Source of the DNA: Candidatus Falkowbacteria bacterium CG10_big_fil_rev_8_21_14_0_10_37_14
GTDB lineage: Bacteria > Patescibacteriota > Patescibacteriia > Patescibacteriales > Patescibacteriaceae
Direction: 5' to 3'
Length of the DNA stretch: 64,000 nucleotides
Assembly: GCA_002778705.1 (NCBI GenBank)
Contig: PFAM01000023.1
Span: 1-64,000, forward strand
Shown here: positions 1 to 64,000 of the stretch, in pieces
Layout of the letters: each line of letters opens with the position of its first letter
Numbering within the stretch: the first letter of the stretch is position 1
Notes under the pieces: generated by a model
The model's input: only the letters and a program-made list of their open reading frames with translations
Told to the model about the DNA's origin: nothing
Database searches by the model: none
Program-made: the position numbers and the translations under genes

Positions 1-1
1 T

Positions 2-1855
2 TTCCATAACGAGAATAAGCTGCTTAAGGCCGATCATTTAGAGCGTGGCAAGCAGTTTTTTCATAAGCATGGAAGTAAGAGTATTTTCTTAGCACGTTTT
101 GTCGGACCTCTTCGTGCTATTGTACCATTCGTTGCTGGTATTTCCGGCATGAAGAAAAACAAATTTCTTTTTTGGAACATTATCAGTGCTTTTCTTTGGT
201 CGACGTCGCACCTTCTCCTCGGATATTTTTTCGGAAACGCCTTTACCGTTATCGAAGTTTGGTCAACTCGTGTAGGGTATGCCATTGGGGTGGCAGTACT
301 TTTCTTGGTGCTGATCTATATCATCCGATTCATAACAGTAAAGCACGGCAGGCAGATTGCCGAATTCATCCGATCTGTTTCTACGTCAATCGGAAATGCC
401 ATATCATCGAATCCCGACGTTCAAAAATTAGTGAAGCGGCATTCGACCTTCTTTGCTTTTATAAAAACAAGAACCAACCGCAAGTCTTTTTTCGGACTGC
501 CGTTCACTCTTATTGTCATCGGTTTTGGATATGTCCTTTCACTCTTTTTTGGCATTATTCAGGACGTACTTACTTCTGATGTAATCGTATCGGCCGATCT
601 CCGCATTGCTAACTTGTTGGAATACCTCCGAAGCCCAGAATTTACCAAAGTATTTTTATGGATTACTCTTTTGGGCAAATGGCAGATTGTCATTGGTTCA
701 GCAATTATTGTGTCTCTGATTTTGTGGTTATGGAAAAAGAGGGATAACATTATGTATCTATGGCTAGCACTCGTGGCCAATGGGATTTTTAGTTATCTTG
801 GAAAATTACTAATCCACAGGGACCGTCCGCTTACTCCTGTATACCTAGAAAACTCGTTTTCTTTCCCCAGTGGACACGCAATGGTCGCAGTAATTTTTTA
901 CGGTTTTCTCGCGTACATTCTTATTCGTCACATCAAAAGCTGGAAAACTAAAGTCAATATATTCTTTGCCTGTTTGTTTGTTATCTTGGCCATTGGTTTT
1001 AGCAGATTATATTTGGGGGTTCATTTTTTGAGCGATGTGTGGGGTGGATATCTGCTTGGCTTTCTTATCCTTACGACCGTAATGGCATTGTACGAATGGA
1101 GGCAGTGGAGCAAAGGATCGGTAGAACACGAACACGTTGTCGTTACAAAAAATATAAAGTTGGCAACGGCCGGTTTGGTTTTTGTCGGTGTTATTTTCTA
1201 CATAGGTTTTGCTTCGCAATATAAGCCCCCGATTGCGGTATCAGCTCAAGCAGTAATTCAAAATATTGAAGGAGGTATCAGCACATATTTTAGTGACCAT
1301 AAAATTCCAAAATACTCCGAGACACTGATTGGAAATCCACAAGAACCCTTAGGATTCATTTTTCTTGCAAAAGACGACACTGTTCTCACGCAAAGTTTCG
1401 AGAAAGCAGGATGGTCATCGGCCGATCGAGTCAGTATTAAATCTATTGCAAAAATTGCAGAAGCGGCCGTATTGCGTCGCCAATATCTCAATGCTCCCAT
1501 GACTCCTTCGTTTTGGAATGCAGTTGTCAATGATTTTGGTTTTGAGAAACCTACGCAATCCAACAGTGTAGACGAACGCCACCACATCCGTATTTGGAAG
1601 ACGAATTTAAGACAAGACGGTCTTACTGTATATGTCGCTACCGCCAGTCTTGATACGGCAATCAAATGGTTAGTCACTCACCGCATAAATCCCGACATCG
1701 ATACTGAGAAATTGTTTGTGAAAGATAGTTTGCAGTCAGCGAATACTCTTGAAGGTACGAACGAAATTCAATTTGTTGATCATATTTTGGGACAGAATTT
1801 CAGCGGTGATGATTTTTTCACGAATGGCAAACTTTATATCCTAAAGTTGAATTAA
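2..1855 (+). CDS. DedA-family membrane protein fused to PAP2 phosphatase and LssY-like C-terminal domain (5' truncated by window)
   Basis: Frame open from base 2 with DedA-like FLARFVGPLRAIVPFVAGISGMK; PAP2 motifs (KLLIHRDRP, SFPSGHAM, SRLYLGVHFLSDVWGG); LssY-like tail RIWKTNLRQDGLTVYVATASLD. Confidence 0.8.
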   Translation, partial: FHNENKLLKADHLERGKQFFHKHGSKSIFLARFVGPLRAIVPFVAGISGMKKNKFLFWNIISAFLWSTSHLLLGYFFGNAFTVIEVWSTRVGYAIGVAVLFLVLIYIIRFITVKHGRQIAEFIRSVSTSIGNAISSNPDVQKLVKRHSTFFAFIKTRTNRKSFFGLPFTLIVIGFGYVLSLFFGIIQDVLTSDVIVSADLRIANLLEYLRSPEFTKVFLWITLLGKWQIVIGSAIIVSLILWLWKKRDNIMYLWLALVANGIFSYLGKLLIHRDRPLTPVYLENSFSFPSGHAMVAVIFYGFLAYILIRHIKSWKTKVNIFFACLFVILAIGFSRLYLGVHFLSDVWGGYLLGFLILTTVMALYEWRQWSKGSVEHEHVVVTKNIKLATAGLVFVGVIFYIGFASQYKPPIAVSAQAVIQNIEGGISTYFSDHKIPKYSETLIGNPQEPLGFIFLAKDDTVLTQSFEKAGWSSADRVSIKSIAKIAEAAVLRRQYLNAPMTPSFWNAVVNDFGFEKPTQSNSVDERHHIRIWKTNLRQDGLTVYVATASLDTAIKWLVTHRINPDIDTEKLFVKDSLQSANTLEGTNEIQFVDHILGQNFSGDDFFTNGKLYILKLN

Positions 1856-1913
1856 TAATTCAAGGGAGCAATCCCCGCCGTTTTATAATCTTTCCTAAAA
1901 ACGGCAGTGGTTA

Positions 1914-2300
1914 TTGTGTGCGAACGGGAGGGTTGGTCAAGCACAGACAAGAAGAAAATTAGGCAAGTTAAGAAAGAATATCAAACAAGATGACGAGGCT
2001 ATGGCCAAAGTCAATTTTGCCACAGACGCCAGAACCAATTTCCAAGAGGGTGATAACAAGGACAAGAAAAACATTCTTTTACAGATTGGCACGAACCGAG
2101 AGCTAAAAGACCGAAAATTAATCATTACGCCTTATAAATGGCTTATTCCCATTGAGAAAATGATTAAGCACTTAGAGGCCAAATTTATCACGCTCGAACT
2201 AAACAAAACCCCTTTAAATACAAAACAAAACGAGGCTTATACCTCGCTTTGTCGCGAACTGCGGAGAGGGAGGGATATTCGGTCACAGATAATTGTTCGT
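1914..2300 (+). pseudogene. Remnant of large serine recombinase C-terminus
   Basis: VNFATDARTNFQEGDNKDKKNILLQIGTNRELKDRKLIITPYKWLIPIEK...NTKQNEAYTSLCRELRRGRD aligns by eye with the C-terminus of the intact recombinase at 27457-29106 (KREIVFSLGQNRQIINKNLTITPHNWLMPL...NTTQNPGLASLRSRWLGDKD); no catalytic domain upstream. Confidence 0.75.
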
Positions 2301-2365
2301 CGCCACTCACAATTTCCGCGACCCCAGCTCACCATTCCGCCTGCTGGCGGAATATGGTTCCGCTT

Positions 2366-2472
2366 TTCGAATCCCTCGCGCAGGCAAAGCAGTTCGCCTG
2401 CTCCTCTCCACAAATATAAAAAGCCGTCATAAATGACGGCTTTTTATATTTGCGGAGAGGGAGGGATTCGAA
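2366..2472. repeat. Long inverted repeat containing a mirrored tRNA-Ser 3'-end fragment with a 25-nt palindromic insertion
   Basis: ttcgaatccctc[25 nt]cctctcc-a-caaatataaaaagccgtcat / atgacggctttttatatttg-c-ggagagggagggattcgaa. Confidence 0.8.
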
Positions 2473-2539
2473 CCCTCGAGACTCGTTAAAGCCTAACATC
2501 TTAGCAGGATGCCCCATTCGGCCACTCTGGCACCTCTCC
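2453..2539 (-). tRNA. tRNA-Ser(GCT)
   Basis: Acceptor GGAGAGG/CCTCTCC, long variable arm, anticodon loop containing GCT, TTCGAAT T-loop. Confidence 0.92.
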
Positions 2540-2666
2540 ATTATAAACTAGCAATTTAAAAGTTGGTATCTTTCCAAATCAAATTGTCATTAAAAAATAA
2601 TATTTGCCTTTTTGATAAATTTTAACTATAATTAGTATAGGCAAAGAAGCCTAGTATGTCAATTAT

Positions 2667-3194
2667 ATGGTAAATGATAATAAAATAGAGTTACCACGTT
2701 GGGGCAGGGAGTTAATGACCTGGGAAATACCATCATATGACCAACATGAACGTGGTTTACGCTGGTATATCATTTTTGGCGTTATCACTGGTGGCTTGCT
2801 ATTACTATCTTTAGCCACACCAAACCTGGTTTTTAACGAACCCAATTACCTTTTTGCTGTTATGATTGTCTTGGTGATTTTTATTTTTATCACCAATGTT
2901 TTCAGAGAGCCAGAAATGTTGGAGTTTACCATTGCCTCTGAGGGCGTAATAATCGGAGATAGATTGTATGATTATGATGAATTAAAACATTTTTGCATTC
3001 TTCACAAACCACATGAAAAACTTTCAGCTTTGTATTTTGAGTTTAAAAATGGCCTAAGACCACGTTTAACTGTTCCAATGCTGGGGGCTAATCCAATTCA
3101 AGCTAGAGAGTTCTTGGCTCGCTATATGACTGAAGATTTAGAGCGTACTGACGAGCCTAATACGGATTTTATAGCCAGAATATTTAAAATTTGA
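2667..3194 (+). CDS. Conserved hypothetical membrane protein
   Basis: 175-aa ORF with two N-terminal TM segments. Confidence 0.65.
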   Translation: MVNDNKIELPRWGRELMTWEIPSYDQHERGLRWYIIFGVITGGLLLLSLATPNLVFNEPNYLFAVMIVLVIFIFITNVFREPEMLEFTIASEGVIIGDRLYDYDELKHFCILHKPHEKLSALYFEFKNGLRPRLTVPMLGANPIQAREFLARYMTEDLERTDEPNTDFIARIFKI

Positions 3195-3298
3195 CAAATA
3201 AGGCTACTTATTGTAAATTGTTGGAGTTAAGTAATTAGTAAAGTAACCCAAAAAAACTTTATAAGTTGTATAAAACCTTAACTTTAATAACTTATTGA

Positions 3299-3373
3299 GC
3301 ACTCGTCGTTCAACGGATAGGACATTAGCTTGCGGAGCTGGTGATACAGGTTCGATTCCTGTCGAGTGCACCA
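3299..3373 (+). tRNA. tRNA-Arg(GCG), CCA encoded
   Basis: Acceptor GCACTCG/CGAGTGC, anticodon loop TTGCGGA, T-loop TTCGATT, ACCA end. Confidence 0.9.
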
Positions 3374-3444
3374 TATTATGATAAAGAATGGGCAAAATTG
3401 TCCATTTTTTGTTTTTTTAAGCAATCTTTGTCATAATAATCTTT

Positions 3445-5511
3445 ATGGATTTAAAACTACCTGTCAGTGCTTTAAGCCGAGTTGGTCAAAGCACCACTGC
3501 TAAACTCAAAAACTTAGGGCTAATTACTGCCGAAGATTTATTGTGGCATTTGCCTTTTCGCTATGAAGATTATTCTAAGACTACGCCAATCTCGGATTTA
3601 GTGGTTGGTAGTCGTGTTAATGTTGTTGGGCGTCTAGATTTAATCAATAGTAAAAAAACTTCTGGCCGACGAATTAATGTGACAGAAGCTTTAATTGCCG
3701 ACGATAGTGGTTTGATTAAAGCCATCTGGTTTAATCAGCCTTTTATCGCTACCACCTTGAAAGTCGGTGATCATATTTCTTTGTCTGGTAAGGTTGATGA
3801 AGATTTTGCTGGTCCGTTTTTATTGTCTCCTGTCTATGAAAAATTATCAGTTTCTGGTGGCGTTCACACCATTGGCTTGGTGCCTAATTATCATTTAACT
3901 TTTGGTCTGACTCAAAAACAACTTCGTTCTTTGATTAAACAAGCTTTACCTGCCGTAGTTAATCTAGTCGATTGGTTGCCAGACTGGCTTAGACTTGAAT
4001 ACGGTTTAATGCCTTTAACCGAGGCCTTAAAACAAATACATTTTCCTGACAACCCCGATATTTTGAATCAAGCTAAGCGTCGCCTTGGTTTTAATGAACT
4101 ATTTATTTTACAATTAGAATCACAGCTTGGTCGGCGTGAAGCCTTTGGTTTTACGGCACCAATTTTACAATTTCATGGAGCTGAAACTAAAACTTTTGTG
4201 GATAATCTGCCTTTTGTTTTAACTCCAGCACAGAAAGTTGCCGCTTGGGAGATTTTGCAAGATATCGAAAAGCCTCGGCCGATGCTCCGTCTTCTAGAGG
4301 GTGATGTTGGTTCAGGAAAAACTTTAGTTGCTATGCTCGCTATGTACAATACTGCTTTAAATAGTAAACAGGCGGTTATGATGGTGCCTACCGAAATTTT
4401 AGCTAGACAACACTACGAAACCTTTCTTAAATTTTTAGGCGATAAAGACTTAACCATTGGTTTGGCGGTGAGTGCCGAACGTCGGTTATCTAAAGCCACA
4501 GATAGCAAAAAAATCAGCACCGCTAAGGTTGCGTCCACAGCGGATATCATTATCGGCACACAAGCTCTTCTGACAGATACTACAATCTTTCGGAATCTGT
4601 CTTTAGTGGTAATTGATGAACAACATCGCTTTGGAGTGAATCAGCGTCAACGCCTAGCTTCTAAAGCAGTTTCGAACGGGGGTAATAGTGCTCCCCACCT
4701 TTTATCAATGACGGCTACGCCAATTCCACGCACTCTAGCCTTAGTTTTGTATCAGGATTTATCTTTGTCGGTTATCAAGCAATCACCAATTGGTCGTCTG
4801 CAGGTTTTAACCAAGCTCTATAGTGAAGCTGAACGACCAAGTGCTTACGATATTTTAGCTAAAGAAATTTCCGCCGGCCATCAAGCCTTTGTTGTCTGCC
4901 CTTTGATTGAAGATTCAGAAATTAGTGACGCTAAAGCAGCTAAGAGTGAAGAGGCTAAATTAAAACGACTATTCCCAACTTGGAGGGTTGGTCTTCTTCA
5001 TGGCAAGTTAAAAAGTAAAGACAAAGAAAAAATTATGGCCGACTTTGCTTCTGGTGCAATTCAGATTTTGGTCGCTACGGCGGTGGTGGAGGTGGGTATT
5101 GATGTCCCTAATGCTACAGTGATGTTAATTGAATCAGCCGATCGCTTTGGTTTAGCCCAATTACATCAATATCGTGGTCGGGTTGGTCGTGGTCAACAGC
5201 AGTCATTCTGCTTATTATTAGCTGACGACTTAGCGGAAAATTCTCGCCGTCGGCTGGAATGTTTACAAAGATTTTCCAGTGGTTTTGACTTAGCTAAAGA
5301 AGATTTAAAATTTCGTGGTCCCGGTGAGGTTTATGGCACACTGCAAAAGGGCTTCCCTGAATTAAAAATTGCTAGTCTTTTTGATGTAGAATTAATGACT
5401 ATGGCACAAAAAGCGGCTGAGGAATATTTACTGCAAGATCCTAATGGTCAATTATATCCCAAAACTTGGGCCAAATTAAAACAGGTTATTAGCCAAAACC
5501 ATGGCGAATAG
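3445..5511 (+). CDS. recG: ATP-dependent DNA helicase RecG
   Basis: Walker A GDVGSGKT, DEQH box, GRVGRG, LKFRGPGEVYGTLQKG. Confidence 0.97.
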   Translation: MDLKLPVSALSRVGQSTTAKLKNLGLITAEDLLWHLPFRYEDYSKTTPISDLVVGSRVNVVGRLDLINSKKTSGRRINVTEALIADDSGLIKAIWFNQPFIATTLKVGDHISLSGKVDEDFAGPFLLSPVYEKLSVSGGVHTIGLVPNYHLTFGLTQKQLRSLIKQALPAVVNLVDWLPDWLRLEYGLMPLTEALKQIHFPDNPDILNQAKRRLGFNELFILQLESQLGRREAFGFTAPILQFHGAETKTFVDNLPFVLTPAQKVAAWEILQDIEKPRPMLRLLEGDVGSGKTLVAMLAMYNTALNSKQAVMMVPTEILARQHYETFLKFLGDKDLTIGLAVSAERRLSKATDSKKISTAKVASTADIIIGTQALLTDTTIFRNLSLVVIDEQHRFGVNQRQRLASKAVSNGGNSAPHLLSMTATPIPRTLALVLYQDLSLSVIKQSPIGRLQVLTKLYSEAERPSAYDILAKEISAGHQAFVVCPLIEDSEISDAKAAKSEEAKLKRLFPTWRVGLLHGKLKSKDKEKIMADFASGAIQILVATAVVEVGIDVPNATVMLIESADRFGLAQLHQYRGRVGRGQQQSFCLLLADDLAENSRRRLECLQRFSSGFDLAKEDLKFRGPGEVYGTLQKGFPELKIASLFDVELMTMAQKAAEEYLLQDPNGQLYPKTWAKLKQVISQNHGE

Positions 5512-5614
5512 CTAAAAATTTATCTTAAGACACTTGCTAGCACTACTATTGACATTATTAGCTAAATATGATATAAAAGAAAAGTAGTTTTTTAACAATC
5601 GGAGATGTTCATTA

Positions 5615-5983
5615 ATGACTAGTAAAAAAATTTTAGACTCAGCACTATGTCCGGTTTGTGGAGATAGAGTTTTATTTAGCAAAAATTTAGTTTTTGGAGC
5701 TAACGGTGTTTTATGCCACTGGGACTGTCTTAAGGGTTATCTTGGAGAAGAGGGCTTTGCTCTAAAGGATACATATCCCAAAATAAAAAACCCATTAGAT
5801 TTTAAAAATTATTTAGAATCTCTTCTTCAAATTAGCATCGTAATGTCTGGCGACAAAAACAAAGCTAAAGTTCAAGCAATAATTCAAAAATATAGCGAAG
5901 TTTTTGATTTCTTAGACTTTAAAGATGTTAAAATTTATCAATTAGTTAAGGATTGCACAGTAAGTTTCTGTGCTCTATTATAA
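5615..5983 (+). CDS. Small zinc-binding protein, CPVC...HWDC
   Basis: 122 aa, LCPVCGDRVLFSKNLVFGANGVLCHWDCL. Confidence 0.6.
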   Translation: MTSKKILDSALCPVCGDRVLFSKNLVFGANGVLCHWDCLKGYLGEEGFALKDTYPKIKNPLDFKNYLESLLQISIVMSGDKNKAKVQAIIQKYSEVFDFLDFKDVKIYQLVKDCTVSFCALL

Positions 5984-6004
5984 ATTATTAAGGGGGATTT
6001 AAAG

Positions 6005-6208
6005 ATGTATCCATCAAGACGACAGGGCAGCGGTAGTCAAAATGGCGGACCAAGAAGTACTAAACATTTAAAAACGCCAGAGCAAATAGCTTTAGATAAA
6101 AAACGGGCTTGTCCAGCTTGTTCTTGTTTAGTAGCTCCGGGCGATCCAGATAAAGTAACTGTCGAAGGTGTTACTTATCACGGTGCCTGTTTGAAGAAAA
6201 TTAAGTAA
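6005..6208 (+). CDS. Small zinc-binding protein, CPAC...HGAC
   Basis: 67 aa, ACPACSCLVAPGDPDKVTVEGVTYHGACLKKIK. Confidence 0.6.
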   Translation: MYPSRRQGSGSQNGGPRSTKHLKTPEQIALDKKRACPACSCLVAPGDPDKVTVEGVTYHGACLKKIK

Positions 6209-6227
6209 TTTTAATTTTTATAACCAT

Positions 6228-6256
6228 AAAAACGGCTTAAAATAAGTCGTTTTTTT
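6228..6256 (+). terminator. Rho-independent terminator
   Basis: aaaaacggctta-aaa-taagtcgttttttt. Confidence 0.75.
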
Positions 6257-6498
6257 ATACTTGTTTTAAAAAATTTAAGGCTTTGTGTTAAGTATTTTGA
6301 TTATATGTTGCTTGTTGGCAAGTACACTATTAAAAACTACACCAAGAGCTATGACTCATGGTAATCTTGGGCACTTTGTGTGGAAAGACCATATTTCCGG
6401 GGTCAACACTGATATATTTGACATTTTAACCAAAATATGCTATACTATGAATAGTAACTTAAAAATTAAATAAATAAACATACATACAGAGGTTTCTT

Positions 6499-7374
6499 AT
6501 GGAAATATGTCCAGATTGGCTAGACGCCGATCCTAAAACAGTGCTTGTTAATGATTATGACGAGCGCGAAATAGAATTACAAGCAGCAGTTAAAAAAAAT
6601 CTTGAAAATAATGTTGCCAAGCGGAATGCTGATTACAACAAGTATGACAAAACTTTAGACTTTAATAAAAAAAAGTTAAAAGAAATGGAGAGTCGTAATC
6701 TTCAAGATCAGATTGCTATAAAAAAAATTGATGACAAAATTAAAAAATTAGCCATCAATAAAAACTCTAGACAAACATCTTGTAGTAATCAACCAACCGT
6801 TAGTCGTGGCTCAGTATTCTTACTTTTAGCCAGTTTGCCGATTTTAACTTTACTGGTTATTCTATTATTTAAAGTACTTAATACCCCCGTACTTCCAATT
6901 AAACCCTTAACTGATCTCGATCAGTTAAACATCTCTATCGATAGCTTAATTGATGATGGCTACAACATTGTAGATGTCCAAAATTTGAAAGCCGATGCTA
7001 TTTATCAATATCCGATAGCAGGCGATATGATCTTCGTTCTTTTAGCTGACATCCCATTTCGTTATGGAATGATTGGTGACAGTGATCGATCTATGATTGT
7101 TAATCGAGGCGAACGCTTAGAGTTGGGTCAGAGAAACACGATTTATACGGTTCAAGCCCAAGCTTTAAGTGCTACTAGTTTTGTCTTGATGTTTAAAAAT
7201 AGAGACATCGGACACCCGATTGCTGTAATTACTAAATTTACTGATAGTGTTGTAAAAATGTTTACAAGTATTCTCGGCGTCGTTGGTATTATAGCTGTCG
7301 TGGTTTTAATTACGGTGGTTTTGATATTAGATATTATTCTGCTGGTCAAAATGGTTCAGCGGAGTCAATTTTAA
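6499..7374 (+). CDS. Hypothetical membrane protein with N-terminal coiled coil
   Basis: 291-aa ORF, charged N-terminus, two TM segments. Confidence 0.6.
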   Translation: MEICPDWLDADPKTVLVNDYDEREIELQAAVKKNLENNVAKRNADYNKYDKTLDFNKKKLKEMESRNLQDQIAIKKIDDKIKKLAINKNSRQTSCSNQPTVSRGSVFLLLASLPILTLLVILLFKVLNTPVLPIKPLTDLDQLNISIDSLIDDGYNIVDVQNLKADAIYQYPIAGDMIFVLLADIPFRYGMIGDSDRSMIVNRGERLELGQRNTIYTVQAQALSATSFVLMFKNRDIGHPIAVITKFTDSVVKMFTSILGVVGIIAVVVLITVVLILDIILLVKMVQRSQF

Positions 7375-7455
7375 GCCTGATAGGCTTTTACAAAGGAATG
7401 ATAGTAAATAATTGCTTATCATTCTTTTTTTTGTTATAATAAAAAAAACAAATAT

Positions 7456-8364
7456 ATGACATTAAAATGGCTATTAATCTTCGGTGCCTTATTAGTCCTA
7501 CCGTTCTCAGTTAAGGCTGATTGCGCTTGGGTTGGGGGAGGGACCTGTAGCGGTATTGCTACTTGTGCAAAAGCTAGTCAAGAAAGTTTTTGTGACAACG
7601 CTAGTAATAAAAACAAAAAAGGGGAAATTACTAATCCTGAATGTTGCTGTTGCCAAGAAGAGGTTGGTTGCTGTTTGTACTATAATAAAATAGCTAAAAT
7701 AAATCAGGCTGGGGATTATGATCGAGCTAGATGTTATGGTTTTGTTTATTTTGCGGATATTAAAAACTTTGATACTAATGCTGAGGCTGTAACTAATCAA
7801 AAAACTGGCGAAGGGGAGTGTCAAATAATTTCAGATTCTACTACAAGTTGCTGTGAGTGCACTACCATGTTTGAATCTAATTTTGTGACAACTTATCACT
7901 CCGTAGCTACAGAAAATGGTTGTTTGGCACTGTGCAGTGCTGGGAATAGTGTTTTTTTTAAAGATAAAACGCTTAATGCCAGTGGTGACGGTTGTGAAAA
8001 TAAAATCTTAGATGAAGAAATTTTACCAACCAATTCTTGGCAAAACGCTTTGCCGACAGTGAGTGGTGACACTAATTCTGGTAAATTTTATAAAATTTTA
8101 GATAATCCTTTAGGCACCACTGAAATACCTATTGTGGTTGGTCGAGTTGTCACCGCCTTAATTAATATCATTGGTGCCGTGGCCTTACTTGTTATGGTGT
8201 ATGGTGGTTGGATCTGGTTAACGGCCATGGGTGATAAAAATAAGATTACTCAAGGCATAAGATTAATTATTTGGTCAGCTATCGGATTGATTATTATTTT
8301 CTTGGGCTATGTCATAGTTAAGTTTGTCTTTGATGTTATCGGCGCTAAAATGCCAATCTTATAA
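7456..8364 (+). CDS. Cys-rich secreted protein with C-terminal T4SS-pilin-like TM region
   Basis: Signal peptide; Cys clusters; tail NIIGAVALLVMVYGGWIWLTAMGDKNKITQGIRLIIWSAIGLIIIFLGYVIV. Confidence 0.75.
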   Translation: MTLKWLLIFGALLVLPFSVKADCAWVGGGTCSGIATCAKASQESFCDNASNKNKKGEITNPECCCCQEEVGCCLYYNKIAKINQAGDYDRARCYGFVYFADIKNFDTNAEAVTNQKTGEGECQIISDSTTSCCECTTMFESNFVTTYHSVATENGCLALCSAGNSVFFKDKTLNASGDGCENKILDEEILPTNSWQNALPTVSGDTNSGKFYKILDNPLGTTEIPIVVGRVVTALINIIGAVALLVMVYGGWIWLTAMGDKNKITQGIRLIIWSAIGLIIIFLGYVIVKFVFDVIGAKMPIL

Positions 8365-8365
8365 T

Positions 8366-8728
8366 ATGTGGAAAAAAATTATTCTAGTTTGTGTTTTATT
8401 GTTATTACCAGTTTTAACTAGGGCCGCTAGCCCAACTGTTACTGGTGACACTAGTTTTCAGTATGAGGCTATTGGTAAATTAAACGCTTTATACACAGTC
8501 CGGCCGGCCGTGGTTATGGGGCGAATTATCAATGGTTCATTATCTATTTTAGGGGTTGTTGCTTTATTAATAATTGTTTATGCTGGGTTTAATTGGATGA
8601 CGGCCATGGGAGATAAGGCTAAGGTTCAAAAAAGCATTCATATGATAATTTGGTCTACAGCTGGTCTAGTCTTAATTTTTACTGCTTATGTTGTGGTCAG
8701 ATTTATGTTTGAAATAGTAGGGAAGTAG
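8366..8728 (+). CDS. T4SS-pilin-like (VirB2/TrbC-like) membrane protein
   Basis: Signal peptide then SLSILGVVALLIIVYAGFNWMTAMGDKAKVQKSIHMIIWSTAGLVLIFTAYVVV; start at 8366. Confidence 0.75.
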   Translation: MWKKIILVCVLLLLPVLTRAASPTVTGDTSFQYEAIGKLNALYTVRPAVVMGRIINGSLSILGVVALLIIVYAGFNWMTAMGDKAKVQKSIHMIIWSTAGLVLIFTAYVVVRFMFEIVGK

Positions 8729-8965
8729 TGTTTTTTTATTACTCTTGCGTTTTTTTTGTTTTATGTTATGATATTTTCATCATAGGCATTCAGAGCCTAT
8801 TTTAATGTTGTTTGCCTTGTGTTTAGTGTAAAATAACAATAATCATTATTTCCACACCTTGTTATTTCCAAGACCCACATAAGTAATTGCCATCCTTGGC
8901 GAGCCGATGTGTTCATTGGTGAGAAAAGGGAATCTAATTTTTGTTAAAATATAAAAACAATTAGA

Positions 8966-9014
8966 GTCGTTAGCTCAGTTGGTGATCCGCCAGCTGGCGG
9001 ACTTTTAAGCAAAT
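8966..9014 (+). pseudogene. Chimeric tRNA-Lys fragment interrupted by a palindrome
   Basis: GTCGTTAGCTCAGTTGGT-[GATCCGCCAGCTGGCGGA]-CTTTTAAGCAAAT versus intact tRNA-Lys at 9026. Confidence 0.8.
8986..9001. repeat. Perfect 16-bp palindrome TCCGCCAGCTGGCGGA
   Basis: Direct reading; identical copy at 9154, variants at 9193 and 2335. Confidence 0.9.
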
Positions 9015-9025
9015 ATCTTTATTAT

Positions 9026-9098
9026 GCGTCGTTAGCTCAGTTGGTAGAGCAGTTGCCTTTTAAGCAAATGGTCACAGGTTCAAATCCTGTACGACGCA
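9026..9098 (+). tRNA. tRNA-Lys(TTT)
   Basis: Acceptor GCGTCGT/ACGACGC, anticodon loop CTTTTAA, TTCAAAT T-loop. Confidence 0.95.
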
Positions 9099-9131
9099 CT
9101 AAATTAATAATCAGATTTTGATTTTTAATTA

Positions 9132-9181
9132 GCCGCCTTAGCTCGGTTGGTGATCCGCCAGCTGGCGGACTTTTAAGCAAA
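9132..9181 (+). pseudogene. Second chimeric tRNA-Lys-like fragment with the same palindrome
   Basis: gccgccttagctcggttggt-[gatccgccagctggcgga]-cttttaagcaaa. Confidence 0.75.
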
Positions 9182-9208
9182 TGGTCAGCCCGTCCGCCTC
9201 CTGGCGGA
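9154..9208. repeat. Two palindrome copies: TCCGCCAGCTGGCGGA (9154-9169) and TCCGCCTCCTGGCGGA (9193-9208)
   Basis: Direct reading. Confidence 0.85.
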
Positions 9209-9216
9209 ACACACAT

Positions 9217-9292
9217 GCCATCTTAGCTCAGCTGGTAGAGCAACGGTTTTGTAAACCGTAGGTCGTCGGTCCGAACCCGACAGATGGCTCCA
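9217..9292 (+). tRNA. tRNA-Thr(TGT), CCA encoded
   Basis: Acceptor GCCATCT/AGATGGC, anticodon loop TTTGTAA, CCA end. Confidence 0.94.
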
Positions 9293-9335
9293 ATAAAAAA
9301 GACTAAGTAATCTTCATCTTGGATAAGTTCAGATA

Positions 9336-9470
9336 CATTTTGGCCATGCAAGCTCTGCAACTGGTGGTAATCCAACTTATTATAACGTCTCACTTAATCA
9401 TACACTCATTTACAACCGTGCTTTGTCTGCCGATGAAGTTTCTGCTCTCTTTGAAGCCACCAAACCATAA
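9336..9470 (+). pseudogene. Remnant of LamG-domain surface protein C-terminus
   Basis: HFGHASSATGGNPTYYNVSLNHTLIYNRALSADEVSALFEATKP*; YNRALSADEV is typical of LamG C-termini. Confidence 0.65.
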
Positions 9471-9519
9471 ATTGCCTTTTTCTCACATCTTTGATAGCAT
9501 AAAGTCATAACCAAAAATT

Positions 9520-10899
9520 ATGAAACTTTTTAATACTCTCACACTAACCAAAGAAGATTTTAACCCCATCGGCTCCGAAGTCGGTTTGTATACCTGCGGG
9601 CCAACTGTTTATAACTATGCGCACTTGGGTAATCTGCGCACCTATCTTTTTGAAGACTTACTCAAACGAGTCTTAACGTATAACGGCTACAAAACCAAGC
9701 ATGTTATGAATATCACTGATGTCGGACACTTAACCGACGACGGCGATGATGGCGAAGACAAAATGGAAAAGGGTGCAACTCGTGAAGGCAAGAGCGCTTT
9801 AGAAATTGCTGAGTTCTATACGGGGGCTTTCAAGCAAGATTTACAAGCTCTGAACATCATAGAGCCAACTATTTGGTGTAAAGCGACAGACAATATCCCC
9901 GAACAAATTGCTTTAATTAAAGAATTGGAAGCCAAGGGTTTTGTTTATCAAATTTCCGATGGTCTATATTTTGATACCGCTAAATTAACCGATTATAATA
10001 AGTTGTCGCACCTGCCTTTAAATGACTTAAAAGAAGGCGCGCGCGTGGAAGCCAATGTCGAGAAAAAATCGCCCACCGATTTTGCTCTCTGGAAGTTTTC
10101 CACAGAGGGGGTTAAACGGCAAATGGAATGGCCTAGCCCCTGGGGTGTCGGGTTTCCTGGCTGGCACTTAGAATGTTCAGCCATGAGTTTAAAGTTTTTG
10201 GGTGATAATTTAGATATTCATTGTGGAGGTATTGATCATATCAATGTTCATCACAGCAATGAAATTGCTCAATCCGAATCGGCGACTGGTAAGAAGTTTT
10301 TTAATTATTGGGTGCATGGCGCTTTCTTGAATATCGCCGGCGGTAAAAAAATGGCTAAGTCGGCTGATAATTTTTTAACTTTAGACAACGCTTTAATAAA
10401 AAAAGATTTATCACCTTTAGTTTATCGTTTCGCCGCTTTACAAACTCACTATCGTAAGCCAATGGAGTATTCTGAAGCTATCATAGCTAATTCAGCTACC
10501 GGTTTAGCGTCTTTAAAAAGCCAAATCGCTGTTTTAGGTTCAGAACTTGGGCAAATTTCTGTTGACTGGCAAGCTAAGTTTAAAGCGGCTATAAGTGATG
10601 ATTTAAACACTCCAGAAGCCTTGGCTGTGCTATATGATTTATTAAAATCTAATTTATCATCTGCTGATAAGCTAGCTACTATTTTAGATTTTGATCAGGT
10701 TTTAGGGCTGTCTCTTGAAAAGGCGGGGAATATTACAGAAGAAAACTTGCCAGCCGATGTTTTAAACATTTTTAATAACAGGCTTCAGGCTCGTGCTGGC
10801 AAGAACTGGTCAGAATCTGATAGATTACGCGATGAACTAGAAAAACTTGGCTACATTATTGAAGATAGTGGGAAAGACTCTGCTATAAGACTGAAATAA
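9520..10899 (+). CDS. cysS: Cysteinyl-tRNA synthetase
   Basis: [40 protein letters not shown]. Confidence 0.98.
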
Positions 10900-10916
10900 A
10901 GATATTTATATAAAAG

Positions 10917-10949
10917 AAGACCATTTTAACATTATGTCAAAATGGTCTT
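10917..10949 (+). terminator. Terminator hairpin after cysS
   Basis: aagaccatttt...aaaatggtctt followed by A-rich sequence. Confidence 0.6.
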
Positions 10950-10961
10950 AAAAAAGTACTT

Positions 10962-11270
10962 TTACAACGCAATATAGTGGCAAAGCTTAATTAAGCTTAG
11001 TTCGATAGGTTTGTCGCTAATTAACGATCCAAAATCTAATTTTATTTTGGATGAATTAGTGTCCTTTTTTGGAATAATTTCCTCAATGAATCCTTGTTTA
11101 TTTCTGGGAATGTTTATGCCATTAATTACAGTATCTTCTTTTAATGTAACAGCTCGACCTCTTTTAAATCTAGCTAAAACCTTATTATTTTTGTCAGTTA
11201 CCATAATTGACGTTAAATTTTTAATTCCATCAGGAACAACGATGTTGAAAAAATAATTATCCACGAGCAC
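10962..11270 (-). CDS. Hypothetical protein
   Basis: 102-aa ORF; AAGGAG just upstream of GTG starts. Confidence 0.5.
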   Translation of the reverse strand: MLVDNYFFNIVVPDGIKNLTSIMVTDKNNKVLARFKRGRAVTLKEDTVINGINIPRNKQGFIEEIIPKKDTNSSKIKLDFGSLISDKPIELSLIKLCHYIAL

Positions 11271-11385
11271 TCCTTAATATGTTTAGTAAAAAGAACAAAA
11301 TTGTAGTATAGCACTTTATATGATTATGGTCAATAGCAAGTCTATTATTTACAAATAGCCATTTTAGTGTTTTAATTGACTAACT

Positions 11386-12363
11386 ATGACTGAAAACTTC
11401 TGGGAAAAACTTAAAAAACCAATTATCGCTTTAGCTCCTATGGCTGGTATAACTGACCAGTCTTTTCGTTTAATTTGCGGAGATTTTGGTGCAGATGTAG
11501 TTTATAGTGAAATGGCTAATGCAACAGCTTTAGTTTATAATCCTGCTAAAACCTTAGCATTGCTTCGATCTAGCATTAAAGAACCACCTTTAGTGATGCA
11601 GTTATTTGGGGCTAATCCAGAACACTTTGCCGTAGCCACTAAACTCTTGTCTAATGAATTAGGGGCTCGTAAATACTACTCCGAGTACCGTAAACCGCAA
11701 GGAATCGATATTAATTTTGGTTGTCCAGTGTCTAAAGTTATTAAAACTGGTTCAGGGGCTAAGTTATTTCAAGATATAGATCGTTCTAGGGCGGTTATTA
11801 AAGCTGTCCTTAATAATACAGATTTGCCGGTTTCTATTAAAATTCGCAGTTCATCTGGTAATGTCACCGCTAATGATTTTTTAATTGCTGTAGCAGATTT
11901 GCCTATTTCTGCTGTTATGATTCATGGTCGTAGTTTAACTGGTGGTTTTTCAGGGGAGATTGATTACGAAGTAATCAGACAAGCTCGTCAGCATTTTTCT
12001 GGTATTATTTTAGCTAACGGAGGTATTAATACTCCAAAAGATGCTCAAAAAACTTTGGTTAATACTGGCGCTGACGGCCTAGGTTTGGCTCGGGGAATCT
12101 TAGGTGCGCCTTGGCTTATTTCTCAAATTAAACAGCAAACAACAGTTTTAGAAATATCAGAGCGTATTGAGATTATTAAAAAGCACGCTGATTTAGTTAA
12201 AGTAGATAATGATAATTTTTTAGAGTTTAGGAAACACCTATGTTGGTATTTAAACGGTTTCCCTGGTGCTGCCTCTAAACGACAAGAAGCCGTTAAAGTA
12301 GAAAATTGGCATGATGTCAATCGTTTGCTTGAAAAATGGCTAATGTCTGTACACATTACCTAA
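11386..12363 (+). CDS. dus: tRNA-dihydrouridine synthase
   Basis: ALAPMAGITDQSFR, INFGCPVSKVIKTGSGAKL, MIHGRSLTGGFSGEIDY. Confidence 0.93.
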   Translation: MTENFWEKLKKPIIALAPMAGITDQSFRLICGDFGADVVYSEMANATALVYNPAKTLALLRSSIKEPPLVMQLFGANPEHFAVATKLLSNELGARKYYSEYRKPQGIDINFGCPVSKVIKTGSGAKLFQDIDRSRAVIKAVLNNTDLPVSIKIRSSSGNVTANDFLIAVADLPISAVMIHGRSLTGGFSGEIDYEVIRQARQHFSGIILANGGINTPKDAQKTLVNTGADGLGLARGILGAPWLISQIKQQTTVLEISERIEIIKKHADLVKVDNDNFLEFRKHLCWYLNGFPGAASKRQEAVKVENWHDVNRLLEKWLMSVHIT

Positions 12364-12465
12364 ATCTATTGACAGTTTATTAAAAATATGATATAAAGAT
12401 ATAATTGACAGTATATTTTTAGATTGTCGTTTGTCAGGTAAGTTCTTTTATAAATAAATTAAGAG

Positions 12466-12795
12466 GTGTTAATGGAGAATATTTTAACAGTTCCGGATTC
12501 CGCAAAGACCGCTTTTATAAATTATTGTGATTATGCTATTAATTATAGTAATAGAAACATTACAGAGGGTAACCTTGGGCATTATCGTGGTAATTTAGCC
12601 ATGTCCTTAAAATCGCTTAAAACGGTTTCTTCGGATTTATTGGGAGAGGTGGGTCAAGAAGTTTTGTGTAGAGTTCAAAAAATCTTAGATTATTCAATTA
12701 TCTTTGTGCAATCTTTAGATACTCAAAATCTAAGAAAACAGCTAAGGGAAATTAATAACAATATACAATACATCATTAGCTTGCTAGCTTCTTAA
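12466..12795 (+). CDS. Hypothetical protein
   Basis: 109-aa ORF preceded by aagaggtgtt. Confidence 0.5.
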   Translation: MLMENILTVPDSAKTAFINYCDYAINYSNRNITEGNLGHYRGNLAMSLKSLKTVSSDLLGEVGQEVLCRVQKILDYSIIFVQSLDTQNLRKQLREINNNIQYIISLLAS

Positions 12796-12810
12796 TAAAA
12801 CAATAATTAT

Positions 12811-12844
12811 AAAAACCCTAAAACTTTAGTTTCAGGGTTTTTTT
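12811..12844. terminator. Bidirectional terminator between convergent genes
   Basis: aaaaaccctaaaact/agtttcagggtttttt. Confidence 0.8.
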
Positions 12845-12853
12845 GTATCAATT

Positions 12854-13819
12854 TTACTGTAGCCACTTTTTCTTATAGAAAAATATTAGCATCAGCATGC
12901 TCAGTAAGGTCATGAGGCCCAATATCTGCCAGAATCCAAAGGGATTGTCCACAAAAGGCATATATTTAGCATTCATGCCAAATACGGCAGCTAGTAGGGT
13001 TAGAGGGAAGACGATAACCGAAAAGATGGTTAAAGTTTTCATAATATTTGCCATTCGGTCGTTTAGTAAGCTTTCGTTTGTGTTGTTGATAACTTCTACC
13101 ATTTCTTTTTGATTTTCCAGCATTTCCCAAATTCGTTTTGAATTTTCTACCAATCTTTTGTAATGCTCTTTTATTTCCATTTGAGGCACTAGAGAAGATT
13201 TAACACCAATAAAAGTTTTTAAAATATTTTTGTGATTCTGCATGATTCGACGAATGTTGATAATATTATGTCTGAGATCTAAAATCATGGATACAGCATC
13301 TTTTTGTTTGCCTACAAAAATAGCTTCTTGAGCTTTTTCTATTGCTAAAGAGTTTGTATCAATTAAGGGATAGCAATCTTTCATTAAGCGATCTAATAGT
13401 TCAGCCAAAAGAATAGCCGAAGAATCAGCGTGATAGCAATCTAGAGACTCTGGAGATTTTTTTGATAGATTAAAAAAATCATTAATAGTTGGTAAATTAT
13501 TATTATGTAAAGTAATCATAAAGCCATGACCGATAAAAAATTCAATTTCGGCTGGCACAATACGATTATTCTGAAAAATAGGGAAATGCAAAATGACAAA
13601 CAAATAGCGATCCTCGTCCAAAACCATCGGCCGTTGAGAAAAAACCGTGGCAGTGGATGAATGTAGATGCTGAATATCAAAATCATAGAGCTTTCTTAAA
13701 TACGCTATTTCTTTTTTTCCAGCATCAATAATATTAATCCACTCCAACAAGTTAGCTGTGGCTGGATTATCAATAACTACTTTTTCTATTTTTGAACTGA
13801 TTTTTTCGTAATTAGCCAT
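12854..13819 (-). CDS. corA: CorA-family Mg2+/Co2+ transporter
   Basis: C-terminal TM pair with GMN signature (AVFGMNAKYMPF). Confidence 0.92.
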   Translation of the reverse strand: MANYEKISSKIEKVVIDNPATANLLEWINIIDAGKKEIAYLRKLYDFDIQHLHSSTATVFSQRPMVLDEDRYLFVILHFPIFQNNRIVPAEIEFFIGHGFMITLHNNNLPTINDFFNLSKKSPESLDCYHADSSAILLAELLDRLMKDCYPLIDTNSLAIEKAQEAIFVGKQKDAVSMILDLRHNIINIRRIMQNHKNILKTFIGVKSSLVPQMEIKEHYKRLVENSKRIWEMLENQKEMVEVINNTNESLLNDRMANIMKTLTIFSVIVFPLTLLAAVFGMNAKYMPFVDNPFGFWQILGLMTLLSMLMLIFFYKKKWLQ

Positions 13820-14021
13820 AAGATAAGTAAAATTTTATAATTTTCAATATTTAATTTAGAAATAAACAAAGACAGTTTTTAATTTATAGACAAAATATTG
13901 AGCATAGCTAGTTATTTAATTAAAAATTATTTTCTTGTTTTTAATTATACCACACTATTTAAAAAGTGCGAAACTTTTTCTAGACCTTTTGTTTTTTATA
14001 TAAAAGGTTTATAATATAATT

Positions 14022-14486
14022 ATGAATAATGCTACTGATAAAAATTTAAATGAAGTTTTAGCTTCTCCGGAACGTGGTTTAGAGTCGGCTGTGGAAAGGT
14101 CAGCCGAAAGTTACCCTATTCCCGAAGCTAAACCATTGGTTACTAGACCGGCTCCTGTGACTATTCAGACGAATCCAACTCAGTCATCCAAGCCTCTTTC
14201 ACCAGTAGCTGCTCGCATTAAAGAAATAGAAAATGTTTTGGAAGAGGATTTGGGCGATTTATATTTTCAATTACCACCACAAGAACAACAGCGTTTTAAA
14301 GTAGAGGGAGAAAAAACTGCTCAGAATATTAATAATTTATTAAGTGATTTAAAATTAAAAGTTAGCCGAGTAGCAGGTTTAATTAGAGGCTGGCTACAGC
14401 TTATACCTGGAGTTAATAAATTTTTTTTGGAACAAGAAACTAAAATTAAGACAGATAAAATTGTTGATCGTTTTTTAAGGCGTTAG
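14022..14486 (+). CDS. Hypothetical protein upstream of T4SS-type ATPase
   Basis: 154-aa ORF adjacent to the ATPase gene. Confidence 0.55.
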   Translation: MNNATDKNLNEVLASPERGLESAVERSAESYPIPEAKPLVTRPAPVTIQTNPTQSSKPLSPVAARIKEIENVLEEDLGDLYFQLPPQEQQRFKVEGEKTAQNINNLLSDLKLKVSRVAGLIRGWLQLIPGVNKFFLEQETKIKTDKIVDRFLRR

Positions 14487-14490
14487 CTTT

Positions 14491-16989
14491 ATGGAGACAT
14501 ATAATACCATCGGCTTTGAATCAACACCACTCCCGGGCGGGCAATCTGCTCTGGGAGCTTTGCTGATAACCCTTGGTTGGCTATTTTTATTTTTTATTTT
14601 AGTTTTAATTTGGCGAGCTTGGTTAAGGGCTAGGCACAACAAGCAACACAGTCAACAATCTATTTATCTTGTTCGTTTACCTAAAGAATTAGAAGACAGT
14701 AATCTTGATTTAAAAGGCAAGGAATTAATGCATACTAATGTTGCTAAAGCCGAAACTATTATTTCAGCCATTGGCGGTTTACGTGCTCAGCGTGGTTTTA
14801 AAGCCTGGCTTAATGGCCGCAATGATCACTTTTCTTTAGAAATTGTGGCTGCTTCTGGGGTTATTAATTTTTATATTATCACGCCAGATTATGCTGGAGA
14901 ATATTTAGAAAAACAAATTCATGCTCATTTCCCAGATGCCGAAGTTTCACCAGTTAAGGATTATAATATGTTTAGTTCTCGAGGGTATGTTAGTGCTGGG
15001 TACTTGCTTACTACTCGCAACTTTGCCTTGCCACTTAAGACTTATCGTCAAGACGAAGCTGATAGCTTGAATTCTATTTTCAGCGTCATGTCTAAGTTGG
15101 CTCCAGAAGAATCCATGGCCATGCAATTAGTGGTGCGTTCTGCCAAAAGATGGTGGCATCGTCGTTTGACAGCTGTAGTTCGTCGGGCTTATAAAACTCA
15201 AGATTTAAAAAATTCCTTAAGTTATAATCGTTGGTTTGCCGTTTTTAATTTCATTAGTGATACTTTTTTTGGGAAAAATCAGAGCTTGCCCGATGTACAT
15301 CGCCAGCTTACAGATATGGAACAGCAAACCATTAAGGGTATAGAAGAAAAAAATGCTAAAGCAGGTTTAGATGTTAATCTGCGTTTAGTCACCAGTAGTA
15401 ATTCTATAGAACGGGCTGAACGCCACTTATCTGAAGCTATAGCTTCTTTTGGTCAGTTTAATTATTTTGAATATGGCAATAGTTTTATCAATTTGGCAAT
15501 TAGAAAGCATGAATCAGAAATAATTAAAGATTTTATTCATCGGCGTTTTATTGAAACTCAAAAAATGATTTTAAACACCGAGGAAGTAGCTAGTTTATTT
15601 CATTTTCCGTTATCTACTATTGACACTCCTTATCTTGCTTGGTTGCCATCAAAGACGGCCGCCGCACCAATTGAGATTCCATCCGATGGCTTAATTTTGG
15701 GTTATAATGATTATCGTGGTGATAAACGTGATATTCGTATTCGTGAGAGCGATCGCCTGCGTCACACTTACATTGTTGGTAAATCTGGTACTGGTAAGTC
15801 GATACTAATGGCTAACATGGCTATTCAAGATATTATGAACGGTGAAGGCGTTTGTGTTTTAGATCCACACGGCGACTTAGTTGATGATATTTTAGCTAGG
15901 GTGCCGGCTAGTCGGGTTAATGATGTGGTTGTTTTTGCGCCAGCTGATGTAGAACGACCGCTATCTTTAAACTTATTAGAATTTGATCATCGTTATCCTG
16001 AGCAAAAAACTTTTGTGATCAATGAGATGATTAGTATTTTTGATAAACTATACGATTTAAAAAGCACTGGCGGACCAATCTTTGAGCAGTATATGCGCAA
16101 TGCGATGTTGCTTGTTATGTCTGATCCAAATAGTGGAGCTACGCTGTTAGATATCCCCAGAGTCTTGTCTGATACTGATTTTAGACAACAAAAACTAGCG
16201 GTTTGTGATGACGCTATGGTAGTTAATTTTTGGATTAAAGAAGCCCAGGTCGCTGGTGGTGATGCTGCTTTGGCTAATGTCGTTCCTTATATCACTTCCA
16301 AATTAACTTCTTTTATTTCCAACGACATCATGCGCCCAATTATTGGTCAAACAAAATCATCTTTTAATTTGCGTGATATTATGGACGAACGCAAAATATT
16401 ATTAGTCAGTTTACCAAAAGGTTTAGTTGGGGAGTTAAATAGTCATCTCTTAGGTATGATTATTGTTGGCAAAATATTAATGTCTGCTTTGTCACGCGCT
16501 GACAGTACGGCGGCTGAGCGTTCACCTTTTTACCTTTATATCGATGAATTTCAAAACTTTACCACCGACTCCATTAAGCAAGTTTTATCAGAAGCTCGTA
16601 AGTATGGTTTAGGACTCACGCTTGCTCACCAATACATAGGTCAACTAGTTAATAAGGGGGATGCGGGTATTAAAGACGCTGTTTTTGGTAATGTTGGCAC
16701 TACCATTGCTTTTAAAGTTGGTCCTGAGGATGCTGAGTTTTTAGAGAAGTTATTTAAACCAGAGTTTAATGCTACTGATTTAGTTAATGTAGATAAGTAT
16801 AGCGCTTTTGTAAGATTATTAATTAACAATATGAATGCCCGGCCTTTTACTATGAAGACGACTTGGCCATTGGCAGGTACGGCAAATCCTGCTACAATTA
16901 GTCGTATTAAGGAATTGAGTCGGTTAAAATATGGTGTTGATCGTCAATTAATAGAGGCCGAGGTGCGATTACGTCTGGCCAATTTTTAG
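14491..16989 (+). CDS. T4SS-type DNA-binding/coupling ATPase (VirD4/TraD/VirB4-like)
   Basis: Walker A TYIVGKSGTGKS, VLDPHGDLVDDIL, YLYIDEFQNF, SEARKYGLGLTLAHQY. Confidence 0.88.
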   Translation: METYNTIGFESTPLPGGQSALGALLITLGWLFLFFILVLIWRAWLRARHNKQHSQQSIYLVRLPKELEDSNLDLKGKELMHTNVAKAETIISAIGGLRAQRGFKAWLNGRNDHFSLEIVAASGVINFYIITPDYAGEYLEKQIHAHFPDAEVSPVKDYNMFSSRGYVSAGYLLTTRNFALPLKTYRQDEADSLNSIFSVMSKLAPEESMAMQLVVRSAKRWWHRRLTAVVRRAYKTQDLKNSLSYNRWFAVFNFISDTFFGKNQSLPDVHRQLTDMEQQTIKGIEEKNAKAGLDVNLRLVTSSNSIERAERHLSEAIASFGQFNYFEYGNSFINLAIRKHESEIIKDFIHRRFIETQKMILNTEEVASLFHFPLSTIDTPYLAWLPSKTAAAPIEIPSDGLILGYNDYRGDKRDIRIRESDRLRHTYIVGKSGTGKSILMANMAIQDIMNGEGVCVLDPHGDLVDDILARVPASRVNDVVVFAPADVERPLSLNLLEFDHRYPEQKTFVINEMISIFDKLYDLKSTGGPIFEQYMRNAMLLVMSDPNSGATLLDIPRVLSDTDFRQQKLAVCDDAMVVNFWIKEAQVAGGDAALANVVPYITSKLTSFISNDIMRPIIGQTKSSFNLRDIMDERKILLVSLPKGLVGELNSHLLGMIIVGKILMSALSRADSTAAERSPFYLYIDEFQNFTTDSIKQVLSEARKYGLGLTLAHQYIGQLVNKGDAGIKDAVFGNVGTTIAFKVGPEDAEFLEKLFKPEFNATDLVNVDKYSAFVRLLINNMNARPFTMKTTWPLAGTANPATISRIKELSRLKYGVDRQLIEAEVRLRLANF

Positions 16990-17001
16990 CTTACATCTTA
17001 T

Positions 17002-17274
17002 ATGGGTTTACAAAATACCATCAACGACATTCAGCGTCAGCGACAGAGGGTAATTGCATACACTTCCAGTCAAGCTGAAAAAGAGTTAAATTTAGAGACA
17101 CTCTCGCGTTTAAAAATTTATAGTTTCTTAGCTTTCTTGATTATTATCGTCATTGGTGTCGCTTCTTGGGATTATATTAATATTACAGCCCCAGCACGGT
17201 GTTATAAACAATGCGAACAGCATAATCTTATTGGCTATGAATCTATTAACTGTTTTCAAAAGTGTGAAAAATAA
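17002..17274 (+). CDS. Small membrane protein with C-terminal Cys residues
   Basis: 90-aa ORF, one TM, RCYKQCEQHNLIGYESINCFQKCEK. Confidence 0.5.
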   Translation: MGLQNTINDIQRQRQRVIAYTSSQAEKELNLETLSRLKIYSFLAFLIIIVIGVASWDYINITAPARCYKQCEQHNLIGYESINCFQKCEK

Positions 17275-17289
17275 AAATAAAAATATTTT

Positions 17290-18081
17290 ATGGACAATCA
17301 ACTATTAACAGCTTCAGAAGCCCAAGATTTATTACCGCCACTTGATGAAGGCTCTGCATTAATTAGTATCCCAGCAACAAGCGTGTTAACCGATAACGAT
17401 CCAGATCTTTTATCGGAAGCCACTGAAAATATTTTATCTCCTAACATTTTAGGGGATGATTTATCTATTTCAGAATCTTTGCTTATTAAAACTAAGGATT
17501 CTGAAGTTGAAGCAGCTTCTGCATCTCCAATTACACCTATTCAAGAGCAACCAGCTGAAATTTCTCCTACTTACTTAGCCACCATCAACGCTTTACGCAA
17601 ATCTGTTAGTTTAATAGAAAATGAACTTAGGCGAGCTAAAGAGTTATTATTTTCTTTAGGTGGCTCGATGCCCAATCTAAGCTTGGCCTCCAAAGAAGCT
17701 GGCCCCCAAGGCTCAATAGTGGAGGGTGTTTTTAATGGTGAAAAGATGATTGCCTCAAATGGTACTATTTATAATGTACCACCAAACTACGCTTCTAAAT
17801 CCAAGCTTCTTGAGGGTGATATTTTAAAATTAACTATTACGCTTAATGGTGGATTACTTTTTAAACAAGTCAGGCCAATAGAAAGAAAAGCTGTAACCGC
17901 TGTTTTAGCCGAGGATGAGGCTGGTAATTTTTGGGCAGTGGCCGGCGTTCGCCATTGGCGTTTATTAACAGCTAGTGTTACTTATTATAAAGGCAATACT
18001 GGAGATGAGGTAGCGATTTTAGTGCCAAAAAATGGTGATAGTCGCTGGGCTGCTGTAGAGTATGTAAGGGTAAGAAGTTAA
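17290..18081 (+). CDS. Hypothetical protein
   Basis: 263-aa ORF with a conserved-looking C-terminal domain. Confidence 0.6.
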   Translation: MDNQLLTASEAQDLLPPLDEGSALISIPATSVLTDNDPDLLSEATENILSPNILGDDLSISESLLIKTKDSEVEAASASPITPIQEQPAEISPTYLATINALRKSVSLIENELRRAKELLFSLGGSMPNLSLASKEAGPQGSIVEGVFNGEKMIASNGTIYNVPPNYASKSKLLEGDILKLTITLNGGLLFKQVRPIERKAVTAVLAEDEAGNFWAVAGVRHWRLLTASVTYYKGNTGDEVAILVPKNGDSRWAAVEYVRVRS

Positions 18082-18097
18082 ATTATTTTATATAAAC

Positions 18098-18128
18098 AAA
18101 ACAGTCTCACACTGGGAGACTGTTTTTA
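18098..18128. terminator. Bidirectional terminator between convergent genes
   Basis: aaaacagtctc...gagactgttttta. Confidence 0.8.
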
Positions 18129-19232
18129 TATTTCCTTTAGTAGCTTTGCCAGCTGTTCAGGTGAGAGGTGCCCAGTGGCTGCTGCCGCTAACACCGTTTC
18201 GGCTGAAGTGGCTGTCGATAGATTGTTCATAATTTCTCGCAGGTTAGCAGGGGTTAAAGTTTCTAAGACTTCACTAAAATCAGCTAAACTAATAATTGGT
18301 AAAGTTTCGCCTTGTCCGGAATACTGACAATGTTCACAACCTTCACTTTGATAAAAATTAATTTGATCTAAAATTTGCTCAGCTAAACCAAGTTGTTCTG
18401 ATAGTTGTCTTCGTAATCCTGGGTCTGGTCGCATTGCTTGTTTACAGTACTGGCAGTTAGTTGGACTATGATTAATCTGGATGGCTTTTTTAAGTTGCTT
18501 GATTGCTTGTGAATTCCAACCCACAGTTTTGCCGAAGTGGCTAACAGCACTTAATATATTTGGTTTATTAACAAAAACAATAATTAAACTGCTGTCAGCT
18601 CCAGACAATAATTCAACGCCACTATTTAAATCTTCGTGAGCAAAATATAATAAATCTGGACGATTTTGTTTTAACTGGCGATAATAATATTGTCTTTGTT
18701 CTGCGGTACTTGGTAGCTCGGTATAGTCAAATCCAATTCCTAGCTTTTGCCCGATACTAACAGCGTAATGCTTATCTAAATTAAATTGTCTAAAAATCAT
18801 TTCAGCTAAATATCCAGCCTGTTCCTTGTCAGCTCCACTAATCAGCCATAACCCCTTTGGTTGTTCAGCGTGATGTTTAGATTTATTAAGTGCTTGTTGA
18901 TTCAAAGGGTGGATAAACCAGTTATTTATGTCTTTAAATGTTCCACGTGAAACATTTTTAAGTACAAAATTATTACCTATTTTTTTAAATATCCAGCCAG
19001 ACATTGGCTTTTTTAATAAAATTTTTAGATTATTTCCGTTTTCTTGTGACAAACTTAGTTGGCTAACTAGACGACCTTTTTGGCGATAGTTAATCAGCCA
19101 GGTGTTTTTACCTAGTTTCAGTTCTATAGTGTCAGCTTGTTCAATATTGGCCCAATCCTTAATTTTGGTCAATAATCTGCGTTCGTGGCTAAGATTAGAT
19201 GGATTTTTATCTTTTTCGGCTTTATTTATCAT
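18126..19232 (-). CDS. Degenerate GspE/PilB-like protein lacking a canonical Walker A
   Basis: Collinear with T2SS/T4P ATPase: GLWLISGADKEQAG at the Walker A position; RPDLLYFAHEDLNSGVELLSGADSSLIIVFVNKPNILSAV; CQYC...GCEHCQYSGQGETLPIISLAD. Confidence 0.65.
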   Translation of the reverse strand: MINKAEKDKNPSNLSHERRLLTKIKDWANIEQADTIELKLGKNTWLINYRQKGRLVSQLSLSQENGNNLKILLKKPMSGWIFKKIGNNFVLKNVSRGTFKDINNWFIHPLNQQALNKSKHHAEQPKGLWLISGADKEQAGYLAEMIFRQFNLDKHYAVSIGQKLGIGFDYTELPSTAEQRQYYYRQLKQNRPDLLYFAHEDLNSGVELLSGADSSLIIVFVNKPNILSAVSHFGKTVGWNSQAIKQLKKAIQINHSPTNCQYCKQAMRPDPGLRRQLSEQLGLAEQILDQINFYQSEGCEHCQYSGQGETLPIISLADFSEVLETLTPANLREIMNNLSTATSAETVLAAAATGHLSPEQLAKLLKEI

Positions 19233-19324
19233 GTCTTTATTATAGCAGACATTAATTCATTTTACAAAATATCCTTTTATTGGTATATTGAAAAGGTAGT
19301 CCTAAGAAAATAGCTTATTTTATT

Positions 19325-19786
19325 TTGGGGTTTATTAGGACTCAAAATCTAAATATGAATATAAAACAATGGTTCAACAAAACTGTTGGTGCTTGGTCTG
19401 CACATCGTTTTGGGCTCAAGAATGATTGGGTGGATTTTTTGGCCACTAGATCTGTTACAACACATTTATTGCTTTCGGGTGGCCTAAATTTTATTATTTG
19501 GTTGTTAGCAATTCTGATTTTTTATCGAGCCGAACAGTCTTTGTTAATCATTCATTATAATATTTTATTTGGTATCGATTGGGTCGCCAGTAAGCCAACA
19601 ATTTTTTGGTTGCCAGGCATCGGTTTAATAGTTTTTGTTATGAACACCGTGTTAAGTTGGTGGGCCAGCAAGTATGATGATCTCAGTACCCACTTATTAC
19701 TCGGTGGAGCAGTTGTGGTTAATTTATTTTTGTTATTAGCCATAACTACAATCTGGTCTATTAATTATATTAATTTAGTTCGGTAA
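19325..19786 (+). CDS. Hypothetical membrane protein
   Basis: 153-aa ORF (start possibly 19355), three TM segments. Confidence 0.55.
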   Translation: MGFIRTQNLNMNIKQWFNKTVGAWSAHRFGLKNDWVDFLATRSVTTHLLLSGGLNFIIWLLAILIFYRAEQSLLIIHYNILFGIDWVASKPTIFWLPGIGLIVFVMNTVLSWWASKYDDLSTHLLLGGAVVVNLFLLLAITTIWSINYINLVR

Positions 19787-19787
19787 T

Positions 19788-20834
19788 ATGGAATTTGAAA
19801 TCATTCGTCTCCTAGTTTTATCAACACTAGCTTTTATTTTTACCATTGCCTGGACTCCGGTTTGGACTAAAATTTTATATAAATATCGTCTAGGTAAACA
19901 AATCAGAAACAGTGGAGAAACCCCAATTTTTTCAGCTTTACACGCTGCTAAGAAGGGCACGCCAACTATGGGCGGTGTTTTAATTTGGGTAACTGTTTTG
20001 TTGTTTGCTATTTTCTTTTATGTTTTATCTATGTGGTGGCCAGCACTCAAATCTTTTAATTTTTTAAGTCGCGCCGAAACTTGGTTGCCTCTTGGTGCCT
20101 TAGTTGCTTCAGCTCTAGTTGGTTTATTTGATGATTGGTTAGATGTAAGAGGTAAGGGTTTAAAAGGTGGCGGTGGCTTAAATATTAAACATCGTTTAAT
20201 GATCTACACCGCTATTGCCGCTATTGGTGCTTGGTGGTTTTATATTAAATTAGATCGTCAAGACTTTGGCATCCCATTTTTAGGCAATTTTAATTTAGGT
20301 TGGTGGTATATTCCAGTTTTTATTTTTGTAATTGTGGCCACTAGTTTTTCTGTAAATGAAACCGATGGTTTAGATGGTTTGGCCGGTGGTGTTTTACTAA
20401 CTAGTTTTTCTTCCTATTCGGTTATTGCTTTTATGATTGGTCAATATAATTTGGCGGCCTTTTGTGCTGTGGTTGTCGGTGCTCTCTTAGCTTTCTTGTG
20501 GTTTAATATCAACCCAGCCCGTTTTTATATGGGGGATACTGGCGCTATGAGTTTGGGTGTCACTCTGGGCGTTATCGCTATGTTGACTGATACCGCTTTA
20601 ATTTTGCCAATCATTGGATTGGTTTTTGTGATTGAATCTTGCTCAGTGTTAATTCAACTCACTTCAAAAAAGCTACGTCATGGTAAAAAAATTTTTTTGT
20701 CAGCTCCGATTCATCATCATTTCGAAGCGATTGGTTGGCCTGAACCTAAAGTAGTCATGCGTTTTTGGGTAGTGGCGGGCATCAGTTCTGCTGTTGGTTT
20801 AGCCATCTTTCTCTTGGATAAAATAATTAAATAA
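19788..20834 (+). CDS. mraY: Phospho-N-acetylmuramoyl-pentapeptide transferase
   Basis: GTPTMGG, NETDGLDGLAGG, ARFYMGDTGAMSLG, HHHFEAIGWPE. Confidence 0.96.
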   Translation: MEFEIIRLLVLSTLAFIFTIAWTPVWTKILYKYRLGKQIRNSGETPIFSALHAAKKGTPTMGGVLIWVTVLLFAIFFYVLSMWWPALKSFNFLSRAETWLPLGALVASALVGLFDDWLDVRGKGLKGGGGLNIKHRLMIYTAIAAIGAWWFYIKLDRQDFGIPFLGNFNLGWWYIPVFIFVIVATSFSVNETDGLDGLAGGVLLTSFSSYSVIAFMIGQYNLAAFCAVVVGALLAFLWFNINPARFYMGDTGAMSLGVTLGVIAMLTDTALILPIIGLVFVIESCSVLIQLTSKKLRHGKKIFLSAPIHHHFEAIGWPEPKVVMRFWVVAGISSAVGLAIFLLDKIIK

Positions 20835-20836
20835 CT

Positions 20837-21952
20837 ATGGTTCGTTTTCGAGTCCGCTTTAAACAGTGGTTATCCAAATGGTTGCTTAGTGGCTCGGATC
20901 GCTGGCTGATTATTTTACCGGCAGTGTTGTTACTGTTTGGTTTGTTAATGTTAAGCAGTGTTTCTTCTATTGTCGCTTTTCAAGACTTTCAAGATGGTTT
21001 TCACTATGTTAAGCGTCAAGCTTTTGGGATTTTGGTCGGCTTAGGTTTTCTCTTATTTTTTGCCAATATCCCTTTGAAAAGCTTAAAAAAACTAGCTTAT
21101 CCGATTTTAATTTTTAATCTCATACTTTTAGTAGCTGTTCTATTTTTTGGTAAAGAAGTTAATGGTAGTCGAGCTTGGTTTTATTTTTTAGGTTTTCAAA
21201 TACAACCATCAGAATTATTAAAAATCACTTTTATCACTTACCTGGCTGGACGTTTAACTGATGATAAGTTAGACATTAATCACAAAATTGCCCCCTTTTT
21301 TATAATGTATGTGGTGGTGGCTCTACTGATGGTTTTACAACGTGATGTAGGCACTTTGTTTGTAATTTCCATGGCCGCTATGACTGTCTTTTTTATTTCT
21401 GGTGCACCTGTAAAACATTTTTTAAGTATTGTTCTTCTAGGAGTTGTAGTTTTTGCTAGTTTAATCGCTACCAGCACTCATCAGCAAGAACGTTTTCGTT
21501 GTTTGTTAGAAATTAATTATAGCCCACTGAGGTCTTGTTATCAATTAAATCAATCCTTAATAGCTATTGGTAGTGGTGGTATGTTTGGTCGAGGTTTTGG
21601 CGAAAGTCGTCAAAAATTTCTATATCTACCAGAGGTGCAAAATGATTTTATCTTTTCTATCATTACCGAAGAAATGGGGGCAATAGTTGCTAGTGGTTTA
21701 ATCATTGTTTTTGCTTGGTTTTTTTACAGAGTTTATTTAATAGCCAAAAATCAAAACGATCGTTTTACTTCAGCTTTAGCTGTTGGTTTAGTAAGTTGGA
21801 TTTGTTTACAGGCGGTTTTAAATATTGGGGGTATTATGCGTGTTTTACCTATGACTGGAGTACCGTTACCTTTAATTAGCTATGGTGGTTCAGCTATGGT
21901 TGCCTCTTTATCTTCAATCGGCATTTTGATAAATATTAGTCGTCAAAAATAA
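20837..21952 (+). CDS. ftsW: FtsW/RodA-family SEDS protein
   Basis: GSRAWFYFLGFQIQPSELLKI, LPVTGVPLPLISYGGSA-like motif (LPMTGVPLPLISYGGSAM). Confidence 0.93.
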   Translation: MVRFRVRFKQWLSKWLLSGSDRWLIILPAVLLLFGLLMLSSVSSIVAFQDFQDGFHYVKRQAFGILVGLGFLLFFANIPLKSLKKLAYPILIFNLILLVAVLFFGKEVNGSRAWFYFLGFQIQPSELLKITFITYLAGRLTDDKLDINHKIAPFFIMYVVVALLMVLQRDVGTLFVISMAAMTVFFISGAPVKHFLSIVLLGVVVFASLIATSTHQQERFRCLLEINYSPLRSCYQLNQSLIAIGSGGMFGRGFGESRQKFLYLPEVQNDFIFSIITEEMGAIVASGLIIVFAWFFYRVYLIAKNQNDRFTSALAVGLVSWICLQAVLNIGGIMRVLPMTGVPLPLISYGGSAMVASLSSIGILINISRQK

Positions 21953-21953
21953 T

Positions 21954-23006
21954 ATGAAGAAACCTTTAATAGTTTTGTCTGGTGGTGGCACTCTCGGTTC
22001 AGTTATGCCTCTTTTAGCAGTTGCCGAAACTTTGCGTAGTGAAGCAGATTGGTTGTGGTTAGGAAGTCATCATGGAGTAGAGCGTGCCATTATAGAGTCT
22101 GCCGGCATTGCTTATATCGGTATTAGTGGTGGTAAGTGGCGTCGTTACGGCGATTGGCGTAATCTTCGTGATCTATTTTTGATTGCTTTAGGATTTTTTC
22201 AAAGTTGGTATCATTTAGCTGGCCGTCATCCAGACCTGTTTATTTCTGCGGGCAGTTATATTAGTTTGCCATCAGCTTGGGCAGCCAAACTGTGCGGATC
22301 ACGGGTGCTTTTGCATCAGCTAGATGCTCGTCCTGGCTTAGCTAATGTTTTAATGGCCCCTGTGGCTGACAAAATTACTGTAGTTTGGAGTAAGTCACTG
22401 GCTGATTATGGTAGAAAAGCTGTAAAAACAGGTTCACTGGTTCGTGATTTTGGACATCCTGATAAATTATCAGCTTGTCACCATTTGCAATTATCACCAG
22501 ACCGTCCAATTATTTTAGTAATGGGTGGTGGTACTGGTGCGGCAGATATTAATAGCATGCTTGCTGAAGGTTGGCCTGATTTAGATAAGTGTTGTCAAGT
22601 AATTCATATCACTGGTCGAGGCAAACAGGCTGTAGATGCCGAAAGCAGTGATTATCATCGTTATGGCTTAATGGAACCACCTGTATTAGCTATGGCTTAT
22701 GCAGCGTCTGATGTCGTAGTATCGCGTGCCGGTATGGGCTCTATTTTAGATCTGGCTGCTTGGGCTAAACCGGCGATTATTATTCCCTTACCTCATAGTC
22801 ATCAGATAGATAACGCCACGCCAATTTTGTCAGCTAATGCTGGTGTGGTGGTGGAGCAGTCCGCTTTGGACGGCAAATTATTAGTCGCTCTGATTAAAGA
22901 TTTGGTAGCCGATGAAACAAAATGTAAAAAACTAGGCACTAATCTCAAGCGTTTATTAGCTTCAGACAATGGTCTAGTGGATGAGATTAAAAAATTATTA
23001 GTTTAG
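21954..23006 (+). CDS. murG: UDP-GlcNAc:MurNAc-pentapeptide-PP-undecaprenol GlcNAc transferase
   Basis: SGGGTLGSVMPLLAVAE, MGGGTGAADINSM, VVSRAGMGSILDLAAWAKPAIIIPLP. Confidence 0.9.
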   Translation: MKKPLIVLSGGGTLGSVMPLLAVAETLRSEADWLWLGSHHGVERAIIESAGIAYIGISGGKWRRYGDWRNLRDLFLIALGFFQSWYHLAGRHPDLFISAGSYISLPSAWAAKLCGSRVLLHQLDARPGLANVLMAPVADKITVVWSKSLADYGRKAVKTGSLVRDFGHPDKLSACHHLQLSPDRPIILVMGGGTGAADINSMLAEGWPDLDKCCQVIHITGRGKQAVDAESSDYHRYGLMEPPVLAMAYAASDVVVSRAGMGSILDLAAWAKPAIIIPLPHSHQIDNATPILSANAGVVVEQSALDGKLLVALIKDLVADETKCKKLGTNLKRLLASDNGLVDEIKKLLV

Positions 23007-23386
23007 ATTATAAAACGAATAATAATATCAGCGAAGAGGGCTAAAGCAGAAGTAATAAAAATAACGATATAGTTCCAAGAAGCCTTAGAGGAGCCCAGGC
23101 TAGATAAGGTATACTCCAGTGCCTCGCAATCAGTTTTAGTTAAGGTTTTTAAATTATGAATTTTTTCTATCAAATTGATGTCTTCAATTAGTTTGGCTCG
23201 TTTATTTTCAATTCGATAACGATGAGCAAAATACCACACAAAGCCAATGGTACCGATGTACCAAGCTACATCCGCCCAGATATGTTGGGGTAGACGATTT
23301 AATAAAATAATGATACGATAGGAAACTGTTGCTAAGATTCCCACCCAAAACACTAATTCGCGATAATATCGATTACTTAGTTCCAT
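23003..23386 (-). CDS. Hypothetical membrane protein
   Basis: 127-aa ORF antisense to the gene cluster, TM segments. Confidence 0.5.
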   Translation of the reverse strand: MELSNRYYRELVFWVGILATVSYRIIILLNRLPQHIWADVAWYIGTIGFVWYFAHRYRIENKRAKLIEDINLIEKIHNLKTLTKTDCEALEYTLSSLGSSKASWNYIVIFITSALALFADIIIRFII

Positions 23387-23459
23387 AATTTTTTTAAATA
23401 TCTTCCAGTCAAATTCTGGATTTACATTGTAATTGTTTTGTTAATTATAGTCTCAAAAG

Positions 23460-24833
23460 ATGGATTGGTCAAACATAAAAACTGTCTATATGATTGGAGT
23501 TAAAGGCGTTGGTATGGCAATGCTTGCTGAGTTTTTAGTTAGTTTGAAAATCACCGTTTCAGGTAGCGATGTTGCCGAAGATTTTATGACCGCCCTAGGG
23601 CTGGCTCGTGCCGGCGTCACAGTGTTTAATGGTTTTGATGCTACAAGAGTGCCAAGTAATGTTGATTTGATTATTTATTCCACGGCTTATAACAAAAACA
23701 ATCCAGAATTAGCAGTTGCTTTGGTTGGTAAAGTCCCAATTATGTCTTATGCCGAAGCTTTAGCTAAAGTTTTTAATTATCGTCATGGTATCGCCGTTTG
23801 TGGTAGTCACGGTAAGACTACAACTACCGCTTGGCTTGGTTTTGTAATGGACAAACTAGATTTTAGGCCAGCGGTTATGGTTGGTGCTCGTGTGCCACAG
23901 TTTAATGGCGCCGGTTTGCCTGGGGCTAGCGAATATCTAGTTATCGAAGCTGATGAATATCAAAACAAATTACAATACCTAGAACCCAAAAGTGCTATTT
24001 TAAACAATATTGATTATGATCATCCTGATTTCTATCCTGATCTTGCTAGTTATGCCAAGGCCTTTGCGGATTTTACACGTCGTTTGCCAAGTAAAGGTTG
24101 GTTGGTGGCCAATGGCGATGATGCTCAAGTGGGGGAGATTGTTAAGAATTCTCCAGCTCGTCTAGTTTCTTTTGGTTTAACCGAAGGCAATGAGTTTAGA
24201 GCCACAGAGCTTGCTGTTGCTGCTGGTCAGCAATATTTTCGTGTTTGGTGGAAAGAGCAAGATTTAGGTATGTTCACTGCTCATTTAATTGGTAAACATA
24301 ATGTCTATAATGCCTTAGCTGTAATTGCTGCCGCTTGGCAATTTGAGCCAGATTTAACCAACCTTCGATCTGCAGTGGCTGATTTCTTAGGCACGACTCG
24401 TCGTTTGGAATATCGTGGGGAGTGGCACGGGTCTTTAATTTATGACGACTATGCGCATCACCCCACCGAAATCAAGGCTGTTATAGCCGCTTTAAAATCT
24501 ATGGAACCTAAGCGTCATTTGATAGCTGTGTTTCACCCACACACCTTTACTCGTACCACAGTTTTGTTTGATGATTTTGCTTCCAGTTTTGCCGAAGCCG
24601 ATGAAGTTATTGTTTTAGAGATTTATGCTTCGGCTAGAGAGACTAAAAGCAATTTATCGTCAATGGAATTAGTTCAAGCTATTCAAAAAAACTATCCAGA
24701 TAAACCAGTGCGTTATGCAACTAATTTAGAATCAGCTGAAGCTGATTTACGCACCAATCTAAAAGTCGGTGAAGTTGTTTTGCTTTTAGGGGCTGGTGAT
24801 GTTTTTCGTGTGGCTGATAGATTACTAGCCTAA
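23460..24833 (+). CDS. murC: UDP-N-acetylmuramate--L-alanine ligase
   Basis: VKGVGMAMLA, AVCGSHGKTTTTAWLG, EADEYQNKLQYLEP, YDDYAHHPTEIKA. Confidence 0.93.
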   Translation: MDWSNIKTVYMIGVKGVGMAMLAEFLVSLKITVSGSDVAEDFMTALGLARAGVTVFNGFDATRVPSNVDLIIYSTAYNKNNPELAVALVGKVPIMSYAEALAKVFNYRHGIAVCGSHGKTTTTAWLGFVMDKLDFRPAVMVGARVPQFNGAGLPGASEYLVIEADEYQNKLQYLEPKSAILNNIDYDHPDFYPDLASYAKAFADFTRRLPSKGWLVANGDDAQVGEIVKNSPARLVSFGLTEGNEFRATELAVAAGQQYFRVWWKEQDLGMFTAHLIGKHNVYNALAVIAAAWQFEPDLTNLRSAVADFLGTTRRLEYRGEWHGSLIYDDYAHHPTEIKAVIAALKSMEPKRHLIAVFHPHTFTRTTVLFDDFASSFAEADEVIVLEIYASARETKSNLSSMELVQAIQKNYPDKPVRYATNLESAEADLRTNLKVGEVVLLLGAGDVFRVADRLLA

Positions 24834-24837
24834 AGTT

Positions 24838-25785
24838 ATGGATATTAAAAAAAATATCTTATTAAAGGAACATACTACCTTTCGTTTAGGCGGACCAGCT
24901 CGTTATTTTGTAGAAGTTGCCGATAAAGATCATTTGTTAGAAGCAATTACTTGGGCTAAGCAACATAGTTTGCCAATTTTTATTTTAGGTGGTGGGAGTA
25001 ATTTATTAATTTCTGAGGCTGGTTTTTCTGGTCTGGTAATTAAACCTATTAATCGTGAATTAAAAGTAGATGGCTGCAAGATACATCTTGGTGCTGGCTG
25101 TTTTTTGTCTTCAGCGGTGGCATTTTCTGCTCGTTCTGGTTTAGCTGGTTTAACTTGGGGGGCTGGTATTCCAGGAACTATTGGTGGAGCGATACGTGGT
25201 AATGCTGGGGCTTACGGTAGCGATATTAGCGATAGTGTTACAGTCGTAGAGGTTTTAGATTTAACAACTTTAACTTTTAAAATTTGGTCTAAAGCTGATT
25301 GTTCTTTTAGTTATCGTCATAGTCGAATAAAAAACGACCGCCAATTTTTAATTTGGTCAGCAGAGCTTACTTTAGAAGCAGGGGATTCAAATAAACTTCA
25401 AGCCGAAGCTAAAAAAATTATTTTAGAACGTAGCGTTAAAATGCCGAAAGGTTTTTCAGCTGGTTGCGTTTTTAAGAACATTATTGTTGCTGAAGTACCA
25501 GATAGTGCCCAAGACTTTAAAACTAAATACTCAGATAAAATTAGAGGTGGCAAGGTGGCCGCCGGCTTACTGATTGAAAGCTTAAATTACAAAGGCAAAC
25601 AATTCGGTGGAGCAGAGGTTAGTTCTGAGCATGCTAATTTTGTGGTTAATACTGGTCAGGCCAAGTCAGAGGATGTCTATAATCTGTTAAAAGATATTCG
25701 TAAATATGTTTTTCAAGCTTATGGTATAGATTTACAAGTAGAAATAGAATTAATAGGCTTTGACAAGACCACTAATGGCGGATAA
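24838..25785 (+). CDS. murB: UDP-N-acetylenolpyruvoylglucosamine reductase
   Basis: TTFRLGGPARYF, GGGSNLLIS, WGAGIPGTIGGAIRGNAGAYG, SYRHSRIK. Confidence 0.95.
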   Translation: MDIKKNILLKEHTTFRLGGPARYFVEVADKDHLLEAITWAKQHSLPIFILGGGSNLLISEAGFSGLVIKPINRELKVDGCKIHLGAGCFLSSAVAFSARSGLAGLTWGAGIPGTIGGAIRGNAGAYGSDISDSVTVVEVLDLTTLTFKIWSKADCSFSYRHSRIKNDRQFLIWSAELTLEAGDSNKLQAEAKKIILERSVKMPKGFSAGCVFKNIIVAEVPDSAQDFKTKYSDKIRGGKVAAGLLIESLNYKGKQFGGAEVSSEHANFVVNTGQAKSEDVYNLLKDIRKYVFQAYGIDLQVEIELIGFDKTTNGG

Positions 25786-25794
25786 GATAAACTT

Positions 25795-27435
25795 ATGGCG
25801 ACTTTATACAGAAAATATCGACCTCAATCTTTTTCGGAAGTTGTAGGTCAAAATCATATTAAGCTCACTCTGGAATATGAGTTAAAGAGTGGTCGTTTGG
25901 CACATTCTTATTTGTTTTGTGGTCCAAGAGCGGTTGGTAAAACAACTCTGTCTCGTGTTTTGGCCAAATCCTTAAATTGTTTAAATCGTCCTGAAGATAG
26001 TGCTGAGCCTTGTAACCACTGTCAAAATTGTTTGGAGATTATTAGCGGTGCCGCTTTAGATATTATTGAAATTGATGCCGCTAGTCACACTGGTGTAGAT
26101 AATGTTCGAGAAAATATTATTGCCGGTGCGCGTGTCTCACCGTCAACCATGAAATATAAGGTTTTTATTATTGACGAAGTCCACATGTTGTCTTCGGCTG
26201 CTTTTAACGCACTCTTAAAGATTATGGAAGAACCACCAGCTTTTGTAGTTTTTGTTTTATGCACTACCGAAGTCCACAAGATTCCATCAACTATTATCTC
26301 TCGTTGCCAACGTTTTGATTTTAAAAAAATCAGCGTTATGGATATCGTTCATAAGCTGGATTATATTTTAAATGCCGAAGGTATCGCCGCGGAAAAAGGT
26401 GTTTTAGAAGCCATTGCTCGCTATTCTGGTGGCCATATGCGTGATGCTGAGAGTGTTTTAGGACAAATCTTAGCTTTAGCTGAACGCAAGAGAGAGGATC
26501 AGTTACTAACCATTACAGTCGAACAAGCAGAATTAGTTATTCCTAGAAGTAGTTTGACTCAAGCAATACAATTAATTGAAATGCTGGCTATTCGCGATAG
26601 TGGTAACGCTATTCGCTTAGTTAATCTATTAGTTGATGATGGCTATGATTTAAAAACTTTTTTAAACGATTTAATAGAGCTGTTAAGACAGATGCTGTTA
26701 TTAAAAATCAATCCAGAATTATTACCAGCTCTAGGCGTGGATTTGGGGGAATTAATAACGACTCAAATGTTAATAGTATCTGAGAAGATAAATAGCACTT
26801 GGTGTCTTAAGGCTTTACAAGTTTTAATGCCGGTGCGCTTGGCCTTTAAGGACACTATTTTTGGCCAATTACCATTAGAAATGGCTATTGTGGAGCTCTC
26901 TGAGGGGGGTGTTTCTAAGCCTACACCTGTCTCACCCACTAGCGAACCCATCTTGACTAGCCAAACTAAAACTGTTATCGTTGAAAGTTGTCAACCAGTT
27001 CCTCCTAGTCTAGGTGTGTCTGTCTCGTCAAATGGCGGAGTAGTTCCTTTTGAATCGACCGGTGCCTTACCTGATTTAAACCGCATCTTGGCTCTATGGT
27101 CAGATTTTATTTCAGCTTCCAAGCAGGCTAGTGCAACTCTTTCATTTTCTTTAGGAGTGTCTCGGCCGATAGCTGTTAGAGGTAACAAACTAATCTTAGC
27201 TTTGAAGCATAAGATTCATCAAGAGCGTTTAGCTCAAGTAGCAGTCAAAAGCGTTGCTGAAGAAGTTTTAAGTAGGCTTTGTCAAACCTCTATGTTAATT
27301 GAAGCGGTTTTGGAAGAAGCGCCGGAGATTTTAGAAGTTGTTGAGCCGGTAGTATTAGCGCCGACAGCCTCGCCAGCCAATGATCCAATTTTGGATGAGA
27401 TGCTTAAGACCTTTGGTGGACAAGTAGTAGGGTAG
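25795..27435 (+). CDS. dnaX: DNA polymerase III gamma/tau subunit
   Basis: YRKYRPQSFSEVVGQNHI, GPRAVGKTTLSR, zinc module CNHCQNC, DEVHMLSSAAFNALLK. Confidence 0.96.
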   Translation: MATLYRKYRPQSFSEVVGQNHIKLTLEYELKSGRLAHSYLFCGPRAVGKTTLSRVLAKSLNCLNRPEDSAEPCNHCQNCLEIISGAALDIIEIDAASHTGVDNVRENIIAGARVSPSTMKYKVFIIDEVHMLSSAAFNALLKIMEEPPAFVVFVLCTTEVHKIPSTIISRCQRFDFKKISVMDIVHKLDYILNAEGIAAEKGVLEAIARYSGGHMRDAESVLGQILALAERKREDQLLTITVEQAELVIPRSSLTQAIQLIEMLAIRDSGNAIRLVNLLVDDGYDLKTFLNDLIELLRQMLLLKINPELLPALGVDLGELITTQMLIVSEKINSTWCLKALQVLMPVRLAFKDTIFGQLPLEMAIVELSEGGVSKPTPVSPTSEPILTSQTKTVIVESCQPVPPSLGVSVSSNGGVVPFESTGALPDLNRILALWSDFISASKQASATLSFSLGVSRPIAVRGNKLILALKHKIHQERLAQVAVKSVAEEVLSRLCQTSMLIEAVLEEAPEILEVVEPVVLAPTASPANDPILDEMLKTFGGQVVG

Positions 27436-27445
27436 AAATTTTTTA

Positions 27446-27519
27446 TCGGGGATCGTCTAATGGTAGGACAACAGGTTCTGGACCTGTTTATCGAGGTTCG
27501 AATCCTTGTCCCCGAGCCA
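27446..27519 (+). tRNA. tRNA-Gln(CTG), CCA encoded
   Basis: Acceptor TCGGGGA/TCCCCGA, anticodon loop TTCTGGA, TTCGAAT T-loop, GCCA end. Confidence 0.9.
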
Positions 27520-29106
27520 GCGTGAACGAAGCGAGGCTAAGCCCGGGTTTTGTGTTGTATTTACAAGGCTCAAAGCCGGTTCTAACTTGGCCAATTCGGT
27601 GTTAAATAATTCTACATTGTCATAGAGTGGCATTAACCAGTTATGTGGCGTAATTGTTAGGTTTTTGTTAATTATTTGGCGGTTCTGACCAAGGCTAAAT
27701 ACTATCTCTCTTTTGCCGGCTTTGTCGGCTTCTAAATAATCTCTAAAAGCATAAGCGGAAAAAATAAACTTCTCTTTGGTTAATTCAATATTGCCTTGAT
27801 TGCCAGTTCCTTTGATTTGTAATTCCAATTTGTTAATGGAATTTTTTAACTTGGTTTTTTCGTCTAAATATTCGTTATCGTCTAATAAATCCCTAGCCCT
27901 CATCATAGTTAGAGTTGAGATATGCTCGTTTAATTCTTTAATCTCGGTCTCTCGGCTGGTTTTAATAACTTGATTATTGGCCTTGTCCACATCTGTTTGG
28001 GTGTCTAAATATTCCAAAGCCCAGTTTAAAAATCTCTCATTCATAGCCAAGCGTTTTAAATCAGTTTTGATTTGTTCGTTTAGCTCTATTTCCTCAACCG
28101 AAGCCTCATGACAATTAGCCTGTTTTCGCTTGTGCGTGCAATGGTAGTAAGTATAGCCCTTAGTCGCTTGTTGGCTCTGGTTGTATTTCGCCTTATGCTC
28201 GGCTGTAATGGCGCAACCGCAGACGCCACAGCTAAACAGTCCTGCAAAGGCAAAATCGTTCTTGTATGGCCGTTTATGACAGCCGTGCTGGCCTAAGAGT
28301 TCTTGAACGCGGTTAAATTCATCCAAACTAATCATAGCCTTATGCTTGCCCGGATATTCTTTGCCGTTATAGGTAATAATGCCAGCATAAAACGGACTAT
28401 TTAAAATCTTGTACCACGCGCTTCGCGACAGCCAGGTATTGCCTTTGCTTTTTCTGATTCTGGTGCGGTAAAACCATTCATAGTTTAATTTGGTCAAAAC
28501 TTCGGTGGCGGAAAAGACCCCAGTTAAATACAAATCAAAAGCCATTCGTAGCATGGCAAACCTCTTTTTATCAACAATAATTGTCCGCTGGCCTTTTTCC
28601 AACCGCATATCATTCAAATAGCCCTCGGGCGCTTGGCCAGGCAACCAGCCCAAAGACACTTTCTTTTCTAAACCTCTTTTGACATCCTTGCCTAATTTTG
28701 ACGAAAAATATTGCGATTGGCTCAAAGCCATTTGCAACATCATAATGCCCTCGGGGCTATTATCAAAATTATATGAGCCGAATTTTAAATCATGAATCAC
28801 GCCGGTGCGGACTAAATAGCTAATAGTGCTAGCGTCTATTTCGTTTCGGCTTAATCTATCCGGATGCCAGGCGATAATGCCGTTGGCCTCGCCAGCTTTA
28901 ATTCTTTTTATCATATTCTCAAAGACTGGCCGATTATATGGCTTAAAAGCCGAATGCCTTTCTTCCAAGACTTCAACAATATTCAAAGAGCCGAAAACTT
29001 CCAAAGCTTTGTCTTTTTGACTGTCTATGGATAAAGCCTGCCGTTCTTCGCCCTCGGTGGACTTGCGGACATAGACAAAATACTTTAAATCTGAATTTTT
29101 AGTCAT
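27457..29106 (-). CDS. Large serine recombinase (resolvase + recombinase + zinc ribbon + coiled coil)
   Basis: YFVYVRKSTEGEERQALSIDSQ, WHPDRLSRNEID, recombinase domain PEGYLND, FAGLFSCGVCGCAITAEHK; ORF extends to 29196 but likely start 29106; stop lies inside tRNA-Gln. Confidence 0.95.
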   Translation of the reverse strand: MTKNSDLKYFVYVRKSTEGEERQALSIDSQKDKALEVFGSLNIVEVLEERHSAFKPYNRPVFENMIKRIKAGEANGIIAWHPDRLSRNEIDASTISYLVRTGVIHDLKFGSYNFDNSPEGIMMLQMALSQSQYFSSKLGKDVKRGLEKKVSLGWLPGQAPEGYLNDMRLEKGQRTIIVDKKRFAMLRMAFDLYLTGVFSATEVLTKLNYEWFYRTRIRKSKGNTWLSRSAWYKILNSPFYAGIITYNGKEYPGKHKAMISLDEFNRVQELLGQHGCHKRPYKNDFAFAGLFSCGVCGCAITAEHKAKYNQSQQATKGYTYYHCTHKRKQANCHEASVEEIELNEQIKTDLKRLAMNERFLNWALEYLDTQTDVDKANNQVIKTSRETEIKELNEHISTLTMMRARDLLDDNEYLDEKTKLKNSINKLELQIKGTGNQGNIELTKEKFIFSAYAFRDYLEADKAGKREIVFSLGQNRQIINKNLTITPHNWLMPLYDNVELFNTELAKLEPALSLVNTTQNPGLASLRSRWLGDKDSNLDKQVQNLLSYH

Positions 29107-29137
29107 AATAATTAGTTTAAAAACAAAAATGGCAGTT

Positions 29138-29177
29138 CCTTGCTCGCCCAGCTTTTTTGTTAGCTGGGCGAGCAAGG
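29138..29177. repeat. 15-bp perfect inverted repeat upstream of recombinase
   Basis: ccttgctcgcccagc-ttttttgtta-gctgggcgagcaagg. Confidence 0.9.
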
Positions 29178-29185
29178 TTATTTTA

Positions 29186-29371
29186 TTAGGATTCAATCAT
29201 CTTGGCAACCACTTGCCCAAAAACTTCTTCGGTCATTGGCCTGTATATTCTTTTGACTAAAGTTATTAGAGCAACCGCCTGTCGTTGAGCTTCGGCGCGG
29301 TCTATGGTTTTGCCAAATTCTTGCTTAAAAAGAATGATGAATTTATCCAACTGCTCGTCGGTAAATTTCAT
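29186..29371 (-). CDS. Small conserved-looking protein upstream of recombinase
   Basis: MKFTDEQLDKFIILFKQEFGKTIDRAEAQRQAVALITLVKRIYRPMTEE...; ORF track extends to 29458. Confidence 0.65.
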   Translation of the reverse strand: MKFTDEQLDKFIILFKQEFGKTIDRAEAQRQAVALITLVKRIYRPMTEEVFGQVVAKMIES

Positions 29372-29489
29372 ACCGTTTGTGCTGATGTTCGCACTCACAG
29401 GAGTCAATAAAAAAGAGAGTTCCCCGCAAATTTTCGTTAGATGTGTGGCTATAATCAAGTTAAGATAGTAAGGACTTTTTATTTTTTAT

Positions 29490-29561
29490 CCGCTTGGCCG
29501 GCCAGTCGTTTTTCGGCGTTGGACAACCGCCGAAAAAACGATCTGGCCGGACACAAGGCGG
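29490..29561. repeat. Long imperfect GC-rich hairpin
   Basis: ccggccagtcgtttttcggcgttg-ga-caaccgccgaaaaaacgatctggccgg. Confidence 0.85.
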
Positions 29562-29604
29562 ACTAAAGAAAATAACCAAACATCTAACTTAACCAAGTCT
29601 AACA

Positions 29605-29702
29605 TAACAAGTTTCAGCAAAGTTATACTGAAGATTTGGTGGAAGAAATAGAAAGCCTATAATCATTGGCTTAAAGGCCTCTTTTTTTACTGAAACTTGT
29701 TA
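29605..29702. repeat. 13-bp inverted repeat pair
   Basis: taacaagtttcag ... ctgaaacttgtta. Confidence 0.9.
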
Positions 29703-29725
29703 AACATCTAAACCTAATCAACTTA

Positions 29726-29820
29726 ACAAAACAGCATTACCCTAAATTACGGGTAAGATTTGGGGTAAGGACAAATTTATCTTAATCTAAGCCTGTTTTG
29801 TCGCTGATTTTAGGGTAATG
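29726..29820. repeat. Interleaved (pseudoknot-order) inverted repeat pairs
   Basis: acaaaacag(29726)-cattaccctaaa(29735)...ctgttttgt(29793)-tttagggtaatg(29809). Confidence 0.85.
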
Positions 29821-29987
29821 TGAGTATAGCAAATCAATGTTCCCAAAAGTTCCGGGTAATATTCTTGTGAACTTTTCAAAAGCCCATAAACATTGACCTA
29901 GAGGCTGGTAATTCTTGGGAACTTTGTTTGACGGCTGAACTTTTAAGCGTTATTATTAAGGCAATAAAATATTTTAGCTTATTACAA

Positions 29988-30806
29988 ATGAAACCATACT
30001 TTAAACAAAAAGATTTTTCGCTTTATTTGGCAAATTCTATTGACTTTTTAAATACTGAAATCAAAGAAAATTCCATTGATATGATTTTTGCCGATCCACC
30101 CTATTTTTTATCAAATGGCGGTTTTAGCTTACATGCCGGCAAAAGGGTTAGCGTAGATAAAGGGGCTTGGGATGTTAGCAATGGCCTCAAAAAAGATTTT
30201 GAATTTCATCTTGAATGGATTAAAGCCTGCCATAAGGCGCTAAAGCCGGGCGGAACGATTTGGATTTCCGGCACTTATCACTCAATTTATCAATGCGGTT
30301 TTGCTTTGCTGGTTAATAAATTTCATATTTTAAATGATGTGGCGTGGTTTAAGCCAAACGCTTCGCCGAATCTAAGCTGTCGCTTCTTTACCGCCAGCCA
30401 TGAAACTTTAATTTGGGCAAGAAAAGATCCGATTAACCCCAAAACCAACAAGCCGACCAACACCAAACATACTTTCAATTATGATTTAATGAAAAATGGT
30501 AATTGGCCGGAAGATTTTTTGAAAAAGCCTAATTTACAAATGCGGAGTGTTTGGGCTATGGGAACGCCAAGACCTGATGAAAAAAAATTTGGCAAACATC
30601 CAACACAAAAACCAATAGATTTATTGGTGCGCATTGTTATGGCTAGCACCAATAAAGGCGACATAGTTTTAGACCCCTTTACCGGCTCAAGCACGACCGG
30701 CATGGCTTCTTTTTTGAATGACAGGCAGTTTATCGGTGTTGATTTAGAGAAAAAATATTTAGACTTGTCTATAAAGAGATTAAAAGACTTGGATAAAAAT
30801 AATTAA
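29988..30806 (+). CDS. Beta-class DNA methyltransferase (DpnA/MboA-like)
   Basis: SIDMIFADPPYFLSNGGFS...VSVDKGAWD, NLSCRFFTASHETLIWARK, KHPTQKP, DPFTGSSTTG; DPPY precedes DPFTGSS; likely start 29988. Confidence 0.92.
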   Translation: MKPYFKQKDFSLYLANSIDFLNTEIKENSIDMIFADPPYFLSNGGFSLHAGKRVSVDKGAWDVSNGLKKDFEFHLEWIKACHKALKPGGTIWISGTYHSIYQCGFALLVNKFHILNDVAWFKPNASPNLSCRFFTASHETLIWARKDPINPKTNKPTNTKHTFNYDLMKNGNWPEDFLKKPNLQMRSVWAMGTPRPDEKKFGKHPTQKPIDLLVRIVMASTNKGDIVLDPFTGSSTTGMASFLNDRQFIGVDLEKKYLDLSIKRLKDLDKNN

Positions 30807-30816
30807 ACAAAACTAT

Positions 30817-31341
30817 ATGATAAAAGGTGGCATTGGCGGAGCCAATACAAAAACCGGACTTCATTTTGAAGCAGAGGCGGATTTTTTAACTTTAATCAAG
30901 AAACAAAAAGGGTATAATGTTGACGGAAATGATATTTTTTACAACAAAGAAAAAGTGGCAATGACCTTTAAGAAACACGAGCTTTATAGATACCTAGAAA
31001 CAAAGGAAATTGACTATAAAAAGTTTATTTCTAAGAAAATATTGCCCGATGATGCAATTTTTGTGATTATCAGTAATACTATTTTTATTATTGAAATAAA
31101 ATTTCAAACTGTCGCCGGATCAACTGACGAAAAATTACAAACCTGCGATTTTAAAATTAAACAGTATAGAAAATTATTAGCTCAATTAAATGTTGAAGTC
31201 CAGTATATTTATGTTTTAAATAAATGGTTTGAAAAGCCGGAGTATAAAGATGTATTGGACTATATTATCTCAATTAGTGGCTGTTATTATTATTTTGAAT
31301 ATTTGCCATTACAAAAATTAGGCTTGCCGGTGCCAAAATAA
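30817..31341 (+). CDS. Putative type II restriction endonuclease (PD-(D/E)XK-like)
   Basis: Immediately follows methyltransferase; IKGGIGGANTKTGLHFEAE and TIFIIEIKFQTVAGSTDEKLQ (E-x-K-like core). Confidence 0.6.
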   Translation: MIKGGIGGANTKTGLHFEAEADFLTLIKKQKGYNVDGNDIFYNKEKVAMTFKKHELYRYLETKEIDYKKFISKKILPDDAIFVIISNTIFIIEIKFQTVAGSTDEKLQTCDFKIKQYRKLLAQLNVEVQYIYVLNKWFEKPEYKDVLDYIISISGCYYYFEYLPLQKLGLPVPK

Positions 31342-31360
31342 TTTTTTAAAATAAAAATAT

Positions 31361-32359
31361 ATGGAAGAGCAACAAACAAACTCAGAAGAAATCTCTAATA
31401 ATGATAGTGAGACTATTGAAGCTAATGAAGCGAATAATTCGCCGCAGAATGGTCATGTTATTTACAAGGATGTTGTAAAAGCCATGATTAGTGGTTATGG
31501 CAAAAAAAGCAATGAAGAAAGTAAGAATAATTTTGCTGAACTTTTGTCAAAATATTTAAAGCAAGCTGTTGAGGGCAATGCCATTGTTAACGAATATAAT
31601 ATTTTAGTTCTTTTTGATAACACATTAATGGTGAAAAGTGATTCAGATCGTATTTATAAAGCAATTACAAACATAGAAGAGGAAAATAAAAATAAAAAAC
31701 TACTTCTTATCCTTCTTTCTAGAGGTGGCGAGCCAGGTTCCGCATATTTAATAGGAAAATTATGCAGAGATTCGTCTAATGGTAAATTTGTTGTTGTTGT
31801 TCCAAGATATGCAAAGTCAGCTGCGACACTTTTAGCAACGGCCGCAGATGAAATTCATATGGGTGATTTAAGTGAACTTGGACCAATTGATCCACAAATA
31901 AATAAAATGCCAGCACTGGGTTTAAAAAATTCCATTGAACATATTGCCGAATTAGTACAACAACGACCCGGATCGAGCCAAATGTTCGCTCAATATTTGT
32001 CATTAACAATAGAGCCTATTCAAATTGGATACTATGAAAGAGCTGCTAAATCCGCCGAACAATATGCGGAAAAATTATTAAACAGCCATAAAGAAACTCT
32101 TGGCAGTGAGCCTTCGGATATTGCCTTTAAATTAGTATATGACTACAAAGATCATGGTTTTGTTATTGATAAATCAGAAGCTGTTAATATTTTTGGCGTT
32201 AATACAATTAAGATTAAAACCCCGGAATATGATATTGGAAATGAAATATACAACATACTTTCTGATTTTGAAAGCTGGGCTGATATGCTAAACCATAATT
32301 TTTATTTTATAGGCTCTTTGGATAGTAAGCCTGAATTAAAGAAAAGAGAGATTAACTAA
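31361..32359 (+). CDS. SDH/ClpP-like serine protease (SDH_sah-type)
   Basis: LLILLSRGGEPGSAYLIGKL...VVVVPRYAKSAATLLATAADEIHMGDLSELGPIDPQI. Confidence 0.8.
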   Translation: MEEQQTNSEEISNNDSETIEANEANNSPQNGHVIYKDVVKAMISGYGKKSNEESKNNFAELLSKYLKQAVEGNAIVNEYNILVLFDNTLMVKSDSDRIYKAITNIEEENKNKKLLLILLSRGGEPGSAYLIGKLCRDSSNGKFVVVVPRYAKSAATLLATAADEIHMGDLSELGPIDPQINKMPALGLKNSIEHIAELVQQRPGSSQMFAQYLSLTIEPIQIGYYERAAKSAEQYAEKLLNSHKETLGSEPSDIAFKLVYDYKDHGFVIDKSEAVNIFGVNTIKIKTPEYDIGNEIYNILSDFESWADMLNHNFYFIGSLDSKPELKKREIN

Positions 32360-32392
32360 AAACAATTAAACAAAAGCTTTATTTTAAAAAAT

Positions 32393-32707
32393 ATGAAAAA
32401 AGACAACAAAACAGTGGGTGTTTTCGTGAGATTTTTTACAAATGATTTGCCAAACAAAGTTGGTAAAAAGAATGATTCTATTCCTTTTTGGACTTGTGGC
32501 AATGTTCATCTTGAGGCTAACGATGTTAAAGGCATAAAATCATGCGATGAGATGTTTAATTATTTTGATGATATTCCTAGGGCAATAAAAACTGTTTTAA
32601 GTAAGAGTAAATTAGTAGCGGTTGAAGATGTTGCCTATAAAATGAGAGCTGAAAGTAGACATCTTCACAATAAATTCAACAAAAAAGAAAAAGCCAAGAC
32701 TGCTTAG
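32393..32707 (+). CDS. Hypothetical protein downstream of protease
   Basis: 104-aa ORF, co-directional. Confidence 0.55.
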   Translation: MKKDNKTVGVFVRFFTNDLPNKVGKKNDSIPFWTCGNVHLEANDVKGIKSCDEMFNYFDDIPRAIKTVLSKSKLVAVEDVAYKMRAESRHLHNKFNKKEKAKTA

Positions 32708-32941
32708 CTTGTGGTTAGGTTTCTTCTAACTTCCTCTACAATCCCGAGCATCTAACATGAAAATGAGCTGAAAGGCTCATTTTTGTTATGACAAAATGGT
32801 CCTAACTTCTTGACTATAAATTTACTAAATCTAATAGTAATTTTATTTAATTAGCTTGGCTCGAGCCTTGCTCGTTATTTTAAGCTTGACTAAATTTTGT
32901 AATCGGTATATCATATCAATATAAATTGATTATATAATTTT

Positions 32942-33256
32942 ATGAAAGCAAAATGCTGTACAAACAAGAAGTTAACCGAGGAATTCGTTAAGTTGTCTAA
33001 ATTTTTAAGGATTATCGGCGATGATAATCGCTTGAGAATTCTGTGTTTGCTTAAAGACGGGGAACTCTGTGTCTGTGAAATCTATCCTAATCTAGATTTA
33101 GCTCAGAATTTGGTTTCTAGCCATTTAAAAGTGCTGCTCGATTTTGGCCTGATTAAAGTAAGGCAAGAATGGAAACGTAATTATTATTCAATTAATCGAC
33201 CTGTATTTAAAAAATATAATTTATCACTAACTAATTTCTTAAAAAACTATGAATAA
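32942..33256 (+). CDS. ArsR-family metalloregulator
   Basis: Winged HTH: LRIIGDDNRLRILCLLKDGELCVCEIYPNLDLAQNLVSSHLKVLLDFGLI. Confidence 0.9.
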   Translation: MKAKCCTNKKLTEEFVKLSKFLRIIGDDNRLRILCLLKDGELCVCEIYPNLDLAQNLVSSHLKVLLDFGLIKVRQEWKRNYYSINRPVFKKYNLSLTNFLKNYE

Positions 33257-33557
33257 GCAAATTTCCTCGATTCAAGTTTTGGGCTCTGGTTGCCCGACTT
33301 GTAAAAAATTATTTGAGTTAACGAAACAAGCGGTTACCGAGCTCGGTTTAAAAATAGAAGTAGAATATATCACCGATATTCAAAAAATTATTGAGCTTGG
33401 CGTAATGTCTTCTCCGGTTTTAACTATTAACGGCAAAGTGGCCTTAGTTGGTCAGTTGCCTTCAAGTGAAAAAATTAAAGAGCTATTAATCACAAACAAC
33501 GGAAAACCTGAAATTAAAGAAACAGGTAGTTGTTGTTCTTGTGGTGGTAAATGCTAA
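33249..33557 (+). CDS. Thioredoxin-family redox-active disulfide protein
   Basis: GSGCPTCKKLFELTKQAV; Cys-rich tail SCCSCGGKC. Confidence 0.85.
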   Translation: MNKQISSIQVLGSGCPTCKKLFELTKQAVTELGLKIEVEYITDIQKIIELGVMSSPVLTINGKVALVGQLPSSEKIKELLITNNGKPEIKETGSCCSCGGKC

Positions 33558-33560
33558 AAT

Positions 33561-34526
33561 ATGTTTTATCCATTACAGGTATTAGCTGACTGGTTAACAT
33601 ACGTTGTTTTTGGAATTGTTCCGGAAACACTTTTGGCTAGTGCTGTTAACTTCTTTATTTTTGATACTCTAAAAATCATTATTCTGTTATTAGTGATTAT
33701 TTTTGTGGTGTCATTTATTCGTACTTATTTACCTCCAGAAAAAGTTCGTCTTTTTTTGGCTAAAAAGAATAAATTAACTGGCCATGTTTTAGCCTCATTG
33801 TTGGGCATTATTACACCTTTTTGCTCTTGCTCGGCCGTGCCTTTATTCTTGGGCTTTGTGGAAGTTGGCGTTCCATTAGGTGTCACATTTTCCTTTTTAG
33901 TTGCTTCACCGATGATTAATGAAGTTGCCTTGGTATTACTAATCGGTCTATTTGGCTGGAAAATCGCCTTAATTTATATCATTAGTGGGCTCTTGATTGC
34001 CATCGTGTCAGGACTTATTATTGGCCGTTTGAAAGTTGAGTCTCTAGTCGCTGATTTCGTCTGGAAACATAACAAGGCTAATAATGCAGCTGTGATTGTT
34101 GAGATGACTAATAAAGATCGACTGGTTTATTCGAAAAATTATGCTTTGGATATTGTAAAAAAAGTTTGGGTATATATTATTATCGGTGTTGGTATTGGGG
34201 CTTGGATTCACGGCTATGTACCAGCTGACTTTTTGGTCCAGTATGCAGGAGCTGACAAATGGTATGCTGTCCCACTAGCTACTCTAATCGGTATTCCACT
34301 TTATTCTAACGCCGCGGGAGTTATTCCCTTAGTTAGCGCCTTAACCGAAAAAGGCGTAGCCATGGGCACTACCTTAGCTTTTATGATGGCTGTCACAGCT
34401 TTGTCACTACCAGAATTTATGATTTTAAAGAAAGTTATGAGGACAAAGCTGATAGTTATTTTTGCCTCGGTTGTCGGCGTGGGCATTATTTTAACTGGCT
34501 ATTTATTTAATTTAATTTTGCAATAA
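33561..34526 (+). CDS. DUF318/ArsP-like permease
   Basis: TPFCSCSAVPLFLGFVEVGVPLGVTFSFLVASPMINEVAL. Confidence 0.88.
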   Translation: MFYPLQVLADWLTYVVFGIVPETLLASAVNFFIFDTLKIIILLLVIIFVVSFIRTYLPPEKVRLFLAKKNKLTGHVLASLLGIITPFCSCSAVPLFLGFVEVGVPLGVTFSFLVASPMINEVALVLLIGLFGWKIALIYIISGLLIAIVSGLIIGRLKVESLVADFVWKHNKANNAAVIVEMTNKDRLVYSKNYALDIVKKVWVYIIIGVGIGAWIHGYVPADFLVQYAGADKWYAVPLATLIGIPLYSNAAGVIPLVSALTEKGVAMGTTLAFMMAVTALSLPEFMILKKVMRTKLIVIFASVVGVGIILTGYLFNLILQ

Positions 34527-34530
34527 AACT

Positions 34531-35124
34531 ATGAACAAGAAAGTTATTATTGGCACTATAGTTGGCTTAATCGCTGTCATCGTCTTGACTATTATGAATA
34601 ATGATCAATCTCAAGTTGTTGCTAAAAGTGAAAATCAGCTGACAGGAACTCAATCACCTCAAGCTGTGTCAGAAGTTGAAACCGTAGCTGATCAAGAGCT
34701 AATTATCAATAAATCTGTGACTGAAGAGCCGGTTGCTCAAACCGCAACAGTCAATACAAAGGCTTCAGAGGTGGTGCCGGAAAAAAAACCAACAACTAAA
34801 GTGCAAGTTTTTCTCTTTCATTCCACGCAGCGCTGTAGCACTTGTATTGCTATCGGTAGATTAGCGGGTGAGACAATCTACGAATATTATCAGCCAGAAT
34901 TACGTGATGGTAAGATTGAATTTAGAGAGGTCAATATTGACTTGCCAGAGAATAAAGCCTTAGCCCAAAAGTTTCAGGCCAGTGGCTCGGCCTTGTTTAT
35001 TAACAAGATTATCAACGGACAAGATGATATCAACGAAGATACTACTGTGTGGCGCCTAACTTCTAACCCCGATCAATTTAAGAGTTATCTAAAGAATAAG
35101 ATTAACAATCTTATAGGTAAATAG
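34531..35124 (+). CDS. ArsF-like thioredoxin-fold secreted/anchored protein
   Basis: VQVFLFHSTQRCSTCIAIGRLAGETIYEYY...REVNIDLPENKALAQKFQASGSALFI. Confidence 0.7.
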   Translation: MNKKVIIGTIVGLIAVIVLTIMNNDQSQVVAKSENQLTGTQSPQAVSEVETVADQELIINKSVTEEPVAQTATVNTKASEVVPEKKPTTKVQVFLFHSTQRCSTCIAIGRLAGETIYEYYQPELRDGKIEFREVNIDLPENKALAQKFQASGSALFINKIINGQDDINEDTTVWRLTSNPDQFKSYLKNKINNLIGK

Positions 35125-35125
35125 T

Positions 35126-35839
35126 ATGGATTTCATTAACAGCTTAATTGATAATTATAATTTTCCGATATTAACGGCGTTTCTTTTGGGTATTTTAACT
35201 TCAATCAGCCCTTGCCCGCTAGCCACTAATATCACGGCCGTGGCCTTTATTTCTAAAGACATTAAAAATCCGAAATACACGATTTTTTCCGGTCTATTTT
35301 ATACACTTGGTCGAGGTATCAGTTATACTTTATTAGCAATGCTAATTTACTTTGGTTTATCGTCTTTTAAAGTTTCTAGTCTTTTTCAAAGTTGGGGTGA
35401 TAAAGTTCTAGGTCCTGTACTCATAATTATTGGTCTAATAATGTTTGATGTTATTAAGATTAATTTAAAGACGAGTGGTCAAGTAGAAAAAATAAAACTC
35501 TGGTTGTCTGATAAGGGTTATTTGGGTTCTTTGGCCTTAGGTATGTTATTTGCCTTTGCCTTTTGCCCTTATAGTGGGGTTTTATTTTTTGGTTTGCTTA
35601 TTCCTTTGATTCTTAAATCAGCTAGTGGATTATTACTACCAGCTATATTTGCCTTGGGGTCAGGATTGCCAGTCATTATTTTTGCCTTTCTAATTGCCTA
35701 TAGTATGAAGATGGTTAGCCGAGTTTTTCAGTCAATACAGAAAGTTGAAAAATGGTTAAGACATGGTGTGGCTACGGTATTTATTTTAACCGGTCTGTAT
35801 TATACTCAATTTTTAGTAATTTTCCTAGTAAATTTATAA
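35126..35839 (+). CDS. CcdA/DsbD-like permease (ArsG-like)
   Basis: LTSISPCPLATNITAVAFISKDIKNPK...FAFCPYSGVLFFGLLIPL. Confidence 0.75.
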   Translation: MDFINSLIDNYNFPILTAFLLGILTSISPCPLATNITAVAFISKDIKNPKYTIFSGLFYTLGRGISYTLLAMLIYFGLSSFKVSSLFQSWGDKVLGPVLIIIGLIMFDVIKINLKTSGQVEKIKLWLSDKGYLGSLALGMLFAFAFCPYSGVLFFGLLIPLILKSASGLLLPAIFALGSGLPVIIFAFLIAYSMKMVSRVFQSIQKVEKWLRHGVATVFILTGLYYTQFLVIFLVNL

Positions 35840-35859
35840 AAAGATAACTTAAACAATGT

Positions 35860-36765
35860 ATGCCAGTACATAACCATGAACATAACGCCACTTCAAAAAA
35901 TCTTGTTTGGTCAATTGGTATCAATACAATTATCGTTGTTTTTGAAATTATCTTTGGTCTTATTTCCAGAAGCTTTGCACTGATTACCGATGCTTTACAT
36001 AACATTACTGACATCGGTTCCATGATTTTGAGTCTGTGGGGTGAAAAGTTGGTTGATAAACCACAAACGGAAATGAAAACTTATGGCTATAAACGAGCTG
36101 AAGTCATTATCGCTTTTGTCAATGGTGGCGTACTGCTAGTTATTATTGGTTTTGTCTTGTTTGAGGCGATCATCCGTATCTTTAAACCAGAACCAGTCTC
36201 AGGATTAACGATGATGATTGTTGCTGGCGTTGCTCTTTTAGGTAATGGTTTGGCGACCTACTTATTGCAGGAGGGGATTAATAAAAATTTAAATTTAAAA
36301 AGTGCTTGGCTTCATTCCATGCAAGACGCCTTGTTTTCTTTAGGCGTCGTGGTTAGCGCCACCATAATTTATTTTACTGGCTGGAGTTGGCTTGATTCGA
36401 TTGCTTCAATAATAATTTCCATTTTTTTGTTAAAAGAAATATTTAGTATTTTGTTTGAAGCTGTTGATATGATGCTGGACTCTGTCCCTAAAGATATCAA
36501 TTTTAGTGATGTTAAAGCTAGTCTAGTGGCTATTCCCGGAGTAATAGAAATAGATGATTTACACATTTGGCAAACTGGTTCAGAGAATCGTTTTTTAAGT
36601 GCTCACTTGATTATTGAGGAAAACTTTAAAGTTAGTCGGATTAATCTTTTAGTATTAGTCATAAAACTTGTTAGAGAAAAATATAACATTCATCATACTA
36701 CGATTCAAATAGTTTCTGAGCAGGAAATTAAAGAGGTTGATTTAGAGTGCAAGCACTGCAATTAA
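35860..36765 (+). CDS. Cation diffusion facilitator (CzcD-like)
   Basis: SFALITDALHNITDIGSMILSL; SAWLHSMQDALFSLGVV; six-TM pattern. Confidence 0.9.
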   Translation: MPVHNHEHNATSKNLVWSIGINTIIVVFEIIFGLISRSFALITDALHNITDIGSMILSLWGEKLVDKPQTEMKTYGYKRAEVIIAFVNGGVLLVIIGFVLFEAIIRIFKPEPVSGLTMMIVAGVALLGNGLATYLLQEGINKNLNLKSAWLHSMQDALFSLGVVVSATIIYFTGWSWLDSIASIIISIFLLKEIFSILFEAVDMMLDSVPKDINFSDVKASLVAIPGVIEIDDLHIWQTGSENRFLSAHLIIEENFKVSRINLLVLVIKLVREKYNIHHTTIQIVSEQEIKEVDLECKHCN

Positions 36766-36878
36766 AGATACGAAATAGATTTATAAAATTAATTGCTTGT
36801 ACAAAATAGCCTAATAAACTTCTTCAACGTTAGTATTTTTAAGTTCAATTTGTGAATTATAAATAACTTGTCCAAAAA

Positions 36879-36988
36879 AGAAGGGCACCAAGTTTTGTAA
36901 CTTGGTGTGAAGGAGATTAGTGTATATGCGGCTCCCTCTAAGTCCTTTGCCCCGCATTTGTATACCGCAAAATATCTTTATCCCTTCT
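36879..36988 (+). ncRNA. Candidate structured RNA / 5' leader element
   Basis: Closing helix agaaggg/cccttct enclosing hairpins caccaagtt-ttgt-aacttggtg and atgcgg...ccgcat. Confidence 0.4.
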
Positions 36989-37098
36989 ATATAGTAATAC
37001 GGACTAACTCAGCGTTAGTTACATTAACATACAGTAAAATAGAGCTTGTCTTGTTTTTTTCTGTTTTTATGTTATAATGAAAAGGTTAAATTAAAGCA

Positions 37099-38319
37099 AT
37101 GGTTACAAGTAAAGTTTTCAAATATTCATTTCTTATTATATTTGTTTTAGCCATTAGTGGCTTTTTCTTTTTTAAGTACAATTCTTTTGATGGCAACTTT
37201 GTAAGAGATACCGTTGCTAAAGAACAACAGCTAGTTGAACCACCAGAACTAGATCGTGTCGAATTAATCGAAATAGTTAATGGTTCTACTTATGGCGAGT
37301 TAATGTCCGGCGTCGGCATCTCCGCTGATTTAGCCAATCAGATTTATAAAACCGCAACAGATAAATATGATTTAGTTAAAATTAAGGTTGGTCATAATCT
37401 TGAAATAACTTTTGATAAAAATACTGATCAATTTAAGCAACTAGTTTATAAAATAGATTCTGAAGATGAGTTGGCTGTTTATCAAAACTCTGAATTAACA
37501 GCTGAGATTCGCCCCATTCCCTACGAAGTAAAAATTGTCACCAAAGGTGGGGTGGTAGAATCTTCTATGTATGAGGCAGCCTTAAAAAATAATATTGATG
37601 AGCGAGCTATTATTGCTTTGGCTGATGTTTTTCAATGGACGATTGATTTTGCTTTGGATCCGCGAGTTAATGACGGCTTCAAGTTTGTTTACGAAGAGCG
37701 CTATTTAAATGGCGAATATCAAATGCCTGGCAGAGTTTTAGCTGGGGAGTATGTTAATGCTGGACAAAAATATCAAGTTTATTATTTCGAAGAAGATAAA
37801 GATAATGTTGGTTACTTTGATGAAAATGGTAATTCTGTACAAAAAATGTTTTTAAAAGCTCCGGTGTCTTTTCGCTATATTTCTTCAGGCTTTACTACTG
37901 GCGCCAGATATATTGAAGCCTTTAATATATCCACCGGTCATCGAGCTGTAGATTATGCTGCTAAGTCCGGTACACCAATTCGTTCAGTGGGTGATGGTAC
38001 GGTTATTATGGCTTCCAGAAATGGTTCTTATGGTAACATGGTTAAAGTTCGACATAACGGCACTTATCAAACAAATTATGGCCACATGTCTAAGTTTGCC
38101 GTTAAGCAAGGAAACAAAGTCAAACAGGGAGATATTATCGGTTATGTTGGTTCCACCGGCCTGTCCACCGGCCCTCATCTACATTATGAAATGGAAAAAA
38201 ATGGTGTAAAAATAAATCCTCTTTTAGAGATTCAGCCACCGGGCCGAGCTATAAAAAAAGAAAACAAGCCAAGATTTTTAACAGAAATGCAACAATGGCA
38301 AATTGCTTTAGGAAAATAA
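37099..38319 (+). CDS. M23-family metallopeptidase (MepM/OapA-like)
   Basis: TGHRAVDYAAKSGTPIRSVGDGTV, YGHMSKFAVKQGNKVKQGDIIGYVGSTGLSTGPHLHYE. Confidence 0.93.
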   Translation: MVTSKVFKYSFLIIFVLAISGFFFFKYNSFDGNFVRDTVAKEQQLVEPPELDRVELIEIVNGSTYGELMSGVGISADLANQIYKTATDKYDLVKIKVGHNLEITFDKNTDQFKQLVYKIDSEDELAVYQNSELTAEIRPIPYEVKIVTKGGVVESSMYEAALKNNIDERAIIALADVFQWTIDFALDPRVNDGFKFVYEERYLNGEYQMPGRVLAGEYVNAGQKYQVYYFEEDKDNVGYFDENGNSVQKMFLKAPVSFRYISSGFTTGARYIEAFNISTGHRAVDYAAKSGTPIRSVGDGTVIMASRNGSYGNMVKVRHNGTYQTNYGHMSKFAVKQGNKVKQGDIIGYVGSTGLSTGPHLHYEMEKNGVKINPLLEIQPPGRAIKKENKPRFLTEMQQWQIALGK

Positions 38320-38322
38320 ATA

Positions 38323-39552
38323 ATGAAAATACTAACCAATGATTATCAGTCCAATGTTTTAAATTTTAATCAACCGGCTAAAGGTGGGCCAGCTAACTTT
38401 GCTCGGATATTTTATAATTATTTAAAACAGTTTAAAGGCTCTTATCACTGGCAAGGTATTTTAGTGGAGTTTAGTGTTGATACGGAAGTCTGTTCACTTC
38501 AAAGACTTAAGGACTCTCGCCGAAAGAGAAGTTTGTATCAAATAAACATTCCGACCAAATTTTCCAAAGTCTTAACTAATGCTAATACGACCAAAACTGA
38601 TCCTCGATTAGTTTTAGCCGAGCCTATTAGCATTTTAGTTAAGCTTATTAAAAAGTTGGATCCAGACATAGTATTTTTAAATGGCTTTTCTTTAGGTAAT
38701 TGGCTTTTATTAGAATCCGCTCATTTAGTTGGCAAACCTATTGTTATTCAACACGCTGGCATTTGGACTGTTGAATTAGATATTTGGAGTGATTTTTTTT
38801 CTGCTGAAGGTCTAAAAATCATGAAACAAATGGGAATGGATAGTGCTGTCTTTAGTTCTGCTGAAATTTTTTTAAACAATTTTAGTCGCAATATTTTTGA
38901 TAAGTCTTTTTCTAAATTAGTTAGGCCCCGGGGGCATAAAACGGTAATCATTCCTTTGGCTGTTGATTTTTCCGCCTACCAATCAAAAATTAAAGCAAAA
39001 AAATCTTTTAATTTTAATAGTGAGTATTTTAATATAGGCGTGGTGGCTCGTTGGGATAGGATTAAAAATCATCAAGCTGTTGGTGATTTAGCTAAGAAGA
39101 TTAAAATCGATAAGCTAGCTTGGTCAATTAATTCCGTAACCAAGATTCCACCTACTAAAAAGTTTTTAGCTTTTAAAAAAAGTTACGCTCAAAACATTAA
39201 TGTCATTGGTCATTTATCAAAAGAAAAAATTAGAGATTTTTGTTTAGAAAATGATTTAATTATTATTCCCTCCAAGTTTGATGTTTCTCCCACTATTTTA
39301 TTAGAAGCCGTAGCTTGCGGAACGCCGGTAGCGATTTCGGCCACCGTTGGCTTTGTGGATGATTACTGTCGCTATGGTGCTGATGATTGGGTTATCGATT
39401 TTAATAATACCAAGAAAGTCGTTAAGCAGCTAGCTAAAATTAAGGGCAGAGCATTACCTGCAAAATTAACCAAAGCTTTAATTAAAAAACATCAAACCGA
39501 CAAAGTGTTTGGGCAATATTTCTCACTATTTAATAAATTAATTACTAAATGA
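38323..39552 (+). CDS. Glycosyltransferase, GT4-like
   Basis: IGVVARWDRIKNHQ, IIPSKFDVSPTILLEAVACGTPVA. Confidence 0.82.
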   Translation: MKILTNDYQSNVLNFNQPAKGGPANFARIFYNYLKQFKGSYHWQGILVEFSVDTEVCSLQRLKDSRRKRSLYQINIPTKFSKVLTNANTTKTDPRLVLAEPISILVKLIKKLDPDIVFLNGFSLGNWLLLESAHLVGKPIVIQHAGIWTVELDIWSDFFSAEGLKIMKQMGMDSAVFSSAEIFLNNFSRNIFDKSFSKLVRPRGHKTVIIPLAVDFSAYQSKIKAKKSFNFNSEYFNIGVVARWDRIKNHQAVGDLAKKIKIDKLAWSINSVTKIPPTKKFLAFKKSYAQNINVIGHLSKEKIRDFCLENDLIIIPSKFDVSPTILLEAVACGTPVAISATVGFVDDYCRYGADDWVIDFNNTKKVVKQLAKIKGRALPAKLTKALIKKHQTDKVFGQYFSLFNKLITK

Positions 39553-39553
39553 T

Positions 39554-40606
39554 ATGAAAATAGCTCAATTAGTCTCTTGTTTAAATGCTGTTTCTCCAAA
39601 AGCCACTAATGCTATTTATAGCCATGTTAGTTCTTTGTGTGACGGCCTATTTGTTAGAGGCCATAGCGTCGATCTTTATGGTGCTGGCAATTCACAAACT
39701 AAAGCCAACTTATATTCTGTTTATCCTTTAGACTTAACAAGCTCACCAGAGGTATCGGACAGACAACGAGGTTTTTATTTAAAATTATTAATTTCTAAGT
39801 GTTATCAAAATGCTAAGAAATATGACTTAATTCATTCCCACTTTAGTGTGCTTAGTTCTTTTTATCAGCCTCTAGTTAAAACGCCTACTGTTATTTCGGT
39901 CCACAGCCCTATTAATAATGATATTAAGACGTTTATGTTGGAACATAAACACATTCCTTATATTTCTTTTTCTTTGGCCCAGAGAAAACAACTGCCAGAG
40001 CTTAATTGGTATGCTAATATTTATCATGGTGTGGATGTAAAAAGGTTTGCTTTTAATCCTACGCCTAAAGATTATTTTTTATATCTAGGACGAGTTACTG
40101 AAGATAAAGGGGCTCATTTGGCTATTGAAGCTGCCAAGCAAGCTGGTGTCACATTGGTTATTGCTGGACGCACTTATCAAAATGAAGGTTATTGGCAAAC
40201 TCATATTGAAAAACACATTAATGGTACAAGTGTTAGATATATTGGCGAACAGGGATCTGCAGAAAAAATTACTTGGCTACAAAACGCCAAGGCACTTTTA
40301 TTTCCAACCCAGGTAGAGGAGGTTTTTGGCTATGCCATGATTGAGGCTATGTCTTGTGGTACACCGGTGATTGGCTGGGACAGCGGAGCTATCCCAGAGG
40401 TTATTCAAGAGTTTAAGAGTGGTTATGTAGTTAAGAGCGTGGCCGAAATGGTCGAAGCTATTAATAATATTGATAAAATTAGTCGAGAAGAAACCCGCAA
40501 ACGGGTTGAAATGTATTTTAGTGTTAAAAAAATGGTTTCAGGTTACGAAAAAGTTTATCAAAGAATTATTGATGACAATAATTTTAAAAAAAATAAAAAA
40601 GTTTGA
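39554..40606 (+). CDS. Glycosyltransferase, GT4 family
   Basis: IYHGVDVKRF, YLGRVTEDKGAHLAIEAA, EVFGYAMIEAMSCGTPVIGWDSGAIPEV. Confidence 0.9.
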   Translation: MKIAQLVSCLNAVSPKATNAIYSHVSSLCDGLFVRGHSVDLYGAGNSQTKANLYSVYPLDLTSSPEVSDRQRGFYLKLLISKCYQNAKKYDLIHSHFSVLSSFYQPLVKTPTVISVHSPINNDIKTFMLEHKHIPYISFSLAQRKQLPELNWYANIYHGVDVKRFAFNPTPKDYFLYLGRVTEDKGAHLAIEAAKQAGVTLVIAGRTYQNEGYWQTHIEKHINGTSVRYIGEQGSAEKITWLQNAKALLFPTQVEEVFGYAMIEAMSCGTPVIGWDSGAIPEVIQEFKSGYVVKSVAEMVEAINNIDKISREETRKRVEMYFSVKKMVSGYEKVYQRIIDDNNFKKNKKV

Positions 40607-40662
40607 CGGCTTACTCAAGACAAGGTAAAATATAAAAAGCTAACTTATAATTATTTTGGTAT

Positions 40663-41379
40663 ATGAGTATTTTCTCTCAATTATTTAGCTCTAGTGCTTC
40701 TACTCAAAACTATTCCTTCTCGGTTACAGGTGAAGAAAAAAACGATCTCTGCACTTCAGTTGTTAATCATTCTTCCATACAACCAGGCTTTTATTTTTTA
40801 TTAGCCGTAGCTACTTTTATTGTTTCTGTCGGTTTAATTAAGGACAGTTGGCCATTATTAATTGGGGGTATGTTGGTTGCTCCCTTATTGTCACCAATTT
40901 TGTTTATTTCCCTATCACTTACCATTCTGAACAGCAAGGTTTTTTTAAGATCTATTTTAGTCTTTATTCTTTCTGCCATCGCTTCTTTTATCGTCTCAGC
41001 TTTAATTGGCGTGTTTACTAATGTTAATATAGAAAGTATTGATGTTATTAAAAGAATTAATACCTTTGATTTATCAACTTTTTTAGTGCCGGTGGTAGCT
41101 GGCGCGGCCGCTAGTTATGCTTTGGCTAAAAAAGGCTTAAGCGACGCTTTACCTGGCGTGGCTGTTACTGTCACACTTTTACCGCCATTAGCTGCTATGG
41201 GACTAACTTTTGTAGCTGGTCAATATGAAATGTTTAGCAGATCTTTATTGGTGTATTTTTTAAATGTTTTTGGGATTATTCTTGGCAGCCTGATTATATT
41301 TTTGTTATTAGGTTTTCATAAATCAGAGAAAGCTGTCGTTAAACAAGTCGAAATATCTAAGCATCCAGTTAACAATTAA
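40663..41379 (+). CDS. DUF389-family membrane protein
   Basis: DSWPLLIGGMLVAPLLSPILFISL; ALPGVAVTVTLLPPLAAMG. Confidence 0.75.
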   Translation: MSIFSQLFSSSASTQNYSFSVTGEEKNDLCTSVVNHSSIQPGFYFLLAVATFIVSVGLIKDSWPLLIGGMLVAPLLSPILFISLSLTILNSKVFLRSILVFILSAIASFIVSALIGVFTNVNIESIDVIKRINTFDLSTFLVPVVAGAAASYALAKKGLSDALPGVAVTVTLLPPLAAMGLTFVAGQYEMFSRSLLVYFLNVFGIILGSLIIFLLLGFHKSEKAVVKQVEISKHPVNN

Positions 41380-41388
41380 CAACATTTT

Positions 41389-41847
41389 ATGAATCTAAAA
41401 TTTTTGTTTTCCGTGCTTAATATTTTAATACTCTGTGTTATTATTGCTACGGTCAGTATTTTTGTTGTTAATAATACTTTTTGGATTGGCCCGGCTATGC
41501 TTATGTTGGCTATTCTTTGTGTTGTTTCTTTAGTACCGTTTAAAGTTAACATTAAAGAAATTTTACCCGATATTATTTTTGGTGTCATTGACAATGGTAT
41601 TTTAGCTATTTTTGCTATTTTTGGTGCTCACTTTGCCGGTGTGGCAGGGGCTATTATTGGTGGTGTTGTTGGCAATTCTGTTACTGACGGTATTGCTGGT
41701 ATTTTTGAGGGCCACACAGCAGAACGTCTCAGGTTAAGAGCTGTGCTAGAAGAAAGAACTATGTTAAAATCATCGGTTGGTAAAATGGCAGGGTGTCTTC
41801 TAGGGGCTGGTTTGATTTTAATAGCCAATAGTATAATTAAGTTTTAA
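41389..41847 (+). CDS. Integral membrane protein
   Basis: 152-aa multi-TM ORF, GVAGAIIGGVVGNSVTDGIAGIFEG. Confidence 0.6.
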   Translation: MNLKFLFSVLNILILCVIIATVSIFVVNNTFWIGPAMLMLAILCVVSLVPFKVNIKEILPDIIFGVIDNGILAIFAIFGAHFAGVAGAIIGGVVGNSVTDGIAGIFEGHTAERLRLRAVLEERTMLKSSVGKMAGCLLGAGLILIANSIIKF

Positions 41848-41873
41848 TTTCTTTACTTTAAATATTATAAATT

Positions 41874-42269
41874 ATGAATACTTACAATTGGTATTCGCAG
41901 TTAATTAAACCATCGTGGGCACCACCAGCTTGGCTGTTTGGCCCGGCTTGGAGTTTCTTGTATCTTTTAATTATTATTTCTTTCAGCCAAGTCTTTGTTT
42001 TATTAGCACAAAAGCGTATTACCTGGATAGTTGCCTTGCCTTTTATATTCAACATTTTTTTTAATCTGGCCTTCACGCCTTTACAGTTTGGATTAAAAAA
42101 TAATTTATTAGCTGCTATTGATATTTCTTTAATTTTAATAACGCTTATCTGGGCCATGATAGTTATCTGGCCTCACGTTCGCTGGATTACTTATCTCCAA
42201 GTTCCTTATTTACTTTGGGTGTCATTTGCCACTGCTTTACAATTTACCGTTACCTTTCTTAATAAATAA
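41874..42269 (+). CDS. TspO/MBR-family protein
   Basis: WYSQLIKPSWAPPAWLFGPAWSFLYLLI, FNLAFTPLQFGLKN. Confidence 0.88.
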   Translation: MNTYNWYSQLIKPSWAPPAWLFGPAWSFLYLLIIISFSQVFVLLAQKRITWIVALPFIFNIFFNLAFTPLQFGLKNNLLAAIDISLILITLIWAMIVIWPHVRWITYLQVPYLLWVSFATALQFTVTFLNK

Positions 42270-42425
42270 ACAACCATCTTTAATTAAAATTTATAAAGTA
42301 CAAGTAATGTTTTAGGCTAATATTAAACATTTAATTAATAATATTTTAATACTTTAGTTTATGTGCTATAATAAACATATAATAATTAAGGAGACGACAT
42401 TTTAATAAAAGTCTCCAAAACATTT

Positions 42426-43223
42426 ATGAAAAAAACGTTAATTGCTATTTTAATGGCCATGCTGGTTTTACCAGCCATTGCTCTAACGGCTAGAGCTGAA
42501 GATGATAGTAACAATATGATGCCGACCCTTTACACTCAAGAAATAACTTCAGAATCAACGCTTATTTCTGAGCCAGAAGAAGAAAAAATTCCTAATCCGG
42601 GAGAGATTAAAAATTTTACAAGAATTAAAAAAGTTGGCAACGCTCTTTACGGTATTCGTCGTGTTAATAGTATGATAAATAATAGTCGAGAACAAAGATT
42701 GGACAATAATTCTAGGCAAGGTTCTCTATTAACAGACAAGCAACGAGAAGTAAATCATGATAACCTGGTCAATAATGCCACTGAAGAAAAGATTTTAAGT
42801 TTAGAGGATGTTCGATATTTTACCAAGATTCGTAAAATCGGCACATCTCTTTATGGAATCAGAATGAATATCCAAGGTGCTACTGTTATCTCAGCTGATG
42901 CTATTGCCTGCGTCAAAACAGCTATGATTAAAAAAGATAGAGCAGTGTTAGATGCTTTTGATGCTTATATCAGTACAACTCTAGATTCCATGGCCACCAG
43001 AAGTTCTGCCCAGTTAGACGCCTTAGATATCACGGTTAACGCTGACAGGGCAAAAGCTATGAATGCTGCTATTATTGCTAATAAGAAAGCCAAGGAAGAA
43101 GCTAGTCGTTTACGAAACCAAAGTGTTAAAACTGCTAACGATACTTACAAAACGGATTTGAAATCTTGTCGAGTTAATATCGGTGATGATTTAGATACCT
43201 CTGTTGTCGATTCTAGTCTATAA
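42426..43223 (+). CDS. Secreted hypothetical protein with internal duplication
   Basis: Signal peptide; two copies of EEKI-x-FT-IKK-G-LYGIR motif. Confidence 0.6.
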   Translation: MKKTLIAILMAMLVLPAIALTARAEDDSNNMMPTLYTQEITSESTLISEPEEEKIPNPGEIKNFTRIKKVGNALYGIRRVNSMINNSREQRLDNNSRQGSLLTDKQREVNHDNLVNNATEEKILSLEDVRYFTKIRKIGTSLYGIRMNIQGATVISADAIACVKTAMIKKDRAVLDAFDAYISTTLDSMATRSSAQLDALDITVNADRAKAMNAAIIANKKAKEEASRLRNQSVKTANDTYKTDLKSCRVNIGDDLDTSVVDSSL

Positions 43224-43246
43224 CAGCCAGTTATAAAACAAGGTTT

Positions 43247-43283
43247 AAAAACATCGTCCGTATGTAGTTTGGGCGATGTTTTT
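43247..43283 (+). terminator. Rho-independent terminator
   Basis: aaaaacatcgtcc...gggcgatgttttt. Confidence 0.75.
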
Positions 43284-43425
43284 AAGTTTAATTAATAGGG
43301 GTTTATGAAAATAGCTTGATAATATAGGAATATTACCCTATGCTTTAGATAGAGATATTAATAACTTGTTCTAAGTTCTTTAAAAATGACTAGTTAAAAT
43401 ATTATAAACAAATTAGAGGTAGGTC

Positions 43426-44877
43426 ATGAAGCACCCAGGTTTTAGAATTAAAATAAAAGATCTTAAAGATCTTTACTATGATTTTTTATCAGAAGGTGAT
43501 ACTGATGAATATGTCTTAGGATCTTTGCTACTAAAAAATCGTCCTTTTGATTGTATGGAAGTCTTAGGCAATAAAACAAAGAATTATTTCTCTATAGCCT
43601 TTTCATTAGAAGCTACTAGAAAAGATTATAACTATTGGTTTTTTGAAGAATTGCAAATCCCTATAAAGTTTTTAGCAGCTTCTGGTGAATACAAGCTTCA
43701 GGCCGGTCAAACTAAAGATCTGATTATCGTTTTAGATGAAAATGATGCAGCTGAAATGTGTATAGAAAATTATTATGGTACTATTTTTATTAGCTTTGGT
43801 TTTGAAAAAACGCCAGCTAAAAAAATAATAAACATTAATAATTTTCAGAGCCAATTGTTAAAAATAAGTAATCTGGTCCAACAAGTGGTTGTTGGTATCT
43901 GCAGAGCACAAAACATTAGAGTGCCTAAAGAAACTTTAATGCTAGTTTCTCAATCAGAAGCTATTAGTGCTTATGATAAAAATTCTACTGACCAGCAGCC
44001 TAGTAGTGCGACGCAAATTAAAAAAAAGACCAGCGTTATTTTGCCAATCGAGAAACCAAAACACGGTTTTGATTTTATCGGTGGCCAAGCTAAAGCCAAG
44101 AGTGAGCTTCAGGCCATCGCAGAGTCAATGAAACACCCAAGCGTTTATCAAGATTGGGGGACCAGACCAATAAAGGGTATTCTTTTAGAGGGGCCGAGTG
44201 GCACAGGTAAAACTATTTTAGCTGGCGCTTTAGCTAATGCTGTGGAGGCTAATTTTTACAACATTAAAACCAGTGAAATTTTTACCATGTGGTACGGAGA
44301 GTCTGCTAATAATATTCAAAAAATCTTTGATGCCGCCAAAGAGGCTATAAAAAGCTCAGGTAAACCATCAATTTTATTTTTTGATGAAGTGGACGCTTTA
44401 ACTGGTAGTCGTGACCATATGCACGAAGAAAGTCAGAGGGTAATTAATGTTATTTTAACCAATCTTGATGGCTTAGAACCTAGTGTTGGTTTAACAGTGG
44501 TAACAGCTACTAATAGACTTGACGCTATAGATTCAACGTTTTTACGCCCTGGACGTATTGACAGAATAGTTCAAGTTCCCTTGCCTGATGCACAGGGGAG
44601 GCGAGATATTTTTTCTATACACATTAATGCTTGTGAAGCGACAGCTCAGCGCACCTTGTTTGATGTAGCTTCTTTTGACTGGCCGTTGATAAGTGAAAAA
44701 ACCGAAGATATAAGTGGTGCTGAAATTGCTGAAATTGTTAGGCGAGTATTAGAAGCTAAAGCCAGAGAAGAGATTTATACAGGTTCTAGGCCGAAACTAG
44801 CAGACAATTGTGATTTACTTCAACAGATTAAATTTTATGAAAAACGATCCAATGGTAAAACTATTGGCTTTGTGTAA
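43426..44877 (+). CDS. AAA+ ATPase (FtsH/Cdc48/proteasomal-ATPase-like) with uncharacterised N-terminal domain
   Basis: GILLEGPSGTGKTILAGALA, SILFFDEVDALTGSR, TNRLDAIDSTFLRPGRID. Confidence 0.88.
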   Translation: MKHPGFRIKIKDLKDLYYDFLSEGDTDEYVLGSLLLKNRPFDCMEVLGNKTKNYFSIAFSLEATRKDYNYWFFEELQIPIKFLAASGEYKLQAGQTKDLIIVLDENDAAEMCIENYYGTIFISFGFEKTPAKKIININNFQSQLLKISNLVQQVVVGICRAQNIRVPKETLMLVSQSEAISAYDKNSTDQQPSSATQIKKKTSVILPIEKPKHGFDFIGGQAKAKSELQAIAESMKHPSVYQDWGTRPIKGILLEGPSGTGKTILAGALANAVEANFYNIKTSEIFTMWYGESANNIQKIFDAAKEAIKSSGKPSILFFDEVDALTGSRDHMHEESQRVINVILTNLDGLEPSVGLTVVTATNRLDAIDSTFLRPGRIDRIVQVPLPDAQGRRDIFSIHINACEATAQRTLFDVASFDWPLISEKTEDISGAEIAEIVRRVLEAKAREEIYTGSRPKLADNCDLLQQIKFYEKRSNGKTIGFV

Positions 44878-44894
44878 ATAACTAAGATGTACAC

Positions 44895-44927
44895 AAAAAA
44901 AGACGGATAAAATATCCGTCTTTTTTA
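44895..44927. terminator. Bidirectional terminator
   Basis: aaaaaaagacggata-aaa-tatccgtctttttt. Confidence 0.85.
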
Positions 44928-44937
44928 ATGAAAGAAT

Positions 44938-45135
44938 TTAGGCCTTCTGGACATTGACAGCGTTAGGACCTTTAGGGGACTGCTCGCTTTCAAAAGTCAC
45001 ATTGTCACCTTCTTGGATTTCGTCAAAAGTGACGCCAACCAAAGAGTTGCTGTGGAAGAATAAATCTTTGTCTTGACCTTCAGGGGTGATGAAACCAAAA
45101 CCCTTGTCAGTCTTCTTTTTGATTACTCCGTTCAT
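44938..45135 (-). CDS. Cold-shock domain protein
   Basis: [32 protein letters not shown]. Confidence 0.94.
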
Positions 45136-45419
45136 ACGAATAGAATGAGTTTGTAAAAGTGTAAGTTTAAAAAATTTTTGTGAAACTCGACGATTTTTCT
45201 AAAATAATTTACTACGATTCCAGTGTAGCATATAATTTGAGAATTGTCAATGTGGTTATATTTTACACAAAAATATGTTAAACCTGCTCTAAAAAATTAT
45301 CTATTTTTTAAGGTTTATCTTTCATATCAAGATATTGTGTGTTTTTTTCTTTTATGTGCTATAATGAACTAATAAAAATTTTACAAACTCCGATACGCAT
45401 CGAGTGATAAATATTATTT

Positions 45420-46418
45420 ATGAAAATAGCAATTTTTGACACCAAGCCATGGGAAAAAAAGATGATGATTAAAGAACTTAAAAAACATAGTCTTTCTTTT
45501 TTCGACACACCGTTGCATGAAACGCCTCTTAAAGACTTTGTCGATGCGGAAGTCATTTCCATGTTCGTTTCTTCTAAGGTTCCAAGCGAAATTATCAACA
45601 AGCTTCCCAAGTTAAAATTAATTGCTACTCGTTCCACTGGCTTTGATCACATCGACTTAAAAACCGCTACCAAGCGTAAGGTGGCGGTGGTTGCGGTTCC
45701 TTCTTATGGTGAAAACACTGTAGCTGAACACGCCTTTGCTCTTATCTTATCATTATCCCGTAATATTCATAAATCATATCTTAGAACCATCCGTGAAGAC
45801 TATACCATCGAGGGTCTAAAGGGCTTTGATTTACAAAATAAAACTTTGGGCGTTATTGGTGCTGGTAAAATTGGTATGCACGCTATTCGTATCGCGCGTG
45901 GTTTCGGAATGGATGTTTTAGCTTGTGATGCTTGTCACAATGATTTTCTAGCGGAAACTCTTAATTTTAATTATGTGGAGCTTGAAGAATTACTTAATAA
46001 ATCCGATGTCATTACTATTCATGTTCCAGCCATACCAGAAACCTATCACCTCATTAACCGGAAAAACATTAAACAAATAAAAAAAGGCGCTATTTTAGTT
46101 AATACTGCTCGTGGTTCGATTATAGAAACTGAAGCTCTAATTGAGGCTTTAGATAAAAAAATCTTAGCTGGTGTTGGTTTAGATGTTTTAGAGGAGGAAG
46201 ATTTGATTATGGAAGAGAAACATTTAATTTGGCGCAAAACTAATGATGAAAAAATGGCCTCGCTAATTAAAAACCACATTTTGTTATCTAAAGACACTGT
46301 AGTTTTTACTCCTCATATTGGTTTTTACAGTCAAGAAGCTTGTGACCGTATCACTAAAACTACCATTGAAAATATTAATAATTTTACTGTGGGTAATTTA
46401 AAAAACTTAGTAAAATAA
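45420..46418 (+). CDS. D-2-hydroxyacid dehydrogenase (D-lactate dehydrogenase-like)
   Basis: TLGVIGAGKIGMHAIRIARGFGMDV, INTARG-type motif, FTPHIGFYSQEA. Confidence 0.92.
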   Translation: MKIAIFDTKPWEKKMMIKELKKHSLSFFDTPLHETPLKDFVDAEVISMFVSSKVPSEIINKLPKLKLIATRSTGFDHIDLKTATKRKVAVVAVPSYGENTVAEHAFALILSLSRNIHKSYLRTIREDYTIEGLKGFDLQNKTLGVIGAGKIGMHAIRIARGFGMDVLACDACHNDFLAETLNFNYVELEELLNKSDVITIHVPAIPETYHLINRKNIKQIKKGAILVNTARGSIIETEALIEALDKKILAGVGLDVLEEEDLIMEEKHLIWRKTNDEKMASLIKNHILLSKDTVVFTPHIGFYSQEACDRITKTTIENINNFTVGNLKNLVK

Positions 46419-46719
46419 ATCATTATTCAGCTAGCTGTACTTATAAAGGTGATAGTGCTTTTTGTTCATGGCTTAGTAAAAATTGCGGTTTAGTTGCGGC
46501 TAATGATATAAGTGCTAAGCGTCAAGGAGTCTGCCCTAAAGGTTAGTACATACCTAGGTATTCAGAATTCTTTGACTTATTATCAATGGTCATTGGCATT
46601 ACTTTGAAAGCAACTACTTTAGAAGATGATTTTGCTAGCACTTCTAGTTTCAAGTTTCTATTAGGCGGCTATGATGAATTAGTAAAGTAATAACACCCAA
46701 CATTCTCAATCTATTAAAT

Positions 46720-46746
46720 AAGCCGTGATTATTGTAATCACGGCTT
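46720..46746. terminator. Bidirectional terminator
   Basis: aagccgtgatt-attgt-aatcacggctt. Confidence 0.8.
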
Positions 46747-46761
46747 GGTTATTTTTAGGCT

Positions 46762-47691
46762 TTATTCAGGTTTATCTATAACAGTATCACCAGATAAAAT
46801 ATAGCTAGCTATTTCAGACAGTTCTCGATAATTTAGATCTTTTATTTTAGATGTTTTTCTTAGAACTTTTTTAATAAGCGGATTATCTCTGCCTACCATA
46901 GATTTTATGGCTGCTAATTTGGTGTACCAACAGTCGTCTTTAGTAAGACTTATTAAAGCTTCGTCAATTTTTTCGCTGACACGACCTCTCATAGCTTTGG
47001 CTGCAGCCCAACGGATACTTTCTAAATACTCAGTATTATTGCTTAGGAAACTGGTATTATTATTACCGAATTCACCTTCATTTTTAGAGGCCGCAATCAG
47101 CACCTCATCTATCGTCTGGCCTGGTCTGGTGCCCAGAGCTTTAAAGGCTTCTTGATGACGATTCCAACGCTTATCCATAGCACACTTGATTAAAGTTTGA
47201 TCAACCTCTGCTCCTGGACGCTTCGTTAGGGCCTCAATAGCTGGTGCTAAAATAAAAATTTGCTCACTCCAAACACTATCCATTAAGAATCCTGTAATCA
47301 TTTGGCCCGGCCTTTCAGCCAAGGTTTTAAAAATAACTTTAAAAATTTCATAGTCTGGCAACGCTTGATTGTTAATAACGAATTCCATTAAAAACAAATC
47401 TATTATTTTGCCTGGTCTAGAGCCGAGTTCTTTGATAATTGAGAGTTGGAGTGGTCCAGAGCTTTCTTTGGCCGCTGCTATTAAGGCTTGGTCAATTTCT
47501 GGACCAGTTCTTGTAAACAGCAATTCTATAGCAACTTCACGATTTGAAATAGCCTTTTTAGTTTTTGATATTATATTTATTAAAATATCTGTTGGCAAGT
47601 TCTTGAGAAATGCTAATAATTTATCCTTTTTTAGAACATTAGTTTGGTATTTCTTAACCAAAGAGACAAAACTCTTGATATCTATAGACAT
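46762..47691 (-). CDS. Alpha-solenoid (HEAT-like) repeat protein
   Basis: Recurring RPGxxIDxxLIxxA units. Confidence 0.65.
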   Translation of the reverse strand: MSIDIKSFVSLVKKYQTNVLKKDKLLAFLKNLPTDILINIISKTKKAISNREVAIELLFTRTGPEIDQALIAAAKESSGPLQLSIIKELGSRPGKIIDLFLMEFVINNQALPDYEIFKVIFKTLAERPGQMITGFLMDSVWSEQIFILAPAIEALTKRPGAEVDQTLIKCAMDKRWNRHQEAFKALGTRPGQTIDEVLIAASKNEGEFGNNNTSFLSNNTEYLESIRWAAAKAMRGRVSEKIDEALISLTKDDCWYTKLAAIKSMVGRDNPLIKKVLRKTSKIKDLNYRELSEIASYILSGDTVIDKPE

Positions 47692-47855
47692 AATAAAGCT
47701 CCTGATAAATTGTCAAAATACTATTATAAAATTTATTTATTTGTTACCATATAATAATTAGATTGTCAAATTAGTTCGTTCACAAGCATTTCATTTTTTT
47801 TACAGTTATGTTAAGGTTATTTGTAGTTAAGCTGAACTAGCTTTAATAAAATTTT

Positions 47856-48269
47856 ATGTTCAAAGAATTTAAAAAGTTTTTACTCCGTGGCAACGTTGTT
47901 GATCTGTCTGTTGGTGTTGTTGTTGGTGCTGCTTTCGGTTCGGTTGTTAGCGCTTTAGTTTCTGATTTGTTAACACCTTTTATTTCCGCTATCGCTAGAG
48001 TGCCAGATTTTAGTGCTTGGGCGTTTGCTATCAATGGTAGTAAATTTATGTACGGTCATTTTATTAATGCTATTGTTTCTTTTATTTTAATATCAGGAAG
48101 CATCTTTTTCTTTGTAGTGAAACCGATGAATATGCTCATCTCTCGTTCTCGTAAAGAAGCACCTTTAGATCCAACGACTAAAAAATGCCCAGAGTGTTTA
48201 GCTGAAGTCCCAATTGCCGCTAAACGTTGCCAACATTGTACCCAAGTGATTATTAAATCAGAAAAATAG
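47856..48269 (+). CDS. mscL: Large-conductance mechanosensitive channel with C-terminal zinc ribbon
   Basis: MFKEFKKFLLRGNVVDLSVGVVVGAAFGSVVSALV; C-terminal CPEC...CQHC. Confidence 0.93.
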   Translation: MFKEFKKFLLRGNVVDLSVGVVVGAAFGSVVSALVSDLLTPFISAIARVPDFSAWAFAINGSKFMYGHFINAIVSFILISGSIFFFVVKPMNMLISRSRKEAPLDPTTKKCPECLAEVPIAAKRCQHCTQVIIKSEK

Positions 48270-48272
48270 CCT

Positions 48273-49046
48273 ATGTCTGAATACTATAATGCCAAACGCA
48301 CAAAAAATGTTTTTGACCCAGAATCCAAAGAAGCTTTCAAAATCAGCCGTTCCAAGATTGACCTTTTTTTAAATTGTCCTCGCTGTTTTTATATTGATCG
48401 TCGTTTAGGTGTCGGCTTGCCTCCGGGTTTTCCTTTTAACTTAAACTCCGCCGTAGACGCACTCTTAAAGAAAGAATTTGATATTCACAGAGCTCAAAAT
48501 ACGGCCCATCCACTGATGCAGTCTTACGGCTTAGACTTAGTGCCATTTAAACATGAAATGATGGATGAGTGGCGTGAAAATTTTAAAGGCGTACAGTATC
48601 TTCATCAGCCAACTAATTTAATTATTACCGGGGCCGTTGACGATCTTTGGGTGGATCCTAATTCATTAGGTGAAGGGAAATCTCCACTAATCTATGTTGT
48701 TGATTATAAAGCCACTAGCAAGTCTACAGAAGTTAATTTGGACGCCGATTGGCAGATTGGTTATAAACGCCAGATGGAGATTTACCAATGGCTCTTGCGT
48801 CAGAACGGTTTTAATGTTTCTGATACTGGTTATTTTGTCTATTGTAATGGTCGCACAGATCTATCCGCCTTTGATGGCAAACTCGAATTTGATATCAAAG
48901 TTATTCCTTACAAGGGCCATACTAGCTGGGTAGAATCAACCATTGTGTCAATTCACGATTGTTTAATGAATGATCAAATCCCGACCTCGGGGGCTAACTG
49001 TGATTATTGCCATTATGCGCAAGCCAGAGGGGTAGTTGAACAATAA
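48273..49046 (+). CDS. PD-(D/E)XK (RecB-like) nuclease family protein
   Basis: ISRSKIDLFLNCPRCFYIDRRLG; YVVDYKATS; C-terminal CDYCHY. Confidence 0.75.
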   Translation: MSEYYNAKRTKNVFDPESKEAFKISRSKIDLFLNCPRCFYIDRRLGVGLPPGFPFNLNSAVDALLKKEFDIHRAQNTAHPLMQSYGLDLVPFKHEMMDEWRENFKGVQYLHQPTNLIITGAVDDLWVDPNSLGEGKSPLIYVVDYKATSKSTEVNLDADWQIGYKRQMEIYQWLLRQNGFNVSDTGYFVYCNGRTDLSAFDGKLEFDIKVIPYKGHTSWVESTIVSIHDCLMNDQIPTSGANCDYCHYAQARGVVEQ

Positions 49047-49199
49047 ATTACCAAAAGATTGTACTCTGCTATTAGATGACCTCCGATCAACGGTGTGGGG
49101 CGAGCTTAAAACCGAAGCCATTAAGTTTAGTCAACCTTATTGTTTTGACTTTCGTATTTTGTTCTTGTATAATATTAACATTAATTTTAAATAAATAGC

Positions 49200-50909
49200 A
49201 TGACACAATATGAAGCTTTAAATATTATGAAAACCGGTGCCAATGTTTTTCTAACAGGAGAACCTGGCTCTGGTAAAACTCACATCGTTAATGAATATAT
49301 AGCTTATTTGCGTTCCTGCGGTGTGGAGTGTGCTATTACAGCTTCCACTGGTATTGCCGCTACACATATTAGTGGTATGACTATTCATTCTTGGAGTGGT
49401 ATCGGTATTAAAACTTCTTTAACTAAACACGATTTAGACAACATCGCTAGCACTGACCGTTTAGCTAAACGTATTAAGTCAGCTAAGGTTTTAATCATTG
49501 ATGAAATCTCTATGCTTCCACCGTACGCCTTAAATATGGTGGAGGCGGTTTGTCGCCGAGTAAAAAACAGCACCGATCCTTTTGGCGGTTTACAAATTAT
49601 TATGGTTGGTGATTTTTTTCAATTACCCCCAATTATGGCTAATCAAGCTAATCAAAATTCTGGTGCTTTATTTAATGACAAACCTCAGCGTTTTTCTTAT
49701 GAATCAATAGCTTGGAAATCAGCCAGCCCAATTATTTGTTATCTTCACGAACAATATCGTCAAGATGATCGCAACTATTTAAGTGTGCTAACAGCTATTC
49801 GTGCTAATCGTTTTAGCGAAGAACATTTAAATCATTTAAATCAACGTAAGGTAAATTATGCTGATGCTCCGAGTGATTTGCCAAAATTATTTTCGCACAA
49901 TGTTGATGTTGACCGCGTTAACGACGAAATGTTAGCTAAGTTATCAACCAAAGGCCGAGTTTTTCCGATGATGTCACAAGGCCCCAAGCATTTGGTAGCT
50001 ACACTTAAGCGAGGTTGTTTGTCTCCAGAATCTTTAGCTTTAAAAATTGGTGCCTCAATTATGTTCACTAAAAATAGCCCCAAAGGATCTTTTGCCAATG
50101 GCACCGTTGGAGTTGTTCAAGATTTTGATAAGTTTATGGGCTATCCAACTGTTTTAACTCGCGGCGGTTTAAAGCTTACTGTGGAGCCTATGGATTGGTT
50201 GCTAGAAGAAAATGGTGAGGTCTTGGCTAAAGTCACGCAATTACCTTTGCGTTTAGCTTGGGCCATCACAGTTCACAAGAGCCAGGGAATGAGTTTAGAT
50301 GGAGCAGTAGTGGATTTAGCTTCGGTTTTTGAATATGGTCAAGGTTATGTGGCTTTGTCGCGCGTTCGTCGTTTATCTGGCTTGCATCTTTTAGGTTGGA
50401 ATAAGCGAGCTTTTGAAGTTCATCCTGATATTGTAGAACAGGATGTTTTTTTCAAAACTTCCTCAGCTGACGATTTATCAGCTTTTGTTAAAATGCCACG
50501 TGCCGATTTAGATAATTTACAAAGTCGTTTTTTACAAATGTGTGGGGGTCGCCCTGGGGCAGGGGCTTTAAAACAAAAATCTACCAGTTTGAAAAAACCG
50601 ACCGGTGATACCTACCGTCAAACCTTAGCACTTTGGCGTGAAAGCAAAGATCTAAAAGCGATTGTTAAAGCACGTGGGTTATCAGAAAATACAATTATTA
50701 CGCATTTGGAAAAACTAGGGCAAAAAGGCAAAATTAAACCAGGGGATATGTTGAAGCTGTGTTCCTCAGAGCTTCTGCGTGCTTTACCAGAAATCCATCA
50801 GGCTTTCCGTGATTTACAAACCGATAAACTAGGGCCAGTTTGTGCTCATTTTAACGATCGCTATTCTTTTGATGATTTGCGTTTGGCCCGTATGGTTATG
50901 AATAAGTAA
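49200..50909 (+). CDS. PIF1/RecD2-like helicase with C-terminal HTH domain
   Basis: NVFLTGEPGSGKTHIVNEY, ASTGIAATHISGMTIHSWSGIG, AITVHKSQGMSLDGAVVDL, C-terminal HTH-like region. Confidence 0.92.
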   Translation: MTQYEALNIMKTGANVFLTGEPGSGKTHIVNEYIAYLRSCGVECAITASTGIAATHISGMTIHSWSGIGIKTSLTKHDLDNIASTDRLAKRIKSAKVLIIDEISMLPPYALNMVEAVCRRVKNSTDPFGGLQIIMVGDFFQLPPIMANQANQNSGALFNDKPQRFSYESIAWKSASPIICYLHEQYRQDDRNYLSVLTAIRANRFSEEHLNHLNQRKVNYADAPSDLPKLFSHNVDVDRVNDEMLAKLSTKGRVFPMMSQGPKHLVATLKRGCLSPESLALKIGASIMFTKNSPKGSFANGTVGVVQDFDKFMGYPTVLTRGGLKLTVEPMDWLLEENGEVLAKVTQLPLRLAWAITVHKSQGMSLDGAVVDLASVFEYGQGYVALSRVRRLSGLHLLGWNKRAFEVHPDIVEQDVFFKTSSADDLSAFVKMPRADLDNLQSRFLQMCGGRPGAGALKQKSTSLKKPTGDTYRQTLALWRESKDLKAIVKARGLSENTIITHLEKLGQKGKIKPGDMLKLCSSELLRALPEIHQAFRDLQTDKLGPVCAHFNDRYSFDDLRLARMVMNK

Positions 50910-50998
50910 AAGCAGGTAAGCTTGACTTTTGCCTAAAAAATGTTAAAAAGAACCTAATGTTTATAAGCTCTTTTTAAAATAATTGATCTGAGGTAATT

Positions 50999-51412
50999 AT
51001 GTTCGAGAATAGCTCTTTATTAACGCTTAGTTTGTCGTTATTTAGTAGTCTAACATTATTAATTGAATTTTTCATTGCTTTCAGGCATTTTCTAGTGTCG
51101 CAACCTGTATTTGTTTTCAACCCCTTCTTTAATACTCGATTACCAGTCGCCTTAGCTATAACAACTATTGGCGGTATTGTAGCCGTTCTAAGTTTAATAC
51201 CTGTCGGAATTTATGCATCTCAAGATATTAATAACGGTTTAATTTTTTTAGGTTTTTGTTTACTTCTAGAAGTTGTAATCATGAAGTGGTTAATTCATTG
51301 GTACAGAAAACTAATTCTTAAAGGTACCGAGGAAGATTGGAACAAACGAGTAGTTTTTATAGGTTGTTTGTTTTTTTTAAACTGTTTCTTGTTGTGGCTG
51401 CATTATGTATAG
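50999..51412 (+). CDS. Hypothetical membrane protein
   Basis: 137-aa multi-TM ORF. Confidence 0.5.
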   Translation: MFENSSLLTLSLSLFSSLTLLIEFFIAFRHFLVSQPVFVFNPFFNTRLPVALAITTIGGIVAVLSLIPVGIYASQDINNGLIFLGFCLLLEVVIMKWLIHWYRKLILKGTEEDWNKRVVFIGCLFFLNCFLLWLHYV

Positions 51413-51421
51413 CTATTATTT

Positions 51422-51446
51422 AAGCGTTCTCCAGAACGCTTTTTTC
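51422..51446 (+). terminator. Rho-independent terminator
   Basis: aagcgttct-cc-agaacgcttttttc. Confidence 0.8.
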
Positions 51447-51486
51447 TTTTTTTAAAGTATGTTATAATTAAGTCAAATAAAAAAAT

Positions 51487-52227
51487 ATGAACAAAACAAA
51501 TTTTTCATTAGCCGTATTATTAATAATTGCGGTTAGCACTATCGTTGTTACTGCTTTATGGAAATCGGGACAAACTAATTCAGAAGACCGTTTTTCGGTG
51601 GTCGGCTCCGGCACTGTTTATGCCAAAGCAGATATTGCTAACTTACAAGTTGGTTTCAAAACAGAAACTAAAAAAACTGCCGCTGAGGCTACTACAGACA
51701 GTAGTAAAAAAATGAACGGGATTACGGAAGTTTTAAAAAAGTTAGACATTAAAACTGAAGATATTAAGACCACCCAATACAACTTGAATCCTGTATATAA
51801 CTGGACTGACAGAGCTGGGCAAACTTTAATTGGTTATGAAGTTTTACAAAGTTTAACTTTAAAAATTCGTGATTTAGATAAGATTGGTGAAGTAATTGCC
51901 AGAACTACTGAGCAAGGAGCTAATCAGGTTGGTGGCATCAGCTTCACTATTGATGATGAGTTTGCTTTGCGTAATCAAGCTCGTGAATTAGCCATTAAAA
52001 AAGCTAAAGAAAAAGCTGAATTAATTTCCAAGCAATCTGGTATGAAATTAGGGGCTATTAAAAGTGTCTCAGAAAACAACAATACTTATCCTGCTATTAT
52101 GGCTTACAGCAACGCTAAGGCAATGGACTCTGTTGGCAGCGGGGTTGAAAGCATCCCTGCCACTGAAATACAAAGTGGTCAAAATGAAATTAAAGTTGAA
52201 GTGACTTTAATTTACGAAGTTAAATAA
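51487..52227 (+). CDS. SIMPL-domain (DUF541) protein
   Basis: VVGSGTVYAKADIANLQVGF; KLDIKTEDIKTTQYNLNPVYNW; ARELAIKKAKEKAELISKQSG. Confidence 0.88.
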   Translation: MNKTNFSLAVLLIIAVSTIVVTALWKSGQTNSEDRFSVVGSGTVYAKADIANLQVGFKTETKKTAAEATTDSSKKMNGITEVLKKLDIKTEDIKTTQYNLNPVYNWTDRAGQTLIGYEVLQSLTLKIRDLDKIGEVIARTTEQGANQVGGISFTIDDEFALRNQARELAIKKAKEKAELISKQSGMKLGAIKSVSENNNTYPAIMAYSNAKAMDSVGSGVESIPATEIQSGQNEIKVEVTLIYEVK

Positions 52228-52238
52228 CTAATACATCT

Positions 52239-52997
52239 ATGATGATTTCTAAAACGAAGTCTTTGATAAGTTTTCAAGATTTGTTTGCCCAAGCTTGGAA
52301 ATATTATTGGCAAAACTTTAATCGATTAATGCAATTAATGCTAATCGCTATCCCTGTGGGTATTTTAGGTATGATTGCTGTAGTTGGTTTTATTAGCTGG
52401 GATAGAGTTATCAGTTTAGTTTTAACTAATACCGTTTCCATTCCGATGATTGGGATTGCTGGTTCGCTTATAATGATTGTTAGTTTAATGTTTTTGTCTA
52501 GTGCTATTATTTTAGGCTTAGTTATGAAGACGGCTATTTTTTCCATGGTCTTAAAAAAGGACTCTAAAAGTAGCTTTAAACAACTTTGGAAATTAGGGCG
52601 AGAAAAATATGAAGCTTATTTTAAAGCCGTTTTTATCGCAGATTTTTTTACTTTATTATGGTCTCTGTTATTAATTATTCCAGGCATAATCAAGGGGTTA
52701 CAATATTCTTTCGCTGGTCTAGTGGCTTTAGATAAGAAGACTCAAAGCCGAGACGCTTTTAAAGAAAGTCGTCGTTTGATTACTGGTCGTTGGTGGGGTG
52801 TTTTCTGGCGTCTTGTTTTGCCAACTATTTTGTTTTCTGTCGGTACCTCTGTTTTGGCTGTAATTATGGGGGCCCAACTAGGCAACAAAATGGATCCAAC
52901 TTACGGTATTGTTAATAGCACTGCTATATTTTTCTTAACCCCGCTATTTATGGCTTATATAGTTGAATTATACTTAAGTTTAAAGAAGACTAGATAA
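52239..52997 (+). CDS. Multi-TM membrane protein
   Basis: 252-aa ORF with multiple TM segments, QAWKYYWQNFNRLMQLML. Confidence 0.6.
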   Translation: MMISKTKSLISFQDLFAQAWKYYWQNFNRLMQLMLIAIPVGILGMIAVVGFISWDRVISLVLTNTVSIPMIGIAGSLIMIVSLMFLSSAIILGLVMKTAIFSMVLKKDSKSSFKQLWKLGREKYEAYFKAVFIADFFTLLWSLLLIIPGIIKGLQYSFAGLVALDKKTQSRDAFKESRRLITGRWWGVFWRLVLPTILFSVGTSVLAVIMGAQLGNKMDPTYGIVNSTAIFFLTPLFMAYIVELYLSLKKTR

Positions 52998-53009
52998 AGT
53001 ATTTTATCC

Positions 53010-53151
53010 CAGCGAAGTTTGGGGATTTCCTCAGCTTAATAGAACGACATTGTTAAAAATAAAAAAACAGAAGATAGAAACCATTTTATCTCTTGTTTTT
53101 AGTATTTAGTTGTTCTATTATTTTTATATAAAAAGATTCCAGCTTTCGCTG
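53010..53151. repeat. Nested inverted repeats upstream of sigma factor
   Basis: cagcgaa/ttcgctg enclosing aatagaac/gttctatt. Confidence 0.6.
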
Positions 53152-53209
53152 AGTTAAATCCGAGAAATAAAACCTCGATTTACTGCGTATTATTAAGATA
53201 AGCATTATC

Positions 53210-53785
53210 ATGTTAACAGTTAAAAACTGCCCAGTTAAGGCTAGTGACGCTGAGTTAGTTGAATTAGTCTTAGATAATTCTGATTATTTCATCTGCTTGA
53301 TGGAACGCTATGAAGCTAAACTTAGACGCTATATTTTGCGTTTAGGACGTTTTAGTGCTGAAGATGGGGATGATTTACTCCAAGAAGTTTTTATCAAAGC
53401 TTACAAAAACTTGCGAGGCTTTAATATAGAGATGTCTTTTTCAGCTTGGATTTATCGCATTGCTCATAATCACGTCATTAGTCAATTTCGTCATAATTCA
53501 GCCCGGCCTTTAACTGTAGAACTAGATACTAATGATAACAGCCTTTTGGCTACAGGCTTACAACTAGATGGGCGTATAGATCAAGTTTTATTAGCTGAAA
53601 GTATTAAGCGAGCTTTAGAAAAACTTCGCCCAGCTTACCGTGAAATTTTAACACTCAAGTTTTTAGAGGACAGAAGCTATGATGAATTGGCTGATATTTT
53701 ACAAAAACCGCCGGGGACTATTGCTACTCTAATTCACAAAGCCAAAAAAGAATTTAAACAACATTGGACATATGAGCAATCTTAG
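53210..53785 (+). CDS. ECF-type RNA polymerase sigma factor
   Basis: EDGDDLLQEVFIKAYKNLRGF, SAWIYRIAHNHVISQFR, YREILTLKFLEDRSYDELADILQKPPGTIATLIHKAKKE. Confidence 0.92.
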   Translation: MLTVKNCPVKASDAELVELVLDNSDYFICLMERYEAKLRRYILRLGRFSAEDGDDLLQEVFIKAYKNLRGFNIEMSFSAWIYRIAHNHVISQFRHNSARPLTVELDTNDNSLLATGLQLDGRIDQVLLAESIKRALEKLRPAYREILTLKFLEDRSYDELADILQKPPGTIATLIHKAKKEFKQHWTYEQS

Positions 53786-54560
53786 TCAAAGCGTCGCCGA
53801 TAAAATTAACAAAGAGCAGATCAAACAAAAACCAGTCTGGATTTTTGTCATTCAAAAAATCTTTTGGACGATTCTCTTAGTCTTAAGTGTTGTCTTCGGT
53901 GGGGTATCTGTAGCTATCATCGGTTTCTTACTCGTTGAACAAGATTGGGTAGAATTACAGCCTGAGCTGGCTAATCGTATAACCCCTGTGCTGCTAGCCA
54001 TTCCCTATTTATGGTTGATAATTTTTACCGGCTTAATTTTTCTTTCTTGGTATTATTTTAAACATTTAGGTCGCTGTTATCGGCAGCCGATGTTTAAAGT
54101 AGCCGCCTGGGTCTTAAGCTTAAGTCTTGTCATTGGTCTAGGTCTATTGACTTTAGGTTGGGGAGAACGGGTTAATAATTATTTAGCTTCAGCTGTTCCA
54201 ATTTATAGTCGTAACTTTGACACTCGTCATCATGTTTGGCAACGACCTTTGGCTGGTTATATTTCTGGACAAATTATTCAACTTGGTAGTAATCAATTAC
54301 GACTAGCCGCTTTAGATAATAAGATTTGGTTAGTTCGCTTAAATGGTGACACGAAGATTGATGCCTTAGCAATTTTAGATCTTGGCGGACAAGTTCGTGT
54401 GATTGGCTACCAATTAGCGCCCTTTGATTTTTTAGCCAAAGAAATTAAAGATTGGGATTGCGTTTGTGGTGGTTATTGTGAAAGATGTGGCGGTCATTGT
54501 GCTGGTTGTGAAATTAGTTGCCAGATAAAAGAGTCTGGTTGTGGACAACGCAAGAGATAA
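53772..54560 (+). CDS. Membrane protein with Cys-rich C-terminus, possible sigma-factor partner
   Basis: Start overlaps end of sigma gene; TM segments; DCVCGGYCERCGGHCAGCEISCQIKESGCG. Confidence 0.6.
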   Translation: MSNLSQSVADKINKEQIKQKPVWIFVIQKIFWTILLVLSVVFGGVSVAIIGFLLVEQDWVELQPELANRITPVLLAIPYLWLIIFTGLIFLSWYYFKHLGRCYRQPMFKVAAWVLSLSLVIGLGLLTLGWGERVNNYLASAVPIYSRNFDTRHHVWQRPLAGYISGQIIQLGSNQLRLAALDNKIWLVRLNGDTKIDALAILDLGGQVRVIGYQLAPFDFLAKEIKDWDCVCGGYCERCGGHCAGCEISCQIKESGCGQRKR

Positions 54561-54575
54561 TTTTTCCCAAATTAG

Positions 54576-54615
54576 AAAAAAACAAACATCAGTTTATCAA
54601 AATGTTTGTTTTTTT
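54576..54615 (+). terminator. Rho-independent terminator
   Basis: aaaaaacaaacat...atgtttgttttttt. Confidence 0.75.
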
Positions 54616-54816
54616 GTTTTTGAAATTTAAGTTAGCCTTTAATTAGATATCTGATAATAATTACCACTATAATCATTAAGCCCACTACAGTAAAAGCTGT
54701 ACTTGTTCTAAGTTTGCAGTGCTCTAAGGAGTTGTTCATATTTGATATTGGTGTCTTATTGTATCAGGTTTTTTTACCATTGTTAAAGTCTTTGTTTTTT
54801 TGCTATAATAACCAAC

Positions 54817-56409
54817 ATGAACAGATTACAAAAATTTAACAAAGCCTTCACACTGCTAGAGGTGGTAATCACCGTTTTTTTGTTATCTGTTTTGGTTGTG
54901 GGCGTTGTGGTTTTAATTAATCCGCCCAGGCAATTTGCTAAGTCGCGTAATTTTGTACGGCTAAGTGATATCACGGCCATTAACAAAGCTCTCAATCAAT
55001 ACGCTTTAGAACATAACGGTCAATATCCAACTGGGTTAACTTATCAATTAAAAGAAATTTGTAAGGAAGGTGTTTCAGCTACTCAATGTGCTAGTAGCAA
55101 CTTGGTAGATCTATCAGTTTTATCGGTTAATCAAAAATATCTACCTAGGCTGCCTTTCGATCCTTTAAGTATTAATCCCTATGGCACTGGTTATTGGATA
55201 ATAAAATTATCTGGTCGGCAAGTGGCTTTAGAAGCGCCTTTAAGTGAGTTAGGAGAGTTTATTTCCACTCAAGACATAGGAACTTGTCAGGCTGAGTGTG
55301 CTAACAAAGCCTGCGGAAGTAGCGATGGATGCGGTGGTGTTTGTGCAGACAACGCCTGTGTGGCCGACCTAGTTAATATAGCTATTAGCGGTTCACCTTC
55401 TAACTATAGTTTTGCCAGTTCTGTTTATGATTACCCTGGTTTATTAACTTCTTCTTCTATTTCTAGTGTTACTATAACACCAACAGGAACTGGTGTTATT
55501 ACGGTAGACGGTCAATCAGTACTTTCTGATACAGCCTCTCCTCCAATTACTTTAGATTTTGGTTTAGAGCAGATTATTCAAGTTAAGGTTTCTGATGTCG
55601 GTCAAGCTAGTAAAACCTACACTATAAAAATAAAAAGAAGCAGTCTTGATTTTTATGGACTGGGCGGAATTATTAGTTACAGTGGAGATTATACTATTCA
55701 CACTTTTAAGTCTAGTGGAATTTTTTCAGCCATCGGTCAAGGTAGAATAGATTTTTTGATTGTTGCTGGTGGTGGTGCCGGAGGCTTTGGTAGTGGTGGC
55801 GGTGGTGGTGCTGGAGGCTTTATTCATGTCGTGAATAGTAGTATAACTAGTGGAGACAAAATCGTAACAGTTGGCATGGGTGGTACTGGCAATGTGTTTT
55901 ATGGTGATGGACAAAACAGTAATTTTCTGAATTATACAGCCGTTGGTGGCGGCGGCGGTGGTCCAAATTATTTAGTTGGACGGTTTGGTGGCTCAGGTGG
56001 TGGTTCGGGGTATAGTAATTATGGGATGAGCTCTAGCGTTATTGGACAAGGTTCGGATGGCGGTATGGGGAACCCTCTTTATAACAGAGGAGGTGGAGGC
56101 GGTGGTGGCAAACAGCGTGGCGAATCATCAAGCAGTGGCGGTAGTGGCGGGAAAGGTATTGCCAGTTATATGACAGGTCAGTTAGTTTTGTATTGCGGTG
56201 GCGGCGGTGGCGGTAGTTTTAAAACTACAACTCCTGGCGTTGGCGGCGACGGTGGTGGTGGTAATGGTGGCAAAGGTACTAAAGGTTTTTCAGCCACACC
56301 TAATACAGGCGGTGGCGGCGGCGGTGGCGGAGTTGATGGTCGTACTTCGTTTGATGGTGGCGACGGTGGTTCGGGAATTGTTACTATTAAGTACCTAACA
56401 CCGAAATAG
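54817..56409 (+). CDS. Type IV prepilin-like protein with Cys-rich, cadherin-like and glycine-rich domains
   Basis: N-term NKAFTLLEVVITVFLLSVLVVGVVVL; CQAECANKACGSSDGCGGVCADNAC; repeat region FLIVAGGGAGGFGSGGGGGAGGF. Confidence 0.82.
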   Translation: MNRLQKFNKAFTLLEVVITVFLLSVLVVGVVVLINPPRQFAKSRNFVRLSDITAINKALNQYALEHNGQYPTGLTYQLKEICKEGVSATQCASSNLVDLSVLSVNQKYLPRLPFDPLSINPYGTGYWIIKLSGRQVALEAPLSELGEFISTQDIGTCQAECANKACGSSDGCGGVCADNACVADLVNIAISGSPSNYSFASSVYDYPGLLTSSSISSVTITPTGTGVITVDGQSVLSDTASPPITLDFGLEQIIQVKVSDVGQASKTYTIKIKRSSLDFYGLGGIISYSGDYTIHTFKSSGIFSAIGQGRIDFLIVAGGGAGGFGSGGGGGAGGFIHVVNSSITSGDKIVTVGMGGTGNVFYGDGQNSNFLNYTAVGGGGGGPNYLVGRFGGSGGGSGYSNYGMSSSVIGQGSDGGMGNPLYNRGGGGGGGKQRGESSSSGGSGGKGIASYMTGQLVLYCGGGGGGSFKTTTPGVGGDGGGGNGGKGTKGFSATPNTGGGGGGGGVDGRTSFDGGDGGSGIVTIKYLTPK

Positions 56410-56491
56410 TATCAGCTAGGTTTTAGTGATGTTTTAAAACCATTGTAGTGATTTTTTATTTATGTTATAATAAAAATATATTATTAATCTT

Positions 56492-56833
56492 ATGCTAACA
56501 CAAGGAGGAAAAAAAAGCCTTACTAAATCTAAGACTAAAAAATCGTCAGTTGCTCCGGCAATAGTCAAGCGATCTGCCGTCTCAGTTAAAACGCCAAGTT
56601 ACTTAAGCACGTCTGTTGCTAAAAATCCAACCAAGCCTGTGATTGGTCGGCAGCTTTCTAAACCGACCACTAGACTAGCAGCTTTACATCGGGATTTTAT
56701 TTCTGATGAAAAAAATGATTTTCGTTATAGTTTAGGTCATGTGCTTGCTAGCTCATTTTCTGGTTTTGTTGGCGGCATTGTAGTTTCTTCATTGATTTGG
56801 GTCCTTATCGTCAATGTTTTATTTTTGGACTAA
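56492..56833 (+). CDS. Hypothetical protein, basic N-terminus and C-terminal TM
   Basis: 113-aa ORF. Confidence 0.5.
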   Translation: MLTQGGKKSLTKSKTKKSSVAPAIVKRSAVSVKTPSYLSTSVAKNPTKPVIGRQLSKPTTRLAALHRDFISDEKNDFRYSLGHVLASSFSGFVGGIVVSSLIWVLIVNVLFLD

Positions 56834-57191
56834 AGTTAAACGCCATATTAAAAGACAGCGACCAAAAGTTGTACCTGCTGATTTACATCGGGTGCGGGTT
56901 TTGATTTTAAACAGAGTGGAATTTTTTAATAAGCAATTAAATTTTAAAATTGGAAGAATTAGTATTCGTAATCAAAGAACGCGTTGGGGTAGCTGTTCTA
57001 GTAAAGGCAATCTTAATTTTAATAGTCACTTAATTAATTTGCCTTTAGAATTATTAGATTATGTTGTCGTTCATGAGCTCTGTCATTTAAAACAACTCAA
57101 CCATAGTCAAGATTTTTGGTTATTAGTTGAGCAAGTTTTACCAAATTTTAGGCAATTAAGAAAACAACTTAAAACCTATCATATTCAATAG
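56814..57191 (+). CDS. YgjP-like/M48-type metallopeptidase domain protein
   Basis: RWGSCSSKGNLNFNSHLINLPLELLDYVVVHELCHLKQLNHSQDFW. Confidence 0.9.
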   Translation: MFYFWTKVKRHIKRQRPKVVPADLHRVRVLILNRVEFFNKQLNFKIGRISIRNQRTRWGSCSSKGNLNFNSHLINLPLELLDYVVVHELCHLKQLNHSQDFWLLVEQVLPNFRQLRKQLKTYHIQ

Positions 57192-57353
57192 TTTTATTTT
57201 TAAATAAATCTGCCAATAGGCAGTTTTTGTTTAAAATAAAGCAAAATTAAGTATTTTGCTGTCTGTATTTAGCCGATAGTCTGTTTTCTGGACCCTTTGG
57301 TATAGGATAATTGACAAAAATGCTAATTTATGCTAGTATGAAGAATACTAAAA

Positions 57354-58157
57354 TTGTATTTTATTTTAAGCTATATGGATTTACAAAACTTTTTAAATCT
57401 TTACCGTTCTCGTCAGCGGTTTATTTGGACCGTAGTGTTAACTGTCATGTTGATTACTACCGCTTTAAGTTTGGTGCAATCTCTAAAATATCGTTCAACT
57501 TTGCGTTTGTTAGTTGTCCAAGATAGTTCTACTACTACCGATACTTATGCTGTAATGCGTTCTACTGAATATCTTAGTAAAATTTTAGCTAAAGTCAGTT
57601 ACTCTACTAGTTTTGCTGACCGAGTTTTAACCGATAATCCTAATATTGATCGTGCTTATTTTGGTAACACAAGCCAGCAACTATCTAAGCGTTGGCAAAG
57701 CTCTTTGGTAGTCATGGCCATCAATGAAACCGGTATTATTGAAATTAATGGTTTTCATCCTAATCGCGATCAAGCTGAAAAAATTGCTCGTGGTGTTGGC
57801 GCTCGTTTAATTTCTGCTAACACTGATTACCATGGCTTAGGTACTGCGGTAAAAATTAAATTATTAGATGACCCTATTACCTCCAATTATCCAGTCCGTC
57901 CTAATTTACTAGTTAATTTATTTTTAGCTCTAGTTGTTGGTTTAATCTCTTCTTTCGCTTGGATTTATTTGCGTCGAACAGCAGAGTTTGAACAAGAAAC
58001 CTATGTTAACTATAACCATAATTCTGATTTATCTCAGCCGAATATGGAAGATAAGCCGTCTATAAGCGAATCTTTTCAGCCTGAAGCTGACGAATTATTG
58101 CCTTGGACTGAAAACTTTGAGCCTGAGGCAAGAATTCAAGATTTATTACGACAATAA
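57354..58157 (+). CDS. Wzz-like chain-length determinant/capsular polysaccharide membrane protein
   Basis: N-terminal and late TM segments flanking an extracytoplasmic domain; next to polysaccharide genes. Confidence 0.6.
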   Translation: MYFILSYMDLQNFLNLYRSRQRFIWTVVLTVMLITTALSLVQSLKYRSTLRLLVVQDSSTTTDTYAVMRSTEYLSKILAKVSYSTSFADRVLTDNPNIDRAYFGNTSQQLSKRWQSSLVVMAINETGIIEINGFHPNRDQAEKIARGVGARLISANTDYHGLGTAVKIKLLDDPITSNYPVRPNLLVNLFLALVVGLISSFAWIYLRRTAEFEQETYVNYNHNSDLSQPNMEDKPSISESFQPEADELLPWTENFEPEARIQDLLRQ

Positions 58158-58275
58158 GATAGTTTTGTCGTTCCCGTTTAGCTCGGTCTTGACTTAGTTA
58201 AACGGGGGCGATAAGCTTACCAATTAAACAGACCTTTGAAAATTAAATAAATTATACACAATTTAGGAGGTTGTC

Positions 58276-59199
58276 GTGAAAACAATCTATGTGCTTTTAG
58301 TATTATTACTGCTGTGGTCGACAACCGGTTGGTCACAGATTAAACTCACCAGTGATCCTCAAGTTGAGGAGGATCTTATGATTATGCCAGAGTCTTGGTT
58401 CATTGAATTAAATTATCACAACGTGTTTGATGATAATTTTTCCAGTGATGCTATTACTGGCGATGCTGGTTGGTATATTATTACCAATCAAGATGCGAGT
58501 TGGCCTGGGATTTGGGACGATGCTCTTTTGGACATTGGCCCAATTGTCGGGTTAAAGATGAACTCAGGAATTGAAAGTGACCAAAAGTATTCTGAAAATA
58601 TTATACTTTGGACAATTGGAACTTCTCTGAGATTAAGGTATTCGTTAAGTCAGTTAACTTTGAATTTACAGGGCGGTCAGTTGATCGGCAAGTTTAATCA
58701 TTTAACAGGTTTTGAACGAGTACGAAAAGACGCTGTATGGTCGGCTGAAATCATTTACGAATCAAATGCTGGTAGGTTACAAGGACAGTTTTGGTTGACT
58801 GCTTGGCAAATGCGTTTAATAGGTTCGACACCTTGGTCGCCGCAAGTTCCTTTGGACTGGGGTTTTAACGAATTAACTCACAATGTGGGTGAAGGTGCTA
58901 CTAATACTTATTCAGTGCATGCTTCGGCTAGCTTAGACATTTTTGATATACCAATGTCTGATATTATATTATTGCCAATATCCATTAAGGGTAGTGGCGG
59001 AAAGTATAACGAAAATATCAAATATTTTGGCTTAGGTTTTGGCTTAGGAGTTTTAGTTAATAATCGTCCAGCTGTCGGGCTTTACTTAGAAAAGTTGTGG
59101 GGTTGGGATAACTCTAAGTTTGATAATTGGAATTTAAATTTTAAGTTTCATTTATCATTTTTCGAAACAATTTGGTGGAATACCACAGGAGGATACTAG
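58276..59199 (+). CDS. Secreted beta-rich hypothetical protein
   Basis: GTG start preceded by AGGAGG; signal peptide; alternating aromatic/hydrophobic strands. Confidence 0.6.
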   Translation: MKTIYVLLVLLLLWSTTGWSQIKLTSDPQVEEDLMIMPESWFIELNYHNVFDDNFSSDAITGDAGWYIITNQDASWPGIWDDALLDIGPIVGLKMNSGIESDQKYSENIILWTIGTSLRLRYSLSQLTLNLQGGQLIGKFNHLTGFERVRKDAVWSAEIIYESNAGRLQGQFWLTAWQMRLIGSTPWSPQVPLDWGFNELTHNVGEGATNTYSVHASASLDIFDIPMSDIILLPISIKGSGGKYNENIKYFGLGFGLGVLVNNRPAVGLYLEKLWGWDNSKFDNWNLNFKFHLSFFETIWWNTTGGY

Positions 59200-59200
59200 G

Positions 59201-60328
59201 ATGAAAAGAATTATAATTGTTTTACTTGGGGCTGGTTTATTAATCATAGCAGCCTCTTGCGGTTCCGCTAATAACGGAATTAGTGCCAGTAAAAAGAAAA
59301 ACGGCACGACTGATGTTAACGGCTTAATAAAAAACATCGCCGGTTACAATCCAAACTTAAATGTGTTTGGAACAGAAAAGCTCTACACAGGTGGTTTACC
59401 ACCAAACGCTAAACTTGTTATTATTAAACCTGTTAGGGGTGTTTATAACATTAAAGACTCTGGAATCAGGTATGTCTTTCAGCTTAAGGATACACTTTTT
59501 AACAAAAAAAGTTATCTCTGGGTGCTCGAAGTAACTAATGACTCTCGAATCGGCACTCCAATTGTGATGGACGGTGACGCTCCAAAAAGTGCTTCAAGCA
59601 CAAGTACTTTAGGTATGAAAACCTTTGATATCTATGGCTCTACCATTAAAGCTGTAAATATTGATGATGGTAAAACTGTTATGGTTAAACCACACAGGTT
59701 ATCATTTATGCTTTCTGCTGATCAAGCAGAGAACTTAGTCTTGTATAGCTACAACGGCCAAGATATGCTAATCAGGCCTCTGACTCAAGAGTCTCAAGTT
59801 GGCAGCAATTTTAAAGTTAAGGCCGTTACCATTGATTTAAGCTTTGGTAATCGTTTTACCTTTATGACGGCCGATGGGAAATTTCCTAATGTCAGTCCTC
59901 AGTTAGTTAGTCAAGGTCATCCTAAGCTAGATGGCATAGTTTTAGTTAAAAATGATCTTGGTAATGAACCATTTTACTTGTTTGAAGTAATTAGTACTGA
60001 GTCAACAACCCTCCAAACTAAAGGTGGTAGTTGTCAAATAAATGGTGATTGTAGTGGTTACTATGGATTAGAATTACCTCCAGCTAGACAAGCACTGGAT
60101 GCTAATTATCCTGATGGATACATTAGATTAGATGTTTGTGATGTCTATAAATCAGACAAGAGTTTATTTTTAAGGCTTTTATCTAGTGGAGCCATTGGCT
60201 TTGATAGATCTAGCGGTGCCAACCAATCAACAGTTAGAATTAGATGGCAAGATTTAAAATTTCTTAGTCCAAGGCTTTGGTTTAAATATAAAAACAAGAT
60301 TATTTATCCAAAAACAAAGATACAATAA
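59201..60328 (+). CDS. Predicted lipoprotein
   Basis: AGGAGG upstream; lipobox-like LLIIAASC. Confidence 0.65.
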   Translation: MKRIIIVLLGAGLLIIAASCGSANNGISASKKKNGTTDVNGLIKNIAGYNPNLNVFGTEKLYTGGLPPNAKLVIIKPVRGVYNIKDSGIRYVFQLKDTLFNKKSYLWVLEVTNDSRIGTPIVMDGDAPKSASSTSTLGMKTFDIYGSTIKAVNIDDGKTVMVKPHRLSFMLSADQAENLVLYSYNGQDMLIRPLTQESQVGSNFKVKAVTIDLSFGNRFTFMTADGKFPNVSPQLVSQGHPKLDGIVLVKNDLGNEPFYLFEVISTESTTLQTKGGSCQINGDCSGYYGLELPPARQALDANYPDGYIRLDVCDVYKSDKSLFLRLLSSGAIGFDRSSGANQSTVRIRWQDLKFLSPRLWFKYKNKIIYPKTKIQ

Positions 60329-60427
60329 GCGTCTAAATTAAGTCTTGATCAACTAAAAAATAAGTTATTTGTCAAAATATAATATTTTAGGCAAACACTA
60401 GAATAAGTAATTTATTACAAAAATATC

Positions 60428-60458
60428 AAACAGGTTATTGAAAAATAGCCTGTTTTTT
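60428..60458 (+). terminator. Rho-independent terminator
   Basis: aaacaggttatt-gaa-aaatagcctgtttttt. Confidence 0.75.
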
Positions 60459-60575
60459 CTTTTTTACCTTAAGTGCTCCTGTAGTCCTTTAAGGCAATTA
60501 GTAACATTTATACAGTAATAATTTAATATAACATCTTGCTTTGCTAAAAATCATAGTTATTGTTATACTATAGCT

Positions 60576-61997
60576 ATGAAAAGTCATTTAATTTGGTCTC
60601 CAAGAATTACAGCTCTAAGCTTGTTGTTTTTAGTTAACGGTGGTTTTTTATTGTCTGTAATTTTTTTTGGTTTTAATTTTGCGCTTTATTTAATAACAGC
60701 TTTAATTAGCCTGTCTTTGGCTTTATGGCAACCAGGCGGTGCTCTTTTAGCTATTATTTCTTTAACAATTGTTTTTGCTAAAGTTTATACTCTTCAGCCG
60801 GTAGTTTTAGGTCAAGCAGAATATAAGTTTTTTTTGCTGGATGTCTTAATGATTGGCACTTATTTAGGTGTGGTGTTCAGAAGATTTTTAGGTCAGTCAA
60901 AGTGGCGCTGGCGTTCTATGGATTGGCTATTAATTTCCTGGTTTGCTTTAACTGCTATTTATGGTTGGCTGAGTTGGACAATTTGGTATGGTCAAGAAAA
61001 TCTTATTATTAGTTCTCTTAAGAATTACGGGTTTTATCCTCTGTTATATTTTGCCACACTTTATTTAATAAACACCAAAACCAAACTAAAAGAATTAGCG
61101 GTCACAGCTGGTGCTTCAGTTGTCTTAACTATCGGTTTTTTAATCTACGGCCTTGCCGCTGGCCAAGGTTGGGGCACTGAAATAACACCTTTAACCACTG
61201 AAGGTAGCCGTTTATTAGATTTTGATCACGCTTTTTATATGTCCTTAGCTGTTATCGGTGCTGTTGCGTATATTTTATACGGCCTTAAAAATAAATGGCG
61301 TAATTTCTGGATTTTGGTTATTCCGGTTCTAGCTTTTGGCATCACCGCTTCATTAATGCGTCATCTTTGGATTGCTGGTGGCTTCGCGACCCTATTTTTT
61401 ATTTGGCTAGTTGTTAAAGATCGTAGTGCACAATTAAAACGCTTGCTTCTGGTTTATACGGTCAGCGGAGCTATTATGACGTTAGCTATTTTTTTAGTAA
61501 CAGGGGTTTTGCCTAATTCTGCCTTAAGCCAAAGATTTAGTGAAGCTAGAAACTCTTTATCTGCTCGTGCTTTCTCTTTGTCCAGCTCTGATACCAGTGT
61601 TTCTTGGCGTAGCTCTGTTTGGCAAAGCGTTTGGCGTGATTATCAAGAACAGCCAGTTTTAGGTTTAGGTTTTGGACAAAAGGTTTTTATAGATATGCCT
61701 GATTACTTAGACTATGTAGAGTTGCGTAATGTTCACAATTCTTTCTTAGCCGTCTTTATGCAGATGGGGATTTTGTCATTCTTAGTGTTAATGGCTTTTG
61801 GTTGGAAATTATGGTCAAGTTTAATTCGAGAAGCTAAAGGTGGGCTAAGGCCTTGGAATATTGCCATGGCTACTATGCTGTTATTTTGTGCCGTCGCTTT
61901 TTTGTTCCAGCCCTATCTTGAAGCTAATTTTTTTAATGTAATTTTTTGGGTCTTAACCGGCGTTAGCCGTCGTCTTTATGAAGGTTTTACTAGTTAA
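60576..61997 (+). CDS. O-antigen ligase/polymerase-like membrane protein
   Basis: Many TM segments; QPVLGLGFGQKVF...VHNSFLAVFMQMGILSFL. Confidence 0.82.
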   Translation: MKSHLIWSPRITALSLLFLVNGGFLLSVIFFGFNFALYLITALISLSLALWQPGGALLAIISLTIVFAKVYTLQPVVLGQAEYKFFLLDVLMIGTYLGVVFRRFLGQSKWRWRSMDWLLISWFALTAIYGWLSWTIWYGQENLIISSLKNYGFYPLLYFATLYLINTKTKLKELAVTAGASVVLTIGFLIYGLAAGQGWGTEITPLTTEGSRLLDFDHAFYMSLAVIGAVAYILYGLKNKWRNFWILVIPVLAFGITASLMRHLWIAGGFATLFFIWLVVKDRSAQLKRLLLVYTVSGAIMTLAIFLVTGVLPNSALSQRFSEARNSLSARAFSLSSSDTSVSWRSSVWQSVWRDYQEQPVLGLGFGQKVFIDMPDYLDYVELRNVHNSFLAVFMQMGILSFLVLMAFGWKLWSSLIREAKGGLRPWNIAMATMLLFCAVAFLFQPYLEANFFNVIFWVLTGVSRRLYEGFTS

Positions 61998-63216
61998 TAA
62001 ATTTAATTTTGTTAAGGGCGGAGCAGACAAATACTTTTTAGATTTGGCTGGCTGGTTAAGTGCCGAGCCAAACATAGAAGTAGCTAAGTTTTGTATGCGT
62101 CACCCAGACAATTTTCCTGATAAATACAGCAAATACTTTGTTAGTCAAGTAAATTATTCTAAAATAAGTTTTCATGAAAAACTGCGTTCGGCAATGCGTT
62201 TGCTTTGGAGCACAGAGGCTGCTCGCCAGTTTGAAAAATTACTAAAAGATTTTAAGCCAGATGTAATTCATATTCACAATATCTATCACCAAATTTCGCC
62301 ATCTATTCTGCCAATAGCTAAAGCTCATGGCATTCCGGTGGTGATGCATATTCATGATTACAAGCTAGTTTGTCCTAATTATAAAATGTTTACAAATGGT
62401 CAAATAGACGAAAGTTGTAAATCAAAAAATTATTGGCGTTGTGTGGTCAATCGTTGTGTTAAAAATTCATTTCTTAAAAGTGCTCTAGTGGCTCTTGAAA
62501 TGTCTTTGCACCACAGCTGGCTCAAAGTTTATGAAAAAAATATCGATTTATATTTATCGCCATCTAAGTTTGTTAAAGAAAAGTTAGGGGAGTGGGGCTG
62601 GCCCAAAGAGCAAATTAAAGTTGTTCCACACTGCATCGAAGCCTATAAATACAAACCATCATACACTTTGGGTGATTACTTTTTATTTTTTGGCCGACTT
62701 GATACTGAAAAAGGCGTCGATTTATTATTAAAAGCTTTCAAGCAAGCCAAACAACAAAAACTTAAACTTAAAATTGTTGGCTCTGGTCCAGAACGTAAAA
62801 ATTTAACCAATCTAGTTAAGGAGTTGTCTTTGCAAAATCGGGTAGAGTTTATTGGCCCAAAGCACAGCGACGAATTAAATAAAATTATTCGTGGCGCCTA
62901 TACTGTGGTAGTTCCCTCACGTTGGTACGAGGTCTTTGGTTTAGTTAATTTAGAAGCCGCCGTTTTAGGTAAATTAGTAATCGCTGCGGATATCGGCGGT
63001 ATTCCTGAAGTGATTAGCAATGGCCACTCTGGTTTGTTGTTTAAAGCTAATTCGGTTGACGATTTGGCGACTAAACTAGACTGGTGTGCACATAATCCGG
63101 GGCAGGTAGAAGATTTTGCTCGCGAGGCCAGGCGTTATGTGGAAACTAATTTTAGCCAATCCAAGCACATCGCTAAAATCCTGGCTATTTATAAAGATTT
63201 GGTGGATAAAAAATAA
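61978..63216 (+). CDS. Glycosyltransferase, GT4 family
   Basis: FGRLDTEKGVDLLLKAF, VVPSRWYEVFGLVNLEAAVLGKLVIAADIGGIPEVI. Confidence 0.92.
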   Translation: MKVLLVNKFNFVKGGADKYFLDLAGWLSAEPNIEVAKFCMRHPDNFPDKYSKYFVSQVNYSKISFHEKLRSAMRLLWSTEAARQFEKLLKDFKPDVIHIHNIYHQISPSILPIAKAHGIPVVMHIHDYKLVCPNYKMFTNGQIDESCKSKNYWRCVVNRCVKNSFLKSALVALEMSLHHSWLKVYEKNIDLYLSPSKFVKEKLGEWGWPKEQIKVVPHCIEAYKYKPSYTLGDYFLFFGRLDTEKGVDLLLKAFKQAKQQKLKLKIVGSGPERKNLTNLVKELSLQNRVEFIGPKHSDELNKIIRGAYTVVVPSRWYEVFGLVNLEAAVLGKLVIAADIGGIPEVISNGHSGLLFKANSVDDLATKLDWCAHNPGQVEDFAREARRYVETNFSQSKHIAKILAIYKDLVDKK

Positions 63217-63232
63217 AAAAAATGTTAAACTG

Positions 63233-64000
63233 ATGTATATACGCAAAGCCTTTACTTTAATAGAGTTATTAGTCGTCATCGTCATCATCGGCGTCTTGGC
63301 TACTTTAGCGATAGTGGCTTTGTCTTCGGCTCGTGGTAAAGCACGTGATGTCAGACGGCTTTCTGATCTTAAACAAATTTCTACGGCCTTGGAATTATAT
63401 ATGGCTGATGAGAATGTATATCCCATGCTCATTACTCCGGGTCAGCCAATGGTCGGTTTAACTTCCGGTAAGACTTACATGAGCAAAGTACCGACCAACC
63501 CTGGTGGTTCTTCTAATGTGCAAGCTAATAATCCTTATAGTTATTTTAGTAATGGCTCCAAATATACCTTAAGAACTTATACTGAAAATGGCGTTAATGA
63601 TTTGCCGGCCGGTGGTAAAATTGTCGCCAGTAGTGTCGGAGTCAAAATGGCGGAAAATACTGACAGTATAATTTGGGACACTGATTTAACATTTGGTGGA
63701 ACTTTAGTCGGTCATTACGCACTTGATGGCAATACAGGCACTAGAGATTTAGCAGGTAACAGTACTGTATCAGCTATCACGGCCAGCGGAGGTGTTTCTA
63801 CTACAACTGGTAGATTTGGAGAAGCTGAAGGCGCTTACAGTTTTAATGGAACCACGGGTTATGTATATTCAGTAAATCCCAGTGAAATTAATTTAACTAA
63901 CATAACAGCCAGCGTTTGGTTTTATCCCTATACCATGCAAGAAGATTTTGCTGGTTTATTTTTTGCTTTAAGTGGTCATAGCTCAAGAAATAGAGTACTG
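63233..64000 (+). CDS. Type IV prepilin-like protein with LamG domain (3' truncated by window)
   Basis: MYIRKAFTLIELLVVIVIIGVLATLAIVALSSARGKARDVRRLSDLKQI; LamG region VGHYALDGNTGTRDLAGN...GAYSFNGTTGYVY; open to window end, so missed by ORF track. Confidence 0.9.
   Translation, partial: MYIRKAFTLIELLVVIVIIGVLATLAIVALSSARGKARDVRRLSDLKQISTALELYMADENVYPMLITPGQPMVGLTSGKTYMSKVPTNPGGSSNVQANNPYSYFSNGSKYTLRTYTENGVNDLPAGGKIVASSVGVKMAENTDSIIWDTDLTFGGTLVGHYALDGNTGTRDLAGNSTVSAITASGGVSTTTGRFGEAEGAYSFNGTTGYVYSVNPSEINLTNITASVWFYPYTMQEDFAGLFFALSGHSSRNRVL

Follow-up and report, generated by a model that had tools for sequence, protein, structure and literature searches.

Why would the gene of a recombinase run into a tRNA gene and stop there? 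This arrangement occurs within the stretch of 64,000 nucleotides from a Candidatus Falkowbacteria contig that we analyzed as a whole and call the window. Its minus strand carries a large serine recombinase (LSR) gene of 549 aa (27457-29106, defined by its ORF, Pfam matches and a 16-member alignment) that starts at ATG 29106 and has its stop codon at 27457-27459, inside a tRNA-Gln(CTG) gene on the plus strand (27446-27519). A sequence-only reading had described the tail and stop codon of this LSR as antisense to an intact tRNA-Gln, and ARAGORN and translation of the ORF bear this out. We consider it very likely that the window contains the attL end of a CPR element whose LSR, with attP in the 3' end of its own gene, targets the 3' ends of tRNA genes and swaps its tail.

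A recombinase gene that ends within a tRNA

Translated from the minus strand, the C-terminus of the window LSR is SRWLGDKDSNLDKQVQNLLSYH, also given as WLGDKDSNLDKQVQNLLSYH, followed by the stop. Its final 20 codons are antisense to tRNA-Gln: W530 is encoded by TGG, which complements the CCA carried by the tRNA gene, and every later codon is antisense tRNA. The protein has the domain content that defines a large serine recombinase/integrase, with Resolvase, Recombinase and Zn_ribbon_recom in that order, all above Pfam cut-offs, and with long helices within residues 357-459 of the AlphaFold model that match the coiled coil of such enzymes. Just outside the tRNA, the element side of attL (P' arm; 27520-27620, minus strand, outer limit approximate) codes for a conserved NEALxSLxxxW region in our alignments A1 and A2. 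Directly upstream of the LSR lies a conserved companion, a 61-aa ORF (29186-29371, minus strand) whose translation begins MKFTDEQLDKFI; homologues occur in the same orientation and at most 1.5 kb upstream of 21 LSR entries, and its product is a candidate accessory or directionality factor. A perfect 16-bp hairpin sits between this ORF and the LSR start codon (29138-29177). We also suspected an element-coded terminator for tRNA-Gln, and a scan found none adjoining the tRNA.

The tRNA, which is intact and encodes its CCA, can be recognized as the attB target from the synteny of dnaX and tRNA-Gln. The host gene dnaX (25795-27435, plus strand) marks the left flank of the site and is kept beside tRNA-Gln in the family. 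In 11 same-family relatives dnaX is followed by tRNA-Gln(CTG), and in none of these 11 does an LSR lie at the tRNA 3' end, and therefore the tRNA is the host's and the LSR side is the element's. The locus thus combines an intact tRNA with sites that comparison establishes as empty in relatives, as expected for a tRNA-targeted element. One relative without an LSR has two tandem tRNA-Gln(CTG) genes downstream of dnaX (L260, G034:C39, 868-1064), which is a target-site duplication.

The far end of the window element is less clear. Neither a repeat of the tRNA 3' end nor an orphan P arm was found in the window or on the whole 133.6-kb contig, and so the displaced tRNA fragment that would mark attR was not detected for this copy; in relatives it was found as a short core. 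Downstream synteny with relatives was tried as a guide to the right boundary and was too variable to set one. The window copy may be decayed.

Elsewhere in the 0.91-Mb host genome, three further LSR copies or remnants end at or beside tRNA-Asp, tRNA-Ser(CGA) and tRNA-Ser(GCT). The decayed remnant adjoining tRNA-Ser(GCT) lies within the window (1914-2539) and includes a degenerate second copy of the 3' end of this tRNA (GCGGAGAGGGAGGGAT at 2251-2270, repeated at 2452). It is an older insertion of the same kind as the LSR at tRNA-Gln.

tRNA-coded tails among related recombinases

Relatives drawn from the same order, from public genomes and from viral contigs provided 176 distinct complete LSRs, mostly from Patescibacteria/CPR and mostly from metagenome-assembled genomes; they share ancestry and are not independent. 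More than half (105/176) end in or run through antisense tRNA, at 17 isotypes. Among these, 79 stop inside the antisense tRNA and 26 read through it, while one further LSR stops just before a tRNA, 17 are cut off by a contig edge and for 53 ARAGORN detects no tRNA at the site. Where an LSR reaches a recognizable T-loop, it nearly always reads it in the same frame (76/82), which yields a DSNP-like string. The LSR-tRNA arrangement explains the presence of such tRNA-antisense strings at protein ends in CPR genomes. Comparison at this scale establishes both the anatomy of the arrangement and its generality.

In alignment A1, which has 16 members, the conserved LSR protein stops just before the tRNA, and a comparison of the tails beyond this point finds that they change with the tRNA used and vary greatly in length and sequence. 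The sequence-only reading had proposed that the tRNA supplies the tail and the stop codon, in which case C-termini should track the tRNA used and related genomes should have empty tRNA-Gln sites. The tRNA-dependent tails and the 11 empty sites agree with both expectations and support the proposal. Neither of two cases that would have spoken against it was found: related genomes with this recombinase in the same place and no empty sites, and homologues with the same C-terminus away from any tRNA.

Several loci stand apart from this pattern. In four of the 53 LSRs not at a detected tRNA (L136, L127, L106 and L111), Rfam identifies a group I intron directly beside the LSR end, at about 11500-11900 on the minus strand. 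A T-arm-like sequence is visible in these loci and the tails read through it into the intron; given the intron and the T-arm-like sequence, these are probably intron-split tRNAs. At another locus (L207, G007:C6:6000-25900), tail arms at 6914, 8092, 11161 and 13532, in a region adjoining tRNA-Gln, suggest repeated insertion and decay at one tRNA. Chromosomal LSRs with intact tails from outside CPR have no tRNA in their available flank, a point against our reading. Plasmid and phage collections contained distant LSRs only, and a search of 348 alphaproteobacterial relatives added one further close LSR. An LSR from Alphaproteobacteria whose tail, WDSNRR, resembles tRNA-Ser lies beside an apparent 3' tRNA fragment only (L291, from G370, and L138), and its 77% identical relative L103 carries a VRT tail.

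In relatives, the attachment site lies within the recombinase gene

Comparing both ends of related elements places attP within the 3' coding end of the LSR. Copies that are not at a tRNA keep an element-coded tail with the pattern W...VRTxF. Because attP lies in the coding end and the crossover falls in the CCA/acceptor end of the tRNA, the element-coded tail is swapped for a tRNA-coded one. Integration would cut the LSR gene in this way, and orphan tail codons are thus expected at the far end of the element. Orphan arms with a core matching the tRNA were found there for L035 (tRNA-Gln; LLGVADDVRTKIMKI, then a stop), for L043 (tRNA-Trp; LHGIVDSVRTKIEQ, then a stop) and for L058 (tRNA-Ser; beginning WRRVVDDVRTLIEANH), whose genome has a single LSR match. 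Further arms have cores matching tRNA-Asn (L063), tRNA-Ser (L066 and L182), tRNA-His (L076) and tRNA-Gln (L059 and L237). In a permuted-core scan, which accepts a match as weak as 5 bp where strong matches are 8-10 bp, six loci were observed against a mean of 1.16 and a maximum of 5 over 2000 permutations, a modest signal.

Two other kinds of locus bear on the free form. In tandem arrays (L035, L113, L129, L183 and L102), the tail of the second LSR is intact and its core resembles the one in the downstream tRNA, which is what insertion of one element into another's attL would produce. An alphaproteobacterial contig of 109,335 bp (G151:C12), with a period of 95,010 bp and identical ends of 14,325 bp, carries an intact-tailed LSR and looks like a circular form; a tandem duplication would look alike. 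The existence of the other tail in relatives is thus established by comparison, and integrated and free forms would encode different C-termini, as seen in these relatives; for the window copy itself, we infer the free tail from them. The suggestion of the sequence-only reading that the excised form would have a different C-terminus is therefore borne out among relatives by the orphan attR halves, the tandem junctions and the circular contig. Across phyla, free tails have a [VI]RTxF pattern in common and look alike beyond the att core.

A sister subfamily of LSRs is organized differently. In about 30 cases, inverted repeats of ~80-165 bp, most of them 95-100% identical, lie on either side of the gene: one is the LSR 3' end as far as the att core, and the other, ~60-120 bp 5' of the gene, is its inverted counterpart with the intact tail arm (L132:9201-9260, L126, L115, L031, L029, L027, L104, L242, L121 and others). 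No inverted copy was seen beside a tRNA in 33 cases. Inversion between such repeats would swap the LSR tail while the element stays integrated.

Crossover geometry and the T-loop

These inverted copies of the LSR 3' end with an intact arm provided 20 attP arms defined without reference to any motif. Counting from the TGG, arm and tRNA are identical at offsets 0-5, and the first divergence is at offset 6 in 12 of the 20. Within the arms, the sequence that best matches GTTCGAAC is at offset 21 in 15/20 and at offset 20-22 in 18/20. In the tRNA, the T-loop motif (TTCGAAC) is at offset 16, which is closer to the crossover by 5 bp than its counterpart in attP. The LI integrase has its zinc-ribbon motif 5 bp closer to the center in attB than in attP (PMC3783163), and the offsets of 21 and 16 in LSR relatives correspond to this 5-bp shift. 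Comparison establishes the motif offset, and a short core (~6 bp) with a 5-bp motif shift, as expected of a large serine integrase, is seen in the sequences of relatives, though not in the window copy. We had at first placed the crossover in the T-loop, a placement that we dropped on two grounds: there attP is 5 bp out of step with the tRNA, and the two part as early as offset 6.

By analogy with relatives, the crossover in the window copy would lie in the core common to attP and attB, TGGCTC (27514-27519, minus strand), which spans the CCA and the start of the acceptor stem. From the crossover position of relatives, the host-coded end of the LSR would be 27457-27513 on the same strand, or about residues 532-549 plus the stop (~18 codons). 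Within it, the T-loop motif ATTCGAACC (27495-27503, minus strand; offset 16-24 from TGG) is the proposed zinc-ribbon motif of attB. Hosts of 56-64% G+C still have GTTCGAA, and it persists in two cases where the third residue of the tail pattern is no longer Thr (VRS in L087, VRK in L094); it is thus under constraint at the DNA level. The LSR zinc ribbon probably reads the T-loop common to nearly all tRNAs.

We therefore propose the following sequence of events, in which the part of the window LSR itself is deduced from its relatives. In the free element, attP would form part of the recombinase gene's 3' end. The LSR would recombine it with a tRNA gene at the CCA/acceptor-stem end, where the zinc ribbon of the enzyme probably reads the near-universal TTCGAAC, and recognition of the T-loop would open many tRNAs to relatives. 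Once integrated, the element would contribute the last few bases of the tRNA, the antisense tRNA would give the LSR its last ~18 codons and stop, and the original tail codons would end up at the far end (attR). A general rule that the element provides the CCA does not hold. On the simplest view, the tail swap follows from the position of attP.

Does the exchanged tail have a function?

The overlap could in principle be accidental, an old recombinase gene having come to lie against a neighboring tRNA with no integration there, and the missing attR of the window element fits this idea. We regard it as exceedingly improbable, given 105 of 176 relatives at 17 isotypes, four cases in the host genome, empty sites, and cores that match both at the far ends of elements and in tandem junctions. 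With integration accepted, the exchanged tail is fairly likely to be a neutral by-product: attP would overlap the 3' end of the gene because the enzyme's sites adjoin it, the region past about residue 530 would be dispensable and any tail that the target supplies would be tolerated. Consistent with this, the conserved protein ends just before the tRNA, tails of any length from 17 isotypes are tolerated, and the tRNA-coded tail is predicted to be disordered (residues 531-549 of the window LSR have pLDDT below 50 in the AlphaFold model). Less easily accommodated are the retention of the arrangement over a very wide family and the likeness of free tails beyond the core.

The same likeness invites the idea of a functional switch, which would add to the attP/tRNA anatomy rather than replace it: the free W...VRTxF form would be competent for integration, and the tRNA-tailed form would be weakened or biased, stabilizing the integrated state. 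According to PMC4701971, the C-terminus that phage Mx8 integrase acquires on integration makes it less active, and a loss of activity is suspected likewise for the serine integrases of rumA ICEs. The [VI]RTxF pattern across phyla and the inverted intact tail copy kept beside the gene in the sister subfamily point in the same direction. Against a switch, length and sequence are free to vary among tails at tRNAs, and AlphaFold gives low confidence both to the window tail and to the element-coded tail of a relative, both predicted to be disordered, and so does not separate the two states. We had taken the conserved VRT as proof of a protein motif, an argument that we abandoned since most of this conservation is accounted for by the DNA motif and the outcome of codon tests is ambiguous: free-arm variation is lowest at second codon positions, third positions outside the motif do not exceed first ones in variability, and beyond the att site a block of seven codons has 9 synonymous and 14 nonsynonymous differences. 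We consider a switch possible but doubtful.

Relation to known systems and implications

Tail exchange of this kind has precedents in rumA ICEs, Mx8, SSV1-type elements and BPs, and is thus of a known kind. In streptococcal rumA ICEs, which use a single serine integrase, the 3' part of the integrase gene is exchanged with the target on integration (PMC4701971); as in our LSRs, the att site is in the integrase's own 3' end and the excised and integrated C-termini differ. Whereas rumA ICEs target a protein gene in Streptococcus, the LSRs are at tRNA 3' ends of 17 isotypes, mostly in CPR, and the tRNA is restored and read antisense. Integration of phage Mx8 replaces 112 C-terminal integrase residues by 13 and reduces activity, as cited in PMC4701971; there too attP is inside the integrase gene and the C-terminus is replaced, but by that account the enzyme is a tyrosine integrase, unlike the window LSR, and its loss of activity was measured. 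Archaeal SSV1-type suicidal integrases likewise have the target site in an integrase gene that integration alters (PMC8371274). Those tyrosine enzymes are split into two inactive pieces, whereas the LSR exchanges a short tail only; the window LSR is of the serine family with all conserved domains in one ORF and is not of the SSV1 type. In the integration-dependent immunity of mycobacteriophage BPs, attP is in a phage gene, and integration at a tRNA changes the C-terminus and supplies the stop (PMC9262239); unlike in LSRs, it is the repressor that is altered, the phage uses a tyrosine-family integrase, and what the repressor loses is a proteolysis tag.

Two further comparisons concern the target. 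tRNA-targeted genomic islands (Islander, PMC4383910) resemble the LSR elements in that attB is part of a tRNA gene and the 3' end of this gene is restored by the element, and differ in using tyrosine integrases and longer tRNA fragments. The A118-family LI integrase (PMC3783163) shares the zinc-ribbon shift with LSR relatives, but the LI/A118 target is not a tRNA (A118 is in comK), and binding was measured for LI and is inferred for LSRs. Serine integrases were stated in 2014 not to target tRNAs (PMC4383910), and the later open-licence papers examined contain no report of tRNA-targeting serine integrases. The view that coding through the target is notable therefore holds in part: rumA ICEs and Mx8 mean that it is not unique. 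Within the open-licence literature, the new features are tRNA targets for serine integrases, the breadth of isotypes and the T-loop/zinc-ribbon geometry.

The fullest version of this picture, a large, mainly CPR group of tRNA-targeting serine integrases that use the T-loop as their zinc-ribbon attB motif and regulate themselves by tail exchange, an active element-coded tail giving way to a tRNA-coded one on integration, with inversion in the sister subfamily able to restore the tail, is in our judgment rather unlikely as a whole. Reading of the T-loop by the zinc ribbon would be a simple rule for how tRNAs serve as attB. Little is known of the mobile elements of uncultured CPR bacteria, and this rule would predict attP/attB pairs in them. 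The LSR-tRNA system also makes self-control of a serine integrase through an integration-edited C-terminus testable.
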